A stretch of 61,773 bases of DNA from Verrucomicrobiota bacterium. GTDB taxonomy: Bacteria > Verrucomicrobiota > Verrucomicrobiia > Verrucomicrobiales > DEV007. Made by a program: the position numbers and the translations under genes. Numbering within the stretch: position 1 is the first letter of the stretch; each line of letters opens with the position of its first letter. Below, one piece after another: positions 1-61,773 of the stretch. The stretch lies in the NCBI GenBank assembly GCA_020630975.1, contig JAHDID010000029.1:1-61773 (forward strand), in the 5' to 3' direction. A model generated the notes under the pieces. That model saw only the letters and a program-made list of their open reading frames with translations, searched no databases and had not been told where the DNA came from.

Positions 1-150
1 AATAAACGCTACTTGAGCCAAAGACGTTTTACCGATTTAAAAGTTTAGATGGTCTGATATCAGCGATACTGCTTCGGGTCCTTAGGCAATCTAGAAGACC
101 CTTCTATTAAGGTTTTTCGATTGTAAAGGAAGGACATTAAGGCCTATTGA

Positions 151-347
151 GCACCTAGAGTGCACTAATCGTGAATCAGATATTACGATGTCATCGGACT
201 ACGATGGCGTAACAAAAGCTTCTAGCACCCCGCCGGGGTGCAGTTCTCCTTTTCTAACCATCCGGTGGCTGCGCTATGCTTGCCACCGGCTACTGTCTTT
301 AAGTCCCTCTGGGACTAGCAGAGTCTCCGAAGAGACTAAAAGAGGGG
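151..347. repeat. Cluster of short hairpins in a gene-free stretch
   Basis: The first 421 bases hold no convincing gene. Within them lie consecutive perfect inverted repeats: GCACCCC/GGGGTGC (225-231 and 235-241), CCGGTGGC/GCCACCGG (262-269 and 282-289), AGTCCC/GGGACT (302-307 and 311-316) and AGTCTC/GAGACT (322-327 and 332-337). A weaker GCAC/GTGC pair lies at 151-163. The run lies just downstream of the minus-strand oxidoreductase gene, so it could be a REP-like cluster, a terminator region or a structured RNA. I see the palindromes directly; their role is inference. Confidence 0.45.
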
Positions 348-421
348 CCATGGAATACACTCCAGAGCGGACTACGCCTGACACCCCACCCTGAAACAGT
401 TGGCAGAAACGCCCCCCTTCC

Positions 422-1795
422 CTAACTAGGGACGATCGCATCGTGTTTTTTCAACTCCTCGTGGATCTTTTCTAGAGACACTTCTCCTGGCGTCGTGCCC
501 TCTCTAGCAGCCAAGACTGCAGTGACAGCGGCAGCCTGGCCCATACCCATACTACTGGCCTGCACCCGCGCTGCGGAGTTGGCCAGGCGGTCACTGGAGA
601 CGCAGCGCCCTGCTACCATGATGTTTTTTGAGTCTTTCGGTATTAGGGCCCCACGTGGGATGGTCGGCACTTTGCCGTGGGCCAAATGCCTAGGTGTGAC
701 GCCATTTTTGTCGTGTAGGTCGATCGGGTAAAATGAGTAGCACAAGGCATCTTTGAACTTCCTGCCAGATGTGTAGTCATTTACCGTGATGATCGTCTCG
801 CCTTTTATCCGATAGGTTTCGCGAGTAGCTGTCTCGGTCATCATGCGATCGATACTTACCTTTTCTCCTCCTGGAACGGTTTTGAAAAATTTGAGTAGCC
901 TTAAAACACACTTACGACCGGCTAGATTGGTTTGGGTCTGGGTGGCGGCATTAGTAGAATCGGCACCGAAAATGTGATTGGAGTTGCCCCTGCCACTGCG
1001 GATGGGTTGCATGACGTTACCGCTCCAGGTATCACCTTTTTGCAGGGTTCCATTTTCGATGGCTTCATCGTACATCGTCTGAATGAGCTTGGCATTCTTT
1101 TTTACCACATCCATATCGAAACCTTTGAACACGACGACATGAGTGCCTGGCTGGCGGGTGTCCTCACGCATCCTCTCTAATCCGAGCATACCTACTACCG
1201 TAGCCCCACCAGTGCAGTCGATGATCTGCTTGCAGCGCAGCTGATACTGCACCCCCTGCCCCACGACATCTACTACCCATCCCGTGTCGGTTTCGGTGAC
1301 TTTCTGCGGGAACTGGTAATAGGCCAGCGATACCCCAGCATCCAAACACGCCTCCTCAGCTAACAAGGAATACAGCTGGCCATTGAGACCCACGTGGTGT
1401 GGTACGTGAGATTTGTGCACTTTCCTAAAGTCCTGCAGCTTGCGGCCGTCGACTTCGACAGATTTAGCCACTAGCTCCCAGCCGATACCTGAGATGACCT
1501 GCCTACCCCAAGCATGAAACAGCCCCGGAAAGCAAACGCCCCCGGTCGTGGTGGTGCCACCCAGCTGAGAATTTCGCTCGAGCAAAACGGTCTTGGCACC
1601 CATGCGGCCCGCCTGTATCGCTGCTACGTGGCCAGCCGATCCACCGCCTACGACTAGTACATCGACGTCGAGAACATCTGGATGCTCCGGATCGACGGTG
1701 GGTAGATTCTGTGCGCTAGCTTTGTGTACTAGACCTGAGGCCGCGAGAATAGCGGTACCTGCGACTTGGCGTTTGATGTATTGGCGTCGATCCAT
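422..1795 (-). CDS. FAD-dependent oxidoreductase, secreted (FAD_oxidored family)
   Basis: A 457-residue flavoprotein. The N-terminus has a twin-arginine-like start (RRQYIKR, residues 3-9) followed by a hydrophobic stretch ending near ASA, which suggests Tat export. The dinucleotide-binding motif VVGGGSAGHVAA lies near residues 48-59, followed by the LLERNSQLGG segment typical of the pfam12831 FAD_oxidored family, and a C-terminal MVAGRCVSSDRLANSAARVQ segment matches the same family. Related proteins sit in polysaccharide-degradation clusters; the substrate is unknown. It lies 27 bases downstream of a sulfatase gene on the same strand, so the two are probably co-transcribed. Confidence 0.85.
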   Translation of the reverse strand: MDRRQYIKRQVAGTAILAASGLVHKASAQNLPTVDPEHPDVLDVDVLVVGGGSAGHVAAIQAGRMGAKTVLLERNSQLGGTTTTGGVCFPGLFHAWGRQVISGIGWELVAKSVEVDGRKLQDFRKVHKSHVPHHVGLNGQLYSLLAEEACLDAGVSLAYYQFPQKVTETDTGWVVDVVGQGVQYQLRCKQIIDCTGGATVVGMLGLERMREDTRQPGTHVVVFKGFDMDVVKKNAKLIQTMYDEAIENGTLQKGDTWSGNVMQPIRSGRGNSNHIFGADSTNAATQTQTNLAGRKCVLRLLKFFKTVPGGEKVSIDRMMTETATRETYRIKGETIITVNDYTSGRKFKDALCYSFYPIDLHDKNGVTPRHLAHGKVPTIPRGALIPKDSKNIMVAGRCVSSDRLANSAARVQASSMGMGQAAAVTAVLAAREGTTPGEVSLEKIHEELKKHDAIVPS

Positions 1796-1822
1796 GATGA
1801 AATACGTGTAATTGGTAAACTG

Positions 1823-3631
1823 TTATTTTTCTAGAAGCCTGATCCGGTCAAATTTAACCACTTGCTTTGGCTCATTCGACACAAAGCGGACGATCTTGAG
1901 CCCTGGCTGATCAAATTTCGCTGTGCCGAATGCGACATCCCGCAGTTCTGAGGATTCTTCCAAGGTGCCCACCGCCCGCATCGGATACCCTGTGTCGGCC
2001 TGTGCCGCATCGTTTTTCACATCGTCTACCAGCACAGTGCACTCTCCTGTCGCGGCCACCGTAGCTCCTAGCTGGTAGGCCCCAGCCGTCGGCACATCCA
2101 AGACGAAATCAATATAGCTCCCCTCTCCTGCGGCTAGGTCTGCACATAACACCTGCCCACCAGGGGCCGCGCCCTCATCTCTCAGATAGTGGCAATTGCC
2201 CCGCAGCTGGTAGTCAGCCGAGGTCTGAGTAGGGATCATCTCGGCCTCGATCCAGCCATCTTTCGGTAGTTTGGGATAGCGAAAAGATAGGTGCTTTTCC
2301 AGCCGCTTGATAACTTTGGCATATCGAGGGTCGGGTGCCAGATTTCGGTATTCATGAGGATCAATCGATAGCTGATATAGCTCAGTCTCGCCGGTAATCA
2401 GGCGAGTCATTCGGTAGTCATTATCCAGCACCGACTCAAAGAAGAGGCCATCCATCTGACTGGTCATCAGTACCGGTCGCTGCCACTCAGCATTGGCATC
2501 ATTCAGCAGCGGTACTAGGCTATCGCCATCGAGTGTCTGAGGCGGACTCGGCAGCCCCAGCAGCTCGACCAGGGTGGGATACAGATCCAGCAACGATACC
2601 GATTTGCCACAGATTGCCCCCTGCGGCAGGCCGGGGCCGGCTATGATCAGATTGCTCCGCGACGAGTCGTACCAAGGTTTGATCTTCGACCACGCATACT
2701 TTTCGCCGAGCATGTAGCCATGATCGCTCCACAGCACGACGTAGCCCGTCTCGCCGTGTGGACTGGCATACCACGCATCCAATATCCTCCCCAGCTGCTC
2801 GTCGGCAAAAGTGACGCTGGCCAGATAGGCACGCACAAACTGTCGATCGATGCCCGTCTCCACCAACTTTTGGTGGTAGCCTTTGCCGAACTTCGCCTCA
2901 AAGCCAGCGAGCAATTTGAAACGCTCTGGCAGGTCATCTAGATCGTCCTCACGGCGCTCGGATAGCTGCAGCTCATCCAGAGGATATAGATCAAAATACT
3001 CCTGCGGCACCACCCATGGCACATGCGGTCGATAGATCCCTACCGAAAGAAACAGCGGCTCATTGGTAGCCTCTATGTGCTCGATCCCATGACTAGCAGC
3101 GAGGTAGTCCGGCATCTCCTCCGTCGGGACCGCCGCGACACCCCAGACTCCAGATGAGTTCAGCTTTACTCCGCTGCCTTTGATCGTTTTCACCGACTGC
3201 CCGATACGGATATAGCGATCAAACTCTGGGGTATCCCCTTTATGGAAGTTTTTAGCGATGCCGACACTTCGCCAGCCATTCTGCGAAAACAGCTTCGGCA
3301 TGGTCACCGCCTCTGCCCCGGCATAGAATCGCCACGGATGCCTGCCGTTGTCATTGGAGACATTCCCAGTGCGCCACGGCGCGATGCCTGTGAAAAACGC
3401 TGGTCGAGAAGGCCCACACGATGGCGATGCGCAGATGGCATTGCTAAAAGTCACGCCACGCTCAGCGAGTTGCTTGATATTCGGCGATATCACCTGTGGA
3501 TGCCCTTTCAGCACCTCGTTCCAGTCATTCCAGTCGTCGACATTGATGCATAAGACGCTGGGCGGGGCCGCACTGACTGACTGCAACCAAAGGCCGCATA
3601 GAATCATTAAACCTGCGATACGCTCCAACAT
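1823..3631 (-). CDS. Secreted type I sulfatase, iduronate-2-sulfatase-like
   Basis: A 602-residue protein with a Sec signal peptide (residues 1-22, ending SVSAA). The sulfatase signature CGPSR at residues 72-76 supplies Cys72, which would need conversion to formylglycine by a maturase not present here. VDDWND near residues 31-36 supplies the metal-binding aspartates, and WSDHGYMLGEKYAWSK gives the second conserved region. The order of motifs resembles iduronate-2-sulfatase-like family S1 enzymes acting on sulfated polysaccharides. Residues after about 480 form an additional beta-rich domain (PTAGAYQLGATVAATGE) resembling golvesin/CBM-like modules. It precedes the FAD oxidoreductase in a likely two-gene operon. 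Confidence 0.9.
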   Translation of the reverse strand: MLERIAGLMILCGLWLQSVSAAPPSVLCINVDDWNDWNEVLKGHPQVISPNIKQLAERGVTFSNAICASPSCGPSRPAFFTGIAPWRTGNVSNDNGRHPWRFYAGAEAVTMPKLFSQNGWRSVGIAKNFHKGDTPEFDRYIRIGQSVKTIKGSGVKLNSSGVWGVAAVPTEEMPDYLAASHGIEHIEATNEPLFLSVGIYRPHVPWVVPQEYFDLYPLDELQLSERREDDLDDLPERFKLLAGFEAKFGKGYHQKLVETGIDRQFVRAYLASVTFADEQLGRILDAWYASPHGETGYVVLWSDHGYMLGEKYAWSKIKPWYDSSRSNLIIAGPGLPQGAICGKSVSLLDLYPTLVELLGLPSPPQTLDGDSLVPLLNDANAEWQRPVLMTSQMDGLFFESVLDNDYRMTRLITGETELYQLSIDPHEYRNLAPDPRYAKVIKRLEKHLSFRYPKLPKDGWIEAEMIPTQTSADYQLRGNCHYLRDEGAAPGGQVLCADLAAGEGSYIDFVLDVPTAGAYQLGATVAATGECTVLVDDVKNDAAQADTGYPMRAVGTLEESSELRDVAFGTAKFDQPGLKIVRFVSNEPKQVVKFDRIRLLEK

Positions 3632-3742
3632 CTGTCGTATATCTTACCGATTGAGGATAATCTGCCTATTTTCTTCTTCACAATCTACCATCCTAAAATC
3701 ATAGGATAACCTGTTCACGCAACTGCCTCGGCCGAAAGTTAT

Positions 3743-3868
3743 GGCTCAGCCTGCCGGGCGACAAGATGTCGCCCCTCCTTGAGAGAGCTAGACGCCCCCG
3801 ATGGGAGCCGCGTCCCAACCTACTAGTAACAAGGAGGGGCTGCCTTTAGCTGCCCGGCAGGCTGAGCC
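3743..3868. repeat. Nested palindromic intergenic element (126 bp)
   Basis: Perfect 17-base outer arms (3743-3759 and 3852-3868, beginning GGCTCAGCCTGCC) enclose a second perfect 10-base pair, GCCCCTCCTT (3771-3780) and AAGGAGGGGC (3831-3840). A small hairpin GCGAC-AAGAT-GTCGC sits at 3758-3772. The whole 297-base gap between the sulfatase and the DUF1552 gene holds nothing else I can recognise. The architecture fits a non-coding mobile repeat (REP/MITE-like) or a structured transcript end. No transposase is nearby. Confidence 0.7.
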
Positions 3869-3928
3869 AAAGAATCGAGCGCTTCGCTATAAGACTAAGA
3901 CTCTCCTTGACCTCGAAAGACGTGCTGA

Positions 3929-5188
3929 TCAAACCAACCCGGTCAGCGAGCCTGTGCTACTGCCAAACTGATCTCGCTCCAAGCCCATTTTCTGCAGCAT
4001 ACTTACGAATACATTGCACAGCGGCGCATTGATCTGATCGTTATACTTCAAGTGCTGGCCATGCTGAAAGCCGCCACCAGCTAGGATGACTGGTAGGTTG
4101 ATATTGTTATGAATATTGGCATCGCCCATGTGGCAGCCGTAGAGCACCATGGTGTGATCGAGTAGCGATCCATCGTGTTCCTCCGTATCTTTGAGATCCT
4201 GTAGCAGCTCATTGAGCATCTCCATCTGCCCGGTCTCAATCTCGGCGAGCTGCTGCAGCTTTTGCTCATCTTTACCATGGTGAGACATATTGTGATAGCC
4301 ACCTATCGAGCGCCCATCTGCGAGGTTCACCCCAGGTGTCGTCACACTACCGATAAACAACGTGATCACCCGCGACGAATCGGTCTGGAAAGCCAGCTTC
4401 GACATATCATTCATCATACGGATCATCTCGAAGAACTGCTTTTTATCACTAGGGTAGTCAGGCATCTCCTCGTCTACCTTAGGCTTAGGGCGCGCTTCCC
4501 AGGCTTGCGCCTCGGTCAGGCGCTTTTCCAGGCTACGCACTGCCGTCTGGTACTGATCGATCCGATCGCGATCGCTACCGCTGACTCGTCTGTTGAGATC
4601 TTTGGTCTGACCCATCACCACATCGAGAATGCTTCCCCGACGTTTGAGTCGTTCAACTTGCTCCTGCATGGCTTTCTGGTCGCCTTGCAGAAACATCTTT
4701 TTATAGAGGTCCGAGGCACTCTTTATCGTAGGTATCTCTACTCCCGCCTGGGTGTAGGATAGACTCCTCGGCGCATTGATGGATAGAGACAGTGAACGAA
4801 ACCGGGTTTCATGCCCGACTTCATTGGCTATCATTTGATCTAGGGAAATGCTATTGCGAAAGCTGGCTCGACCAGGGTGTGGAGCCGATGTCAAAAAGGA
4901 TTTATCTGCCCGGTGACCACCGTCGACTCCGGGGTGGGATAGACCACTAAATACCGTGAATTGCTCACGATGTGCAGCGATCTTTTCCAAGTAAGGTGAA
5001 AGTGTGTAATCGCGACCTTCACCCTTTGGAAAAAACAGTTTGGGGATGAAGCCTAGATCCTGATTGATGGCGATCATCCGCTGCGGCGAAGCCTGGGGAG
5101 TAGCGGTCGCGCCAAAGGCTTCTAGAGTCGGCAGGCCTAGGGTGACACCTGCGGCACGTAGGAAAGTTCTGCGGTTGGTTTTCATCAT
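3929..5188 (-). CDS. DUF1552 domain protein, Tat-exported
   Basis: A 419-residue protein that starts with a twin-arginine signal (NRRTFLRAAG, residues 4-13, then a hydrophobic run). The body matches the DUF1552 family of planctomycetes and verrucomicrobia: AINQDLGFIPKLFFP near residue 40, GVDGGHRADKSFL, and the C-terminal DHTMVLYGCHMGDANIHNNINLP-type segment with conserved His and Asp. These proteins are exported partners of planctomycete-type cytochrome c proteins, and their biochemical function is not established. It begins 7 bases after the upstream cytochrome-type gene, so the two form one transcription unit. Confidence 0.85.
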   Translation of the reverse strand: MMKTNRRTFLRAAGVTLGLPTLEAFGATATPQASPQRMIAINQDLGFIPKLFFPKGEGRDYTLSPYLEKIAAHREQFTVFSGLSHPGVDGGHRADKSFLTSAPHPGRASFRNSISLDQMIANEVGHETRFRSLSLSINAPRSLSYTQAGVEIPTIKSASDLYKKMFLQGDQKAMQEQVERLKRRGSILDVVMGQTKDLNRRVSGSDRDRIDQYQTAVRSLEKRLTEAQAWEARPKPKVDEEMPDYPSDKKQFFEMIRMMNDMSKLAFQTDSSRVITLFIGSVTTPGVNLADGRSIGGYHNMSHHGKDEQKLQQLAEIETGQMEMLNELLQDLKDTEEHDGSLLDHTMVLYGCHMGDANIHNNINLPVILAGGGFQHGQHLKYNDQINAPLCNVFVSMLQKMGLERDQFGSSTGSLTGLV

Positions 5189-5195
5189 CTTATTT

Positions 5196-8100
5196 TCACT
5201 TCCTCAAAAATAACGGACTCTGCACGATCGCATGGATGATGCTGCGCGTACCGTACTCCGACTCTTTTGTCTCTTCTAAAATAGCATCCACCTCATCCCT
5301 ATCTGCAAACCTTACCGGCGCGCCGGTGGCATAGATCACTAGCTGCTCGACCAGATTCCGAGCGATGGTCTCTTTATCCTCCAATAGCATTTTCTTAAAC
5401 TCAATGATATCCCCAAACTCCCCGCCCTCATATAGATGCCCCGAGGCATCGACTGGCTGGCCGATATAGTGGACAAACTCATTACCACTCCTACCGATAC
5501 CCTCGATACGCTGCGATCCCTCCCCGAGCGATCGGTAGTGGTCCCGCCACTGGCCCATCACATCGAAACTCTCCAGCGCAAAACCTGGCGGATCGATCTT
5601 TGCGTGACAGCTGGCGCAGCTGGCATCCTCGCGGTGTTTGGCTAGTAGCTCTCGGATGGTGGCCGCACCGCGTATATCGGGCTCCACGGCAGGCACCGAT
5701 GGTGGCGGTGGCGAGGGATGATAGCCGAGAAACTTCTCCAATACATAGACACCACGCAGCACTGGTGAGGTGACCGTACCATTGGCCGTCACCTTCAGCA
5801 CAGAGCCATGGGTCATCATACCGCCGTAGGGACTATGCGCAGGTAGTGAGGCGCGTCTAAACGCTGCTCCCTGCGGACCATCGACACCATAGTGTCTGGC
5901 TAGACGCTCATCGAGAAAGCTGTAGTCAGAATCGATGATATTCGCTGCGGGGCGATTGTTGACGACTAGGTCAGCGAAATACAATTGGGACTCCTTTACC
6001 ATCGAATTGACCAGCCACCAATCGCCGGCGTACTCGGGATAGAGTTCTCTATCGGGATCGGTATCATTGATCTCGTCCAGCTTGAGCCAGGAGTTGAGAA
6101 ACTCTCGCACAAAGCGGTCGAACTCTGGCTTGGCGATCAGGCGATCGACCTGCTGTCTCAGATTCTCGGGGCGATGCAGCGCTCCCTCGCGCGCCAAGCT
6201 ACGCAGGGTATCATCGGGGAGCGATTCGCCGAGGAATAGAGATAGCCGCTCAGCTAGTGCATAGCCATCGAGGTCGCCTGGGCTACTGCACTGGAATAGA
6301 AACTCTGGCGAGGCGAGTACGGCTGAGTAGGCTGCGATCATTGCCTCGGTGAAGGTTGTTTCCTCCAGTAGGGTTTTAGCATATAGGTAAAAGCGATCGA
6401 ACTCCTGCTCCGATACCGGGCGGCGATACGCACGCTCCATGAAGCCTGTGAGCAGCGAGGCGGCGTCTTTGTGCGGTTGATCCGATAGAGCTACCACATG
6501 CTTGCCGTGTCGCTCGAATGGCAGGTCTCCAAACAAAGCGTGATAGGACTCTGGTGGCCATGTCTCGACGATAGGCCCCTCCACTTCCATCCAATGAAAG
6601 GCGACACCGGGATAGCCATCGGGATCGATCTTTTGGATGGTATGTGGCATCGCAGGCACCATGGGCGACGGCAGGCGCATGCAGTCGAGCTTTACCATAC
6701 CGCCTTCTTCTAGGAATCCCTCTAGTTCGTAAACCTCGGGCTCTCCCGGCGCAGCCTCGAAGGTACCGATAGGCAGCATGCTCAGGGTATTGGGTTCATA
6801 CAGGGTGGATGAGTACACTTTCACCGGCTCGCTGCGCTTGCCCGGACTGATGCAATCATTCACAGGCGTAGGATATTTGCGCGAGGCATCTAGCACTAGA
6901 TTGGGGTAGAAGCGTGGCTTTTTGCCCTGCCAATCGACATAGTCGGTATGCCGCACCACTGAGCGAGCTTTGAACCGGAATCGATAGTCACCGCGAACGG
7001 GTGCCTGGAAGTCATCGAACCCATAGTAAAATGGCGAGTAAGCTCCGCGAAAAATCGCGGTAGAGGTATCCTCGAAGTCAGCTGGTTGAGCCGCTCGATT
7101 GAGATCTTCGATAGGGACAAACTGTATGGCATCGGCGACCAGCCACTGATCGCCAGTGTCATCGACCAATGAGACCACGGCATCTTGCTCAAAGTGGAAT
7201 CGCCCCAGTGGATTCCATAGCTCATCGATACTCGGCACCACCCGCTGGTCGACCGTCACCTCGGCCTGCCCTTTTGCGTGACTTATCACATAGGTGGCAG
7301 CTTTACTTAGGCCATCGCCCCCACCAAAGCTAGCCCGGACTTCATAGGTCCCCGGCTTGGGTAAAGCAGTCTGCCACGTGATCGAGTGCGCCCCTTTCCC
7401 CTTTGCATTGCCCAGGTAGTTTTTGCCGACACGATTAGTAAGGCGGGTCGATTTCCTCCACGGGCCGACTAACTTCGCTTGGTCATTATCGACGACGATA
7501 CCGATAGGCTGTTTGGCCTTCTCACGATCTAGGCCATGTTTGACAAAGGAGGCCTTGTCATTGATCTCCAAACCATCCAGAGCCAACGAAAAGCGTGCCC
7601 AAGCGCGATTGCCACCTGCACCCCACATTCGTTTCTGCTCCCGCGCGTAAAGACGCTGAGATGTCGGCTCAGGCTTTTCCTCAGGGAAATCCAGCGCCCT
7701 CCGCAGCGAAAACTCAGCCACATCGAGGTAGGCATCAACCTGCACGTGTGACACATCGAGAGCCGTGCCGACTTTGGCAAAGCCGAGCACTTCGCCATCC
7801 AGAGGAATGCGATCGGCTATCTTCAGATAAGGGTCGTGTAGTAGATCCCGAAGTATATTCTCATACTCAAAGCGATTGATACGCCGAGACACCGAGCGGC
7901 CATATTCCCGTCCTTTGGCCTCCTGAGCGTGGGTGATTTCTCGAGACAGCTCTGCCAGCACAGCCGCTCGCTCAGCATCGCCCACCTTGTTCTTTTTCTT
8001 CGGCGGCATCTCGCCAGAGGCTATTTTATCATGCACTTTCACCCAGCGACTGCTGATGAAGGGATCGTCCAGATCCCAGTCGAGGCCAAACAGGTCGAGA

Positions 8101-8264
8101 CCGCCTTCCGTTACCGTATCATCGTGGCAATCGGCACAGTGATTTTCGATGAATAGATCCAAAGACTCTGGCAGATCACCAGCACGGCCGATGCTAGCGA
8201 CCAAGCTTAACCAAGCAACCATCAGGACCAAGGGCGCAGAGTTTGAAAATCGCAGGCTCATCAT
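5196..8264 (-). CDS. Large secreted planctomycete-type cytochrome c protein (DUF1587/1592/1588/1585)
   Basis: A 1022-residue protein with a signal peptide (residues 1-28). A heme-type CADCH motif at residues 43-47 identifies the planctomycete cytochrome c domain. SRRINRFEYENILRDLL is the DUF1587 region, followed by an inserted carbohydrate-binding-like stretch (about 290-440), DUF1595/DUF1592 segments (YRRPVSEQEFDRFYLYA, LASPEFLFQ), and DUF1588/DUF1585 (HSPYGGMMTHGSVL, CASCHAKIDPPGFALESFD). The second CxxCH, near residue 880, may bind another heme. These proteins pair with DUF1552 proteins, and the gene immediately downstream is one. A role in periplasmic oxidation of polymers is proposed for the family but not demonstrated. 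Confidence 0.85.
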   Translation of the reverse strand: MMSLRFSNSAPLVLMVAWLSLVASIGRAGDLPESLDLFIENHCADCHDDTVTEGGLDLFGLDWDLDDPFISSRWVKVHDKIASGEMPPKKKNKVGDAERAAVLAELSREITHAQEAKGREYGRSVSRRINRFEYENILRDLLHDPYLKIADRIPLDGEVLGFAKVGTALDVSHVQVDAYLDVAEFSLRRALDFPEEKPEPTSQRLYAREQKRMWGAGGNRAWARFSLALDGLEINDKASFVKHGLDREKAKQPIGIVVDNDQAKLVGPWRKSTRLTNRVGKNYLGNAKGKGAHSITWQTALPKPGTYEVRASFGGGDGLSKAATYVISHAKGQAEVTVDQRVVPSIDELWNPLGRFHFEQDAVVSLVDDTGDQWLVADAIQFVPIEDLNRAAQPADFEDTSTAIFRGAYSPFYYGFDDFQAPVRGDYRFRFKARSVVRHTDYVDWQGKKPRFYPNLVLDASRKYPTPVNDCISPGKRSEPVKVYSSTLYEPNTLSMLPIGTFEAAPGEPEVYELEGFLEEGGMVKLDCMRLPSPMVPAMPHTIQKIDPDGYPGVAFHWMEVEGPIVETWPPESYHALFGDLPFERHGKHVVALSDQPHKDAASLLTGFMERAYRRPVSEQEFDRFYLYAKTLLEETTFTEAMIAAYSAVLASPEFLFQCSSPGDLDGYALAERLSLFLGESLPDDTLRSLAREGALHRPENLRQQVDRLIAKPEFDRFVREFLNSWLKLDEINDTDPDRELYPEYAGDWWLVNSMVKESQLYFADLVVNNRPAANIIDSDYSFLDERLARHYGVDGPQGAAFRRASLPAHSPYGGMMTHGSVLKVTANGTVTSPVLRGVYVLEKFLGYHPSPPPPSVPAVEPDIRGAATIRELLAKHREDASCASCHAKIDPPGFALESFDVMGQWRDHYRSLGEGSQRIEGIGRSGNEFVHYIGQPVDASGHLYEGGEFGDIIEFKKMLLEDKETIARNLVEQLVIYATGAPVRFADRDEVDAILEETKESEYGTRSIIHAIVQSPLFLRK

Positions 8265-8433
8265 ACTTTCTAACTAATTATCCAAGCCAGGCCAAAAACC
8301 TGCCTGAAAAAAGATGACGCAAGCAAGCAGTACCTAAGGAGCCGTCCCCTACCGATAGGAATCACAGTCAAATAAGCGAGGGTATGGGGTTCTGGGACTC
8401 CTAGGGCGAACGCTCACTCGCCATAACGAAGCC

Positions 8434-10665
8434 CTAAAAGCCCTGCCCCTGAGGAGGCAGATCACCTGCTATAAGGGCCATGATCTTAGCCGCTGGGATA
8501 GCGTAGCTTTTTGTGCGACCAGCTCGTGCTATATTGATCCCAATCACATTACCTCTGAGGTCGACTAAAGGACTTCCACACTGCTCTGGCCGGAGAGGGA
8601 TATCAGTCTGAATGACTGAAGAAAAGCCCGTCGATCGATGGCTGACCTCCGTCCCCATGCGCTCCATCTCGGCCTGTCGTGGGCCTAGGTAGTGATTTTT
8701 GCGATCGTTGCGCTCCCGATCACCGAGCGTCACCACCCGGTCGGAAATCTCGCCATTGCGCAGATAGCTCACGCGCACCTGTTGGCCAGGCTTGGTACTA
8801 CTGATGGCTCGGATCAGCTTATCCGGTGTGTCGCAGACGTAGCCATCGATACTGAGTATAACATCGCCTGCACGCACGCCGTATTTGGCTGCATTGCCAC
8901 CCGGCATCACACCTTTCACCACCACCCCTCGGCTATGCGGCCCAGTCTCGATACCTAAAAATCCTTTGGTCTTACCAGATAAGTCTCGCGTCCGCACACT
9001 AACTACTCCCATAGCAAATGGCTCTACTGACGAACTCACCGCGCTCACCAAAGAACCTGGTGCAGGACTCCACGCGCTGCGATCCCACACGATTGGCTCC
9101 AGCTCCATACCGTTGACCAGCCTGATCAAAGCTAAATCATGCTCGCGGTAGCGCTGCACCACCGTAGCCCGATAGAGTCGATTTTTCGATACTAGCACCT
9201 GCAGCGGGCGGCTGGAGTGCCCCTCTATCTCGCTAGCTTTCGTGATGAGGTAGCCTCCTCGATGGACTGCGGTAGCCATACTCACCCATTCGTTACCTCG
9301 GAATACATAGTGGGCTGCATCAGTGGCTTTGACCTGAGATGGGCGAAAGGCGGCCAAGACTTCGCGATGAAAGACTTCGCTAACTAGCGCGGGTCTATCG
9401 GGATCGAACCGGTATGGATTGATAGCACGCGGTGGCAGGATAGATGCCAGCAGCTGCTGGAGCCGCCGCTGGCTGACTCGCTCGGTCTGGGTGAAACTCT
9501 TCAAGTATGTGGCCAACTCCTCGGAACCACCATACCGCTCTAGCTCGCCTGGCGTCATATAAAGAGCCCCAGTGCGCAGGGCTTCGTGGATCTTTTCATT
9601 GAATTCCTTCTGCCGGTCGGCACGCTGCTTGGCGGTGAGCGGGCGCCTTGATGGCGTAGCCGAGCCACCTGCTCCCAGCGACTTCGCTGAAACCAGCTCT
9701 AAAGATACTGCCGAGGGCAGTGCCGCACTGGACTTCACCGTGAGCTGGATGATCTCGCCTGGCTCATGTCTTTGAGCCATTTTGATGAATTGATCGACGT
9801 CCTTGACCGGCTTTCCCCCAAAAGCCACGATGATGTCGCCCGGCTTCAAGCCTGCTCGACTGGCAGGTGAGTCGGCTTTTACGCGTCTCACTGTCACACC
9901 TTTGGAGTCATCTCGATCGGTCAGTTGTGCACCTATCATGGGCCGATTGAGATTTGCCAAGAAGCCGCCTCCGAATCGTTTGCCCGCGAGCATACGGTCC
10001 CAGTTTTCGACAAAAGTTGAGATCGGCACATGATTGTTCTGCGATAGAGAATGCCCGATATTTGAGTGGATACCGATCACCCTGCCATGCAGGTCAAAGA
10101 GAGGACCGCCGGAATCACCACCGATGAGTGCTGAATTCGACATGATAAATCCATCCTCATCGATATCGATGACGCGCCCGAGCCTGACTGGTGGAGGCCT
10201 ATCATACACGTAGCCACCTGAGTGCCCTAGAGCCACACACCACTGGTTTTTCTGCAGATTACTGGAGTCTCCTAGCTCAACATAGGGGTAACTGCGTCCC
10301 GTATCGTCGATCTGCACCATGCCTGCATCTCGCGAGAAGTCGAGGCCCAGCACACGCCCTGTCGCCCGCTCTCCATCAGGGAAGATCACTGCCACCTGCT
10401 GACCCATCTCCATCGTCACGTGAGCAGCAGTGAGGATGAGTCCCTGGGAGTTCACCACAACCCCACTGCCTATACCATCGCGACGGGATGTATTCAGTGG
10501 TGTGAGCGATACTGTGGCAGGGCTAGCCCGCCTAGCTACTTCCTGCACCCTTTGCTCAATAGCCGAGAGACTCTGTGTCGTGACCTGCCCCCTAGTATCC
10601 GGGTAGGCAACAGCGGTAAGCAGGAGCGACAGAGCAATCGACCAAAACACACGCATCACCTTCAT
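8434..10665 (-). CDS. Two-module HtrA/DegP-like protease with a degenerate, rearranged second module
   Basis: A 743-residue protein with a signal peptide (1-22). Module one is a trypsin-like HtrA domain with a complete triad: His82 (LTAAHV), Asp113 (SRDAGM) and Ser185 (GGDSGGPL). PDZ1 follows at about 245-330. After a linker, a second trypsin-like fold begins near 460, but the His position reads ITKASE and the serine motif reads EQCGSPL (Cys696), so it is probably not a serine protease. A second PDZ domain (about 570-645) lies inside this module, between the GVVSVR strand (about 553-558) and the IQTDIPLRPEQCGSPL segment, which is unlike the usual order. Expected location is the periplasm or outer face of the inner membrane, acting in protein quality control. 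Confidence 0.88.
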   Translation of the reverse strand: MKVMRVFWSIALSLLLTAVAYPDTRGQVTTQSLSAIEQRVQEVARRASPATVSLTPLNTSRRDGIGSGVVVNSQGLILTAAHVTMEMGQQVAVIFPDGERATGRVLGLDFSRDAGMVQIDDTGRSYPYVELGDSSNLQKNQWCVALGHSGGYVYDRPPPVRLGRVIDIDEDGFIMSNSALIGGDSGGPLFDLHGRVIGIHSNIGHSLSQNNHVPISTFVENWDRMLAGKRFGGGFLANLNRPMIGAQLTDRDDSKGVTVRRVKADSPASRAGLKPGDIIVAFGGKPVKDVDQFIKMAQRHEPGEIIQLTVKSSAALPSAVSLELVSAKSLGAGGSATPSRRPLTAKQRADRQKEFNEKIHEALRTGALYMTPGELERYGGSEELATYLKSFTQTERVSQRRLQQLLASILPPRAINPYRFDPDRPALVSEVFHREVLAAFRPSQVKATDAAHYVFRGNEWVSMATAVHRGGYLITKASEIEGHSSRPLQVLVSKNRLYRATVVQRYREHDLALIRLVNGMELEPIVWDRSAWSPAPGSLVSAVSSSVEPFAMGVVSVRTRDLSGKTKGFLGIETGPHSRGVVVKGVMPGGNAAKYGVRAGDVILSIDGYVCDTPDKLIRAISSTKPGQQVRVSYLRNGEISDRVVTLGDRERNDRKNHYLGPRQAEMERMGTEVSHRSTGFSSVIQTDIPLRPEQCGSPLVDLRGNVIGINIARAGRTKSYAIPAAKIMALIAGDLPPQGQGF

Positions 10666-10708
10666 GATTCGGCTATATTAACAGAATCGAAAAAAGAGGG
10701 CGACAAAA

Positions 10709-11212
10709 ATGATCACTAGATTTTCGAAACGCAGGATACTCGCCTGGCACTGGACCGTCTACGCAGTCTTAGTAATGCTATTTTTTTGTATTGGCTGGAT
10801 AGCTTATAGTGAGTATGTGGTACGCCGCTGGCAGACCTTTGGCAAAGCGATAGAGGCGGCTGGCGGCTCTGTCCACTGCCATGTGCGATCGGTCAGCTGG
10901 CTACCCGATGCCCCCATCCTAGGCCACTACCTCCCAGTGCCACTAGTGGAGGAGCCGTATATGGTAACGCTCAGCTATGACAGCCAGCTAGTTCCGGCAG
11001 AGCTGGCCTGGCTCAGGACTATTCCCTCGGTAAAAAGCCTGTCTCTAGGGACCCCACAAGTGGGAGATGACATGATCCCAATGCTAGCCACCTTTCGCCA
11101 TCTGGAAAAGCTCGACCTGACAGGCACCGGACTCTCTGCTGACGGAGTGACAACCTTAGCCAAAGAGCTGCCTCAGCTAAAGGAGCTGGTGCATGAAAGT
11201 AGGAAGCCCTGA
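10709..11212 (+). CDS. Membrane-anchored protein with short leucine-rich region
   Basis: A 167-residue protein with a basic N-terminus (MITRFSKRR) and one transmembrane helix at about residues 15-34. The soluble part ends in repeated leucine-rich patterns (VKSLSLGTPQVGDDMIPML, LEKLDLTGTGLSADGVTTL), which resemble ribonuclease-inhibitor-type LRR units common in planctomycete and verrucomicrobial proteins. Transcribed divergently from the HtrA-like gene with a 43-base gap. I do not recognise a specific function. Confidence 0.7.
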   Translation: MITRFSKRRILAWHWTVYAVLVMLFFCIGWIAYSEYVVRRWQTFGKAIEAAGGSVHCHVRSVSWLPDAPILGHYLPVPLVEEPYMVTLSYDSQLVPAELAWLRTIPSVKSLSLGTPQVGDDMIPMLATFRHLEKLDLTGTGLSADGVTTLAKELPQLKELVHESRKP

Positions 11213-11238
11213 GGCAACTGGATAAGAACCGGTATGAG

Positions 11239-11889
11239 CTACGAAACTCGTGAATCCAACTGAAAGATCTGGCCAGACACATGCTCCATGTCGTGCAGGC
11301 AATGGATGAACTTTGCGGCATCCTCTACGGTATTGAACCGACCCAGTGCATGACGATCACGGATACGCTGTAAGGCTGAATCTGAAAGTCCAGCTGTCAT
11401 CTTGGTCTCTAGAAAGCCCGGCAACACCGCATTCACACGAACATTGCGTTTACCATATTCTTTAGCGAGAGACTGGGTGAGCCCGATCACTCCGGCTTTG
11501 GCCGCGGCGTAGTTCGCCTGACCAATAGGCGGACTCTTCCCCGAAAAAGAGCCAATGTTTATGATGTGTCCCCCTGTCTTTCTCGGGAAAAGCCGCAACG
11601 CTGCCTGAGCACAGAGAAAAGCGCCTTTAAGACTGACATCGACAACGCGGTCCCAATCGCGCTCCGACATTTTGGCATGCACCACATCGACTGCGACACC
11701 TGCATTATTGACCAGCAGATCCACCGACTCTAGGGACTCAAAATAAGCCGATACTGACTCTGGTTTAGTGACGTCCAGATCCGCTCTTCCTGGAGACAGC
11801 ACAGTGTGCCCTGACTCCTGAAAAGTCTTTACTATACCTGCGGCCAGATCCCCCTGCCCACCTGTGATGATTACTGTACTAGCGATGAT
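11239..11889 (-). CDS. Short-chain dehydrogenase/reductase, apparent ATC start
   Basis: An SDR-family NAD(P)-dependent oxidoreductase of about 216 residues. The NNAGV motif, the YAAAK active-site segment, Ser in NIGSFSGK and the IVK.. Rossmann helix are all visible. The first ATG, GTG or TTG in frame is GTG at 11802, which would remove the cofactor-binding TGGQGDLA motif. Reading upstream in frame restores TVIITGGQGDLAAG with no canonical start before the TAG stop of the preceding gene at 11899-11901, which is in the same frame. ATC at 11887-11889 or 11884-11886 is the best-placed start; an internal CTG is less likely because it would remove the TGGQG motif. Substrate unknown; ketoacyl- or sugar-reductase-like. 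Confidence 0.8.
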   Translation of the reverse strand: MIASTVIITGGQGDLAAGIVKTFQESGHTVLSPGRADLDVTKPESVSAYFESLESVDLLVNNAGVAVDVVHAKMSERDWDRVVDVSLKGAFLCAQAALRLFPRKTGGHIINIGSFSGKSPPIGQANYAAAKAGVIGLTQSLAKEYGKRNVRVNAVLPGFLETKMTAGLSDSALQRIRDRHALGRFNTVEDAAKFIHCLHDMEHVSGQIFQLDSRVS

Positions 11890-11898
11890 TTTTCGGTG

Positions 11899-12522
11899 CT
11901 AGCGCTGATTCTTACTCTTGGCAGCTGATTTTTGCTCTTCCATGATCGCCCTTAGCTCTTCCATAGAAAGCAATTTCACCGGCTCAGGGATGTAAGGGGA
12001 CAGAGTCACATCATCCTCTTCGTAAGCAATTTTGTTATGAGTCTGCCCACCGATGTACTTCAGCAGTGAAGGCACATCGAGACCATGGATATTCAGCGTT
12101 ACTTTAGTCGCCTGAGCCTGCTGCACAGCCCCCTGGTAGACAAACTTGGGAGTGGATTTCTCATCCTCATCCATCAGATCAGCAGTCTGATCCTCCAGAT
12201 AGGTGAGCACTTCACTGAGCGGAGCCTGATCGAACTTCACCTTAGGAATGATGATCTTTCTAAGCTTTGTCTCGAGCTCGCTGAGTTCCTCTGGCACGAT
12301 CTTTTCGACCTGCCGGATCAACTCCTGAACCCCTGGCTCATTGATATTACCCCGCAAGATCGGCAGGGCTTTGTCATACTGCCCCGATGCGATGTAGGAC
12401 TTAGCGAGGTCCATCGGCTTCGCCTTGGGGGCGTAGTCTGGAGCCACAGGTTCATCTGCGGCCGAGAGTGGGGTAAAAGCCGCCAATCCAATAACGGCCC
12501 AAAAGTGGTGCTGAATCTTCAT
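11899..12522 (-). CDS. Secreted STN-like protein, paralogue 1
   Basis: A 207-residue exported protein with signal peptide 1-22 (ending LSAADE). Residues 30-75 form a helical repeat region (AKSYIASGQYDKALPILRG). Residues 86-180 resemble the secretin/TonB short N-terminal-like fold found in many verrucomicrobial proteins (KVKFDQAPLSEVLTYLE, then VTLNIHGLDVPSLLKYIG). It is a clear paralogue of the upstream gene at 12671-13243, with the same order of elements. The C-terminus is Lys/Gln-rich. Its stop is followed at once by the SDR gene. Function unknown; probably envelope protein-protein contact. Confidence 0.7.
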   Translation of the reverse strand: MKIQHHFWAVIGLAAFTPLSAADEPVAPDYAPKAKPMDLAKSYIASGQYDKALPILRGNINEPGVQELIRQVEKIVPEELSELETKLRKIIIPKVKFDQAPLSEVLTYLEDQTADLMDEDEKSTPKFVYQGAVQQAQATKVTLNIHGLDVPSLLKYIGGQTHNKIAYEEDDVTLSPYIPEPVKLLSMEELRAIMEEQKSAAKSKNQR

Positions 12523-12547
12523 GCTGTAGAGACTGCCGCGAAATCCG

Positions 12548-12583
12548 GCTTCTTAGAGTATAATCACTATAACTCTAAGAAGC
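12548..12583. repeat. 12-base inverted repeat upstream of a secreted-protein gene
   Basis: GCTTCTTAGAGT (12548-12559) and ACTCTAAGAAGC (12572-12583) are perfect inverted copies separated by 12 A/T-rich bases. The site lies 26-61 bases upstream of the minus-strand start at 12522. No T-run follows on the minus strand, so it is more like an operator or 5' leader stem than an intrinsic terminator. Confidence 0.5.
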
Positions 12584-12670
12584 ATAAATGACAACGGGCT
12601 GTCTCAAGCAAACAGCGGCCGAACCTATGTGACTCGGCTCAGCACTAAAAGTGAAAGAAAACCTTTAGGC

Positions 12671-13243
12671 CTAGTTCTTAGCGAAGGGGTTGTATTCCTC
12701 CTTCGTAGGCGCCGCGACAGGGGCTGGCACGTAAGGCGAAACCATCACGGCATGTTTATCGTAGCGGATCTTACTGCGTGTTAAACTTCCAATATATTTT
12801 AGAATCTCAGGAGCAGTCAGGTTTTTTACCCTCAACGTCACAGTCGAAGATTCCGCCTGCTCTGAAGTCCCTGAATAGATGATATTAGGAGTGAACTCCC
12901 CATTGGTTAACTCAGTCGTGCGCTGCTGAATGTAAGTTAGAGCGTCATTTAATGGAACCGCATCAAAATTCACTTCTGGAAACATCACCTTAGCGAGCTG
13001 CCCCTCCAAACCAACACCTACATTTCCTTTAGCCAGTTCCTGATTGTAGACATATAAAAGTGCAGGCACACCCGGCCATCTTTTGTTCTTTTCTAGTAAA
13101 TCTACGGCCTTCTGATTCTCACCTTGAGCCCAAAGCGCCTTTGCCATCGTCATCGGATTTCTACTCTGAGCAGAGGCTTCGGGAGAAAGGGCGACAAAGG
13201 CCAAGAAGGCGACCAACACAGCTAGGTAGTTTTGAATCTTCAT
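12671..13243 (-). CDS. Secreted STN-like protein, paralogue 2
   Basis: A 190-residue exported protein with a signal peptide ending near SPEASA. It shares with the downstream paralogue a short helical region (AKALWAQGENQKAVDLLEK), the VNFDAVPLNDALTYIQ segment and VTLRVKNLTAPEILKYIG, then a KI.Y....V.VSPYVPAP motif. The two genes are 148 bases apart on the same strand and look like a tandem duplication. Their upstream bases also look alike (GACTGC..CG...TCC..CTT.TTAGA), so the promoter region may have been copied too. Function unknown. Confidence 0.7.
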   Translation of the reverse strand: MKIQNYLAVLVAFLAFVALSPEASAQSRNPMTMAKALWAQGENQKAVDLLEKNKRWPGVPALLYVYNQELAKGNVGVGLEGQLAKVMFPEVNFDAVPLNDALTYIQQRTTELTNGEFTPNIIYSGTSEQAESSTVTLRVKNLTAPEILKYIGSLTRSKIRYDKHAVMVSPYVPAPVAAPTKEEYNPFAKN

Positions 13244-13428
13244 ATATTTGGGACTGCTACGTTTTCCAACTTATTAGACGAAAATACCAAAATCTCTAAG
13301 GAGTGTAAACCACAATGCGTTCCGAACTTGGGGAGACAGCTCAAGATGACCACTTTTTTACGAGTAGACGTGTCAACCTGGGGTGATATGATCTCTATGC
13401 GAAACAACTCAAAACCCTAGGCAGACAG

Positions 13429-15108
13429 ATGGCACACTTTACGACGACTGGTAGACTCTGCAGGCTATTGACCTGCCTGGGCATCGCTACCATTTCCATT
13501 CACTCCCTTTACGGCCAGCAAGGCGCCAGTGAATACCCCTACATCGATCCCACTGCTCGAGCCTCGGGCATGACGATCGGCATGGAAAACGGGGCGACCG
13601 GCCAATCCATCAACATGATGCAAGTGCGCGCTGCTGCCCACGATGCCGAGCGCGCAGCAGCAGCAGCAGCTATGGCGCGTAGCGCCAACGAGGCAATCGA
13701 GGAGCAACAGCTGTCTCGTGCACTGGAGAAAGCCCGTGAGACCAGACGCCAAAAGATGGCCGCCTCTGAGCAGCTGAAATGGAAGAAAGCCACTGCCTAC
13801 AATGCGTACAACAAAGTCTCCTCTGGGCAGATGTCGAGCTGGAAGGACGACCAGGGCAACATCAAGATCGGTCGAGGTCTGCCATCAGACTTCGTGAGCT
13901 CTGTACGCAACCAACAACAAAAAGCCCAACAAGCAGCGGCTTCGACAGCAGAGAAAGCCAACAACGGCTTCAAACCACTCAAGAAAATCGGTGAAAAAAT
14001 CGCCGACAATGATCCCTACCAGCAGACTGGACTGCGCGGGCCTCAGCCACTACCTCAGACGACGGTGCCGGCTCAGCAGACCATCGCCAATAGCGATCCG
14101 GAGGAGATGAAAGCAGGGCGACGCCTAATGCAAAAACTGACGCCTCCAAAACTGAAAGGCCCCAAACTCTCTTTCCCAAAACTCGGCAAGAAACCGACTG
14201 ACGTGCCCCAGTTTACCCAAGGTCCTGCGGCTCCTGCCGCTGTACAAACTGCTGCCAATACAGCCGTAGCTGCTGCCACTGCACAGACGACCGCTCAAGC
14301 AGCGCCACCGGCCACAGCAATATCCGCTGCTAATAGTGCGGCACCAGCCGTGATCAAAACCTCTCGCTCAGCCGCAGCGATGCTAGGCGAGGCAGGGCAG
14401 CAGGCGACTAACGCCGCAGACAGCGCCATCGCCAATGCGACTCAGAGCGCCGATACTGCTGTACAGAAAAAAACCGGCGGACTTTTCGCCCTCGGTGGCC
14501 GCAAGATCTCGGCCAACTCACCGACAGCAGCTCCGCCAGGCCCACAGAAAAAATTATTCGGCGGCTTTGGTAAAAAGAAGAGCTCCTCTGTCGATACCAG
14601 CGCGCCTGTCAGCTCGGGGCTCTTCCCCTCTGCACCAGCTCCTACAGGTCCCACTCCAGGCCAGCCGGTAGCGATGAACACGTCTACTGCACCAGCGCCC
14701 ACTAATACGCAGCCGCAGACCTCCAGCACGATGGCGATGCCCGGCACCACGCCACCACCAGCTACGAAAAAGAAATTCTCCTTTCCCACTCCAAAAATCG
14801 CAAACAAATCCAACGGCTCCACTGGCAAGAGCCTAGGCAGCCGCGGAGTCTCTGCCACGACTACCGTGAACCAACACGGCAACAACTACTACGTGGTCGA
14901 GTCGAATTCCCAATTCATCAAATACGGCGACAACGAGACTAGCACCTCCATCTCAGCTGTCGGTCCCGGCACGATCGTGATGATGACCAAACCCGGAGCC
15001 AACTACGCTACCGTGCAGCTACCCAATGGGGCCACGGGCAATATCGAGACCAAACACCTACGCGCCGCCTCCGGCACAGATGTCTCGGCCTTGTCTGGAT
15101 CTCGCTAG
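13429..15108 (+). CDS. Secreted Ala/Pro-rich protein with C-terminal SH3-like domain
   Basis: A 559-residue protein with an N-terminal signal (residues 1-29, ending SLYGQ). Residues 60-140 are alanine-rich and helical (AAHDAERAAAAAAMARSA), the middle (about 200-460) is a low-complexity Ala/Pro/Thr/Lys region with repeated KLFGGFGKKK- and FPKLGKK-like basic patches, and the last 80 residues form a bacterial SH3-like domain (VVESNSQFIKYG ... GPGTIVMMTKPGANYATVQLPNG). The layout suggests a periplasmic protein that spans or binds the cell wall. It is followed 42 bases later by another exported protein. No specific family assigned. Confidence 0.7.
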   Translation: MAHFTTTGRLCRLLTCLGIATISIHSLYGQQGASEYPYIDPTARASGMTIGMENGATGQSINMMQVRAAAHDAERAAAAAAMARSANEAIEEQQLSRALEKARETRRQKMAASEQLKWKKATAYNAYNKVSSGQMSSWKDDQGNIKIGRGLPSDFVSSVRNQQQKAQQAAASTAEKANNGFKPLKKIGEKIADNDPYQQTGLRGPQPLPQTTVPAQQTIANSDPEEMKAGRRLMQKLTPPKLKGPKLSFPKLGKKPTDVPQFTQGPAAPAAVQTAANTAVAAATAQTTAQAAPPATAISAANSAAPAVIKTSRSAAAMLGEAGQQATNAADSAIANATQSADTAVQKKTGGLFALGGRKISANSPTAAPPGPQKKLFGGFGKKKSSSVDTSAPVSSGLFPSAPAPTGPTPGQPVAMNTSTAPAPTNTQPQTSSTMAMPGTTPPPATKKKFSFPTPKIANKSNGSTGKSLGSRGVSATTTVNQHGNNYYVVESNSQFIKYGDNETSTSISAVGPGTIVMMTKPGANYATVQLPNGATGNIETKHLRAASGTDVSALSGSR

Positions 15109-15150
15109 GTAGCGCAAAACCACTCCCCTTTCTCACCCCTCTCAAATTCC

Positions 15151-15882
15151 ATGAAACACACAGCCTACCTTTTCTCCATCATTACCCTAGTGGTCACTGG
15201 TCTCGCTACAGCTGGTGAGACGATCACTCTCAATGGCCAAACTATCCGCAACTGCGAGATTGTAGAACTAACTCGCGACGGCGTGGTCTACCAGTCTGGC
15301 GATACTGACGATCTACACGTGGTCCCTTGGGCCCAACTCACCGCTGTGCAGCAGGATGTGCTACGCAAACAACATAACAAAGCTCTGGTAAATGCCATCT
15401 GTGACGCACGCTATGTGAAAGGCAGCGTTTTCGAGGCGAATAAAGACGGTGTGATCGTACAAATCGACATCCCAGAAAGCGATGATGAAAAAGGTATCGA
15501 AGGCTACCGCAATGGAGCCAAGGTCCTGAAAGGCGGCTCCATCCTTGTCAGCGACTTACCCACTGATGTCCCACGCGGCTCAGGGGCACCGATCGAACTC
15601 ATCCTCTACTACAAGGAAAAGTATGATTTCACACTAGGCCCACTTGGCTCCACCGAGGTCGAGCACCTCACCTATTCGCTGCCAGAGTGGTTCCAAGAAA
15701 CTGACTGGAAAAACGCTGCTGGAGCTACCATGAAAGCTCGCCTCTTAGGTGTGAAAGGCGACAAAGCTCTCTTTCTCAAAGGCGGTCAGCGCATGCTGCT
15801 CAATCTGAGCCAGCTCGATGCCGCCAGCCAGACTAAAGCAAAAGAGATCCAGGCCAAACTCGCAGGGTATCCGGTGCCCTAG
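15151..15882 (+). CDS. Secreted protein of unknown function
   Basis: A 243-residue protein with a signal peptide (MKHTAYLFSIITLVVTGLATA). Residues 22-65 show the small beta motif common in verrucomicrobial exported proteins (ITLNGQTIRNCEIVELTRDGVVYQ...VVPWAQL), and a similar unit recurs near residues 193-230 (GATMKARLLGVKGDKALFLKGGQRMLLNLSQL), suggesting two copies of one fold around a central region. It is likely co-transcribed with the SH3-like gene. I cannot name a function. Confidence 0.65.
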   Translation: MKHTAYLFSIITLVVTGLATAGETITLNGQTIRNCEIVELTRDGVVYQSGDTDDLHVVPWAQLTAVQQDVLRKQHNKALVNAICDARYVKGSVFEANKDGVIVQIDIPESDDEKGIEGYRNGAKVLKGGSILVSDLPTDVPRGSGAPIELILYYKEKYDFTLGPLGSTEVEHLTYSLPEWFQETDWKNAAGATMKARLLGVKGDKALFLKGGQRMLLNLSQLDAASQTKAKEIQAKLAGYPVP

Positions 15883-16064
15883 CCCGGATATTTCATACAT
15901 TTTTCGTCGCGAGATGCAGCGAGCGGCATGCTACCGAGGCGCGCGCTGTTTTTTGTGCAGGGCTGTGTGGGTACACACTGCCCCAGCAAAAATCGAGCGG
16001 AACGAAGGTAGGATGCCGCGCAGCAAGTCGTAGCAGAAAAGTGTATGAATGAAATATCCGGGCT
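15881..16064. repeat. 184-bp imperfect palindromic element
   Basis: Perfect 16-base ends AGCCCGGATATTTCAT (15881-15896) and its inverse (16049-16064). The inner sequences also pair over much of their length: AGCGAGCGGCATGCTACC faces the inverse of GGTAGGATGCCGCGCAGC, and the centre GTGTGGGTACACAC folds on itself. The left end overlaps the stop codon of the upstream plus-strand gene. Such a long hairpin could end transcription from both sides. It looks like a MITE or REP-doublet without any coding part. Confidence 0.7.
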
Positions 16065-16132
16065 AGGTCGTGTAGTGAGACCCGCCCCTCAGTGAAAAAG
16101 GCCTGCTCTGAAGCAGTGACCACTTCCGATTT

Positions 16133-16648
16133 TTATTCTTCGTAGCGGTAGCTTTTCACTTTCTGCATCTCTGCCACATCCACAGGGGCATGACTCTGCA
16201 CGATGTAAGGCTCACCATCGGCAGGATGAAACACAGTAAAAACCCGCTCCGAATGGAGGTCTGGTATCCTATCCTCCGAGATCAGAAGAGTCATCGTCTC
16301 TTGAGCGTAGACTTGCTGAGAAAAGTGCAGCCCACAGAACAGGTGCGCCTCCACTGCTATCGATATACCCACCCAGCCTTGCTGCAGATGAGCCGACTTC
16401 CTCAAATGCTCAGGCAGCTCCTCCGCGCTCACCCTACCAGCGTACTTACCATGGACGATAGCTTTTCGGATGTGATCTATCAAAAATTGCTCTTTCGGCT
16501 TTTGGTCGATCAATACTGTCCCGATGATAGGTGCTACAACCTTTGGCTCCTCAGATAGATGGAGTGGACTCACATCCTGACCTGAGCCCCTATCAAGACC
16601 AACAATCAGGAAAACGGCGATACAGAAAGTGGTAGTGGGAATTTTCAT
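16133..16648 (-). CDS. Secreted protein of unknown function
   Basis: A 171-residue protein with an N-terminal signal (MKIPTTTFCIAVFLIVG). The body is a mixed helix-strand domain without motifs I recognise. It contains paired histidines and cysteine (HLFCGLHFSQQVYAQ), a PADGEPYIVQSHAPVDV segment and ends in a basic-acidic tail (KSYRYEE). It is a single gene between the palindromic element and the kinase-like remnant. Its composition resembles the neighbouring exported proteins. Confidence 0.6.
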   Translation of the reverse strand: MKIPTTTFCIAVFLIVGLDRGSGQDVSPLHLSEEPKVVAPIIGTVLIDQKPKEQFLIDHIRKAIVHGKYAGRVSAEELPEHLRKSAHLQQGWVGISIAVEAHLFCGLHFSQQVYAQETMTLLISEDRIPDLHSERVFTVFHPADGEPYIVQSHAPVDVAEMQKVKSYRYEE

Positions 16649-16684
16649 CTGTAGTAAGACACAAACCAGGACAAATAGTTCAAC

Positions 16685-17023
16685 CTAAAGACGGCCAACC
16701 ATTCGCCTCACCGCCAACTCTTCAGCATCGCTCAACTTCTGAACTCGCAGATCAATCGGAGCAAAAGCCCATCAGCCATCAAAATCAAATTCCCAGGGTG
16801 AGTGTCAGATACCACGATATGAGTCTCAGGATCATAGAATGCTAGATTTGACCTTCTTCGAAGAATAAACCGTTCTCTTCCGCCAACTTCCGGAAGATGG
16901 AAACTTCTTCTCCGTGATAGGTGTAGCCTCCCGAAAAGCGGCAAACTGTTTCACAGCGGCTTCGTAGCTCGTGAGCAAGTGCTTCGAGCGTGAACGACGG
17001 AGTTCCTCTGCTGTGACTGTCAT
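16685..17023 (-). pseudogene. Frameshifted remnant of a kinase-like (polyvalent-protein type) gene
   Basis: Four pieces in shifting frames join into one sensible protein. The first reads MTVTAEELRRSRSKHLL... to about 16935. The second reads GGYTYHGEEVSIFRKLAEEN...FFEEGQ to about 16848. The third reads FYDPETHIVVSDTHPGNLI to about 16765. The last reads APIDLRVQKLSDAEELAV and stops at 16685. The DTHPGN...IDLRV pattern resembles the catalytic D-x-H-x-x-N and metal-binding ID of kinase-like domains found in phage and plasmid polyvalent proteins. Three frame changes in 340 bases argue for a decayed gene. The family call is tentative. Confidence 0.55.
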
Positions 17024-17126
17024 AATTCATTGTCCTAACCTATCTCTGCCACCTTTCACACATTTTCCTCATCGAAATAATAGATCATTTTTGTTAACTT
17101 CAGGTGGGTTACCTCTGTTTGTTACC

Positions 17127-19943
17127 ATGACACGCCTTTTCTACGCCGCCTTACTAGCAGCCAGCCTGTCGACTTTGTCCGCTGCCGATTTCTCTGAGGC
17201 GGACCGTCTATTCACGCTCAAAGTCGCGCCAATCTTCGCTGAGAAATGCCACGGCTGCCATGGCGAGAAGCTCAAAGGCGGCTACAGCATGCTCACCCGT
17301 GAGGAACTACTGATGGGCGGCGATGAGTGGCAGGAGGCAGTGCTCACACCCGGCGATGTGGCCAAAAGCTTCCTGGTAGATACCATCAAGTGGGCCGACC
17401 CCGACTGGGAGATGCCACCCAAGGAGAACGATCGCCTGAGCGCTGAGCAGATCGCCGATGTCGAGGCGTGGATCGAGGCCGGTGCCCCCTGGCCCGACGA
17501 TGCCACTCAGCTAGCCATCCGTGAGGCCGAAAAAAACAAACTGGTAACCGACGAGGGCATGATCGTCGCTCACTCTGGCGGCCAGAGCGATGCCTGGACC
17601 TATCGCCGCTATCAGCCCGAGGATATCTGGGCCTTTCTACCCTACGATCAGCCAGAAATACCGGGTGAAGAGGGCAACCACCCGATCGATGCTTTCATCC
17701 AGAAGAAACTCGCCTCCGCCGAGGCCTCTCCGGCTGCCGAGGCCGATGCCCACACCCTACTTCGCAGGGCCAGCTATGGGCTGACCGGTCTGCCACCCAC
17801 TCCCGAGCAGATCAGAGATTTCCAGAAAGCCTACACAGCCGATGCCGACGCAGCCTGGCAGCAGACCATCGATCGCCTACTGGCCAGCGATCACTACGGC
17901 GAGCGCTGGGCTCAGCACTGGCTAGATATCGCCCGCTACGCCGATACCGCCGGTTTTTCCAATGACTACGAGCGCTCGAATGCTTGGCGCTACCGCGACT
18001 ATGTGATCCGCGCCTTCAATCAAGACAAACCCTACGACGACTTTGTGATCGAGCAGGTCGCGGGCGACGAGCTAGCCGACGACTCGCTACGCAGCCGCAT
18101 CAAAGACTGGAATGCCTACCAGAAAGCTCGCGAGAAAGGCGATCAATACAACGACCAAGAGGCCGAGTGGCTAGTAGCTAGCTCCTTTCTACGCATGGGG
18201 CCCTGGGATTCGGCCATGGTCAAGACACCCGAGGCCCGCCAACTGTATGTCGACGATGTCATCAATGGTGTGGGGCAGACCTTTCTCGCCACCACCATGC
18301 GTTGCTTCAAGTGCCACGACCACAAATTCGACCCACTGCCAACTCGCGACTACTATGCGATGTATGCCGCATTCTCCGCGACTCAACTCGCCGAGCGGCC
18401 CGCTCCATTCACACCCGCCGAGCGGCTCGATGGATTCGACGACAGCCGCGAGCTAGCTCAGCAGTTGCTCGACTACGCCCATGCCGAGCGCCAAGCCCTC
18501 TATGACAAACGCGAAGCTGCGGCCAGAGCCTGGTATGCGGAAAACGGCACCGACTACGTCTCCCACGCCGACCGAAAAAAACTGCCCGACGAGGAGAAGC
18601 CACCGCGCCACGTAGGCCTGAGCCCCGAGGAGCAAGGCCAGCTGAAGGTGCGCGAGCAAGACCACTGGATCTGGACTCGCCGCATGGAGCGCTACCAGCC
18701 CATGGTGCAGACAGTCTACAATGGCCCCACTCCAAAGAGCATCTACCCACGGAAGCTGCGCATGAATGCCAAGGCCAATGTCAACTGGCGTCCCGACAGC
18801 CGCATCCTAGATGGTGGCTCGCTGGAAGCACCCGGCGAGAAAGTCGAGCCCGGTGTGCTCAGTGCACTTGGCGTGGAAACTGAGATACCCGATGCCCTGC
18901 ATGGTCGCCGTCTGGCCGTGGCGAAGTGGATAGCCGATGAGAGAAATCCCATCACCGCTCGTGCCTTCGTCAATCGAGTCTGGCAGTATCACTTCGGCAA
19001 GCCGATCGCGGGCAATCCCAATAATTTCGGGGTAAAAGGTGCCAAACCCACTCACCCCGAGCTACTCGACTGGCTGGCAGCCGACTTCGTCGAGCACGGC
19101 TGGCAGATCAAGCGTCTGCACCGGCTGATCATGACCTCGGCTACCTACCGCCAGTCTGGCCAGCACCCACAGCGCTACGATCTGGAGACCAAAGATCCGA
19201 ACAACGATCTACTCGCCTACTACCCCAATCGCCGTCTCTCGGCCGAGGAAGTGCGCGACAGCATGCTACAGATCACCGGCGAGCTGCAGACCGAGGGTGG
19301 TGGCCTACCCATCATGCCAGAGATGAATATGGAGGTGGCCCTGCAGCCAAGGATGATCCAGTTTTCCCTAGCACCAGCCTACCAGCCCTCCCCCACTCCA
19401 GAAGAGCGCAATCGCCGCAGCATCTACGCCTACCGGGTGCGCGGTCTGGCCAATCCATTCATGGAAACCTTTAACCGGCCTAACCCAAACGACTCCTGCG
19501 AGGAGCGCGATTCGGCAGCGGTATCGCCCCAGGCATTTACCCTGCTGAATAGCGATGTGATGACAGCTCGCTCCATTGCCTTCGCCCTGCGGGTCGCAGC
19601 AGATGCCGGAGCAGACAGCGCCGCACAAGTCAACCGCGCCATGCAACTCGGGCTAGGTCGCCTACCTAGTGATGCAGAGAGCGAAAAGCTAAGCGGCTAT
19701 CTACAAGAGATGCGCAGCTACCATGCTGACGCCGCTCCCGAACGCAAAACCCACCCAACCTCGATCACTCGCGAACTGGTCGAGGAGTTCACTGGAGAGC
19801 CATTTACCTACACCGAGATTTTACCAGTTTTTGAAGACTACACCTACGACACACAGGCTGCGGATGTCGATGCCGATACCCGAGCGCTAGCGGACCTATG
19901 CCTGCTACTGTTCAATAGCCACGAGTTTATGTATATTTACTAA
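17127..19943 (+). CDS. Secreted PSCyt1-DUF1549-DUF1553 protein
   Basis: A 938-residue protein when started at ATG 17127, which gives a clean signal peptide (MTRLFYAALLAASLSTLSAA); a longer reading upstream would add 52 residues overlapping the remnant gene and is unlikely. CHGCH at residues 41-45 is the planctomycete cytochrome c heme motif. DUF1549 follows (ERWAQHWLDIARYADTAGF), then CFKCHDHKFDP near residue 393, and DUF1553 (NPITARAFVNRVWQYHFGKPI, RRLSAEEVRDSML). The gene 25 bases downstream encodes a DUF1501 protein, the usual partner. Confidence 0.88.
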   Translation: MTRLFYAALLAASLSTLSAADFSEADRLFTLKVAPIFAEKCHGCHGEKLKGGYSMLTREELLMGGDEWQEAVLTPGDVAKSFLVDTIKWADPDWEMPPKENDRLSAEQIADVEAWIEAGAPWPDDATQLAIREAEKNKLVTDEGMIVAHSGGQSDAWTYRRYQPEDIWAFLPYDQPEIPGEEGNHPIDAFIQKKLASAEASPAAEADAHTLLRRASYGLTGLPPTPEQIRDFQKAYTADADAAWQQTIDRLLASDHYGERWAQHWLDIARYADTAGFSNDYERSNAWRYRDYVIRAFNQDKPYDDFVIEQVAGDELADDSLRSRIKDWNAYQKAREKGDQYNDQEAEWLVASSFLRMGPWDSAMVKTPEARQLYVDDVINGVGQTFLATTMRCFKCHDHKFDPLPTRDYYAMYAAFSATQLAERPAPFTPAERLDGFDDSRELAQQLLDYAHAERQALYDKREAAARAWYAENGTDYVSHADRKKLPDEEKPPRHVGLSPEEQGQLKVREQDHWIWTRRMERYQPMVQTVYNGPTPKSIYPRKLRMNAKANVNWRPDSRILDGGSLEAPGEKVEPGVLSALGVETEIPDALHGRRLAVAKWIADERNPITARAFVNRVWQYHFGKPIAGNPNNFGVKGAKPTHPELLDWLAADFVEHGWQIKRLHRLIMTSATYRQSGQHPQRYDLETKDPNNDLLAYYPNRRLSAEEVRDSMLQITGELQTEGGGLPIMPEMNMEVALQPRMIQFSLAPAYQPSPTPEERNRRSIYAYRVRGLANPFMETFNRPNPNDSCEERDSAAVSPQAFTLLNSDVMTARSIAFALRVAADAGADSAAQVNRAMQLGLGRLPSDAESEKLSGYLQEMRSYHADAAPERKTHPTSITRELVEEFTGEPFTYTEILPVFEDYTYDTQAADVDADTRALADLCLLLFNSHEFMYIY

Positions 19944-19968
19944 CCCAATCTAACCAACTAATTACGCC

Positions 19969-21372
19969 ATGATTTGTTCACGCCCAGAATCCACGCCACA
20001 GACTCGCCGCGAGCTGCTCTACGGCCTAGGTGCCACACTCGGCTCGGTCGCTATGACGGATATGTTCGCTGCGGAGACGCTGGCCAATCCCCTAGCGCCG
20101 CAGAAGCCGATGTTTCCCGCCAAGGCGAAGAATGTCATCATGCTATTCATGGAGGGTGGTCCGGGCCATATGGATACCTTTGACCCCAAGCCCAAGCTGA
20201 ACGAGCTACACAAGACCGAATCCAAGAGCACCCGTAGTCTCGCCAATGGTTACAAGTTTTTCGTCGGCAGTCCTTTCAAGTTCGACAAAGTCGGCGATGC
20301 AGGCATCGAGATGTGCGATCAGTGGGAGTTCATGCGCGATCCCGAGGTGGCCAATGAGCTGTGCAACTATCGTGGCTGTCAGGCCGAGTCATTGAACCAC
20401 CCCGAGGCACTCTTCCACATGAATACCGGCAGCCGTCTGGGGGCCGATCCATCGATCGGTGCTTGGGCCACCTACGGACTCGGCTCGATGAACCAAAACC
20501 TACCCGGCTATGTGGTAATGACCGAGATGGCGCTGCCCCAGGGAGGCTCACGCAATTGGTCGAATGGCTTCCTACCCGCCCACTACCAGGGCACTCGCCT
20601 ACGCCCGACTGGCTCACCGATCCTCGATCTCCAGTCTCAGTCCTACAAGAGCCGCGAGCACCAGCGCCAGGCACTGGATACCCTAGGGTTCATGAATGCC
20701 CAGCACGCCGCCCGCCACCCCGAGCACGCAGATCTAGCGGCTCGCATGGAGAGCTACGAGCTAGCCTACCGCATGCAGATGGAGGTGCCCGAGGTCATGG
20801 ACCTGCAGGGCGAGACCGAAAAGACCAAGGAGATGTACGGCATGAACCGCAAGGAAACCGCCAACTTCGGCAAGCAATGCCTGATGGCTCGCCGCCTAGT
20901 CGAAAAAGGCGTACGCTTTGTGCAGATCTTTTCCGGAGGCTGGGATAGCCACGACTACCTCGAGCGCGGCCACAGCTCGCGTATCCGCAGCGTCGACCAG
21001 CCCATGGCCGCGCTGATCAAAGATCTCAAAGCTCGTGGCATGCTAGAGGACACCCTAGTCATCTGGACCGGGGAGTTTGGCCGCACGCCCGACAACAACA
21101 AGCGCGGCGGTGTCTACTCCATCGGCCGAGGCCACAATGCCGACGCCATGACCATGCTCATGGCTGGCGGCGGGGTGAAGCCCGGCATCGTCGGCGCCAC
21201 CGACGAGATCGGCGCCGAGGCAGTGGATGTGAAACACCCAATCCGAGACTTCCACGTGACCCTCCTGCACATGCTGGGACTAGATGACAACAAGCTCACC
21301 TACTTCCACGCTGGCCGCTACAAACAACTCAGCCAGTTTGGTGGAGAAGTGATAAAAGATATCATTGCCTAA
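19969..21372 (+). CDS. DUF1501 domain protein, Tat-exported
   Basis: A 467-residue protein with a twin-arginine-type leader (QTRRELLYGLGATLG, residues 11-25). FMEGGPGHMDTFDPKPKLNELH is the DUF1501 signature region, and the C-terminal half has the sulfatase/phosphatase-like LVIWTGEFGRTPDNNKRGG...RGHNADAMTMLMAGGGVKPG pattern. DUF1501 proteins belong to the alkaline-phosphatase-like superfamily and are almost always encoded with PSCyt1-DUF1549-DUF1553 proteins, as here. Their reaction has not been shown. A short stem (AGTTCCT-CT-AGGAACT, 21372-21387) overlaps the stop codon. Confidence 0.88.
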   Translation: MICSRPESTPQTRRELLYGLGATLGSVAMTDMFAAETLANPLAPQKPMFPAKAKNVIMLFMEGGPGHMDTFDPKPKLNELHKTESKSTRSLANGYKFFVGSPFKFDKVGDAGIEMCDQWEFMRDPEVANELCNYRGCQAESLNHPEALFHMNTGSRLGADPSIGAWATYGLGSMNQNLPGYVVMTEMALPQGGSRNWSNGFLPAHYQGTRLRPTGSPILDLQSQSYKSREHQRQALDTLGFMNAQHAARHPEHADLAARMESYELAYRMQMEVPEVMDLQGETEKTKEMYGMNRKETANFGKQCLMARRLVEKGVRFVQIFSGGWDSHDYLERGHSSRIRSVDQPMAALIKDLKARGMLEDTLVIWTGEFGRTPDNNKRGGVYSIGRGHNADAMTMLMAGGGVKPGIVGATDEIGAEAVDVKHPIRDFHVTLLHMLGLDDNKLTYFHAGRYKQLSQFGGEVIKDIIA

Positions 21373-21387
21373 GTTCCTCTAGGAACT
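21372..21387 (+). terminator. Short stem-loop at the end of the DUF1501 gene
   Basis: AGTTCCT (21372-21378) and AGGAACT (21381-21387) form a small perfect stem that starts in the stop codon. No T-run follows, so it is a weak candidate for a transcript end or stability hairpin. It lies between two convergent genes. Confidence 0.35.
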
Positions 21388-21414
21388 CTAAATGCCTCTC
21401 CTCTAATTCAAAAC

Positions 21415-22086
21415 TTACATATCGTCTTTCAAAGCCACACCTGGACTAGCCATACTTGTGATAGCCCATTTCCCGGCTTTTAATTCGTAGACAACTCTTA
21501 TGCTATTATAATCAAATTTGGCACCTTTAGTAGTCCGATAAAAAGCGTCACTCTTGGGTAAGTAACCATAATACTTTACCAGCATTTTTTCGCCGTCTTT
21601 CGATATCTGCTCAACATATGCACCAGGGTTGTTCGTAATTTCGAGCCCTTGAAAAATTGAATCCGGCTGCTTTTTCGGGTCAGGCAGTGCTTCTACGGTT
21701 AACTGAGAGTCTTTGCCTAAACGAAACAATTGATATTTAGAACTCAAACGCCCTGTCTTCGCCCAAACCACAACTCTATCTGAACTTTGAAACCATTTGG
21801 CACCAACATTGGTTTCCGGACGCCCCAAAAGACCTCCCAGAGCAGAGACAGAAGACAGCCTTTGTATCACAGACAAAGTCTCTAAATCAACCAAGTAAGG
21901 ACTATGATACGGCTCATCCACTTGATCGACAAACTCGTCAAGCTTTGTAGAAAGCACACAGATGACGTATCTTCCATCCGGAGAAACTCCACCCTCGACA
22001 GCTCGCAAACCGCGCTTAAGAGGCTCTGCACCTTCCCCAAAGCTAACGACTAGAAAATAGAGCAATGAGATGACGGAAAATTTCAT
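21415..22086 (-). CDS. Secreted protein of unknown function downstream of guaA
   Basis: A 223-residue exported protein if started at the ATG at 22084-22086, which gives a signal peptide (MKFSVISLLYFLVVSFGEGA). A longer reading to 22116 would overlap guaA and lacks the signal at its start. The sequence GLRAVEGGVSPDGRYVICVLSTKLDEF suggests a beta-propeller-like repeat (PDGRYV), and the C-terminus has FDYNSIRVVYELKAGKWAI. Base composition is more A/T-rich than its neighbours. Function unknown. Its start lies 20 bases after guaA. Confidence 0.6.
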   Translation of the reverse strand: MKFSVISLLYFLVVSFGEGAEPLKRGLRAVEGGVSPDGRYVICVLSTKLDEFVDQVDEPYHSPYLVDLETLSVIQRLSSVSALGGLLGRPETNVGAKWFQSSDRVVVWAKTGRLSSKYQLFRLGKDSQLTVEALPDPKKQPDSIFQGLEITNNPGAYVEQISKDGEKMLVKYYGYLPKSDAFYRTTKGAKFDYNSIRVVYELKAGKWAITSMASPGVALKDDM

Positions 22087-22106
22087 CACATTGACTCTAT
22101 CGCGCC

Positions 22107-23633
22107 CTACTCCCACTCGATACTCGCAGGCGGCTTAGTAGAGATATCATATAGCACACGATTCACGCCATCGACTTCGTTCAGGATTTTAGCCGAGATA
22201 TCTCCAAGCACTTCGTAGGGCAACTGTGCCCACTCGGCGGTCATAGCATCCTCACTGGTCACGGCACGTAGGCTGAGGGCGAACTCGTAGCAGCGCTCGT
22301 CGCCTTTCACACCCACCGTCTTCACTGGGATAAGAGCGGCGTAGGCTTGCCAGACATTGTCGTATTGGCCGTGCTCATGCAGGCCATCGATGAAGATCTT
22401 GTCGGCCTCGCGGATGATCTTTAGGCGCTCCTCGGTGACTTCGCCGGGGCAGCGCACGGCTAGACCAGGACCTGGAAAGGGATGGCGATTGACCACTTTA
22501 TCCGGCAGGCCGAGCACGTTACCTAGGGCACGCACTTCGTCTTTGAATAGCTCATCGAGCGGCTCTAGCACCCGGCCCTCAGACTTCAGCTCCATGATGC
22601 GGTCGACTCGGTTATGATGAGTCTTGATGGTCGAGGCGATCGAGCCACTGGTGGCGCTCTCGATCACATCGGGATAGAGGGTGCCCTGAGCGAGTAGCTC
22701 GACATCGTCGCCAACAGCATCGAAAAAGATATCCACAAACAGACGGCCGATGATACGGCGCTTCTCTTCGGGATCTGTCTTGCCTTTCAGAGCGGTGAGA
22801 AATTTCTCAGAGGCATCGATGGTCTCGATCTCGATGCCAAAGCTATCGAATAGAGCCTTCACCTCCGCAGCTTCATTCTGCCGGAGCAGACCGGTATCGA
22901 CGAAGATATTCCGAGTATCGACTTTGGCCTCGTGTAGCAGAGCAGCCAGCACAGAGGAGTCGACTCCACCGGATACACCACAGACTACCTTGCGCCCGGC
23001 GACTTCCTCGCGCACGCGGCCTACGAGGTAGTCCTTGAAAGAATCGATGGCGAAGTGCGGCAGATCCTGCCCCAGCTCGACGAAATTTTTCAGTAGCGGG
23101 ATACCCTCGGTCGAGTGAGTCACCTCAGGGTGAAACTGAATACCGAAAAACTGCTCGTCATACTGCAGGGCGACAGGCACGCCATCGTCATTGCGAGCGA
23201 TCACCTTGGTGGTGTCGGTGAGATTCTCCACGGTATCGGAGTGGCTCATCCAGATCTGTGAGCTAGCGGATAGGCCCTGAAATAGCGGACAGCTATCGCT
23301 AGGATCGATATTCAGAGCCGCTGGGCCAAACTCGCGCTTGTTCCCCGGAGCCACGGTGCCGCCGAACTTTTGATTGAGCAGCTGCATGCCATAGCACACG
23401 CCGAGCACTGGCACGCCCATACCACACAAGTAGTCAAAATCGATATCCGGAGCCCCCTCCTCCAAAGTGGAGCGCGGTCCGCCAGATAAGATGACGACGG
23501 CGGGATTCCCCGTCTGGTCTAGCTCGCTGGGCTGGAAAAGGCGGCTGTAGTAGCCCAGCTCGCGGATACGACGCACGATGAGCTGAGTGTACTGGGAGCC
23601 AAAATCAATAACGGCAATGGGATCGCGATCCAT
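22107..23633 (-). CDS. guaA: GMP synthase (glutamine-hydrolysing)
   Basis: A 508-residue enzyme that converts XMP to GMP with ATP and glutamine, the last step of de novo GMP synthesis in the cytoplasm. The class I glutamine amidotransferase domain has catalytic Cys80 (GVCYGMQ), His168 and Glu170 (FHPE). The PP-loop of the ATP pyrophosphatase domain is SGGVDSS (221-227). The C-terminal dimerisation domain contains RHPFPGPGLAVR and ends in KPPASIEWE, the standard GuaA terminus. It lies 57 bases downstream of guaB on the same strand, so both steps from IMP to GMP are encoded together. Confidence 0.98.
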   Translation of the reverse strand: MDRDPIAVIDFGSQYTQLIVRRIRELGYYSRLFQPSELDQTGNPAVVILSGGPRSTLEEGAPDIDFDYLCGMGVPVLGVCYGMQLLNQKFGGTVAPGNKREFGPAALNIDPSDSCPLFQGLSASSQIWMSHSDTVENLTDTTKVIARNDDGVPVALQYDEQFFGIQFHPEVTHSTEGIPLLKNFVELGQDLPHFAIDSFKDYLVGRVREEVAGRKVVCGVSGGVDSSVLAALLHEAKVDTRNIFVDTGLLRQNEAAEVKALFDSFGIEIETIDASEKFLTALKGKTDPEEKRRIIGRLFVDIFFDAVGDDVELLAQGTLYPDVIESATSGSIASTIKTHHNRVDRIMELKSEGRVLEPLDELFKDEVRALGNVLGLPDKVVNRHPFPGPGLAVRCPGEVTEERLKIIREADKIFIDGLHEHGQYDNVWQAYAALIPVKTVGVKGDERCYEFALSLRAVTSEDAMTAEWAQLPYEVLGDISAKILNEVDGVNRVLYDISTKPPASIEWE

Positions 23634-23690
23634 TTTCTCTCGAACAAAAAAAGGTGAGTAAAAGTAGTAGTAGGAGCAGTGGTATGTGGT

Positions 23691-25145
23691 CTAGCTCGAC
23701 TGCTGGTAGTTCACAGGCTCCTCAGTGATGGTGATGTCGTGTGCGTGGCTTTCCTTCAGGCCACCTGGTGTGATGCGCACGAAGGTAGCCTTCTCTCGCA
23801 GCTCGGCCAGCGAATTCGCGCCGACATAGCCCATACCACTGCGCAGACCGCCCAGTAGCTGGAAAATCGTGTCGCTCAGTGGGCCACGGTAGGGCACCCG
23901 AGCTTCGACTCCCTCGGCGACGAGTTTGCCAGACGAGTTTTGCCCATAGCGATCGCCAGAGCCTTTACGCATGGCCTTCAGAGAGCCCATGCCGCGGTAT
24001 TCTTTCCAAGTACGGCCCTGGTAGTTCACGATAGCACCGGGGCTTTCTTTACAGCCTGCCAGCAGCGAACCGAGCATGACTAGATCGGCACCGGCAGCCA
24101 TGGCCTTCACGATATCTCCTGAGTAGCGGATACCGCCATCGGCGATGGTCGCGACGCCCCGCTCTCGGCACACTTTAGACACGGTCTGAATCGCGGTGAA
24201 CTGCGGCACACCGACCCCTGCGATGACTCGAGTCGTACAGATAGATCCAGGGCCCACGCCCACTTTTACCGCACAGGCACCGGCATCGATCAGGTCGTTG
24301 GCACCTTGTTCGGTCACCACATTACCAGCCACCACAGTCACGCCATAGTCGCTACGTAGCTTGCTGACGACTTCCATCACCTTGGTGGTGTGACCAGTGG
24401 CAGCATCGATAAAGACGGCATCGGCACCGGCTTCGATCACGCCCTGGGCTCGGTCGAAAGTATCTTCGCCCACACCGATAGCAGCGCCCACGCGCAGCTG
24501 GCCGTTGGGATCTTTAGCTGCGTTTAGAAATTTCTGACGATTCTCGATATCCTGCGCCGTGATCATACCGGCCAGACGTCCCTCAGCATCTAGGAGAGGC
24601 AGCTTCTCGATACGGCCATCGTGGAGGATGCGGCGAGCATCGCTCATCTTGGTGTCGATCGGGGCTGTCACCAGCTTCTCCTGCGGTGTCATCACCGATG
24701 AGACGAGAGCCGATGTATCCTCGACATACCAGATGTCGCGACTAGTGACCATACCGACCAGACGACGATCGTCATCGACCACGGGAAAGCCATTCACACC
24801 CAGCTCATCCATGATCGCCTGCAGATCGGCCAGCGTGATGTCGGCACGCACGGTAAAAGGATCGGGGATCACGGTATTCTCAGCTCTCTTCACCCTAGCG
24901 ACCATCTCGACCTGGTCAGCGATCGGCATATTTCGGTGGATCACACCGATACCACCCTGCCGAGCCAGAGCCGTGGCGAGAGTCTCCTCAGTGACGGTAT
25001 CCATCGCGGAAGACACGACCGGGACTGTCAGCGGTATGTCGCTAGTCAGATGCGTGGAGATATCGACTTCTGCTGGCAATACCGCGCTGTGCTGCGGCAC
25101 CATGAGAACGTCGTCGAAACTGAGACCAAGAGGTAGTTCACCCAT
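23691..25145 (-). CDS. guaB: IMP dehydrogenase
   Basis: A 484-residue enzyme oxidising IMP to XMP with NAD+, the rate-limiting step of guanine nucleotide synthesis. Catalytic Cys303 lies in [10 protein letters not shown], the substrate-binding loop in [24 protein letters not shown], and the mobile flap in [18 protein letters not shown]. Two CBS domains are inserted at about residues 95-205 ([23 protein letters not shown] and the [22 protein letters not shown] region), the normal bacterial form. Full length. It is the first gene of the guaB-guaA unit and is transcribed divergently from the small gene at 25248. Confidence 0.98.
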
Positions 25146-25207
25146 AGAAACTATTTAGGAAGATCGAAGCAATGATCAAGTGAAAGTTGCGACAAAGAAG
25201 GGTGCAA

Positions 25208-25236
25208 TTGACGGTTTCAGTAATTGGAGGTATTCT
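25208..25236 (+). promoter_or_regulatory. Promoter for the antitoxin-like gene, nearly leaderless
   Basis: TTGACG (25208-25213) and TATTCT (25231-25236) are separated by 17 bases, a good sigma-70-type arrangement. Transcription would begin near 25243, only about 5 bases before the ATG at 25248. No Shine-Dalgarno sequence sits at a normal distance from that ATG, in line with a leaderless or near-leaderless message. Confidence 0.5.
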
Positions 25237-25247
25237 CAATTACAGTC

Positions 25248-25466
25248 ATGACAGGATACACGACAGAAGATGATCGCTTGGCTACAGTTCGAGCGATGCG
25301 TCGGCTAAGGGAGGAGATTGAAGAGAATCCCGAAGTGGCACGCGAATTTCTGGAGTTAATGAATAAGTGCCGCCCCGAGCCAGACCCCCTGACTCCGAGA
25401 CAGAGGTACGAGCGCATGATGGAGCGGGTGAGGGTGCGCAACGCCGAGTTGTACGGTGAAGAATGA
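25248..25466 (+). CDS. Small charged helical protein, possible antitoxin
   Basis: A 72-residue, strongly charged, helical protein (MTGYTTEDDRLATVRAMRR, then EEIEENPEVAREFLELMNKC). I chose the ATG at 25248 rather than the TTG at 25224, because TTG would lie between the proposed -35 and -10 boxes. Its stop overlaps the start of the next gene by 4 bases (ATGA), so the two are translationally coupled. Size, charge and position before an enzyme-like gene suggest an antitoxin or immunity role, but I recognise no antitoxin family. Confidence 0.6.
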   Translation: MTGYTTEDDRLATVRAMRRLREEIEENPEVAREFLELMNKCRPEPDPLTPRQRYERMMERVRVRNAELYGEE

Positions 25467-26056
25467 AACAGAAAGTAGCCACGAATCCCGGCTACATCCT
25501 CGGCTACCATGGCTGCGATCGAGCTTTCGCTGATCGAGTGTTAGTTGGAGATGCCACCATCACCCCTAGCCGCAATGTCTATGATTGGTTGGGACATGGT
25601 ATTTATTTCTGGGAAGACGACCCTACTCGAGCTATGGAGTGGGCTATTGAAAAATCCAAGCACACGGATGCGTCTCTTTTTGAGCCCTATGTTTTGGGTG
25701 CCGTCATCGACTTAGGAGCCTGTTTGAGCTTATGGAGGCGATCCGACTTTCAGTTAATCAGGGATGGTTACAACACCTTACGATCTGTTTTTCAGGCCAG
25801 CGGTGAAAAACTACCAACCAATAGTAGCGGCAAGGATAGACTCCGTCGCGAATTGGACTGTGCTGTGATTCAGTCTGTTCACGCCACGCGCGAACGGGAT
25901 GGCTTACCTGCTTTTGATACGGTACGAGGCATGTTTCAAGAGGGAGCCGAACCATATCCGACCGCAGGATTTCGAGAGAGAAATCATATTCAAATCTGTG
26001 TGCGTGATCCTCGGTGCATAAAAGGCTATTTCCTACCTCTGACCGAAAGTAAGTAA
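25463..26056 (+). CDS. Putative ADP-ribosyltransferase-fold protein, possible toxin
   Basis: A 197-residue protein. GYHGCDR (residues 14-20), DWLGHGIYFWEDDPTRAMEWA (41-61) and RERNHIQICV (171-180) are arranged like the three blocks of PARP-type ADP-ribosyltransferases: His16, Tyr48 in the G-x-GIYF motif, and Gln177 at the position of the third catalytic residue. The ordering and the GIYF motif are seen directly; the fold assignment and NAD+ use are inference. It overlaps the upstream small gene by 4 bases, as toxin genes often overlap their antitoxin. An alternative is a host-signalling or phage-defence ART. Confidence 0.55.
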   Translation: MKQKVATNPGYILGYHGCDRAFADRVLVGDATITPSRNVYDWLGHGIYFWEDDPTRAMEWAIEKSKHTDASLFEPYVLGAVIDLGACLSLWRRSDFQLIRDGYNTLRSVFQASGEKLPTNSSGKDRLRRELDCAVIQSVHATRERDGLPAFDTVRGMFQEGAEPYPTAGFRERNHIQICVRDPRCIKGYFLPLTESK

Positions 26057-26067
26057 TCTTTTCAGCC

Positions 26068-26844
26068 ATGCGCACAGCCCTAGTACAATCCGACATCCTC
26101 TGGGAAGACAAAGTGGCCAACTTTGACCGCGTGCGGGACTATCTGGCCGACACCTCTGCCGACCTCATCGTGCTACCCGAGCTATTTGCCACAGGCTTCA
26201 CCATGGCTGCGGCCGAGATCGCCGAGCCTGATCTAGGCCAGACCGAGAGCTTTCTGATAGCGCTCGCAAAGGAAAAAGGCGCCCACGTGATAGGCGGGCT
26301 CGCCAAAATCGCCCCAAATGGTGAGGGAAAGCCAAAAAATTGTGCCGTCCTAGCGACTCCATCTGGCGAGATCGCCTGCCGCTACGAAAAGATTCACCCC
26401 TTTTCCTACGGCGACGAGCAACTCCATTACGCCGCAGGCAGCCAGGTGCAATGCACCTCGATAGGAGATTGGCAGGTATGCCCGACGGTGTGCTACGATC
26501 TGCGCTTCCCCGAGCTCTATCGAGCAGGCACAGCCCTAGCGGCGCAGCTACTCATAGCCATCGCCAACTGGCCTGCCAAGCGCCGTGAGCACTGGCGCAC
26601 CCTGCTGCAAGCCCGAGCCATCGAGAACCAAGCCTACGTCATCGGGGTGAACCGCTGCGGCGCGGACCCCAATCTCGACTACGCCGGCGACTCTCTGGCA
26701 ATCGATCCGCAGGGGACGATCATAGCCGATGCAGGCTGCGACGCCGGAGTCGTGACCGCTGACCTCAACTTGACCGAGGTTTTAGATTGGCGCGATCAGT
26801 TCCCTGCACTTAGGGACAGACGGGATAGTCTGTTCCGAAAATGA
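26068..26844 (+). CDS. Carbon-nitrogen hydrolase, omega-amidase/nitrilase family
   Basis: A 258-residue enzyme of the nitrilase superfamily. The catalytic triad is visible as Glu38 (VLPELF), Lys108 (YEKIHPFSYG) and Cys142 (PTVCYDLRFPELYR). The HPFSYGDEQLHY segment and short length match the YafV-like omega-amidases, which hydrolyse alpha-ketoglutaramate or alpha-ketosuccinamate in metabolite repair. Cytoplasmic. It starts 12 bases after the ART-like gene and overlaps the next gene by 4 bases. Confidence 0.88.
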   Translation: MRTALVQSDILWEDKVANFDRVRDYLADTSADLIVLPELFATGFTMAAAEIAEPDLGQTESFLIALAKEKGAHVIGGLAKIAPNGEGKPKNCAVLATPSGEIACRYEKIHPFSYGDEQLHYAAGSQVQCTSIGDWQVCPTVCYDLRFPELYRAGTALAAQLLIAIANWPAKRREHWRTLLQARAIENQAYVIGVNRCGADPNLDYAGDSLAIDPQGTIIADAGCDAGVVTADLNLTEVLDWRDQFPALRDRRDSLFRK

Positions 26845-27992
26845 AACTCTTTTTGATACTCGCGATCACCGCTCTCGGACTCCCTGCTGCCGCCCAAGAC
26901 ACTTGGAAAAAGCACACCATCCAGCGGCCTATCCTCAGCAAGATCCACTCCGCCGTGGCCTGCGACTGGACTGGGGATGGCCAGATCGATGTGATGAGCA
27001 GCCATAGCGGCGCCGTCCACCTATACATGGGCCCTGACTGGCAGTCGGTGAAGGTCTTTGATCACGCCGATGCCACCTCTCGCAATAAAGTCCGCTCGGC
27101 CTGCATCCACTCCTGTCTGATGGATGTGGATGGCGATGGCGATCAGGATTTCGTCGGATCGAGCAATACGGTATTCTGGCTGGAATGCCCCGACGATCCG
27201 ACCACACCGTGGACTTACCGCACGGTCGACGATGAGATCCTCGGCACCCACTGCCTGATCACTGACGATGTGGATAGCGATGGAAAGCTGGACCTGATCG
27301 CCAATTCCGGCCGCGCCAAAGGCACCGACTACCCCAATAGCATCGCCTGGCTCACTCCTCCTGCCCAGCCTCACTCCAGCTCTGCCTGGCCACGGCATAT
27401 CTTTGCTGCAGGCGATGCACCCGGCGGCTCGCACTACACCGGTATCGGCGATCTCGATGGCGATGGTCGGCCAGACATCGCCTGCGGTGCCAAGGGTGGT
27501 AGCGGCTTCCCAGGGGGCGAATGGTTTGCCTGGTGGCAGCAGCCCCAAGACCCCACCCAGACTTGGAAAAAGCATCTGCTCTCGGATGCCGAGCCTGGTG
27601 CGTCGAATATCCTGCCAGCCGATCTCGATGCCGATGGGCACATGGATCTCTTTGCCACTCGCGGCCACGGTGCTGGTGTGCTCTGGTTTCGAGGACCCGA
27701 TTTCGAGAAAATCGAAATCGACCCCGAGATCGCCTACCCGCACTCGCTGGCCCTAGCCGACCTCGATGCCGATGGCGATACCGATGCCATCACCTGCGGC
27801 AAAGAGGCCGATGGCATCGCCACATGGTACGAAAATAATGGCAAAGGCAGCTTCACCAAACGTGTGATAGGTATCGACCAGGGATCCTACGATACCCGTA
27901 CCATCGATATGGATGGCGATGGCGATCTCGATGTGCTGATCGCCGGTCAGGCCAGCCAAAACATCGTCTGGTACGAGAATGAACTAAAATAA
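26841..27992 (+). CDS. Secreted FG-GAP/VCBS repeat protein
   Basis: A 383-residue exported protein (signal MKLFLILAITALGLPAAAQ). It consists of repeated calcium-binding blades of a beta-propeller: DWTGDGQIDVMSS, DVDGDGDQDFVGS, DVDSDGKLDLIAN, DLDGDGRPDIACG, DLDADGHMDLFAT, DLDADGDTDAITC and DMDGDGDLDVLIA. This is the FG-GAP/VCBS pattern of integrin-like propellers that bind ligands or polysaccharides outside the membrane. No catalytic domain is attached. It overlaps the amidase gene by 4 bases and precedes a small acidic protein gene. Confidence 0.85.
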   Translation: MKLFLILAITALGLPAAAQDTWKKHTIQRPILSKIHSAVACDWTGDGQIDVMSSHSGAVHLYMGPDWQSVKVFDHADATSRNKVRSACIHSCLMDVDGDGDQDFVGSSNTVFWLECPDDPTTPWTYRTVDDEILGTHCLITDDVDSDGKLDLIANSGRAKGTDYPNSIAWLTPPAQPHSSSAWPRHIFAAGDAPGGSHYTGIGDLDGDGRPDIACGAKGGSGFPGGEWFAWWQQPQDPTQTWKKHLLSDAEPGASNILPADLDADGHMDLFATRGHGAGVLWFRGPDFEKIEIDPEIAYPHSLALADLDADGDTDAITCGKEADGIATWYENNGKGSFTKRVIGIDQGSYDTRTIDMDGDGDLDVLIAGQASQNIVWYENELK

Positions 27993-28003
27993 TAAGCAAC
28001 CGA

Positions 28004-28444
28004 ATGAAACTCACACCTCACGCGCAAAAGCTAGCCGACGAATGGCTAGCCGAGGGCTACAACGACCTCGACGAGCTAGCCGAGATCCTGGGTATCGCGC
28101 GAGGCGGTATCGGTGCCGAGGCCCAGGGCCACTGCTATCGCCGTATCAATGACGATGAATTCGCCCCTGCCGACCTCGAGGACCTGATCGACGATGATGA
28201 CCGACTCGCCCAACTGATCGACGGCACCGCCACCGTGACCGAGGAGGAGATGGAGATCTGGCGGCAAGCTCAGCGCGAGGCTCAGGATGCGACTCGATTC
28301 TTCATCTGGAAAGTACCCTTCACCCGCGAGGAGCTGTACATGATCACCATCCATCGAAAGAATGGCTACCTCGACCGAGCAGATGGCTTATTCCACTCGG
28401 CTGAGGCTACCGAGCCGTATGGCGATGTGGTCTACGATGGCTAA
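28004..28444 (+). CDS. Acidic cytoplasmic protein of unknown function
   Basis: A 146-residue acidic protein with no signal peptide or membrane segment. The N-terminal third looks like a helical domain (HAQKLADEWLAEGYNDLDELAEILGIARGG), the middle is Asp/Glu-rich (DLEDLIDDDDRLAQLIDG), and the C-terminus contains aromatic strands (TRFFIWKVPFTREELYMITIHRKNGYLDRADG). It lies 11 bases after the FG-GAP gene and 15 before the glycosyltransferase gene. I do not recognise a family. Confidence 0.6.
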   Translation: MKLTPHAQKLADEWLAEGYNDLDELAEILGIARGGIGAEAQGHCYRRINDDEFAPADLEDLIDDDDRLAQLIDGTATVTEEEMEIWRQAQREAQDATRFFIWKVPFTREELYMITIHRKNGYLDRADGLFHSAEATEPYGDVVYDG

Positions 28445-28459
28445 CCCCTGAAAAAACTC

Positions 28460-29731
28460 ATGAAAGTCACCTACATCACAGCCGGAGCAGGCGGCATGTA
28501 CTGTGGCAGCTGCATGCGCGACAATGCCCTCGTAGCCGAGCTACAGGACATGGGATGGGATATATCGCTACTCCCCCTATACACTCCCATCCGCACCGAC
28601 GATGAAGACCGCTCCATCGATCGAGTCTTCTTCGGCGGGGTGAATGTCTACCTGCAGCAAAAGGTGCCCATCTTTCGCCATCTCCCCGGTCTACTCGATA
28701 GATGGATCGATAGCCCCAAATTTCTCAAACGTGTCGCCTCTGGCAATATCTCTACCGATGCCGCTGAGCTCGGAGAGATGACACTATCCATGGCCAAAGG
28801 CGAAGATGGCTACCAAAAGCGTGAAGTAAAGAAACTCATCCACTGGCTGAAGGAGACCGAAAAACCCGACCTCATCTGCCTGACCAATCTACTCGTCGGC
28901 GGCTCCATCCCAGCGCTAAAACGCGAACTGGATATCCCCATCCTCGTGACCCTACAGGGCGACGATGTCTTTCTCGACGAGCTCACCGAGCCATGGCACA
29001 CCAAGATCCTCGACCAGATGAAAGCGCTGGCACAGCTGGCAGATGGTTTCATTACCTTTTCCAGCTACTACCGAGACCGCATGTGCGATCTACTAGAGAT
29101 CGCGCCCGAGCGCTTTCACCTCACTCCTCTGGGCATCAATGTATCTGAGTACGATGGCGTCTGGCAGGCTCGACAGCAGCGTGAGACTCATGGAAAAACT
29201 ATCGGCTACTTCGCTCGCATCTGCCCGGAAAAAGGCTTCGACCTGATCATCAGCGCATTTCTAAAACTAGCTGATCAAGACCCCGATTATCAGCTCATCA
29301 CCGGAGGTTGGCTATCCGCCAAAGACGAAGCTTTCTTCAGCGACCAGATCGCACGCCTAGAGGCCGCGGGTCTATCAGATCGCTTCACCCACCTCGGATC
29401 GACCGACCACTCTGGCAAGTTGGATTTCTTTCAGACGATCGACGTCTTTTGCGTGCCAGCCCGCTTTGTCGAGCCCAAAGGCCTCTACCTACTCGAGGCG
29501 ATGGCATGTGGCATACCCGTAGTAGCCCCCGATCGAGGTGCCTTCCCAGAGATCATAAATAGCAGCTCCGGAGGCAGCCTCTTCACCCATGGCGATACCG
29601 ATCACCTAGCTACCCAGCTAGCCGCAACCGACAGCACTGCAGGCCCCCGAGGCAGAGACTGGGTCGAGCAGCACGGCAATCGCCGCGCCATGGCCGAAGC
29701 GACTGCGATAGCTTTTGAGAAGCTCAAATAA
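28460..29731 (+). CDS. Glycosyltransferase family 4-type enzyme
   Basis: A 423-residue enzyme of the GT-B fold. The N-terminal Rossmann domain begins MKVTYITAGAGGMYCGSCMRDNALVAELQ, with the glycine-rich acceptor-side loop. The C-terminal donor domain has IGYFARICPEKGFDLIISAF and the E-x7-E signature EPKGLYLLEAMACGIPVV. Family 4 enzymes use nucleotide sugars for exopolysaccharide, lipopolysaccharide or other surface glycans; the acceptor here is not known. It is the last gene of the plus-strand run, and the tandem 21-base repeat follows its stop. Confidence 0.88.
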   Translation: MKVTYITAGAGGMYCGSCMRDNALVAELQDMGWDISLLPLYTPIRTDDEDRSIDRVFFGGVNVYLQQKVPIFRHLPGLLDRWIDSPKFLKRVASGNISTDAAELGEMTLSMAKGEDGYQKREVKKLIHWLKETEKPDLICLTNLLVGGSIPALKRELDIPILVTLQGDDVFLDELTEPWHTKILDQMKALAQLADGFITFSSYYRDRMCDLLEIAPERFHLTPLGINVSEYDGVWQARQQRETHGKTIGYFARICPEKGFDLIISAFLKLADQDPDYQLITGGWLSAKDEAFFSDQIARLEAAGLSDRFTHLGSTDHSGKLDFFQTIDVFCVPARFVEPKGLYLLEAMACGIPVVAPDRGAFPEIINSSSGGSLFTHGDTDHLATQLAATDSTAGPRGRDWVEQHGNRRAMAEATAIAFEKLK

Positions 29732-29737
29732 CCCTCA

Positions 29738-29773
29738 ATTCAATAGGGTACAGTTTTCATTCAATAGGGTACA
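29738..29773. repeat. Tandem ATTCAATAGGGTACA repeat, copy 1
   Basis: ATTCAATAGGGTACA occurs twice (29738-29752 and 29759-29773) with a period of 21 bases and a TTTTC linker part. The same arrangement occurs at 47351-47386. It sits in a 51-base gap between the convergent glycosyltransferase and M42 peptidase genes. ACCCT (29731-29735) and AGGGT (29745-29749) can pair with each other. Confidence 0.75.
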
Positions 29774-29782
29774 ATCCCCCTA

Positions 29783-30793
29783 TCATTCGCCGCAAAAGGC
29801 ATTGATGTAGGCGCGGCATAGCTGGATGGTGGCCTCTATCCCGCGCTTGTGAGTGCGCTCGGTGCTGTGCGAGGCAGCGACACCTGGGCCGATCAGAGCG
29901 ACGCGGAAATCATTGCCCGCACTGAGAGCGGCAGACCCATCGCTGCCGTAAAATGGATACACATCCTGAGCAAAGGGGATATGCCTATCCATGGCCAATG
30001 ATACGAGGCGACGGCGCATCTCGTAGTCGTAGGGCCCCGTGCTATCTTTCGCGCAGATCGAGCACGCCTCCTCGCTGCCCTCGCAGGGAGCGCCGAGCAC
30101 TCCCATATCGATGACCAGTAGCTCCTCTATCGTATCGGAAAATCCACAGGCCCCACCGTGACCGACCTCTTCGTAGTTGGAGAAATACAGCTCCACCGGC
30201 ACCTGCTTATCGGCCAACTGGCGAGCCAGCTCGATCAGGATCAAGCAACCCGCTTTATTATCGAGAAATCGCGATTTGATGAACCCGCTCTCCAGCTCCT
30301 GATAGCGCGTATCTAGGCAAATATAGTCGCCATTCTGTATTCCCAGCTCTGCGACGTCGTCGTAGGAGTAAACCCTCTCGTCCAGGCGCACGTGCATATT
30401 GTGCAGGCCACGGATAGTCGTGTCCTTTTCCCGATTGGCATGGGTAGAGGGATTGTTCAGCAGGATCGTCCCAGTATAGCGGCGCCCCTCCAGCGTCTCG
30501 ATGGTCACATACTCCCCTTCCGCCCCAGTCAGCGATAGCCCCCCGATCAGGGTAAATCGGATCGTTCCATCGCCATTGATGCCCGACACCATCGCACCGA
30601 GAGTATCGACATGCGCTGCGATCGCCAGCCGCGGGCTATCTGAGAATCGACAGGCTACAGCGCCTTTGTTTGACCGGTAGGGTGCCACGCCCAGCTCATC
30701 TAGACGTGCATGGATGTAGTCACTGGCGGCCTGAGTCTTGCCAGAAGGAGAATCGATCGCGATCAGGTCGCGAAGTATGGCGTAGTCAGTCAT
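29783..30793 (-). CDS. M42-family metallopeptidase (aminopeptidase-like)
   Basis: A 336-residue enzyme if started at ATG 30791-30793 (MTDYAILRDLIAIDSPSG), the normal M42 start; a longer form adds 18 unlike residues. Metal ligands and catalytic residues are visible in IAAHVDTLG, SRFLDNKAGC, YEEVGHGG and the C-terminal GPGVAASHSTERTHKRG segment. M42/M18-like enzymes are cytoplasmic, form large tetrahedral assemblies in some species and trim peptides; some homologues act on N-acetyl or osmoprotectant peptides. It converges on the glycosyltransferase gene and is divergent from the gene at 30887. Confidence 0.87.
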   Translation of the reverse strand: MTDYAILRDLIAIDSPSGKTQAASDYIHARLDELGVAPYRSNKGAVACRFSDSPRLAIAAHVDTLGAMVSGINGDGTIRFTLIGGLSLTGAEGEYVTIETLEGRRYTGTILLNNPSTHANREKDTTIRGLHNMHVRLDERVYSYDDVAELGIQNGDYICLDTRYQELESGFIKSRFLDNKAGCLILIELARQLADKQVPVELYFSNYEEVGHGGACGFSDTIEELLVIDMGVLGAPCEGSEEACSICAKDSTGPYDYEMRRRLVSLAMDRHIPFAQDVYPFYGSDGSAALSAGNDFRVALIGPGVAASHSTERTHKRGIEATIQLCRAYINAFCGE

Positions 30794-30886
30794 CGCAGGA
30801 CACCAGACATCGCGCAGACAGCGATTCAAGAAAAAGTGTGCTGCCATTTCGCGGTGATTGGGGTTATCCTTAGCAGCTCTAGAGAT

Positions 30887-31675
30887 ATGGTTCGTGCTTT
30901 CCAGGTTTTCGTGGTGATCTTTTGGCTCTTCGCCACCGGCTGGCTCATCAAGACAGTGATGACTCCGCCCGATGCCGGTCTTTCAGAAATCGATCCCCGC
31001 CGCCCCTTGGAGGCTTTCTTCGCCTGGAATGATAACACACGGATGACCGTGCTCGAACATGGCGATAAAATCGGTGAGCTGAGGGTGACGGCGGCCGATC
31101 GCGATGCAGAAAATCCAGCCGAAATCTCTCTATCCGGTAATGTCTTCGGTGATAAATACCCGGGACTGAAGGGAGCCATCTTTCGTATGACCCAGAGTAT
31201 CAGCGAAGATTACTCGATACTCGGTGGCTCCTTCCTGATGCGCCTCCCATCCAGCGACATGACGATCCGCGCTGTGATGGATGAGCAAAAGCAAACCATG
31301 GAAGCTGAGCTGCTGGTATCCGGGGCGTCGATGTTCAAATACAACAGCGCAAAAGACGGCAAAATCGACCCCAACGCTATAGCCATGGTGAAATCCAATC
31401 CCATGCTCAGCAGCATGATCGAAGAAGCTGGCGGCCAGGAATCTCTCGACTGGGAGATCCACTCCTACCGAGGACAGAGAATCTTTCACGGCAAGCCCCT
31501 CCCCGTCTACCTGATGAAGCTGCGCCTCCCCCAACTCGGCGAAGACTCGATACGCTTCTACCTGAGCGAGGCTGGCGAGCCTCTGCTAATCGAAACTGAC
31601 TTTGGCATAGCAGCGGTCTCTGAGATGCTGCAGCCACCTAAGAAAAAGAAACCACAGGCCCAACCGCTACCGTGA
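30887..31675 (+). CDS. Membrane-anchored protein of unknown function
   Basis: A 262-residue protein if begun at ATG 30887 (MVRAFQVFVVIFWLFATGWLI), which gives an N-terminal transmembrane helix or uncleaved signal. Reading upstream would run into the M42 gene region and gives no sensible N-terminus. The body is a predicted beta-rich domain (RMTVLEHGDKIGELRVTA, DYSILGGSFLMRLPSSDMTIRAV, YLMKLRLPQLGEDSIRFYLSEAG) that looks like lipid- or ligand-binding periplasmic domains. The C-terminus is Lys/Pro-rich. Its last 9 bases overlap the end of folP on the other strand. Confidence 0.65.
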   Translation: MVRAFQVFVVIFWLFATGWLIKTVMTPPDAGLSEIDPRRPLEAFFAWNDNTRMTVLEHGDKIGELRVTAADRDAENPAEISLSGNVFGDKYPGLKGAIFRMTQSISEDYSILGGSFLMRLPSSDMTIRAVMDEQKQTMEAELLVSGASMFKYNSAKDGKIDPNAIAMVKSNPMLSSMIEEAGGQESLDWEIHSYRGQRIFHGKPLPVYLMKLRLPQLGEDSIRFYLSEAGEPLLIETDFGIAAVSEMLQPPKKKKPQAQPLP

Positions 31676-32530
31676 GGTGATGGCCGTAAGCACTCGGGCG
31701 GCCTCCACAGCGGCCTTCACATGGTGGACACGGTAGATCTGGGCACCCGACGATATCCCCCTGGCCAAACAAGCAATCGTGCCGCTATCGCGATCCACCG
31801 GGTCGGGCAGATCGAGCACATCTCCGATCACAGTCTTTCTCGAAATCGGCAACAACACAGGCAACCCAAAGCGGTGCAAGCGCTCGATATCTCGATAGAT
31901 CTTCAGATTATCATCCTTTTGCTTGGCAAAATCGATACCGGGATCGATCACGATCTGGCTATCGCTCAGGCCTGCCTGGCGAGCTAAGGCGATCTTCTCC
32001 TCGAAGAACTCCTCCATCGCCTGCCAGACATCCACATAGCTCTGCGAGGTGTGCGCCACCTTCGGCAGGCCGACGGTGTGCATGATCAGCAGAGGGCAGC
32101 CATGCTGGGCACACAAGTCTGCATTGGTCGAGTCTGGCAAACCACTGATATCATTGATCAAATCAACCTGCCCGGTCTTTAAGACAGCCTCGATCACCTC
32201 TGGTCGCCACGTATTGATCGACAATAGTGGCGGGAATAGCTGTTCCTCATACTTTGGCTCCAGCCCCTCACTAATGGATGGCCACTTCTCGATGAAGGGC
32301 AGAAGGCGATCGATCTCCTCCTGTATCGCTATTGCCTCACGATTGGTTCGAGCGCTCTCGCCACCCACATCGATGATATCCGCACCATCGGCTACAAATT
32401 GCCGAGCTTGCCCAAAGGCTTTATCCACCTCCAGCGTGCCATCTCCCGAAAAGGAATCGTCATTGATATTGACGATTCCCATGATTCTCGGGCGATCATA
32501 GGGCACATCGGTGTAAGGTATAGGCGGCAT
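31667..32530 (-). CDS. folP: Dihydropteroate synthase
   Basis: A 287-residue TIM-barrel enzyme joining p-aminobenzoate to dihydropterin pyrophosphate in folate synthesis; it is the sulfonamide target. Signatures are GIVNINDDSFSGDG (pterin loop; most family members read NVTPDSF), DGADIIDVGGESAR, INDISGL, LLIMHTVGLPK, and the KTVIGDVL-type active-site loop (ISRKTVIGDVLDLP). The C-terminus RVHHVKAAVEAARVL matches the family. Its 3' end overlaps a convergent gene by 9 bases. The altered first loop (NINDDSFSGDG in place of NVTPDSFSDGG) is uncommon but within the family's range. Confidence 0.92.
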   Translation of the reverse strand: MPPIPYTDVPYDRPRIMGIVNINDDSFSGDGTLEVDKAFGQARQFVADGADIIDVGGESARTNREAIAIQEEIDRLLPFIEKWPSISEGLEPKYEEQLFPPLLSINTWRPEVIEAVLKTGQVDLINDISGLPDSTNADLCAQHGCPLLIMHTVGLPKVAHTSQSYVDVWQAMEEFFEEKIALARQAGLSDSQIVIDPGIDFAKQKDDNLKIYRDIERLHRFGLPVLLPISRKTVIGDVLDLPDPVDRDSGTIACLARGISSGAQIYRVHHVKAAVEAARVLTAITSR

Positions 32531-32557
32531 GGGTAATGATATGAATCGACGGCAAAA

Positions 32558-32938
32558 CTACTCCTTTGCCTCAGCTTTATTCTGCGCAGTCAGCTTCCTG
32601 CGCAACTCCTTGTTCTCCGAATAAATCTTTTCGATGATGTCATTCAAACGCTCCAACTCTAGGCGCATAGCGGCAATGTCTTTAGATGATTGAGCCTCCA
32701 ATTGACGCTGTTTCTGATCTCGGCGCACCTCGCTGGGAGTTCGCAAATCAGGAAGAGGAGGAAGCTCAATCAGATCCCCATCTACATCGAGCAGGTGTTT
32801 ATCATCAGATAGGCTTTTATCATCGAATAATCTTTCATCACTGAGAGGAATGAACTCCGAACTACCGGAAGTGCGAGAATCCTGCGCTACCAAAACTCCA
32901 ATTAGGGAAAAGAACACAAAAATAGGAAAAACCTTCAT
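32558..32938 (-). CDS. Small secreted coiled-coil protein
   Basis: A 126-residue protein with signal peptide MKVFPIFVFFSLIGVLVAQ. The mature part is acidic at first (DDKSLSDDKHLLDVDGDLIELPPLP), then forms a helical heptad-like region (RDQKQRQLEAQSSKDIAAMRLELERLNDIIEKIYSENKEL) ending in a basic-acidic tail. It resembles small periplasmic coiled-coil spacers. Located 27 bases upstream of folP on the same strand. Function unknown. Confidence 0.6.
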   Translation of the reverse strand: MKVFPIFVFFSLIGVLVAQDSRTSGSSEFIPLSDERLFDDKSLSDDKHLLDVDGDLIELPPLPDLRTPSEVRRDQKQRQLEAQSSKDIAAMRLELERLNDIIEKIYSENKELRRKLTAQNKAEAKE

Positions 32939-32969
32939 AACTTGAAGCTACTCAAAAGCATAACAGACC

Positions 32970-33650
32970 TCAAGCGCTATCGCGGAGTCGATCTGCTTCA
33001 CGAATACCGCGACGCACTTCCTCCGGATTGGAAAAATCCCTAAAAACCAAATTGAGCCCCAATTCGCGAAGTTCTTCACTCCTCCTACCGATACCTATCA
33101 TCGGTATCCCCAGCCGCTCACATGCTTGCACATCCCATGGAGCATCACCAAAATATACAGCCGAAGATAATTCGTATCCTGACCGTTTTGCGGCCAATGG
33201 AATAATATCTCTCCGCCTCGGCGTATCGCTAGATGTAGCATGCGGAAACTGTTGCATATCAATACCACAACATTCCAACTTAAACTCTGCTTCAGTATCA
33301 TAGCCTCCCGTAGCAAACGCTACCGTCACAGCCGAGTCCGCTGATAATTGAGAAATGAGCTCTACAGCTCCTGCAATAGGACTAAAATCACCCGGAAACT
33401 TGGGTTTTTCCGCCCGCAACAAATCGACAAATCGATCACGAAACACCACCTCTTTGGATTCGATTTCTGCACTCGATCCGATTACCGAACGAACAATCCC
33501 TGAACTAGTTGGCTCATCAAAAGCTGCCCAATCCAATGTATCCAGCGACACACCAAACACCTCCTTAAATGCTTGAGCGTAACACCGCCCCTCCACATCC
33601 TGCGTATCGCATACCGTTCCGTCTATATCGAATATTACCAAAGAATCCAT
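32970..33650 (-). CDS. HAD-family hydrolase, phosphoglycolate-phosphatase-like
   Basis: A 226-residue haloacid dehalogenase superfamily protein. Motif I is FDIDGTVCDTQ (nucleophile Asp8 in DIDGT), motif II lies in VAFATGGYD, motif III in the RRRDIIPLAAKRSG segment, and motif IV in AVYFGDAPWDVQACERLGIPMIGI. The helical cap at about 20-95 marks it as subclass I. The likely reaction is hydrolysis of a small phosphate ester; the exact substrate is not clear. It precedes the coiled-coil gene on the same strand and lies downstream of the terminator of the ribosomal operon. Confidence 0.8.
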   Translation of the reverse strand: MDSLVIFDIDGTVCDTQDVEGRCYAQAFKEVFGVSLDTLDWAAFDEPTSSGIVRSVIGSSAEIESKEVVFRDRFVDLLRAEKPKFPGDFSPIAGAVELISQLSADSAVTVAFATGGYDTEAEFKLECCGIDMQQFPHATSSDTPRRRDIIPLAAKRSGYELSSAVYFGDAPWDVQACERLGIPMIGIGRRSEELRELGLNLVFRDFSNPEEVRRGIREADRLRDSA

Positions 33651-33710
33651 AAACTAGCATACGTCCTATAGCAATTGGCGCACCCGACACAATACTACCG
33701 CTCCCCAAAC

Positions 33711-33745
33711 AAAAAAAGACTGAGGCCGTTTCCAGCCTCAGTCTT
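33711..33745 (-). terminator. Intrinsic terminator of the ribosomal operon
   Basis: On the minus strand AAGACTGAGGC (33745-33735) pairs with GCCTCAGTCTT (33726-33716) across an 8-base loop and is followed by a run of T (33717-33711). The 11-base stem plus T-run is a textbook rho-independent terminator. It lies 48 bases after the rplP stop and ends the operon there. Confidence 0.9.
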
Positions 33746-33793
33746 GAAAAGTATCTTTATCTCAAAAAGAGACAATCGATAGGAGATCAGATC

Positions 33794-34210
33794 CTACTGA
33801 TCGGCACGGCTGACGAAGCGGCAGCGGACACCGAGCTTGTTGGAAGCTAGGCGGAGTGCCTCTTTGGCAGCAGACTCAGGCACACCTGAGATCTCGAACA
33901 TCATGGTGCCTGGACGAACCACTGCTACCCATGCGTCGACAGGACCCTTACCTTTACCCATACGAGTCTCAGGTGGACGAGCTGTGATCGACTTGTGAGG
34001 AAAGACTCGGATCCAGACTTTGCCTTTACGTTTGAGGTAACGGTTGATGGAAATACGACAGGCCTCAATCTGTCGGTTGGTGATCCAGCCTCGGCCGAGG
34101 CACTGGAGACCATACTCCCCAAAGCTCACTTCCGTACCACGCTGGGCATTGCCCGCACGGCTTCCGCGCTGTGTTTTGCGGAACTTGGTTCTTTTTGGCA
34201 TCAATGGCAT
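33794..34210 (-). CDS. rplP: Ribosomal protein L16
   Basis: A 138-residue large-subunit protein that binds 23S rRNA near the A-site and central protuberance. [22 protein letters not shown] is the usual N-terminus (residues 4 on match MPKRTKFRK), and [23 protein letters not shown] and [18 protein letters not shown] the usual C-terminal regions. A Shine-Dalgarno AAGGAGG lies upstream. It is the last gene of this operon, followed by a strong terminator rather than rpmC (L29). Confidence 0.97.
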
Positions 34211-34290
34211 AACTGACGTCCTCCTTTACTTAAAATTTAATTGGTTGGTTTTAGATGCTAGAGCGCCAGGCTCTAGACTTAAGATTTAAT

Positions 34291-35142
34291 CTACTCGCTG
34301 GCTGGTGCAGCGTCTGCAGCTGGTGCAGGTGCGGACTCGGCTGGCTTACTATCACCACTAGGAGCACCGCCTCGATCACCTCTAGGGCCACCACGACGAT
34401 CTCCGCCGCCGCGACGATCTCCACCACCACGGCGATCTCCACCGCCACCACGACGATCTCCACCACGACCTCCGCGTCCACGACGCTGGCCCTGGCCTTG
34501 ACCACCTTTGGCCTCGATGTCCTCTGGCTTATTAAGCCATACCTTAACGCCGATGATACCCCAAACGGTCTCACCCTCGGCGAATCCATAATGGATAGGC
34601 ACACGCAGTGTCTGAAGAGGCACTTTGCCCTGACGATAATTCTCACAACGGGCGATATCTGCACCCTGAAGACGACCGGCACAACGAATACGGATACCCT
34701 CCGCACCGAAGTCCATGGCCGTCTGGATGGCCCGTTTCATAGCACGACGGAAGTTGACCCGGCGCTCGAGCTGGGTGGCTACCTGTGCTGCGATCCACTG
34801 AGCATCGAGCTCTGGCTGGCGGATCTCATGAATGTCGATTTTGACCTGGCTACCGGAGCATAGCTTGGAGATGTGATTCGTCATCACCTCGATCTCTGCA
34901 CCACGCTTACCGATGATCAGACCTGGACGAGAAGTGTGAAGTGTGACTCGCACACTGTTCCACGCACGCTCGATCACGATGCGTGAGACGGCACCTTTCT
35001 GCAGGCGATTGTCTAGGTAGCGGCGGATCCGAAGATCTTCGTGCAGCTGGTCGGCATACTCTTTAGGTGAGGCATACCACTTCGACTCCCAGTCTTTATT
35101 GACTGCTAGTCGAAACCCCACTGGATGAACTTTCTGTCCCAT
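34291..35142 (-). CDS. rpsC: Ribosomal protein S3 with long RGG-rich tail
   Basis: A 283-residue small-subunit protein of the mRNA entry tunnel. MGQKVHPVGFRLAVNKDWESKW is the usual start and the KH domain is at about residues 60-100 (RPGLIIGKRGAEIE). The conserved core ends near residue 211. Beyond it lies a tail of repeated GGDRRGGG units followed by an Ala/Pro/Ser/Glu stretch (APAPAADAAPASE). Most S3 proteins are 210-240 residues, so the tail is long. The repeats make the reverse strand look like a separate coding frame, which is a shadow. Confidence 0.96.
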   Translation of the reverse strand: MGQKVHPVGFRLAVNKDWESKWYASPKEYADQLHEDLRIRRYLDNRLQKGAVSRIVIERAWNSVRVTLHTSRPGLIIGKRGAEIEVMTNHISKLCSGSQVKIDIHEIRQPELDAQWIAAQVATQLERRVNFRRAMKRAIQTAMDFGAEGIRIRCAGRLQGADIARCENYRQGKVPLQTLRVPIHYGFAEGETVWGIIGVKVWLNKPEDIEAKGGQGQGQRRGRGGRGGDRRGGGGDRRGGGDRRGGGDRRGGPRGDRGGAPSGDSKPAESAPAPAADAAPASE

Positions 35143-35183
35143 ATCGTTTTTACTTTTTCTTTAAATTGATTAGCTGGCCAGCA

Positions 35184-35573
35184 TTAGTCTTTGCGCTTCT
35201 CTGGCGATACATCGATGCGCTTGGCCTTATCATTCTCCTCCACCTCGTCGGTCAGCACCACACGGATGTGAGCTGTGCGCTTGCGGATACCGGATGCGCT
35301 ACCACGAGCACGAGGCTTGAATCGCTTGAAAGTAGGACCTTCACCGACTGTCGCTTCCTTCACGATCAGGCGATCCACATCCAGCTCGAAGTTGTGCTCA
35401 GCATCAGCGAGAGCAGTCTTCATGGTTTTCTCGAAGAGCTCTGCTCCCTTGCGTGGTGTGAACGCAAGAATGTCGAGTGCTTCATTCACAGGCAAACCCT
35501 GAATTTCACGCGCAACGTCCCGTGCTTTGCGAGCCGAGATCCTGGCAAACTTGTAAGTCGATACGACGTCCAT
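35184..35573 (-). CDS. rplV: Ribosomal protein L22
   Basis: A 129-residue protein lining the polypeptide exit tunnel. MDVVSTYKFARISARKARDVAREI, the ALDILAFTPRKGAELFEKTMKTALADAEHNF region and the beta-hairpin FKRFKPRARGSASGIRKRTAHIRVVLTD identify it. The hairpin loop that reaches the tunnel is of normal length. A purine-rich ribosome-binding region lies between it and the preceding coiled-coil gene, only 21 bases away. Confidence 0.97.
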   Translation of the reverse strand: MDVVSTYKFARISARKARDVAREIQGLPVNEALDILAFTPRKGAELFEKTMKTALADAEHNFELDVDRLIVKEATVGEGPTFKRFKPRARGSASGIRKRTAHIRVVLTDEVEENDKAKRIDVSPEKRKD

Positions 35574-35594
35574 TTTTTCCTTCTTTCGTTAGTT

Positions 35595-36380
35595 TTATAA
35601 ATTGGTCTGTGTCGCTAGGGGGCTGATACGATCGCCCACCTGAACGGCTGCGCCACTACCGACGCTACTCTGGAGCAATGCTCCGGAAATGTTTTGGCGC
35701 ACATCCACGATGAGCGCGGTAAAAAGTGTCTGATCATCACGATCGATAGTGATCGGTGTGCCCACTCGCACACCGGAATCACGCCCCGCATCGAGCACCA
35801 CTAGTCCTATCTGTGGATCGACACTGATGACCTGTGATTTCTCTAGTCGACGGGTAACCTGAGCGGCGCGATTACCGGCTTCTGACAAGCTTTCGCCCGC
35901 CTTAGCCAAGGCCTGCTGAGCCTTCTCGCGCTGAGCCTCAGCAGCCTCTGGAGTCGCCACTAGGTAACTCAAAAAAGCTTCGCTCAACTGGTGCAGAGCC
36001 ACTCGCTTCTGCTGCTCTTCCTGTCGGTAAATATCCAAGTCGCGCACCGCCTTGAGCAGGCGCTGTTCGAGACCATCTCGCCCAGGGCGGAGCAAATCGA
36101 TACCGAGTGCCTCGAGGCGCTCATTGGCTTGGTCAGCTGCCTGCTGGGTCTGGGCCGCCTGCCGAGTTAACTCCACGTTCCGAGCCTCGGCTTCGGCCAG
36201 CTTCTGCTGCGACATCTGCAGCATCGCCTTCAGCTCCTGCACAGCTGCAGTCTGCTGCTGAGACGATGCCAGTCCCAAACCAAACAGCAGAGTCAGCGCC
36301 ACACAGACATAAGCGCCCAACGACTGCACCTGAACGGGGCAGCTAGCTGGTATGACAGCGCTATGTCGATTGAATGGCAT
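35595..36380 (-). CDS. Membrane-anchored coiled-coil protein inserted in the S10 operon
   Basis: A 261-residue protein between rpsS and rplV (33- and 21-base gaps, same strand). One hydrophobic helix at residues 23-40 (GAYVCVALTLLFGLGLA) gives a membrane anchor or uncleaved signal. Residues 45-200 form a long coiled-coil (AVQELKAMLQMSQQKLAEAEARNVELTRQAAQTQQ), rich in Gln, Ala, Glu and Arg. The last 60 residues are predicted beta strands (GLVVLDAGRDSGVRVGTPITIDR, LIVDVRQNISGALL), resembling a compact beta-rich module. It is not a ribosomal protein. The coiled-coil plus beta pattern suggests an envelope or division scaffold; I do not recognise a family. Confidence 0.75.
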   Translation of the reverse strand: MPFNRHSAVIPASCPVQVQSLGAYVCVALTLLFGLGLASSQQQTAAVQELKAMLQMSQQKLAEAEARNVELTRQAAQTQQAADQANERLEALGIDLLRPGRDGLEQRLLKAVRDLDIYRQEEQQKRVALHQLSEAFLSYLVATPEAAEAQREKAQQALAKAGESLSEAGNRAAQVTRRLEKSQVISVDPQIGLVVLDAGRDSGVRVGTPITIDRDDQTLFTALIVDVRQNISGALLQSSVGSGAAVQVGDRISPLATQTNL

Positions 36381-36413
36381 CTCTGAATCCCTACTGTTTC
36401 GGTATCAAATGGA

Positions 36414-36692
36414 TTAACCCTTGATCTTCGGATTGTGGCCGCTGTGACCTTTGAACTCACGAGTCATCGAGAACTCACCGAGTTTGTGGCCAACCATGTT
36501 CTCCGTGACGAAGACGGACTTAAACTCTTTCCCGTTGTGCACGAGGAAAGTGTGTCCGACGAAGTCTGGGGTGATCATTGACCGACGAGACCATGTCTTG
36601 ATTGGCTTTTTCTTGCCGCTCTCGTTCATGTCGTCGATTTTGATCAACAACTTCTCCTCGACGTAAGGACCTTTTTTTAGCGATCTAGGCAT
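36414..36692 (-). CDS. rpsS: Ribosomal protein S19
   Basis: A 92-residue small-subunit protein that contacts S13 and the head of 16S r[47 protein letters not shown] and [17 protein letters not shown] are the conserved segments. It lies 35 bases after rplB. The following gene on this strand is the coiled-coil gene rather than rplV, which is unusual for this position. Confidence 0.98.
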
Positions 36693-36727
36693 AACTAGTT
36701 TGTTTAGCTGTTAGTAAAATAAAGTGA

Positions 36728-37573
36728 TTAGCGACGGCGTTTCTTGTTCTTGCGACGCTCGACGATGAAGGCATTTGACGGCTTGTACTTCTTGCGAGTC
36801 TTCTGGCCTTTCACATGTCCCCATGGTGACTTCAGGTGCTGACGACCACCACCAGACTTTGATTTACCCTCACCACCACCGTTCGGGTGATCGACAGGGT
36901 TCATACACATACCACGCACTGTCGGGCGGATACCGCGCCAACGTGTGCGGCCAGCTTTACCACTGACCTGGTTCATGTGCTCGTGGTTGCCGACGATGCC
37001 GACAGTTGCCACACACTTGGCATTGATCTTGCGGATCTCACCAGAAGGCATCTTGACGAGAGCATAGCCGCCATCGCGGTTGCTCAGCATACAGCTCTGT
37101 CCCGCACTACGTGCGACCTGACCACCCTGACCAGGCTTCAGCTCCACATTGTGGATGGAAGTACCTGTAGGGATTTTTGACAGAGGCAATGTGCAGCCCG
37201 GCTTGATCGGAGCACTCTCGCCAGAGGACACTTTGTCTCCATCAGACAGACCACGAGGGGCCAAGATGTATGACTTAGTGCCGTCCTCATACTGCACTAG
37301 AGCAATACGAGCCGTGCGATTTGGATCGTACTCGATACCGATGACGGTAGCTTCGCCCTGCTTGGAGCGCTTGAAGTCGATGAGACGATACTTACGCTTG
37401 TGGCCACCACCACGGTGACGACAGGTGATACGGCCCTGATTGTTACGTCCGCCAGACTTTTTGATCGGACGGCAGAGGCTCTTCTCAGGAGTGCTCTTGG
37501 TGATCTCGGCGAAATCCGGCAATTGCTTGTACCGGTTCGACGGGGTCAGTGGTCTAAATGTTTTTAGTGGCAT
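36728..37573 (-). CDS. rplB: Ribosomal protein L2
   Basis: A 281-residue large-subunit protein near the peptidyl transferase centre. [22 protein letters not shown], the [22 protein letters not shown] segment and the C-terminal [19 protein letters not shown]-type motif (here [23 protein letters not shown]) identify it; the conserved histidine of that motif is present. Length is typical. It lies between rplW and rpsS as in the classical S10 operon. Confidence 0.98.
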
Positions 37574-37617
37574 GGTTCTCTACCCTTTCTAAAAATTGGT
37601 TCGTTGTTTCGGTGGGG

Positions 37618-37902
37618 TTAGGCGAGCTCGATCTCCTCACCCTCTGCTAGGCGCACAAAAGCTTTTTTCCACTTCTTAGTGCGGCCAAAATCTGCGCGAC
37701 GCTCGCGCTTCTTCTTACCCTGGTAGTTCGCTGTGCGGACAGCCTCGACTTTCTTGCCGAAGAGCTGCTCCACTGCCTTGCGAATCTCCACCTTGGTCGC
37801 GTCTGGATTCACTTTGAATACATACTCGTTGTTTGTCTCGGTGAGGATCGTTGCTTTCTCACTGAGCTGGATCGTATCGATCACTTGAAACATGTCTTTC
37901 AT
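37618..37902 (-). CDS. rplW: Ribosomal protein L23
   Basis: A 94-residue large-subunit protein at the exit-tunnel rim, where it docks SRP and trigger factor. The ATKVEIRKAVEQLFGKKVEAVRTANYQGKKKRERR region is diagnostic. It starts with MKDMFQVIDTIQLSEKATIL, slightly longer than the minimal L23 start. Classical order rplD-rplW-rplB. Confidence 0.95.
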   Translation of the reverse strand: MKDMFQVIDTIQLSEKATILTETNNEYVFKVNPDATKVEIRKAVEQLFGKKVEAVRTANYQGKKKRERRADFGRTKKWKKAFVRLAEGEEIELA

Positions 37903-37951
37903 ATCTCTCGTTCGTCGTGGTTGGTAGTTAGTATTGTTCTATCTATATCGA

Positions 37952-38569
37952 CTAGCGAGCGGTACGTGCTGCCAGAGTGCTCATCGCCTCCTCGACGATG
38001 ACGATCTTGTTATAGTGGAGTAGGTGCTCGGTGTTCAACTCGCTAGCCGTCATAAGAAGGACGGACTGGACGTTGCGACCGGAGCGATAAGTCTCTTCGC
38101 TGAACTCGTTAGCCACGATGAGCACTTTCTTAGCGTCACCAGTGAGGCCTGTTACTTCCTTCATGAAAGACTTAGTCTTGCCATCTTCTACAGCGAATGA
38201 ACCTGTAGACAGGACATCGCCATCATTGATGCGCACAGTGAGTGCTTTTGAGAAAGCGAGTCGCTTGATGCCCTTAGGCACTTTCTTCGAGTAGTCACGT
38301 GGACGTGGACCGAAGACGACACCACCTCCACGGTGGACTGGAGATGCATTACCACCCTGACGTGCGCGGCCGGTGCCCTTCTGACGGAAAGGCTTCTTAC
38401 CGGTAGCGGCTACCTCACCACGAGTCTTGGTGTTTGCAGAACCTGTGCGGCGGTTTGCCTGGTAGGCGACGATCACATCGTGCACTGCCTGACCACCGAC
38501 CTCGGCATCCTCTACGAGTTGGATGTCTGCCTTTTGGGCGTCTGCGATACTGATACTTTTAGCTGCCAT
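37952..38569 (-). CDS. rplD: Ribosomal protein L4
   Basis: A 205-residue protein of the exit tunnel. The long basic loop ATGKKPFRQKGTGRARQGGNASPVHRGGGVVFGPRPRDY and the SKKVPKGIKRLAFSKAL segment are diagnostic. In some bacteria L4 represses its own S10 operon through the leader RNA, but the leader here lies far upstream, before rpsL. Length is normal for the family. Confidence 0.97.
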   Translation of the reverse strand: MAAKSISIADAQKADIQLVEDAEVGGQAVHDVIVAYQANRRTGSANTKTRGEVAATGKKPFRQKGTGRARQGGNASPVHRGGGVVFGPRPRDYSKKVPKGIKRLAFSKALTVRINDGDVLSTGSFAVEDGKTKSFMKEVTGLTGDAKKVLIVANEFSEETYRSGRNVQSVLLMTASELNTEHLLHYNKIVIVEEAMSTLAARTAR

Positions 38570-38619
38570 TTTCTTGTAGCGGTTAATTGTTAGCGTTTAG
38601 CTCTTTGCCTCTTGGGTTC

Positions 38620-39330
38620 TTAGCTTTCTGCTGATTCTTCAGACGCCTCCTCTGCGGCGGGCTCTTCCTTTTGCTTCGGTGTGAGATCCTGAGGAGCATG
38701 CTCATGCTTCACCGCTGGGCGAATCACGAGATAACCTCCCTTGGCTCCCGGGACAGCACCACTGATAAGGATCACATTGTCCTCTGGGCGCTTTTTAACA
38801 ACCTTCAAATTCTGCACTGTCTTACGGTAGTTACCGTGGCGACCAGGCATTTCACAGTTCTTCCAGATACGGCCTGGAGTGGTACCAGCACCCACACCAC
38901 CTGGACGACGGTGCATCATGTGACCGTGCGACTGTGGCTGACCTGCGAAATTGAATCGCTTCACGACACCCTGGAAACCTTTACCCTTGGAAGTGCCGAT
39001 CACGTCGACCCACTGACCTTCCTCGAAGATATCCATACCTGGGTGCTCAGAATCACCTGGGAGTTGCTCGTCGCTATCGAGACGAAACTCGAGAGTCTTG
39101 CGCTTTGGAGAAGCACCGTGCTTCTTGCTGTGACCTAGCTGAGCAGAGTTCAAACGGTGCTCTTTCTGATCGTCGTAAGCCACCTGCACTGCAGTGTAAC
39201 CATCGCTCTCAGTGCTCTTCTGCTGGACGAATTCATTGTTGCTGACATCTACGACTGTCACGGCGATTGATTTGCCGTCCTCGTCGAAGATACGAGTCAT
39301 GCCTACTTTTTTACCTATTAATCCGATCAT
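38620..39330 (-). CDS. rplC: Ribosomal protein L3
   Basis: A 236-residue large-subunit protein. MIGLIGKKVGMTRIFDEDGKSIAVTVV, GTSKGKGFQGVVKRFNFAGQPQSHG and RRPGGVGAGTTPGRIWKNCEMPGRHG identify it. The core ends near residue 210 and is followed by an acidic tail (TPKQKEEPAAEEASEESAES) absent from most L3 proteins. S3 and SecG in this window also carry low-complexity Ala/acidic tails. Confidence 0.97.
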   Translation of the reverse strand: MIGLIGKKVGMTRIFDEDGKSIAVTVVDVSNNEFVQQKSTESDGYTAVQVAYDDQKEHRLNSAQLGHSKKHGASPKRKTLEFRLDSDEQLPGDSEHPGMDIFEEGQWVDVIGTSKGKGFQGVVKRFNFAGQPQSHGHMMHRRPGGVGAGTTPGRIWKNCEMPGRHGNYRKTVQNLKVVKKRPEDNVILISGAVPGAKGGYLVIRPAVKHEHAPQDLTPKQKEEPAAEEASEESAES

Positions 39331-39387
39331 GGCTTATGGCCTTTCTATGGTTCGGGTTGCGGTTGAGTTACTTAAAATGGAAAGAAT

Positions 39388-39693
39388 CTAAATCTTAATC
39401 GTGATGTCTACACCAGCTGGTAGATTCAGCTTTTTCAGCTCATCCACCGTGCGCGCTGTCGGCTCTACGATCTCCAGCAGACGCTTGTGCGTGCGGATCT
39501 CGAACTGCTCAGCTGACTTCTTATTCACGTGAGGTGAGCGGTTCACACTGAACTTCTCGATACGTGTCGGCAGAGGGATCGGGCCAGATACCCGGGCACC
39601 AGTGCGCTTAGCTGTGTCGACGATGTCTACTGTCGATTTATCGAGTAGGCGAGAGTCATATGCCCGGAGGCGGATTCTGATACTTTGGTTCAT
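39388..39693 (-). CDS. rpsJ: Ribosomal protein S10
   Basis: A 101-residue protein of the small-subunit head and, as NusE, part of antitermination complexes. [44 protein letters not shown] and [18 protein letters not shown] are standard. It starts 41 bases after fusA with no tuf gene between them. Confidence 0.98.
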
Positions 39694-39734
39694 CTCAGTG
39701 TGGTTGTTACCGTTATTTTCTTAAAATTGGTTGT

Positions 39735-41888
39735 TTAGTACATTTGCTCCTTTAGGCGGGCCATCTCATTGGCAGGCACCTCTTCGAAGCATTTGGGTTC
39801 CATTGAAAAACTTGCACGACCTTTCGATAGGCTGCGCATATCTGTGGAGTAGCCAAACATAGGACCGAGGGGCACCTCTGCCTTTATCTGACTAAAACCG
39901 TTGCGTGAGTCGATCTCGCTGATCTGCCCGCGGCGGCGGTTCAAATCGCCGATGATGTCACCCTGATACTCTTCAGGGGTATCGACATCGACCGTCATGA
40001 TCGGCTCGAGTAAAATAGAAGCGCCTTGCTCATAAGCATTGCGCATAGCCAGCACCGTAGCGGTCTTAAATGACTGCTCGCTGCTATCAGTCTCGTGGGA
40101 GCTACCACCAGTCAATGTCACATGCACATCGATGACAGGATAACCCATCAGCACACCATTGATGGCAGCCTCGCGCACTCCCTGCATGACTGACTCGTGA
40201 TAAATCTTAGGCACATCACTATGGTCAATCTTGTTATCGATAGTAATACCCTCACCACGCTGATTGGGTGAAAGATTGAGTGTGACGTGAGCATACTGCC
40301 CTTTGCCAGCCACCTCTTTGTCGATGATCAACTTCCCTTCACCCTTGGCATCCGTGGTAATCGTCTCGCGATAGGCGATCTGCGGCTTACCTGCATTCGA
40401 CTGCACGGAAAACTCAAGCTCCATGCGCGAGCGGATGATCTCCAAATGCAGCTCACCCATACCTGCGATAATGGTCTGGCCGGTCTCTTCGTCGGTAGAT
40501 ACTGTGAAAGTAGGATCTTCGTCGGAAAGACGGGCCAAAGCATCAGACATCTTGTCGGAATCCGCTGTCGTCTTGGGCTCGACCGCCATAGAGATAACTG
40601 GATCCGGAAACGCAGGCGGCTCGAGCATGATATCGAAACCATCCGCATGAATCGTGTCGCCAGTGCGGACATTTTTCATACCGACCACAGCAGCGATATC
40701 CCCTGCATAACAGGTATCGACATCCTTGTGATCGCTCGCCTGGATCTGAATGACACGCCCGATGCGAGTCTTCTTACCAGTGCGAGAATTGATGATCTGA
40801 TCGCCCTTGGAAATGGTTCCGGAGTAAACGCGAATAAAGACCAGCTTACCCACATACTTATCCGACCAAAGCTTAAACACTAGCGCACAGGTCTTACCCA
40901 TATCGCTAGCAGGCGCCTCGACTAGATCAGTGCTTTCTGCATCCTTGGTACCGACAGCTGCACGAGCATCAATCGGGCTAGGCAGATAATCGATCACCGC
41001 ATCAAGCAAACCCTGAACCCCTTTGTTCTTAAAAGCAGAACCACCGACAACAGGAATCAACTTATTCGCTACAGTCGCGCGACGCAAAGCCGCCTTGATA
41101 TCTTCGCTAGTAATCTCCTCCTCATCGAGGAATTTCATACCTAGCTCATCATCAGCATCGACTAGAGCCTCGATCAGACTCTCACGAGCCGATTCAGCGA
41201 CTTCAAGCTGATCTGGAGTCAACTCACCTAGCTCGTAAGTCGAGCCGAGCAGATCACTATCAGAATAAGTAACCGAGCGGAGATTGACCACATCGATCTG
41301 ACCTGACAAATCATCTTCAGACCCGATCGGGATCAACACAGGAACGGCGTTCGCCTTGAGCTTCTCGCGCACATCCTCGACGACTGCCTGAAAGTCGGCA
41401 CCCGTGCGATCCATCTTATTCACAAAGATGATGCGCGGCACCTCATACTTATCAGCCTGCCGCCAAACTGTCTCTGACTGAGGCTGCACACCAGCCACAC
41501 CACAAAAGACAACCACCACTCCATCGAGCACTCGCAACGAGCGCTCAACTTCTGCGGTAAAATCGACGTGACCCGGAGTATCGATGATATTCACCCGCTG
41601 ATCTTGGCCGGTGAAATTCTTTACTACCGCCTCTTCTTCCAACTGCTTCCACGTACAGGTGACAGCTGCAGAGGTAATAGTGATCCCCCTATCCTGCTCT
41701 TGCTGCATCCAGTCCGTAGTGGCCTGGCCATCATGCACCTCACCGAGCTTGTGGATCATACCTGTATAAAACAGGATCCGCTCAGTCAGGGTTGTCTTTC
41801 CAGCATCGATGTGCGCCGCAATCCCGATATTTCGGGTGCGTTCCAATGGATACTCCCGATTAGGGGAGTTATGGACGGGCGCACTCAT
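39735..41888 (-). CDS. fusA: Elongation factor G
   Basis: A 717-residue GTPase driving ribosomal translocation. G-motifs are [13 protein letters not shown] (P-loop), [13 protein letters not shown] (switch I), DTPGHVDF (G3) and NKMDRTGAD (G4). Domains III-V follow, ending [25 protein letters not shown]. The domain sizes are those of canonical EF-G1 rather than the EF-G2 or ribosome-recycling type. It follows rpsG and precedes rpsJ. The tuf gene that often follows is absent here. Confidence 0.98.
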
Positions 41889-41960
41889 CTTGAGAGTTCG
41901 GTCAAAAGACTTCGGATGCTGAAGAGCAGCAGTCAGAGATAGGAGAGAGCTAAAGTTCGA

Positions 41961-42434
41961 TTACCAACGGAAATGAGCAAAGGCACGGTTTGCCTGAGCC
42001 ATCTTGTGAGTTTCGTCGCGCTTACGGATCACAGCACCCTGGTTGGTAGCTGCATCCTTGATCTCGTTAGACAGAGCGACGTGCATCGGAGTACCACGCT
42101 TACCGCGTGCTGCATTCACAATCCAACGCATAGCCAGCGACTCTTGACGCTCAGCTGTCACTTCGAGAGGCACCTGATAGGTAGCACCACCGACACGACG
42201 GCTTTTCACCTCGACGCGAGGCTTAGCATTCTCAATCGCACGATTGAGCACCTCTAGAGGATCGACAGACTCGCCGCCCTCGTTTGCTCGATCGATAGCA
42301 GCGTAGACAATACGCTCTGCCAGGGCCTTCTTACCCTGTGACATCACCTTAGAGATAAGGCTAGCGACCAGCGCACTATCATAGCGCGGGTCATGCTTCT
42401 CTGGTCTTGTATAGACTCTTTTTCTTCGGGACAT
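41961..42434 (-). CDS. rpsG: Ribosomal protein S7
   Basis: A 157-residue protein of the small-subunit head that organises the 3' domain of 16S rRNA. MSRRKRVYTRPEKHDPRY, ALEVLNRAIENAKPRVEVKSRRVGG-type segment (here DPLEVLNRAIENAKPRVEVK), the TYQVPLEV beta-hairpin and KRDETHKMAQANRAFAHFRW are diagnostic. It lies between rpsL and fusA. Confidence 0.98.
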   Translation of the reverse strand: MSRRKRVYTRPEKHDPRYDSALVASLISKVMSQGKKALAERIVYAAIDRANEGGESVDPLEVLNRAIENAKPRVEVKSRRVGGATYQVPLEVTAERQESLAMRWIVNAARGKRGTPMHVALSNEIKDAATNQGAVIRKRDETHKMAQANRAFAHFRW

Positions 42435-42513
42435 AGGATTATTTCAGTAAAATCTGTAAACATTCGTATCGCCGAAGACTAATAATAGAACTGACCCATC
42501 AGGGCCGCCATTA

Positions 42514-42888
42514 CTAGCCCTTCGGTCGTTTCGCACCGTATTTGGAGCGAGCTTGCTTTCTGTTCTCAACGCCCAAGGTATCGAGAGCACCACGAACGAC
42601 GTGGTAACGAACACCTGGCAAATCTTTCACACGACCACCGCGAACTAGGACGATGGAGTGCTCTTGGAGATTGTGACCCTCACCACCGATGTAGGCGATG
42701 ACTTCCTGACCATTGGTCAGACGGACCTTAGCAACCTTACGCAAAGCTGAGTTCGGCTTCTTAGGAGTCCTGGTGTAAACCTGCAGACAAACCCCACGAC
42801 GCTGAGGACACTTGTCCAGTGCTGGCGACTTGGATTTGAAAGGCTTATCCTTTCTTCCTTTACGAACGAGTTGGTTAATAGTTGGCAT
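42514..42888 (-). CDS. rpsL: Ribosomal protein S12
   Basis: A 124-residue decoding-centre protein. [41 protein letters not shown] and [16 protein letters not shown] are conserved. The lysine in TPKKPNS, where streptomycin-resistance changes occur, is the normal residue. It is the first gene of the long str-S10 operon, preceded by a roughly 135-base leader. Confidence 0.98.
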
Positions 42889-43023
42889 ACGTCTCCGTTG
42901 CTAAGTTTTAAAATTGTTATCGCGGAATCTCACTCAATCACCCTCGAGGGTAGCTAAGCACTGCTGGGCCTTCATATTTCATCGACCAAACAACCTTCCC
43001 ATTGGATCCCGCAGGAGGGAAGG
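42889..43023 (-). promoter_or_regulatory. Leader of the str-S10 ribosomal operon
   Basis: From the proposed start near 43023 to rpsL the leader is about 135 bases. It begins with CCTTCCC-type sequence that pairs with GGGAAGG (42994-43000 with 43017-43023), and contains a perfect ACCCTCGAGGGT palindrome at 42940-42951. Both could act in feedback control by a ribosomal protein or in stability; this is inference. Confidence 0.4.
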
Positions 43024-43029
43024 GCGGGG

Positions 43030-43057
43030 AATATAACGGGAAGCTTTGAGAGGGCAA
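43030..43057 (-). promoter_or_regulatory. Promoter of the str-S10 operon
   Basis: On the minus strand TTGCCC (43057-43052) and TATATT (43035-43030) are separated by 16 bases, upstream of rpsL. The gap 42889-43466 holds no convincing gene, and this is the best sigma-70-like pair close to rpsL. Confidence 0.5.
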
Positions 43058-43266
43058 CCGGAAATTTTTGAGATTTTTAAACTAGCCCTCGCCTTGTTAT
43101 GGAAATAATAAAAAACACCGCGAATTCGCTTAGGGAAAGCCTTTCCAGCAGGCAGGTAATTAGCAACAGCCTTGGCTGCGTAACTTAACCAAACAGAGCT
43201 TACACTATTAATAAGTGCCGCCATGGCAATATGACACCCTCCCATAAAGAACTTTGAGTGGGGGAT

Positions 43267-43308
43267 GGGCCGGAGGGGGACTCCGGCCCACCCAGGATGC
43301 AAATCCTG
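43267..43308. repeat. Two adjacent perfect hairpins upstream of the ribosomal operon
   Basis: GGGCCGGAG-GGGGA-CTCCGGCCC (43267-43289) is followed 3 bases later by CAGGAT-GCAA-ATCCTG (43293-43308). No T-run follows on either strand. They lie in the gap between the heptosyltransferase stop and the rpsL promoter and may be a REP-like pair or a transcript end. Confidence 0.5.
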
Positions 43309-43466
43309 ACTTCGGGGATTTTAATTCTTGGGGATTTCACAAAACATTAAGGAGGGAATAACAGCCTAACCGTCTTGTTATTCTCTATTGGATGATGTGA
43401 GCGAATATGTGACCAAAAAATGAATAAAATTCAAAAATTAGCACAAGTCGCTTAAAATCAACAGCT

Positions 43467-44597
43467 CTAAACCAGCATCTTCAACACCTCTCCAGCGACC
43501 TGCTGGGGCGAGATACTGGTCATACAGCGAAAATCGATCGGACAATCGCGCTTAAAACAGGGGCTGCAGTCAGCTTTCTCCAGAATGATCCGATGCTGAT
43601 CCCCAACCGGGCTCGAAAGATTAGGATCCGTCGAACCAAAAATACCCACTGTGGGAACGCCTAGCGCCGCAGCCAGATGCATCGTCCCAGTGTCATTACT
43701 GATCACCAGATGACATGTCTTGAGCTTATCCACCAGCTCTCCCACCGTCGTCTTTCCTGCCAGATTCTCCACAGGACCATCTACCCATTCCTCCAGCTGC
43801 TCGCCAAGCCCCCGCTCAGCTGGGCTACCGACGATGACTGGGGTCACCTCCTGACCAGACAAGCCCTCGCGAACCAGACCGATCATATCTCGAAATCTTT
43901 CCAACGGCCAGCGCTTGGCCTCCCCATACTCCGCTCCTGGACAGATACCGATGCGCACTTCCCGCATACTCGCCACGATCGGCTGTGGAGGCTGCGAAAC
44001 AAGAAGCAGCTTATCTCGGTCCGACACATCAGCACCCAAGTGCTCAGCGATACGCAGATAGCGTTCTAGATGGTGCATAGGTGGCTCACTAGGCGGAGCA
44101 GGCACTACCCCCTTCAGCCAAATCTTGCGCAAATGACCGGCATAGCCGTAGACCGCTGGGATACCCGCCATGACCATCTCTAGCGCAGAGCTAGTCGAAT
44201 TGGGCAGCAGTATCGCTGCCTCATAGCTCTGCTGCTGAGACCGAATGAGCCCAGCTACGACGTGAGGCTTCTGCCTACCTGGGATGGCGATCACCTCCCC
44301 GATCTCGGGCTGGCGACTCCATAGTGGCCGCAAATTTTCTCGACAAAGGATCGTCAGCTCGACATGATCCGGCAGGCTAGCTCGGATGGCACGAATCGCC
44401 GGGATCGACATACAGGCATCGCCCAGCGGATTGGGCGATCGGATGATGATGCGAGACGGGAACTCTGCAGAAGAGTCTCCCTGAGGAGCAAAAAGCTCTA
44501 CCGCTCTCCCTCCAAAGACATGGCCGATCGATCGAATCGACGCGATAAGGACGCAAACGAGAGCCTGAGTGAGCTGGCCGAATGAATGATCCTTCAC
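43467..44597 (-). CDS. Glycosyltransferase family 9, LPS heptosyltransferase-like
   Basis: A 376-residue GT-B enzyme. RSPNPLGDACMSIPAIRAIRASLP is the acceptor-side motif (GD.....PA), and the ISNDTGTMHLAAALGVPTVGIFGSTDPNLSSP segment binds the ADP-sugar. The family includes WaaF/RfaF heptosyltransferase II, which adds heptose to the lipopolysaccharide core on the inner membrane's cytoplasmic face. An N-terminal hydrophobic patch (LVCVLIASIRSIGHVFG) may aid membrane contact. It supports a lipopolysaccharide-bearing outer membrane. Confidence 0.88.
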   Translation of the reverse strand: MKDHSFGQLTQALVCVLIASIRSIGHVFGGRAVELFAPQGDSSAEFPSRIIIRSPNPLGDACMSIPAIRAIRASLPDHVELTILCRENLRPLWSRQPEIGEVIAIPGRQKPHVVAGLIRSQQQSYEAAILLPNSTSSALEMVMAGIPAVYGYAGHLRKIWLKGVVPAPPSEPPMHHLERYLRIAEHLGADVSDRDKLLLVSQPPQPIVASMREVRIGICPGAEYGEAKRWPLERFRDMIGLVREGLSGQEVTPVIVGSPAERGLGEQLEEWVDGPVENLAGKTTVGELVDKLKTCHLVISNDTGTMHLAAALGVPTVGIFGSTDPNLSSPVGDQHRIILEKADCSPCFKRDCPIDFRCMTSISPQQVAGEVLKMLV

Positions 44598-44648
44598 GCC
44601 AGCTCCGAGACTAAATCAAACTCTCCTCTTTTACCCCTTTTAAAAGGC

Positions 44649-45104
44649 TTACTCCTGGGTAGCAGGCTCGTCAGCAGGAGCTGCATCCTCCGTAGTCGCC
44701 GCAGCAGGCGCTGGCGCAGGTGCATCCTCTGTAGCTGCTGCAGGAGCTGGAGCTGGTGCATCTGGCTGAGCGTCGTCTAGCACTGGCGGCAGCACTGGTG
44801 CTGGCTCATCCTGCTCGTCCACTTGCTCTAGCACATCGTTAGCGGCTGACTTGGTGAACTCGCGAGACTTGACCATGGCCAGACCGATCGACGAGGCAAA
44901 AAAGATGATCGCCAGATAAGTCGTGATCTTCTGGAGCACATCCGTCGTGTGAGCACCCAGTGCAGAATCGAATGCGCCACCGCCAAATGCTGCCCCCAAG
45001 CCCTCTTGCTTGGGACGCTGCACCAGCACCACTAAAACAATAAGGATGCTGACAAGGATGATGATCGCTGTTAAAAGAACCGATAGTATGGGTGTGATCT
45101 CCAT
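44649..45104 (-). CDS. secG: Protein translocase subunit SecG with Ala/Pro/acidic tail
   Basis: A 151-residue protein if started at ATG 45102-45104 (MEITPILSVLLTAIIILVSILI). Two transmembrane helices (about 5-28 and 53-77) flank the LVQRPKQEGLGAAFGGGAFDSALGAHT loop, the SecG signature. SecG assists SecYE-dependent protein export. Residues 95-151 are a low-complexity Ala/Pro/Glu/Asp tail (APAPAAATEDAPAPAPAAAT); most SecG proteins have short tails. It is divergent from the RecD2-like gene. Confidence 0.88.
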   Translation of the reverse strand: MEITPILSVLLTAIIILVSILIVLVVLVQRPKQEGLGAAFGGGAFDSALGAHTTDVLQKITTYLAIIFFASSIGLAMVKSREFTKSAANDVLEQVDEQDEPAPVLPPVLDDAQPDAPAPAPAAATEDAPAPAPAAATTEDAAPADEPATQE

Positions 45105-45176
45105 TAGGCGCGGAATATGCGGCATCGTATCTAGGTTGTAAAGGCACAGAGTCGCACGAATTTATAATTTTTACCG

Positions 45177-47339
45177 ATGGGACCAAACCAAGCAGATCTC
45201 AGCGAAATCGAGGGGGCGGTGCATGCGATCACCTTTCACAACGACGAGAATGGCTATTCCATCTTTCAGGCACAGACCTCTGAGTCGATCAATGCCACCA
45301 CGGTTTTGGGCGTTTTACCAGCCATTACCATAGGAGAAAGCTTCAAAGCCAAGGGCGAATGGCATGACAACCCAAAGTTTGGCAAACAGTTCAAAGCCAC
45401 CCACATCTACCCCCAGCCACCGCAGACAGCCAAGGCAGTGGAGCAATTCCTCTCCAGCGGCCTGATCGATGGTATCGGCAAGCTGTACGCCAAACGGATC
45501 GTCGCCAAGTTTGGCAAGGAGACCCTCGACATCATCGAAAATCACTCTCAGAAGCTCGAGCAAGTCGAAGGCATCGGTAAAAAGCGACGCCTGGAGATAA
45601 AGAACTCATGGATCCAGAAAAAGGCCGTGCGCGAGATCATGCTGTTTCTCCACGGCCACGGCCTATCTCCCAGCCAGGCCAATCGACTGTACAAAGAGTA
45701 TGGCGATCGCGCCACCCACATCCTGAGGCAGAACCCCTATCAACTCGTGGCCGACCTGCCGGGAGTCGGTTTCAAAACGGCCGATGACATCGCACGGAAA
45801 ATGGGCCAGGCCGACAACTCTCCCAAGCGCGTCGCCGCTGGTCTGCACCACATCGTAGAAGTCGCCGCTGGCAAAGGCCACTGCTGCCTGCCACAGGAGC
45901 GCCTGATCTCCGAGACGACTGCTATCCTACAGACCGAGCCGGAGCTGGTCCAGACCACTCTGGCCGAGCTACTGCGCGACGAGCAGCTAGTCGCCGAGGG
46001 CGAGATGATCTACGGGCTAGACTGCTACCGAGCGGAGTGCCAGGTGGCAGATATCCTGCGCAGTATGTGCGACCAGCCAGCCAGGCACGCCGATCTCGAT
46101 GCCGAGAAAGCGATCGCTCACTTTCAGGAGAAAAACCAAATCCAACTCGGCAACGAACAGGCTCAGGCAGTCGCCGGAGCCCTACGCCATAGGAGCTACA
46201 TCATCACTGGTGGCCCCGGCGTGGGCAAGACGACCATCCTCAATGCCATTCTACAGATCCTCACCAGCGCCACCGTACGCACCGTGCTCTGCGCTCCGAC
46301 TGGCCGAGCCGCCAAACGCCTGAGCGATAGCACAGGGCGGGAGGCATCTACCATCCATCGCCTACTTGAGTTTCAGCCTGGCGGTGGCTTTGCCAAAAAT
46401 CGCACCGCCAGACTCGAGGGCGATCTCTTCGTAGTCGACGAGGCATCGATGATCGATATCCACCTGATGGCGAGCTTTCTCGATGCGCTACCGGACAAAG
46501 CCCACATCATACTGGTGGGCGATGTCGACCAGCTGCCATCGGTGGGTCCCGGCACCGTACTGCGCGATCTGATCGAGAGCGCAGCCATACCCGTAGCCCG
46601 CCTGACCGAGATCTACCGCCAAGCAGCGACCAGCCTGATCGTAGGCGCCGCACACCAGATCAATGCAGGGAACATGCCCACCGTTGAGAATGCTGCCGAT
46701 AGCGATTTCTTTTTCTTCGAACGCCAGAGCGGTCAATCGATCATCGACACCCTGCAGACCCTCATCCAGCAGAGAATCCCACAAAAATTTGGTCTACATC
46801 CGCGCGACGATATCCAAGTGCTCACGCCGATGAATCGCAATACCCTGGGCACGAAATCTCTAAACGAGCAGCTACAGGCTGCGACCAACCCAGAAGACAG
46901 CTTCAAACCCCAGATCGAGCGCTACGGCCGTATCTACCGAACGGGAGATAAAGTCATCCAGACCAAGAACAACTACGACAACGAGGTATTCAATGGCGAC
47001 ATCGGCCACATCGCCGAGATCACTCCCGATCCTGCGAAAGTGATCGTACACTTCGAGGGCAATCGCGAGGTATCCTACGACCCCAATGAACTCGATGAGC
47101 TACAACTAGCCTACGCCATCACCATCCACAAAAGCCAGGGCAGCGAATTCCCCGCCGTGATCGTCCCGCTAGCCAGCGAGCAATACATCCTACTGCAGCG
47201 AAACCTCATCTACACCGCCATCACTCGCGGCAAAAAACTAGTGATCCTAGTCGGCGAAAAACGCGCCCTCAGCACAGCCGTCAACAACGCCGACAGCCTA
47301 AAACGCTGGACCGGACTGAGTGGGCGGCTTTCGGACTGA
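45177..47339 (+). CDS. RecD2-like ATP-dependent DNA helicase (SF1)
   Basis: A 720-residue helicase. The N-terminal part (about 1-240) has an OB-like region (AITFHNDENGYSIFQAQT) and helix-hairpin-helix units (FLSSGLIDGIGKLYAKRIV, LEQVEGIGKKRRLEI). Walker A is TGGPGVGKTT near residue 345, Walker B/DEAS is VVDEASMIDI, and the C-terminal motifs include LAYAITIHKSQGSEFPAVI and NLIYTAITRGKK. RecD2 proteins act outside RecBCD, in repair and replication-fork handling. recB and recC are not in this window. Starts close to secG in a divergent layout. Confidence 0.93.
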   Translation: MGPNQADLSEIEGAVHAITFHNDENGYSIFQAQTSESINATTVLGVLPAITIGESFKAKGEWHDNPKFGKQFKATHIYPQPPQTAKAVEQFLSSGLIDGIGKLYAKRIVAKFGKETLDIIENHSQKLEQVEGIGKKRRLEIKNSWIQKKAVREIMLFLHGHGLSPSQANRLYKEYGDRATHILRQNPYQLVADLPGVGFKTADDIARKMGQADNSPKRVAAGLHHIVEVAAGKGHCCLPQERLISETTAILQTEPELVQTTLAELLRDEQLVAEGEMIYGLDCYRAECQVADILRSMCDQPARHADLDAEKAIAHFQEKNQIQLGNEQAQAVAGALRHRSYIITGGPGVGKTTILNAILQILTSATVRTVLCAPTGRAAKRLSDSTGREASTIHRLLEFQPGGGFAKNRTARLEGDLFVVDEASMIDIHLMASFLDALPDKAHIILVGDVDQLPSVGPGTVLRDLIESAAIPVARLTEIYRQAATSLIVGAAHQINAGNMPTVENAADSDFFFFERQSGQSIIDTLQTLIQQRIPQKFGLHPRDDIQVLTPMNRNTLGTKSLNEQLQAATNPEDSFKPQIERYGRIYRTGDKVIQTKNNYDNEVFNGDIGHIAEITPDPAKVIVHFEGNREVSYDPNELDELQLAYAITIHKSQGSEFPAVIVPLASEQYILLQRNLIYTAITRGKKLVILVGEKRALSTAVNNADSLKRWTGLSGRLSD

Positions 47340-47350
47340 TTTTACCCCAA

Positions 47351-47386
47351 ATTCAATAGGGTACAATTTTCATTCAATAGGGTACA
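47351..47386. repeat. Tandem ATTCAATAGGGTACA repeat, copy 2
   Basis: ATTCAATAGGGTACA at 47351-47365 and 47372-47386, again with a 21-base period and a shared TTTTC linker, 11 bases after the recD2-like stop. The other copy is at 29738-29773. Both lie between convergent genes, and in both the plus-strand gene has just ended. Confidence 0.75.
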
Positions 47387-47486
47387 AATCTCAGCATCCC
47401 CCATTCAGCCGGGCCGGTGAAATCGCAGAATCACTGGCGAGTCTCCGGCTCTTTGATTGATTGGAGAGCGGGAAGGCAATCAATCC

Positions 47487-48632
47487 CTACACCTTGTACT
47501 TCGGAAAATCGCCCACTTTAGAGCAGGCGACCTGCTCCATGACCTGCTGTAGCTGACGCTTGAGCATGGTCATAGTGTGCGGACCGCCTTCGCGCCCGAG
47601 GGCTCCGATACCATACATAAAGGATCTACCCAGAAAGGTGAAGTCAGCACCTGATGCTAGCGATGCCGCCACATCTGGACCAGAGCGGATACCGCTATCC
47701 ATCATCACCTTGATCTTATCACCAAACTCCGCGGCCAGCTGTGGTAGCGGCTCGATGGTCGACTGACCACAGTCGAGCTGACGGCCACCATGATTCGAGG
47801 CGATGATGCCATCGACACCGATATCCACGACCCGTGCGCAGTCCTCTGGAGTGACGATGCCTTTTACCACGATCTTGCCTTTCCACTGATCGCGGATGGC
47901 CTTGATCTTGTCCTCCGTCAGTCGCCCAGAGAATGTCTTGTTCATGAATAGACCGAGATGCTTCATGCTCATTCCGCTAGGGATGTAGGGCTTCATCGTC
48001 TTAAACTCTGGCGCTCCATGAAACAGCTGGCTAAACGACCAGGTCGGGTGTGTGCACATCTGAAAGATGTTTCGCAGCGTCATCTGAGGCGGGATCGACA
48101 GGCCGTTTTTGATCTCCTTTGGTCGGTAGGCAAAGGTCGGCGTATCGGCTAGCAGCACCAGCACCTCGCAGCCAGCATCCTCGGCTCGCTTCAGCAGCTT
48201 GTCGCGCAGCTCATCTTCGGCTGGGTGATAGAGCTGAAACCAAAAGCGCCCTTCGGTGATCTTGGAGATCTTTTCGATACTAGCTGTACCGACTGTGCTC
48301 AGGATGAATGGCAGATTGTGCCCGTGAGCGGCCTCGGCGAGATACTCGCATGCCCCCGGCCACATCAGCCCCTGCAGGCCGATGGGTGCCACGCCAAATG
48401 GTGCCGCCCAGGTCTGGCCGAAAAGCTCAGTCGTCAGATCAGCCCCTGCGTAGTCGCCGATGTAGCTCGGCCGCAGCTCCACTTCGCGGATGGCATCGGT
48501 GTTCTTCTTCAGGTTCACCTCCGAGTAGCAGCCGCCATCGAGGTAATCGAAGGCAAAGCCCGGCATACGGCGTCTAGCTCGAGCACGCAGGTGCTCTACG
48601 GATGGGTAGCGTGAATCAAAAGTCTCTGTCAT
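47487..48632 (-). CDS. FMN-dependent alpha-hydroxy-acid dehydrogenase/oxidase
   Basis: A 381-residue TIM-barrel flavoenzyme. APFGVAPIGLQGLMWPGA, the FQLYHPAEDE segment and the SNHGGRQLDCGQST motif (catalytic His in NHGG) mark the lactate/glycolate oxidase family. Members oxidise L-lactate, glycolate or mandelate, passing electrons to quinone or oxygen; no membrane segment is seen, so a cytoplasmic oxidase or a peripheral dehydrogenase is likely. The C-terminus has MMDSGIRSGPDVAASLASGADFTFLGRSF. Confidence 0.88.
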   Translation of the reverse strand: MTETFDSRYPSVEHLRARARRRMPGFAFDYLDGGCYSEVNLKKNTDAIREVELRPSYIGDYAGADLTTELFGQTWAAPFGVAPIGLQGLMWPGACEYLAEAAHGHNLPFILSTVGTASIEKISKITEGRFWFQLYHPAEDELRDKLLKRAEDAGCEVLVLLADTPTFAYRPKEIKNGLSIPPQMTLRNIFQMCTHPTWSFSQLFHGAPEFKTMKPYIPSGMSMKHLGLFMNKTFSGRLTEDKIKAIRDQWKGKIVVKGIVTPEDCARVVDIGVDGIIASNHGGRQLDCGQSTIEPLPQLAAEFGDKIKVMMDSGIRSGPDVAASLASGADFTFLGRSFMYGIGALGREGGPHTMTMLKRQLQQVMEQVACSKVGDFPKYKV

Positions 48633-48767
48633 CGGTTCTTAGGCACTTTGCGAGTTTTTAGGAGATACGCCACGGCTTTCGTGCCGAGAGGCATTTTTTC
48701 GGTTTGCTCTCGAAGAAAAAGAATTACCGTTTCTCTTACCTCAACTGTTTCTTAAATTTCTTCTCAA

Positions 48768-49751
48768 ATGGCTCAGACAATCGATTTGATCGGCATCGGC
48801 TCTCCAGTGGTGGATCTACTAGCAAGCGTGGACGACGCCTTCGTCGAAGCCCTAGAAGGCGGTAAAGGCGGCATGGAGCTCGTCGACGCCATCCAGCTGG
48901 AGGAGCTCGTCTCCACCCTCGACTCGGAGCCCGATGTGGCCCCAGGCGGCAGCGCTGGCAATACCGCCTACGCCGCAGCCAGACTCGGCACCAAGACTTC
49001 TTTCATCGGTAAGCTCGGCGATTGCGAAGCCGGCACCTTCTACCGCGAACGCTTCGAGAGCATCGGCGCCGATGTGACGCGTTTCAAAATCGGCGATGTG
49101 CCCAATGCCCGCTGCCTATCCATGGTCACGCCCGACTCCGAGCGCACCATGCGTACCGATCTCGGCGCAGCGATGACGCTGACTCCCGAGGAGATCACTG
49201 TGGCCGACTTCGAGGGCGCACGCCACGTGCACATGGAAGGCTACTTGGCTTTCAACCGCGATCTGATGGAGCATGTGCTGAAGTGCGCCAAGGAAGCCGG
49301 CTGCACGACTAGCTTCGATATGGCCAGTTTTGAGGTGGTCAAAGCCTCCGAGGATGTCCTTGAGGGCTGGCTACGCGACTACATCGATATCGTCTTTGCC
49401 AACGAGGACGAGGCCTCCGCCTTCTTCCCGGACATGGGCGAGGACTACCAGGGCATGGCCAAGGCATTTGCCCAGCTGTGCGACGTAGCCGCTGTGAAGC
49501 TGGGCAAAGACGGCTCACTCGTCGCTCAGGGCGATGAAGTGACTTTCGTCGATCCCGTGGTGGTGGACAAAGCCGTCGACACCACTGGCGCTGGCGACTA
49601 CTGGGCCGGTGGCTTCCTCACCGCTTGGCTACAGGGCAAGCCACTCGCCGAGTGCGGCCACTACGGCTCGGTGCTCGGTGCCGAGGTCGTCCAGGTGATG
49701 GGCGCCTCACTGGCAGAGGAGCGCTGGACGGCGCTCAATGAGCAACTGTAG
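48768..49751 (+). CDS. PfkB-family carbohydrate/nucleoside kinase
   Basis: A 327-residue kinase. The N-terminal PGGSAGNTAYAAARLGTKTSFIGKLGD segment and C-terminal DTTGAGDYWAGGFL (with the catalytic Asp in GAGD) are the two PfkB signatures. The ribokinase fold includes sugar, fructose and adenosine kinases; its VTPDSERTMRTDLGAA segment resembles adenosine-kinase-like members in bacteria. The exact substrate cannot be fixed from sequence. Divergent from the hydroxy-acid oxidase gene. Confidence 0.9.
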   Translation: MAQTIDLIGIGSPVVDLLASVDDAFVEALEGGKGGMELVDAIQLEELVSTLDSEPDVAPGGSAGNTAYAAARLGTKTSFIGKLGDCEAGTFYRERFESIGADVTRFKIGDVPNARCLSMVTPDSERTMRTDLGAAMTLTPEEITVADFEGARHVHMEGYLAFNRDLMEHVLKCAKEAGCTTSFDMASFEVVKASEDVLEGWLRDYIDIVFANEDEASAFFPDMGEDYQGMAKAFAQLCDVAAVKLGKDGSLVAQGDEVTFVDPVVVDKAVDTTGAGDYWAGGFLTAWLQGKPLAECGHYGSVLGAEVVQVMGASLAEERWTALNEQL

Positions 49752-49788
49752 CCTCAGCTACAGCCGCTAGCACACATGCACAACCGGC

Positions 49789-51936
49789 CTATGCACCAGG
49801 TCGGTTGGCTTCGATAAACGCTTTCGGATCGTGATAGTGCGCGAAGGTTTTAGGGAACAAATCGCGCCGCATACCGATCTTTAGATTCTTTCGGATTTCA
49901 AAGTGTAGGTGCGCCGTGTACATATCCTCAGGCCCTCTACCGATCGCACCGATCTGCTGCCCACGGCTCACCACATCTCCTTTATTCACCTCGAATTTTT
50001 GGAGATGAGCATAGCAGGCATCGATGATCTTCGTATCTCCTGCTTCATCCACATAGCTATGCCGAGTGATTACCACATTGCCCCAGCCTCGCTTATAGTC
50101 CTCTGCCAGCACGACTACCCCATCCCCGATGGCGTACACAGGATCACCTAGATCCGTATTTCCACCACCGATGCCATTCCAGTCGTCACCTAGGTGACCA
50201 CCCTCACTGAACTCTCGATACACAAAATAGCCCTCAGCATCGCCCTGCCCCATACCGACTGGATAGTCAAAGCCATCCGCTATCGGGACAGTCACCTGCT
50301 TCGGCGCCGTCGCCTCCGCATCACCTTTTCCCGCCTGCTGCTGACCTTTGAGAAAAAGCACTATACCCTCAGCTATTCCCTTGGCCAATTTGCCTCGCCA
50401 CTCTGGGTCGTTCACTTTCACAGCATCGGCATTATTGCTCAGATAGCCGCATTCGATGAGTGCCACTGGTACTTCCACGCCTTCAAATACTTTGAATCTC
50501 GCACTACCCTCTTTTCGGATTCTCGCATTGACCGATGCTGCAGCTTCCTTGATCACACTAGCTCCCAATCTATAGGAATCGAAGTCATCTCGATCGACGG
50601 GGCAATACACCTCCATCCCACGGGATTTTCGACTTTGGGACGAGTTGAAATGTATACTCACATAAGCCTGACAAGACTTCTGATTGGACACATTTGACCG
50701 GTCTTCTAATGGCACAAAGTAATCACCATCTCGAGTGAGCACAGCTGTCACACCTTTTTGTCGAAGTGCCTCCTGCACCTGCTTGGCGACATCCAAATTA
50801 TAATCTTTCTCTACCCCAAATGGATTTCTCGCCCCAGGATCGTGCCCGCCATGTCCAGGATCGAGCACCACCACACCATCCACAGCCACTGTCGCCCCTG
50901 AATCTTCACTCACCTCTGCCGGGTCATTTTGAGCCGTCAGAATACCTCCTACAGAAGCCGAAACAAAAATCAGAACCAGCAAGTATTTCCAAACAAAAGG
51001 CATTTGTCGCCGGTTCGCGATAGATAATACCCGACGGCGCAGAGCACTCTGACTATGGCTAAAGCCAACAAATCCCAAAGCCAATCCGCCGACAGGCTGA
51101 GCATCTAGCTTGAGTAACGTTTTACCATAGAGAGACCGACGCTCGGGAGATTCTTCACATATCACACTAGCATCACAGGCCATCTCGCGGTCCGCTCTTA
51201 TCCGAAAAAATGCCCACCAGTACAAAGGATTGAACCAATGCAAAGCGAGTAGCAAACAAAGCACGGCGTTTACCGACAAATCATGCCGCCGCAGGTGCAT
51301 CAACTCATGACGTATGACAAACTCCTGCTCATCCACACTCAAAGTCTGAGCAAACCCCTCACTGAGCAAAATCACCGGTCTAAATAACCCACAGACTGCT
51401 GGGCTCTGTACCCGACTGGAACACAAAACCCCAGGCACACGCCGGAGCCGCATACCCATAGCCAATCGCTGCACCCTATCGATCACCGCGCCATCCACCT
51501 CGATAGCCGTCGCGCGAATCCTCCTAACCGAAACAGCAAAAGAGAGCCCAATGACACCTAGAACTAGCACCACACCGACTCCCCATACCCAAAACGCCAG
51601 CTGAAGCCACGACCCATCGGAGACTGATGATTCCTGCCCCAGCCCTCCATCCGGTATAGCAGGCAGAGGCCTATCCATAGCTGAACCCAATGCCGCATCT
51701 GCCACGCCCACCCGATCCACAGGATAGAACGAGATATCCATAGTCGATATCGAATCCACAGGCAAAACCGGCAGCTTTGGTACCAGTAAAACGACCAATA
51801 CCGCAGCCCAGATCCCATAGTTCCAACTTGCTGATATCCTGCCCCGCAATAGCCACTGGACCGCCAGCACCAATAGTATCAATACAGATGCGCTAACGGT
51901 AGAATTGAGCACATGCTCGAATAGTGAGTTTATCAT
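49789..51936 (-). CDS. BlaR1-like M56 protease fused to amidase_3 and M23 peptidoglycan hydrolase domains
   Basis: A 715-residue membrane protein. Transmembrane helices lie at about 12-31, 41-58, 112-137 and 316-334. Between the last two is an M56 zinc-protease domain with HELMH (210-214) and Glu251 in EMACD, as in BlaR1/MecR1. After the last helix comes an N-acetylmuramoyl-L-alanine amidase domain with all four family residues: His362 (DPGHGGHDPGA), Glu376, His429 (SIHFNS) and Glu495 (ALIECGYLSN). An M23 LytM-type endopeptidase domain follows, with His581, Asp585, His644 and His678 (HLHFE). The usual beta-lactam-binding domain is absent. Its start lies 2 bases after the BlaI-like gene's stop. 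Confidence 0.93.
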   Translation of the reverse strand: MINSLFEHVLNSTVSASVLILLVLAVQWLLRGRISASWNYGIWAAVLVVLLVPKLPVLPVDSISTMDISFYPVDRVGVADAALGSAMDRPLPAIPDGGLGQESSVSDGSWLQLAFWVWGVGVVLVLGVIGLSFAVSVRRIRATAIEVDGAVIDRVQRLAMGMRLRRVPGVLCSSRVQSPAVCGLFRPVILLSEGFAQTLSVDEQEFVIRHELMHLRRHDLSVNAVLCLLLALHWFNPLYWWAFFRIRADREMACDASVICEESPERRSLYGKTLLKLDAQPVGGLALGFVGFSHSQSALRRRVLSIANRRQMPFVWKYLLVLIFVSASVGGILTAQNDPAEVSEDSGATVAVDGVVVLDPGHGGHDPGARNPFGVEKDYNLDVAKQVQEALRQKGVTAVLTRDGDYFVPLEDRSNVSNQKSCQAYVSIHFNSSQSRKSRGMEVYCPVDRDDFDSYRLGASVIKEAAASVNARIRKEGSARFKVFEGVEVPVALIECGYLSNNADAVKVNDPEWRGKLAKGIAEGIVLFLKGQQQAGKGDAEATAPKQVTVPIADGFDYPVGMGQGDAEGYFVYREFSEGGHLGDDWNGIGGGNTDLGDPVYAIGDGVVVLAEDYKRGWGNVVITRHSYVDEAGDTKIIDACYAHLQKFEVNKGDVVSRGQQIGAIGRGPEDMYTAHLHFEIRKNLKIGMRRDLFPKTFAHYHDPKAFIEANRPGA

Positions 51937-51938
51937 CT

Positions 51939-52325
51939 TTATTCCCCTTTCCTTTCGACCGACTCATCGAGTATTTTCTTTAGCTCCTCCACCTCTGCCG
52001 CCGTCAGATTCGACTGACTGGCAAAGTGGGCCAGCAAAGGTTTCGCCGCGCCGCCAAATACCCTACCGAGAAACGACTCCCCCTCGGCCTGCACCGACAC
52101 ATCGCGTGAGATCGCTGGCTCATAGGTGCGCACACCAGAGGTATTCTTATCTGTCGAAAGCGCCTCTTTGTCCACCAGCCTCGATAGCAGTGTACGTACC
52201 GTATTGTCTGCCCAGTCACGCGTCGGTCGCAGCGCCTTGATCACTTCTCCAGCTGTCTTCGGTGCCGCCTCCCAGAGCACCTCCATCACAGCCCATTCCG
52301 ATTCTGAAATATCAGTTTTCCTCAT
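51939..52325 (-). CDS. BlaI/MecI-family transcriptional repressor
   Basis: A 128-residue winged-helix protein when started at ATG 52323-52325 (MRKTDISESEWAVMEVLWE), the normal BlaI start; a longer form adds 13 unlike residues. WADNTVRTLLSRLVDKEAL is the recognition-helix region. The C-terminal half (SNLTAAEVEELKKIL) is the dimerisation part. In bla and mec systems such repressors bind TACA...TGTA operators and are removed after proteolysis triggered by the M56 sensor. The gene and the M56 fusion form a two-gene operon. Confidence 0.92.
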   Translation of the reverse strand: MRKTDISESEWAVMEVLWEAAPKTAGEVIKALRPTRDWADNTVRTLLSRLVDKEALSTDKNTSGVRTYEPAISRDVSVQAEGESFLGRVFGGAAKPLLAHFASQSNLTAAEVEELKKILDESVERKGE

Positions 52326-52337
52326 CACGAGATCATT

Positions 52338-52389
52338 ACTACAGTTGTAGTGACACACAGTCAACTACATTTGTAGTAATACAGCTGTA
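52338..52389 (-). promoter_or_regulatory. Triple BlaI-type operator overlapping the promoter
   Basis: Three palindromes lie just upstream of the blaI-like ATG: ACTACA-GT-TGTAGT (52338-52351), ACTACA-TT-TGTAGT (52364-52377) and TACA-GC-TGTA (52380-52389). They match the BlaI/MecI half-site TACA/TGTA. A -35-like TTGACT (minus strand, 52364-52359) lies between the first two sites and overlaps the second by one base. Repressor binding would therefore block transcription of its own operon. Confidence 0.8.
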
Positions 52390-52408
52390 ATGACTAGCTA
52401 TCCAGCTC

Positions 52409-53464
52409 CTAAAAATCCATCTCCATCTGCAGCTCTGCCTCCTCGGGAGCAAAGCGCACGCCGGCACCGATCAGGCGAACCGCTTTGCCATCGCCACGGC
52501 CCCAGGCCTCGACGAGTAGTTTATTAAAATCAGACTCCTGTACCTGGGCCATGGGTTGCTGCGCGCTGGTGATGGAGAAATCCTCAAACTTCAGCTTGAT
52601 GAAGCCTTCTCGGATCGTGCGGTCGGTGTGTTTCTGCAAATCCTCGATCAGCTCAGCTAGCAGAGGGCCCAGCTTGTCCAGCCCCTGGTCGACATGCTCG
52701 AGGTTTTCGCGATAGGTGCGCTCGTTGCTCACCGATTTTCGCTCGCGATGCGGGTTCACCGCACGCTCATCGATACCACGGCTCAGCCGATAGAGCACAC
52801 TGCCAAATTTGCCAAAATGCCGATGCAGATCGATCTCGCTCCACTGCTGCAGATCACCACAGGTCTGCACCCCCAACCGGTGGATCTTCTCCGCCGTGCG
52901 CTTGCCGACGCCCCAGATTTTCTCCACCGGGAGAGCCTCGACAAAGGCAGGTATCGCATCGGGCGTCACCTCGTACTGTCCATCGGGTTTCTCCCAATCG
53001 CTGGCCACTTTGGCGAGAAACTTATTCGGCGCGATACCAGCCGAAGCCGCCAGCCCCGTCGTCTCGCGAATGCGCGCGCGCACCTCTGCGGCGATATAGG
53101 CGGCCTCGGAATGGAGATGACTGACATCGAGGTAAGCCTCGTCCAGCGAGAGCGGCTCGATGAGCTCGGTGAACTGAGCAAAGATCTCGCGAATCCGCGC
53201 TGACTCCTGCCGATACAAGTCAAACCGCACCGGCAGCAGCACCAGGTGAGGACACAACCGCAGCGCCTGAAACGCTGGCATAGCCGAGCGGCAGCCATAC
53301 TCGCGAGCCGCGTAGTTGCACGTGGTCAGCACCCCGCGCTGACTGCCACCGACAGCGACTGGCTGACCCGCCAGCTCCGGACGCTCGCGCATCTCGATCG
53401 CCGCGTAGAAACAATCCATGTCCACATGGATGATCTTGCGAGGCCGGACCGGCGTCTCCTCCAT
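52409..53464 (-). CDS. dinB: DNA polymerase IV (Y family)
   Basis: A 351-residue translesion polymerase. IIHVDMDCFYAAIEMRERPEL carries the first metal-binding Asp15, SLDEAYLDVS (Asp108, Glu109) the second acidic pair, and VGKRTAEKIHRLGVQTCGDL the helix-hairpin-helix. The little-finger domain follows, and the C-terminal LQMEMDF may bind the sliding clamp. Length is normal for DinB. It lies upstream of the repressor operon on the same strand, with the operators in the 83-base gap. Confidence 0.95.
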   Translation of the reverse strand: MEETPVRPRKIIHVDMDCFYAAIEMRERPELAGQPVAVGGSQRGVLTTCNYAAREYGCRSAMPAFQALRLCPHLVLLPVRFDLYRQESARIREIFAQFTELIEPLSLDEAYLDVSHLHSEAAYIAAEVRARIRETTGLAASAGIAPNKFLAKVASDWEKPDGQYEVTPDAIPAFVEALPVEKIWGVGKRTAEKIHRLGVQTCGDLQQWSEIDLHRHFGKFGSVLYRLSRGIDERAVNPHRERKSVSNERTYRENLEHVDQGLDKLGPLLAELIEDLQKHTDRTIREGFIKLKFEDFSITSAQQPMAQVQESDFNKLLVEAWGRGDGKAVRLIGAGVRFAPEEAELQMEMDF

Positions 53465-53473
53465 AGGCGGGTT

Positions 53474-54412
53474 TTACTTTTTCTTTTTACCCCGAGCTGG
53501 CGCCTTTGCCAGCTCAGCGATCTTGTCACGATCGACCTCCCCAGAGAGGTAGCCGAGACCGACGAGAAAGGCATCCACCTTTACCAGCGTATCGCTGAAA
53601 CAATCGCCAGCTTTGCCCCGATTGAAGAAACCGTGCGGCTGCCCATCATAGACGTGCAACTCGGACTCCACCCCCACGGCCTGCATGTCATCGCGAAATT
53701 TCTCGGCCGTCGATACTGGGATCAGAGGGTCCTCAGAACCGAGGAACACGATCGCTGGTGGATCGTCTTTGGAAATATTGTGAGCTGGCGAGATCCCTGG
53801 ATACCACTGCTTGATCCGAGCATAGCCATAGCCTTTCTCACCATTGTCATACACCGGATTGAAAAGCAGCAGCGCCACTGGCTTGGACGATATCGATGTA
53901 TCTTCGCCCTCAGCCTCAAAGCCCTCACACATCCCTGTAGCGGCTGCCACATGCCCCCCTGCCGAGCCACCGCCAGCCATCACCTTGGCGGGATCGATAC
54001 CCAGACGCTTAGCATTTTCGCGGATCCACCGGACCGCCGATTTGCCATCTTCCACACAGCTATTGGGATCGACTTTCTGGCGACTTTTCACCCGATAATC
54101 GGCGACAAAAGCCACAATACCACGCGAGGCCAGGTAGCGACTGTGAGGCTCGAACTGACTCGGAGTGCCTCCATTCCACCCGCCTCCGAAAAAGAAAACC
54201 ACCGCAGGACGCTGGTCGGCTGCTGGATCATGCCCCTCTGGGTCAAATCGATAGATATACAGATCGTCACCCGAAGCTTTCTTGTAAACCTCAGCCACTG
54301 CGCCATCGAAACTTAGCTTGGGCGCCTCAGCCAATGCCGAGCCGACGGTGATGGCGAAAAGAGCCAATACTGCAAAAATCCTGTGAGTCATCTTCATATC
54401 TGCCCGTAGCAT
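53474..54412 (-). CDS. Secreted alpha/beta-hydrolase, esterase-like
   Basis: A 312-residue protein with a signal near residues 6-28 (MKMTHRIFAVLALFAITVGSALA); ATG 54397 or 54391 would also be reasonable starts. The nucleophile elbow is GGGSAGGH, the oxyanion region reads FFFGGGWNGG in place of the usual HGGG, and the later acid and His lie in SEDPLIPVS and DGQPHGFFN. It resembles the BD-FAE/hormone-sensitive-lipase-like esterases that deacetylate plant polysaccharides in gut and marine bacteria. Located 9 bases upstream of dinB, same strand. Confidence 0.85.
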   Translation of the reverse strand: MLRADMKMTHRIFAVLALFAITVGSALAEAPKLSFDGAVAEVYKKASGDDLYIYRFDPEGHDPAADQRPAVVFFFGGGWNGGTPSQFEPHSRYLASRGIVAFVADYRVKSRQKVDPNSCVEDGKSAVRWIRENAKRLGIDPAKVMAGGGSAGGHVAAATGMCEGFEAEGEDTSISSKPVALLLFNPVYDNGEKGYGYARIKQWYPGISPAHNISKDDPPAIVFLGSEDPLIPVSTAEKFRDDMQAVGVESELHVYDGQPHGFFNRGKAGDCFSDTLVKVDAFLVGLGYLSGEVDRDKIAELAKAPARGKKKK

Positions 54413-54439
54413 AGCTCAGCGTAGCGACATGCTATCGAC

Positions 54440-55018
54440 CTATTTGCGCACCCCTGGGACACGGCCATAGCCGATCAGATTCTGGTGATCACCAGTGCGT
54501 AGCTCGTGGATATCGACACCGCCGCCATTGAGCCCTCGCAAGCGCTTACTCCGAGCACCAAACATGTGCAACTTGCCATCGGGTGCCTCCCCCAGATAGA
54601 TCATCACGTGCGAGACCTTGTGCCCCGAGTCATAAGTGCCGCCCCAAAAGATCAGATCGCCCTGCTCCAGCTTGCTCGCCTGAATCTCGCGGCCTCTACG
54701 CAGCCGGCTGTTCTTTTTCACCCACTCGTATTGGGCGAAACTAGTGCGCGGCACATTCTGCACACCAGACTTGGACAGCAGGTACTGGATACTGCCCGAG
54801 CAATCCATGCCGCCATCCTCTGGCTTGCTCCCGCCAAAGACATACGGCAGCCTCAGGCGCGAGATTTTGCGCGCATTCTGCTGAATTTTACCAACCGATG
54901 CCGTGCTCGGGCTACTACTCGTCGCCGACCGATCCGGCACCGCCTCGCGACGCGACGACGCACACGATACTACGACCACAGCCAGAGCCAACACTGCTAT
55001 CCATCCCCATCTTTTCAT
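54440..55018 (-). CDS. NlpC/P60-family lipoprotein, putative peptidoglycan peptidase
   Basis: A 192-residue protein with a lipoprotein-like N-terminus (MKRWGWIAVLALAVVVVSCASS; Cys19 in VSCAS). Residues 70-190 form an NlpC/P60 domain: DCSGSIQYLL supplies the catalytic Cys, SHVMIYLG the His, and a later polar residue completes the triad. Such enzymes cut D-Glu-diaminopimelate bonds in wall peptides. It lies near the M56-amidase-M23 operon, so several wall enzymes are encoded within 5 kb. Confidence 0.87.
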   Translation of the reverse strand: MKRWGWIAVLALAVVVVSCASSRREAVPDRSATSSSPSTASVGKIQQNARKISRLRLPYVFGGSKPEDGGMDCSGSIQYLLSKSGVQNVPRTSFAQYEWVKKNSRLRRGREIQASKLEQGDLIFWGGTYDSGHKVSHVMIYLGEAPDGKLHMFGARSKRLRGLNGGGVDIHELRTGDHQNLIGYGRVPGVRK

Positions 55019-55067
55019 GCCTAATCAGAAACGGCCCGATACCGCCTCAGCTTAGAGTCTCTTTAGC

Positions 55068-55808
55068 CTAGCGTGGCCTGAGACGGAGCATAGCAACACT
55101 ACCCTTCTCGGGTGTGGAGCTGGGATCGATCTCCCACAAGAGCGCGTGATTGGATTTGTCGTGTATGCCTGGCAGACACAGCAATTCATCGCCAAAAGTC
55201 GCCAGAGAAATCACATGCCCACTGGCATCACACGCATAGCGCGACCGGTCGCCATCGGCCCCACTCAACACGGAGCCAGCAAAGGTGAACACGGCTGACA
55301 ACTGAGCGATCGAATCCCGATCTACGTTGCGCTTAACGAAACGACTAAGCGGCAGCTCCACCTCCTGCCCCTCGGAATCGGTCAGGACTACACTCACTCC
55401 CACTCGAGAACCAGATGGAGGCACATCCACCCAGCCCCCACCATCCTCAGGAGCCAGTCTCGCCTTTCGCGCAGGACTGCCAGGCTTGGCTTTCAGCAGC
55501 AGCAGACAGGCATGGATGTGCGACGGAGTGGCACGAGTCGACAGCAAAGACTCGTGCTCCTTCGTCCCCTCTAGACAAACGACCATCTCTAGCGGACCAC
55601 GATTGAGACAAAATTTCGCTTCGATATCGACACTCATCTTACTGGCATTCAGTGTGATATGAGGCAAATCCAACTTCTGAAATGCTCGCTCAATGGCTGA
55701 TGGAGTGTCAGGCGATGCCTTTCCCTGCTGCGCAGGCGGATTCGCTTGGAGCAGGATTGATCCAAAACCAAAAGCGGTTACGCTAAGAAAGACTGAGATC
55801 TTTGCCAT
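55068..55808 (-). CDS. Secreted YdjY-domain protein
   Basis: A 246-residue exported protein (signal MAKISVFLSVTAFGFGSILLQA). The pattern FCLNRGPLEMVVCLEGTKEHESLL followed by HIHACLLLLKAKPGSP and PPSGSRVGVSVVLTDSEGQ matches the YdjY domain found in planctomycete and verrucomicrobial exported proteins. The biochemical role of the domain is not known. Divergent from the long DUF6288-like gene. Confidence 0.8.
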   Translation of the reverse strand: MAKISVFLSVTAFGFGSILLQANPPAQQGKASPDTPSAIERAFQKLDLPHITLNASKMSVDIEAKFCLNRGPLEMVVCLEGTKEHESLLSTRATPSHIHACLLLLKAKPGSPARKARLAPEDGGGWVDVPPSGSRVGVSVVLTDSEGQEVELPLSRFVKRNVDRDSIAQLSAVFTFAGSVLSGADGDRSRYACDASGHVISLATFGDELLCLPGIHDKSNHALLWEIDPSSTPEKGSVAMLRLRPR

Positions 55809-55889
55809 CGATCAAAAGCCTAGCGCCGATCGTAGCAACTATCCACAGCCCCTTCCGCCTTCACACAACCGTTTTAGCCCAAAATTAGT

Positions 55890-58800
55890 TTGTTTAAGTC
55901 CGCTGTTTTCGCTGTCTGTATGCTGCCGCTGTCTCTGGCCTGCGCAGCCCCACCAGATCTCACCCTCGGAGAGGCGATCCCCTCCGATCTCGATACCACC
56001 ATCAATCTCGGTGCCACCGGCATGCGTGGCTGGGTCTACTACCAAAAACTGGACACCTCGGAGAGTCGCCAGATCGAGGTACGCGAAGTCGAGGCAGGCT
56101 CGCCAGCAGATGGCATCATCCAGGTGAGCGATCTCATCCTCGGCGCCAGTGGCGATGGCTCTAGCCCGACTCACTTCTCTGCCGACGCGAGGAAAAGCCT
56201 AGCCGCAGCCATAGCAGCTGCCGAGGCACGCACCCCGGCTACACTCCGGCTCATCCGCTGGCGCAGCGGCACGGAGAGCACGGTAGACATCCCTCTACGC
56301 ACGCTGGGGGCCTACAGCGCCACCGCACCGTACGATTGCCCCAAGTCCGCCCAGATCCTGCGCGAGGGCATCGATTACCATTTCCAAAACGAAACCGCTG
56401 GCCGCTACTCCTTTGGCACCCTGGCGCTGCTAGCCGCTCAGGATGCGACCAATCCCGATAGCCCGCTCTATCTGCAGCGAGCACAGACCGAGGCCAGAGC
56501 GCTGATCCCTACGGCTGAAAAAATGGCCCAGATGGTATCTGACCAGGCCGAGCTAGCTCACCCCACGCCATGGGAGAGAGGCCATGTGCTGATCGTGCTG
56601 GCCGAATATTACCTAAAAACTCAAGATGCTCAGGTACTGCCAGCGATCGAGGCCTATGCTCAAAACATCGCCCGCAATACCAGCTACTTCGGTGCGGTAG
56701 GCAATTCCTTCGCCGGTAAGAATATCGATGGCTCGCTAAACGGCCCGCTCAATCGCGGCTACGGTGCAGTCAATTCTGTGGGTTTGCCATGTTACTTTGG
56801 CCTACTGCTGGCACAGGAGTGCGGCATCAGCACGCCAGAGATCACCGCCACGATCGCTCGGTCGACACGTTTTTTCTCCTACTATGCCTTTCGCGGAGCG
56901 ATCCCCTATGGAGAACACATCCCGTATGAAGCCGGACATGAGAGTAATGGTAAAAGCGGACTGGGAGCGCTGGCACTAGCGAAAGTCGCCAATAAAGAAA
57001 ACGAGGTGAAATTCTTTACCCAGATGGCTATCGCCTCTGGCTACAATGAGCGAGAGAATGGCCACACCGGCTCGTTCTTCAACTTCCTCTGGGCACCCCT
57101 AGGTGCCAATACGGGTGGCGATGCGGCGGCGGCGGCCTACTTTCAGGAAGTCAGCTGGCTACTGGATCTCAACCGCAAATGGGATGGTAGCTTCGCCTAC
57201 GATTCCTATACCGAAAACCGCGCCCCTAATGGTGAGGAATACTACGACTTCCGCATGAGTACAGCGCTACTGCTGACCTATGCCCTACCACTCCGCCAGC
57301 TCTACATCACCGGTCGCGATAGAGATAACCAGACACAACTGACAGCAGATCAGATACAGGCCGCGCTCGATGCCGGGCGATACGATGCCGCCACCCGCAC
57401 CACCAATCAACTGGTAGACGATCTAGGCAGCTGGTCGCCCAAAGCCCAAGACAAGGCTGCGACTGAGCTAGGCACACGCATCATCGATCAGACTACTATC
57501 GATACCATCGAGTCGATGGCTCTAGATCAGTCTGGCTCGGCCCGCCACGGTGCCTGCCGCGCCCTGGGCGAGATCGCCGACACCAGTAAGGCGGCGACAC
57601 TGGTGGAGCTACTCGACGATCCCGAAAATCACGTGAGATACCTAGCCGCCGATGCCTTTAGGAAATACCCACAATCGGCTAGGCTAGAGCATCGCGATAT
57701 CATACTGAGCCTACTCGCCTCGCAGGCACGCCCCTACGAGCCAGTGGTCGAGGAGGACCCGCTACACTTCGCCTTTGGAGAGTTGGCCAAGCTGGTATTC
57801 TACTCGGGCAACGCTTTTGGGGACAAGGGCATCATCCCCGGCGATCTGGATGGTGTCGATCGTCACCTGCTGTATCCAGCGATCCGAGCTGTGGCAAACA
57901 ATCCACTGGGTTTCACTCGGTCTACGCTGAGCGGGGTCATGGACCATCTCACCGAGGAGGATGTCGATGCGCTCGCAGATGTCATCGTAGATGCAGCTCG
58001 CTACCAGGCTCCAGGGGATCGTATGTTTGGCCTAGGGGTTCAGAAAAAAGGCGTCGAGATCCTGCAGAAATACAACATCGCCGAGGGTATACCCATCGCC
58101 ATGGAGATAGGTGCCGCCGAGGAGAATGGCTGGGGTGGCTTCCGCGACTCCATGCTCACTCACCTGAAAAACTATGCCGGATCGACCACGCTGGTCCAGC
58201 CCGATCCCGATATCGAAGGGTTTTGTCAGCAAGTGCTAAACGACTACAACAACAGCATCGCCCAGGAGATACTGGATGCCATCGCTGCAGACAGCACCCC
58301 TGACACCCCTCGCCCGCTGAAAACGCTATCTCTAGTCACCGCCACCCCCGATGACTTTTCTCTACCTAGCAAATCCACCGCGATCAAGATAACTGCCAGC
58401 GATCTGGCCCAGGGCGATAGCCAATACACCTGGCGAAAGATAAGCGGTCCGGGCGAAGTTTTTGTCACCCAGACCTCGCCAGATATCGCCACGGACTTCA
58501 CCTTTATCTTCGACAATCAACCAGGAGTCTACGAGCTAGAGGTAGTCATGTCGGACAGCCGCGCTCTCACCGAGCAAAGCCAGCGACTATCGGTGACACT
58601 GCGCAATCCCGATGGATCGCTCCCCACCAATCAGCCACCCGTGGCAAACAACCAATCTCTCACCACGGCACTCAATAGCCCTACACCCATCACACTCGAT
58701 GTGACCGACCCAGAGGGCGAATTGCTAAACTACACATTCACCAGCTCTCCTAGCCATGGGCAGCTATCTGGTAGTGCACCTCATCTGGTTTACCTACCCG

Positions 58801-60575
58801 ATCCGGGATTCTCCGGTAGCGATAGCTTTAGCTATGAGGCACGCGACAGCGCATCTGGAGTGGGTAGTGCCACCGTCACTATCACAGTCTCTAGCAGCGG
58901 CGGGCTGGCAGTAGGTATCTATGAGCCATTTGACTACTCGGCTGGCGCCATACATGGGCAGTCTGGCTCAGCCGAAGTCGGCCTGATAGGTAGCTGGACT
59001 GCCGATCCTGAAAACTTCGTCACCGCCACATCTCTGAGCCACGGATCGCTGCCGACCATGGGTGGCAAGCTATCGGATACCAGAGCTGGTGGCAATCGCT
59101 ACGGCGGCACCCGGGCGATCTCAGAGGATGCGCTGAAAAATCAGGGACTCCTAGTTGATGGACGGACCCTGTGGTTCAGCCTGCAGCTCGGCTACGATAC
59201 TGGAGGCAATACCACCAATGCAGCCCTCGCTGTGGCATTGGCGACCGATACCTTTAACCAAGGCCGGACTGACTACTGGATCAATGACGACGGCGATCAA
59301 CTAGGCGAAGGCATCGGGGTATTCCTAGGCAGGCGCGACGGCCAAAATGGCAGAGTACTAGCAGTGGAGTATCGAGACCTATCTGCTGGCGACGGTCTCG
59401 ATGGCACCGTCGAGGGCACGAAGGAAAGCGGTGCCCAGCTCTATGGAACAGGAGAGTCGGGCCTGATCGTCGGAAAGATCGTCTGGGGAGCGGATCAGGA
59501 TACGGTGGAGATCTACCAGCCGGGGACCGATCTGATCCTACCACAGTCTCCGATATCTGTGCTTCAGGCCGATGTCGACCAATCAAAGTTCGACACGCTT
59601 ACCTATCGCTGGGGCGACAGGGTTATGTTCGACGAAGTGCGATTTGGCGGCACCTACCAGAGCGTGATCAGCGGCACTGTGCCCTACAGCACCGACAATG
59701 ACGCCCCATCAGTAGATCCGATGACTTTCTATATACCACCCACTCCTACGGCAGGTGGTACCGGCATCACCATGACGGCTACTCCGGCCTATGATATCAA
59801 TGATGTGGAGTACTACTTCACCGCTACCTCGGGAGGCGGCACAGATAGCGGCTGGCAGGATAGCCATGTGTATACTGATACGAGTATATCGGCAGGCACC
59901 GTCTATGGCTACACAGTCAAAGCGCGGGACAAGTCTCCGGCTCAGAATGAAACAGCTCCCTCAGCGGAGGCGACGGCTACGCTTCCTTCTTTGGTCACTA
60001 CACCCGATGTCATCGGTCTCACCGAGCATGCAGCCGAGTCCTACCTGGCCCATCTGACTTTGATCAAAGGTGCTATCAATTACCAATTCAATACCACTGT
60101 ACCCACAGGCTACGTGCTAGAGCAGACGCCGGCAGCAGGTTCCCTACTAGCTCAGGGTGCCAGCGTAGCGCTGACTGTCGCTACTGGTATCGAGTCTGCC
60201 GACTATATCGACTGGCGCGATCTCTACCCCACAGCCGACCTCTCTCTACCGACTGCCGATTTTGACAATGATGGACTAACCAATGAGTACGAGTGGATCT
60301 GGGGGCTCGACCCGACCGACTCCAGCACCGTAGGCCCGATCGTCTCATTCGTCCCACCCAAGCTAGTCTACCAGCGCCGCGACCCTGCCCTGACTGGCAA
60401 ATCTGCTACCCTAATGAATTCCGAGACCATGGAAGAAAGTTCCTGGTCGACCGTCGCCAATCCCTACGAGTCAGTCCTAGCCACGAATTCTCAGCAGATG
60501 CAGCAGGTAGAGGTCACCCTCGATCCCGCACTGCTGAACAAAAATAAGATGTTTTTCAGGATGGTCGTGGAATAA
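55890..60575 (+). CDS. 1561-residue secreted DUF6288-like multidomain protein
   Basis: Begins at TTG 55890, which provides a signal peptide (MFKSAVFAVCMLPLSLACA); ATG 55920 would cut the signal. A PDZ-like region (VEAGSPADGIIQVSDLILGASG) is at about 60-125. The core (about 150-530) contains HEESNGKSGLGALALAK-like helical repeats typical of DUF6288, then HEAT-type repeats (GSARHGACRALGEIAD, HVRYLAADAFRKYP). From about 910 follow a cadherin-like Ig domain, a LamG-like region, a fibronectin-type stretch, a PASTA domain (about 1370-1435) and a DFDNDGLTNEYEW calcium-loop repeat. Function unknown; an extracellular binding or processing role is likely. The DUF6288 assignment is from memory of the family pattern. 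Confidence 0.75.
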   Translation: MFKSAVFAVCMLPLSLACAAPPDLTLGEAIPSDLDTTINLGATGMRGWVYYQKLDTSESRQIEVREVEAGSPADGIIQVSDLILGASGDGSSPTHFSADARKSLAAAIAAAEARTPATLRLIRWRSGTESTVDIPLRTLGAYSATAPYDCPKSAQILREGIDYHFQNETAGRYSFGTLALLAAQDATNPDSPLYLQRAQTEARALIPTAEKMAQMVSDQAELAHPTPWERGHVLIVLAEYYLKTQDAQVLPAIEAYAQNIARNTSYFGAVGNSFAGKNIDGSLNGPLNRGYGAVNSVGLPCYFGLLLAQECGISTPEITATIARSTRFFSYYAFRGAIPYGEHIPYEAGHESNGKSGLGALALAKVANKENEVKFFTQMAIASGYNERENGHTGSFFNFLWAPLGANTGGDAAAAAYFQEVSWLLDLNRKWDGSFAYDSYTENRAPNGEEYYDFRMSTALLLTYALPLRQLYITGRDRDNQTQLTADQIQAALDAGRYDAATRTTNQLVDDLGSWSPKAQDKAATELGTRIIDQTTIDTIESMALDQSGSARHGACRALGEIADTSKAATLVELLDDPENHVRYLAADAFRKYPQSARLEHRDIILSLLASQARPYEPVVEEDPLHFAFGELAKLVFYSGNAFGDKGIIPGDLDGVDRHLLYPAIRAVANNPLGFTRSTLSGVMDHLTEEDVDALADVIVDAARYQAPGDRMFGLGVQKKGVEILQKYNIAEGIPIAMEIGAAEENGWGGFRDSMLTHLKNYAGSTTLVQPDPDIEGFCQQVLNDYNNSIAQEILDAIAADSTPDTPRPLKTLSLVTATPDDFSLPSKSTAIKITASDLAQGDSQYTWRKISGPGEVFVTQTSPDIATDFTFIFDNQPGVYELEVVMSDSRALTEQSQRLSVTLRNPDGSLPTNQPPVANNQSLTTALNSPTPITLDVTDPEGELLNYTFTSSPSHGQLSGSAPHLVYLPDPGFSGSDSFSYEARDSASGVGSATVTITVSSSGGLAVGIYEPFDYSAGAIHGQSGSAEVGLIGSWTADPENFVTATSLSHGSLPTMGGKLSDTRAGGNRYGGTRAISEDALKNQGLLVDGRTLWFSLQLGYDTGGNTTNAALAVALATDTFNQGRTDYWINDDGDQLGEGIGVFLGRRDGQNGRVLAVEYRDLSAGDGLDGTVEGTKESGAQLYGTGESGLIVGKIVWGADQDTVEIYQPGTDLILPQSPISVLQADVDQSKFDTLTYRWGDRVMFDEVRFGGTYQSVISGTVPYSTDNDAPSVDPMTFYIPPTPTAGGTGITMTATPAYDINDVEYYFTATSGGGTDSGWQDSHVYTDTSISAGTVYGYTVKARDKSPAQNETAPSAEATATLPSLVTTPDVIGLTEHAAESYLAHLTLIKGAINYQFNTTVPTGYVLEQTPAAGSLLAQGASVALTVATGIESADYIDWRDLYPTADLSLPTADFDNDGLTNEYEWIWGLDPTDSSTVGPIVSFVPPKLVYQRRDPALTGKSATLMNSETMEESSWSTVANPYESVLATNSQQMQQVEVTLDPALLNKNKMFFRMVVE

Positions 60576-60583
60576 AGTGATCG

Positions 60584-61615
60584 ATGCTACGCGAGATCAT
60601 CCGAGCACTTTTCCCTCACTACGGCACATTCACCAAAATCGAAACCTCTCCGGCCAAACCCGGAGAATTCGATGAGTCTTGGGTGGCTAGACTGGAAGAT
60701 GCCTTGTTTTTAAACCATGCCGAGGTAGCGGAATTCGCCGAGACCATCAGCAGCGAGAAAGATCGATTCGCTTTTCTCACTCGATCCGTATTGGAGTGGG
60801 TCTACCGCTATGCCCAGGGTATGGATAGTCCCTACGAGATCGTCAGGTCGAGTCGATTCGTCGTCATGGCACCAGAAGGTTTAGCCAAAGAACTGGCTGT
60901 TGATTGCGAATCCATCGCGAGGCAAGTCGATCAATTTTTGCTCAACGTGGCGGCCGAGCCTCGCCCCTATCCCGTAGCGATATTGGCTTTTAGAGACGAA
61001 GTGTCCTACTACAACTACACCGCAGCCTTTCACGATGAAGAAACCACCGAAGTGGCATTATCGGGTGGCACATTTTTCGGCGGCGATAGGAACCACCACA
61101 TCGTTCTAAATAGTAATTTCTCTGCCCGCGAGATTCATTTAAATCCAACCCTCGCGCATGAGCTATCCCACTGCGCTATGGCTCACCTCGAGCTACCCGC
61201 TTGGATCGACGAGGGCATCACACAAAATATCGAGGAAGCCATAACTGGCGTCCCTTACGAGGAAGTGCTGACTCTCCGCGAGCGCCCCAAACTGAACCGA
61301 GAAGCCTGGACACCAGAGACCATTCAGTATCTCTGGACGGGCGGAGCCTTCTTTATCCCCGAGCTGCAGGAGTACGCCTATTACTTCTCTCGTGTATTGA
61401 TCAACCTAATCAAGTGCGAACTCTGCCAGCAGCCTCAAGAGTTCGCCGACTTCGTCCTACAGGTCGACCCCGCTGATGCAGGCGATGCGGTTTTTCGCGC
61501 GATATTCGGCCAGGGACTAGGCGTTCTGATCGAGGAGGTCCTAGGCGGCAACGCTGAAGACTGGCAGCCCAAACCCGAAAGCTGGAACCAAGACCTGAGC
61601 GATCCGTGCAACTAA
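60584..61615 (+). CDS. Gluzincin-type metallopeptidase-like protein (DUF1570/peptidase MA-like)
   Basis: A 343-residue protein with no signal peptide. The zinc motif HELSH is at residues 192-196, and the third ligand is expected to be Glu210 in WIDEG. This HExxH...E spacing matches peptidase MA-like and DUF1570 proteins. The N-terminal 180 residues contain a helical region and YYNYTAAFHDEETTEVALSGG. It starts 8 bases after the DUF6288-like gene and is probably co-transcribed. Confidence 0.78.
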   Translation: MLREIIRALFPHYGTFTKIETSPAKPGEFDESWVARLEDALFLNHAEVAEFAETISSEKDRFAFLTRSVLEWVYRYAQGMDSPYEIVRSSRFVVMAPEGLAKELAVDCESIARQVDQFLLNVAAEPRPYPVAILAFRDEVSYYNYTAAFHDEETTEVALSGGTFFGGDRNHHIVLNSNFSAREIHLNPTLAHELSHCAMAHLELPAWIDEGITQNIEEAITGVPYEEVLTLRERPKLNREAWTPETIQYLWTGGAFFIPELQEYAYYFSRVLINLIKCELCQQPQEFADFVLQVDPADAGDAVFRAIFGQGLGVLIEEVLGGNAEDWQPKPESWNQDLSDPCN

Positions 61616-61656
61616 TACTCGCGACACTATCGTATGTGACGCGCCAGGGGACACAG

Positions 61657-61773
61657 CTACTCCGCCTCAGCCAAGCTTCTTTCCACGTCAGCTACTTGTC
61701 GATTTGTGATTTCCGCTATCTCACTAGCTGACATGCCATGCCTAGACATCATCAGTATCACATCGAGCTGCCC
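61657..61773 (-). CDS. C-terminal fragment of a gene cut by the window edge
   Basis: The last 117 bases of the minus strand read in one frame from the window edge to TAG at 61657-61659 (GQLDVILMMSRHGMSASEIA and on to AEAE). The MSASEIAEITNRQVADVERSL part looks like a helix-turn-helix. The gene continues outside the window, so its family cannot be settled. Confidence 0.5.
   Translation of the reverse strand, partial: GQLDVILMMSRHGMSASEIAEITNRQVADVERSLAEAE

Follow-up and report, generated by a model that had tools for sequence, protein, structure and literature searches.

A two-gene operon in a genome of the Verrucomicrobiota (Verrucomicrobiales, DEV007) encodes a BlaI/MecI-type repressor and a membrane protein in which a BlaR1-type M56 zinc protease is followed by two cell-wall hydrolase domains, Amidase_3 and M23. 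BlaR1 itself detects penicillin through an external penicillin-binding sensor domain and uses its M56 protease to destroy the repressor BlaI. On balance we consider it probable that the protein described here acts as a BlaR1-like antirepressor in which wall hydrolases have replaced the penicillin sensor, with the state of the wall controlling both BlaI cleavage and the synthesis of the protein itself. The combination of M56, Amidase_3 and M23 is neither an accident nor unique, and little is known about the sensing of wall state outside a few model bacteria.

The analysed stretch of DNA (the window, 61,773 nucleotides) begins at the start of a 70.4-kb contig and covers 61.8 kb of it; the genome is a draft of 7.1 Mb in 158 contigs. 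The source contig extends to 70,410 bases and both genes consequently lie well within it. Open reading frames place the two genes on the minus strand, for which the initial annotation gave no strand, and their coordinates bear out its claim that the repressor gene ends 2 bp ahead of the sensor gene, here measured from the repressor stop to the ATG of the fusion gene (Table 1). An alternative TTG start of the repressor at position 52364 would add 13 amino acids. The intergenic region between dinB and blaI is 83 bp long. No sigma-70-like promoter passed the promoter scan and the terminator scan likewise returned nothing. By eye, a TTGACT can be seen between palindromes 2 and 1, and a TTGACC likewise in the paralogous operon on contig C128, a weak indication of a promoter.

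Table 1. Features of the repressor-sensor operon and of the region preceding it, in window positions
Feature	Position	Strand	Evidence
M56-Amidase_3-M23 fusion protein, 715 aa, ATG start	49789..51936	-	ORF, Pfam, predicted folds
M56 (BlaR1-type) transmembrane zinc-protease domain, residues 9-304; HELMH 210-214, E251	51025..51912	-	Pfam E 4.6e-55
Amidase_3 domain, residues 356-525; H362, E376, H429, E495	50362..50871	-	Pfam E 1.2e-45
M23 (LytM-type) domain, residues 544-712; H581, D585, H644, H676, H678	49801..50307	-	Pfam E 2e-18 (595-684)
BlaI/MecI-type repressor, 128 aa from ATG	51939..52325	-	Penicillinase_R (Pfam) E 4.6e-31; BlaI structure 1sd4 E 1.9e-17
Operator-like palindrome 1, ACTACA-GT-TGTAGT	52338..52351		sequence scan
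Operator-like palindrome 2, ACTACA-TT-TGTAGT	52364..52377		sequence scan
Operator-like palindrome 3, imperfect, AATACA-GC-TGTAAT	52378..52391		sequence scan; core TACAGCTGTA at 52380-52389

A Pfam search of the 715-residue protein found Peptidase_M56, Amidase_3 and Peptidase_M23 in one chain and, at an E-value of 0.001, no penicillin-binding domain. This agrees with the initial annotation, which had described an M56 domain with a HELMH motif, complete Amidase_3 and M23 domains and a dedicated BlaI repressor, and every residue that it named for the hydrolase sites (for M23 H581, D585, H644 and H678) is present at its position. The roles of the named site residues are those typical of the three families. 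Against solved structures, the M56 part matches BlaR1 (8exp, E 6.5e-6) with the HExxH motif and the third-ligand glutamate aligned, and residues 5-297 of the predicted model superpose on Staphylococcus aureus BlaR1 (8ext) with a VIA Z of 21.2 and an rmsd of 3.4 over 245 aligned residues. The NCBIfam profile blaR1_generic gives 148 bits against a cut-off of 400, with the match confined to residues 12-328. Hydropathy analysis identifies hydrophobic segments at residues 12-30, 42-60, 119-137 and 315-333. The loop spanning residues 61-109 is acidic (8 acidic and 2 basic residues) while that spanning 138-310, which holds the protease active site, is basic (25 basic and 16 acidic residues). This distribution fits a predicted topology with four transmembrane segments (TM1 to TM4), a cytoplasmic protease and an external C-terminus, as in BlaR1. 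The Amidase_3 domain starts about 20 residues past TM4, the place occupied by the penicillin sensor in BlaR1. The full-length model has a mean pLDDT of 76.9, exceeding 90 in most blocks of the M56 core and the amidase and remaining low for M23. Pfam, the BlaR1 alignment, the predicted topology and the adjacent BlaI gene with its operator-like sites agree on the BlaR1-type scaffold that had been proposed for the protein.

The model of the amidase (residues 351-533) superposes on amidase 4rn7 with a Z of 29.2 and an rmsd of 1.7 over 182 aligned residues, and the domain resembles LytH in both sequence (E 1.9e-22) and structure (Z 26.3, rmsd 1.5, 172 aligned). All three motifs of the M23 family (HxxxD, H and HxH) are found in the M23 domain, residues 544-709 of which are 61% identical to a stand-alone M23 protein encoded in this genome. 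A second model covering residues 335-715 yielded a better M23 fold than the first (LytM 2b13, TMt 0.74). The outer amidase and M23 domains may bind or cut peptidoglycan.

Residues 3-121 of the repressor align with BlaI 1sd4, and MecI also aligns over the length of the repressor. The known cut site of BlaI is Asn101-Phe102 (PMC9834060), and the repressor has His-Phe at this position, within the segment PLLAHF, retaining the P1' phenylalanine with histidine instead of asparagine at P1. The window contains three TACANNTGTA sites compared to 0.32 expected, a number reached by none of 100 shuffles, and every one of them is located in the 83-bp gap before blaI. Operators of the BlaI/MecI/CopY family follow a TACA-N2-TGTA-type consensus, which makes the three palindromes candidate BlaI operators. 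The query palindrome is also present before the blaI gene of the paralogous operon on C128 and before those of G044 and G050, two genomes of another family than the query genome. A different palindrome, AAAACYAATATTTTRGTTTT, precedes blaI in G005 C3 and on contig C103 of the query genome, and a third type, CACTGAAAATTCAGTG, is found in G005 C23. Because these palindromes differ from that of the query, cross-talk with the three systems is unlikely.

The query genome was scanned for further operator sites. WYTACANNTGTARW occurs 15 times compared to 6 in the reversed control. Five of these sites precede blaI-M56 pairs (two on C4, the window contig, two on C10 and one on C128), six represent one recurring 14-mer, TCTACACATGTAAT (C31, C33, twice on C49, C131 and C143), two are situated inside a long repetitive reading frame on C51, and the last two fall on C137 and C158; site surroundings were read for the seven sites on C4, C10, C128 and C51. 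With up to one mismatch, ACTACANNTGTAGT yields 9 sites genome-wide versus 39 in the reversed control and shows no numerical excess. Its three perfect copies are confined to C4 and C128, and the six one-mismatch sites are distributed over C128 (one), C26, C40, C43, C51 and C158, with surroundings read on C128 and C51. For operator-like sites, positions alone are informative and numbers are not. A wider regulon was considered and rejected; among the site surroundings read, no second target gene was found. With perfect ACTACANNTGTAGT copies found just at the query and C128, the operon probably serves above all to produce the sensor-hydrolase, and judging by its sites the circuit seems to control mainly itself and perhaps also the C128 operon.

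To place the fusion among its relatives, we surveyed several genome collections. Searched with a profile of the fusions, a sample of 386 genomes from the order yielded M56-Amidase_3-M23 proteins in at least three, namely the query and two proteins from further genomes of the same family, G005 C23 (725 aa) and G151 C236 (738 aa). These counts are among the matches listed with the two best candidates scored per genome, which leads to M56-amidase proteins without M23 being under-counted. When the M56-amidase part of G151 was searched against 387 genomes sampled from the phylum, with three candidates scored per genome, the only proteins among the matches listed to span both domains were two of the query genome itself, those on C4 and C103. 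An alignment of four fusions was used against the GTDB collection, and 3 of the best 80 of 543 loci encode M56 together with an amidase in a single reading frame: L213 (Verrucomicrobiia HKST-UBA30), L191 (Flammeovirgaceae) and L172 (Chitinophagales). Within the class of L191's genome (295 genomes), at least four genomes match nearly the whole protein, L191's own included. A first contig search with the query alone gave no matches, and none of 206 matching records in a plasmid collection covers 80% of the query. The remaining members examined are G005 C3, G055 C74, L268 (a second protein in L213's genome) and C103.

In total, 13 M56-Amidase_3 proteins were examined, 8 from Verrucomicrobiota and 5 from Bacteroidota. 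Both domains exceed the Pfam cut-off in 12, the exception being C103. All 13 contain the HExxH motif, and each is immediately preceded by a blaI gene in the same orientation, as judged with a blaI profile whose seeds include 7 of the 13. Independently of that profile, Pfam Penicillinase_R is above cut-off in 11 of 11 repressors scanned, which are all but those of G005 C3 and C103. The four amidase residues are complete in 10 of the 13 proteins, the query among them; the last glutamate is changed to aspartate in G005 C23 and to asparagine in L191, and C103 is devoid of the zinc ligands. Changed sites are not in excess in the fusions, with 3/13 compared to 25/118 in other amidases (Fisher p 1.0); the control set is not reliable, since insertions throw the last glutamate of some amidases out of alignment.

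The weakest member, C103, probably represents an amidase remnant behind an M56 domain. Pfam detects only M56 in this protein, and its C-terminal part gave no BLASTP match to the G151 amidase. The amidase match reaches 16 bits with a small profile made for this analysis and 13.2 bits with a larger one, for which the best of 200 shuffles scored 3.8. BLAST of the complete G151 protein extends from M56 into the C-terminal part of C103, and the candidate amidase sits behind TM4. Leaving C103 aside, the tallies are 12/12 for blaI together with HExxH and 10/12 for a complete amidase site.

The three triple fusions do not share one type of M56 domain. A tree built from 36 M56 domains places the query in a branch of 16 rows (split 100/100), where its neighbours are M56 proteins with different outer parts and the M56 domain of C128 is nearest to it (95/72). 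The other 20 rows hold G005 C23, G151, G005 C3, G055 and C103. In AU tests, run after the M56 tree had been seen and on three trees that are all weakened by long branches, a single clade of the triple proteins was rejected for M56 (p-AU 6e-5, log-likelihood 133 lower) and was not rejected for the amidase (p-AU 0.07) or M23 (0.19); addition of the M56-less protein G005 C64 changed these latter values to 0.047 and 0.37, respectively. As the M56 parts of the triple proteins fall into two well-separated branches, the two-hydrolase tail is found on two different BlaR-type scaffolds. The tail may have moved, the scaffold may have been exchanged or the fusion may have been assembled repeatedly. The tail or its M23 part also occurs without M56: G005 L029 combines amidase and M23 without M56 and has both sites changed, and G053 C3 is a Ser/Thr protein kinase that ends in the same M23 subfamily with the motif residues present. 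Recurrence on different signalling scaffolds would be expected of a sensing cassette and falls short of proving one.

The proposed BlaR1-like circuit would operate as follows. At rest, BlaI dimers bound to the three palindromes would hold the operon down, as the sites and the repressor family suggest. The large protein is predicted to present its amidase and M23 endopeptidase to the wall and its protease to the cytoplasm. The signal could arise when the outer domains encounter an altered wall substrate or product, such as stem peptides or less cross-linked or damaged wall. The resulting change in the outer domains would be relayed through TM4 to M56, BlaI would be cut and the operon switched on. 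The main product would be a wall hydrolase that is tethered to the membrane, regulates its own synthesis and doubles as a reporter of wall state. For BlaR1, signalling has been proposed to begin when the beta-lactam displaces the outer loop that occupies the sensor active site (PMC9834060), a part that could fall to the acidic loop 61-109 in the present protein. The presence of HExxH and an adjacent BlaI gene in all 13 proteins fits signalling to BlaI. Counting against the proposal are the histidine at P1, the failure of any sigma-70-like promoter to pass the scan, the lack of a second target gene among the sites read, the absence of a genome-wide excess of operator-like sites and the consideration that constitutive wall cutters would make poor sensors unless gated. 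Conservation of the four amidase residues in 10 of 13 proteins suggests that cutting rather than sensing may be under selection.

More tentatively, the protein could be a self-sensing hydrolase, a possibility we consider less likely than not. Engagement or turnover of substrate would then directly gate the transmembrane protease and so bring about destruction of the operon's own repressor, and the tail would be a portable wall-sensing cassette. The cell would measure its peptidoglycan through its attempts to cut it. The cassette idea draws on the occurrence of the tail on two BlaR scaffolds and of the same M23 type on a Ser/Thr kinase.

Other explanations assign different roles to the hydrolases. 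They could be effector and signal source at once, releasing stem peptides that are taken up and bind BlaI as a coactivator, with M56 mainly trimming peptides or BlaI. A wall dipeptide, the gamma-D-Glu-diamino-acid dipeptide, was reported to bind BlaI/MecI and loosen its hold on DNA in Bacillus licheniformis (PMC3305447), and an active source of peptides is compatible with the amidase and M23 residues being complete in both the query and G151 and with the four amidase residues retained in 10 of 13 proteins. However, later work showed that BlaR1 needs nothing else to cut BlaI directly (PMC9834060), and one or more active-site residues are missing from 3 of the 13 amidases, with HExxH present in all 13 proteins. 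We consider this explanation unlikely. A non-catalytic anchor or ligand sensor, in which the hydrolase folds only bind peptidoglycan, appears quite unlikely. Degenerate LytM domains do bind peptidoglycan only, and the altered amidase sites of G005 C23 (E to D) and L191 (E to N) and the C103 remnant would suit such a role, but the sites of the query and 9 of the 12 others are complete and changed sites show no excess over the blurred control. Signalling could also run in the reverse direction, the membrane part controlling the amidase and BlaI merely setting the dose. The staphylococcal amidase LytH is under the control of a membrane partner, the query amidase resembles LytH and a solved LytH-ActH pair exists; set against this, the HExxH motif and neighbouring blaI gene found in all 13 proteins fit signalling to BlaI. 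Control in this direction appears quite unlikely. A functionless chance fusion or assembly artefact, conceivable for a draft genome in 158 contigs, is of negligible probability and was ruled out by the two other triple fusions, which make an assembly chimera very unlikely, by the 13 M56-amidase proteins, all with blaI, and by the open frames and complete sites.

The initial annotation had regarded the circuit as one not known from the literature, a statement that calls for some qualification. No description of a BlaR1-like protein or circuit with a wall-hydrolase sensor was found in the open literature, among the matches listed and at the level of titles and abstract openings, with subscription papers mostly outside this scope. 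On the other hand, M56-Amidase_3 proteins with blaI recur in two phyla, and an M23 review reports that fewer than 1% of M23 hits carry another catalytic domain, amidase and M56 included, and states that M56 has yet to be shown to take part in wall cleavage (PMC9662197). Proteins that combine a class D site with an M56 domain, the usual BlaR layout, are known from work on class D beta-lactamases (PMC9045261). If the proposed antirepressor reading is true, the BlaR1 scaffold would serve more generally to report across the membrane, with outer domains that can be swapped and penicillin detection as one application, and wall-hydrolase domains could act as inputs in addition to being tools. Since the 13 natural variants include both complete and changed sites, they would make it possible to examine directly whether the signal depends on cutting or on binding.

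Compared to the BlaI-BlaR1 and MecI-MecR1 systems of Staphylococcus and Bacillus licheniformis, the operon shares a blaI gene adjoining the M56 gene and palindromes before blaI. Like BlaR1 and MecR1, the protein is predicted to be a four-TM M56 protease with HExxH and glutamate and an external C-terminal domain directly past TM4. In contrast to these systems, its exterior consists of Amidase_3 and M23 instead of a penicillin-binding domain, and the operon contains no beta-lactamase or PBP2a gene. As the defining penicillin-binding sensor is missing, the query is not a BlaR1; the rest of it is, where testable from sequence and predicted structure, built like one. With the other M56-Amidase_3 proteins of Verrucomicrobiota and Bacteroidota, a group for which we know of no name, it shares the scaffold, the outer amidase and the upstream blaI. 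In contrast to the query, M23 is missing from 10 of the 13, the amidase is followed by a TonB-receptor plug stretch in L172 and L241, and in G055, L213 and L268 about 300 residues or more separate M56 from the amidase. The amidase domain has the fold and the four active-site residues of CwlV/CwlD/LytH-type N-acetylmuramoyl-L-alanine amidases and differs from them in being located behind an M56 protease and followed by M23. Similarly, the M23 domain shares 45-61% identity and the ligand residues with separate M23 (LytM) proteins of 275-300 amino acids in the genus but constitutes the last domain of a membrane protein of signalling type. The same type of M23 domain also terminates G053 C3, in which a kinase takes the place of the M56 protease.

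Six M56 proteins (L064, L065, L066, L068, L069 and L047) carry a C-terminal part that matches Pfam Secretin, with the match in L064 lying slightly under the Pfam cut-off, and weak STN matches are found in some of them. These proteins represent the same scaffold as the 715-residue M56-Amidase_3-M23 protein with different outer parts. Within the same genome, the closest paralogue of its M56 part is a 508-residue protein on contig C128 (L031), where the operator-like palindrome of the main locus also precedes blaI. No Pfam match was found in the outer part of this paralogue. Two similar proteins of approximately 400 residues or more come next on the same strand. The outer part of the M56 protein on contig C103 looks like an amidase devoid of its zinc ligands and is followed by two stretches that are STN-like by eye; Pfam matched only M56 in this protein and neither the amidase-like nor the STN-like parts.

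Features discussed in the text
Feature	Location	Strand	Remark
M56 protein with blaI	L036:1544-3682 (own genome, C103)	-	
Probable NlpC/P60 wall-hydrolase lipoprotein	window 54440-55018	-	named by reading sequence
197-residue reading frame	window 25463-26056	+	
14-mer loci	L052-L055, L059, L061 (own genome)		
Ser/Thr protein kinase-M23 fusion	L269:5717-8056 (G053 contig 3)	-	M23 of same subfamily as 715-residue protein
Amidase_3-M23 protein without M56	L029:3398-4582 (G005 contig 64)	+	

The probable NlpC/P60 gene lies upstream of the main locus on the same strand, separated from it by an esterase-like gene and dinB, both named by reading. The 197-residue frame is, we presume, reminiscent of ADP-ribosyltransferase-like proteins. 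The 14-mer TCTACACATGTAAT, present in six copies (C31, C33, two on C49, C131 and C143), may be part of a dispersed repeat.

Both active sites are altered in the Amidase_3-M23 protein without M56, whose upstream neighbor we take to be HipA-like from its appearance. The M23 motif residues are kept in the kinase fusion, in which hydrophobic segments, judged by eye, separate kinase and M23. This kinase is a second signaling scaffold bearing an M23 wall-hydrolase domain of this subfamily.
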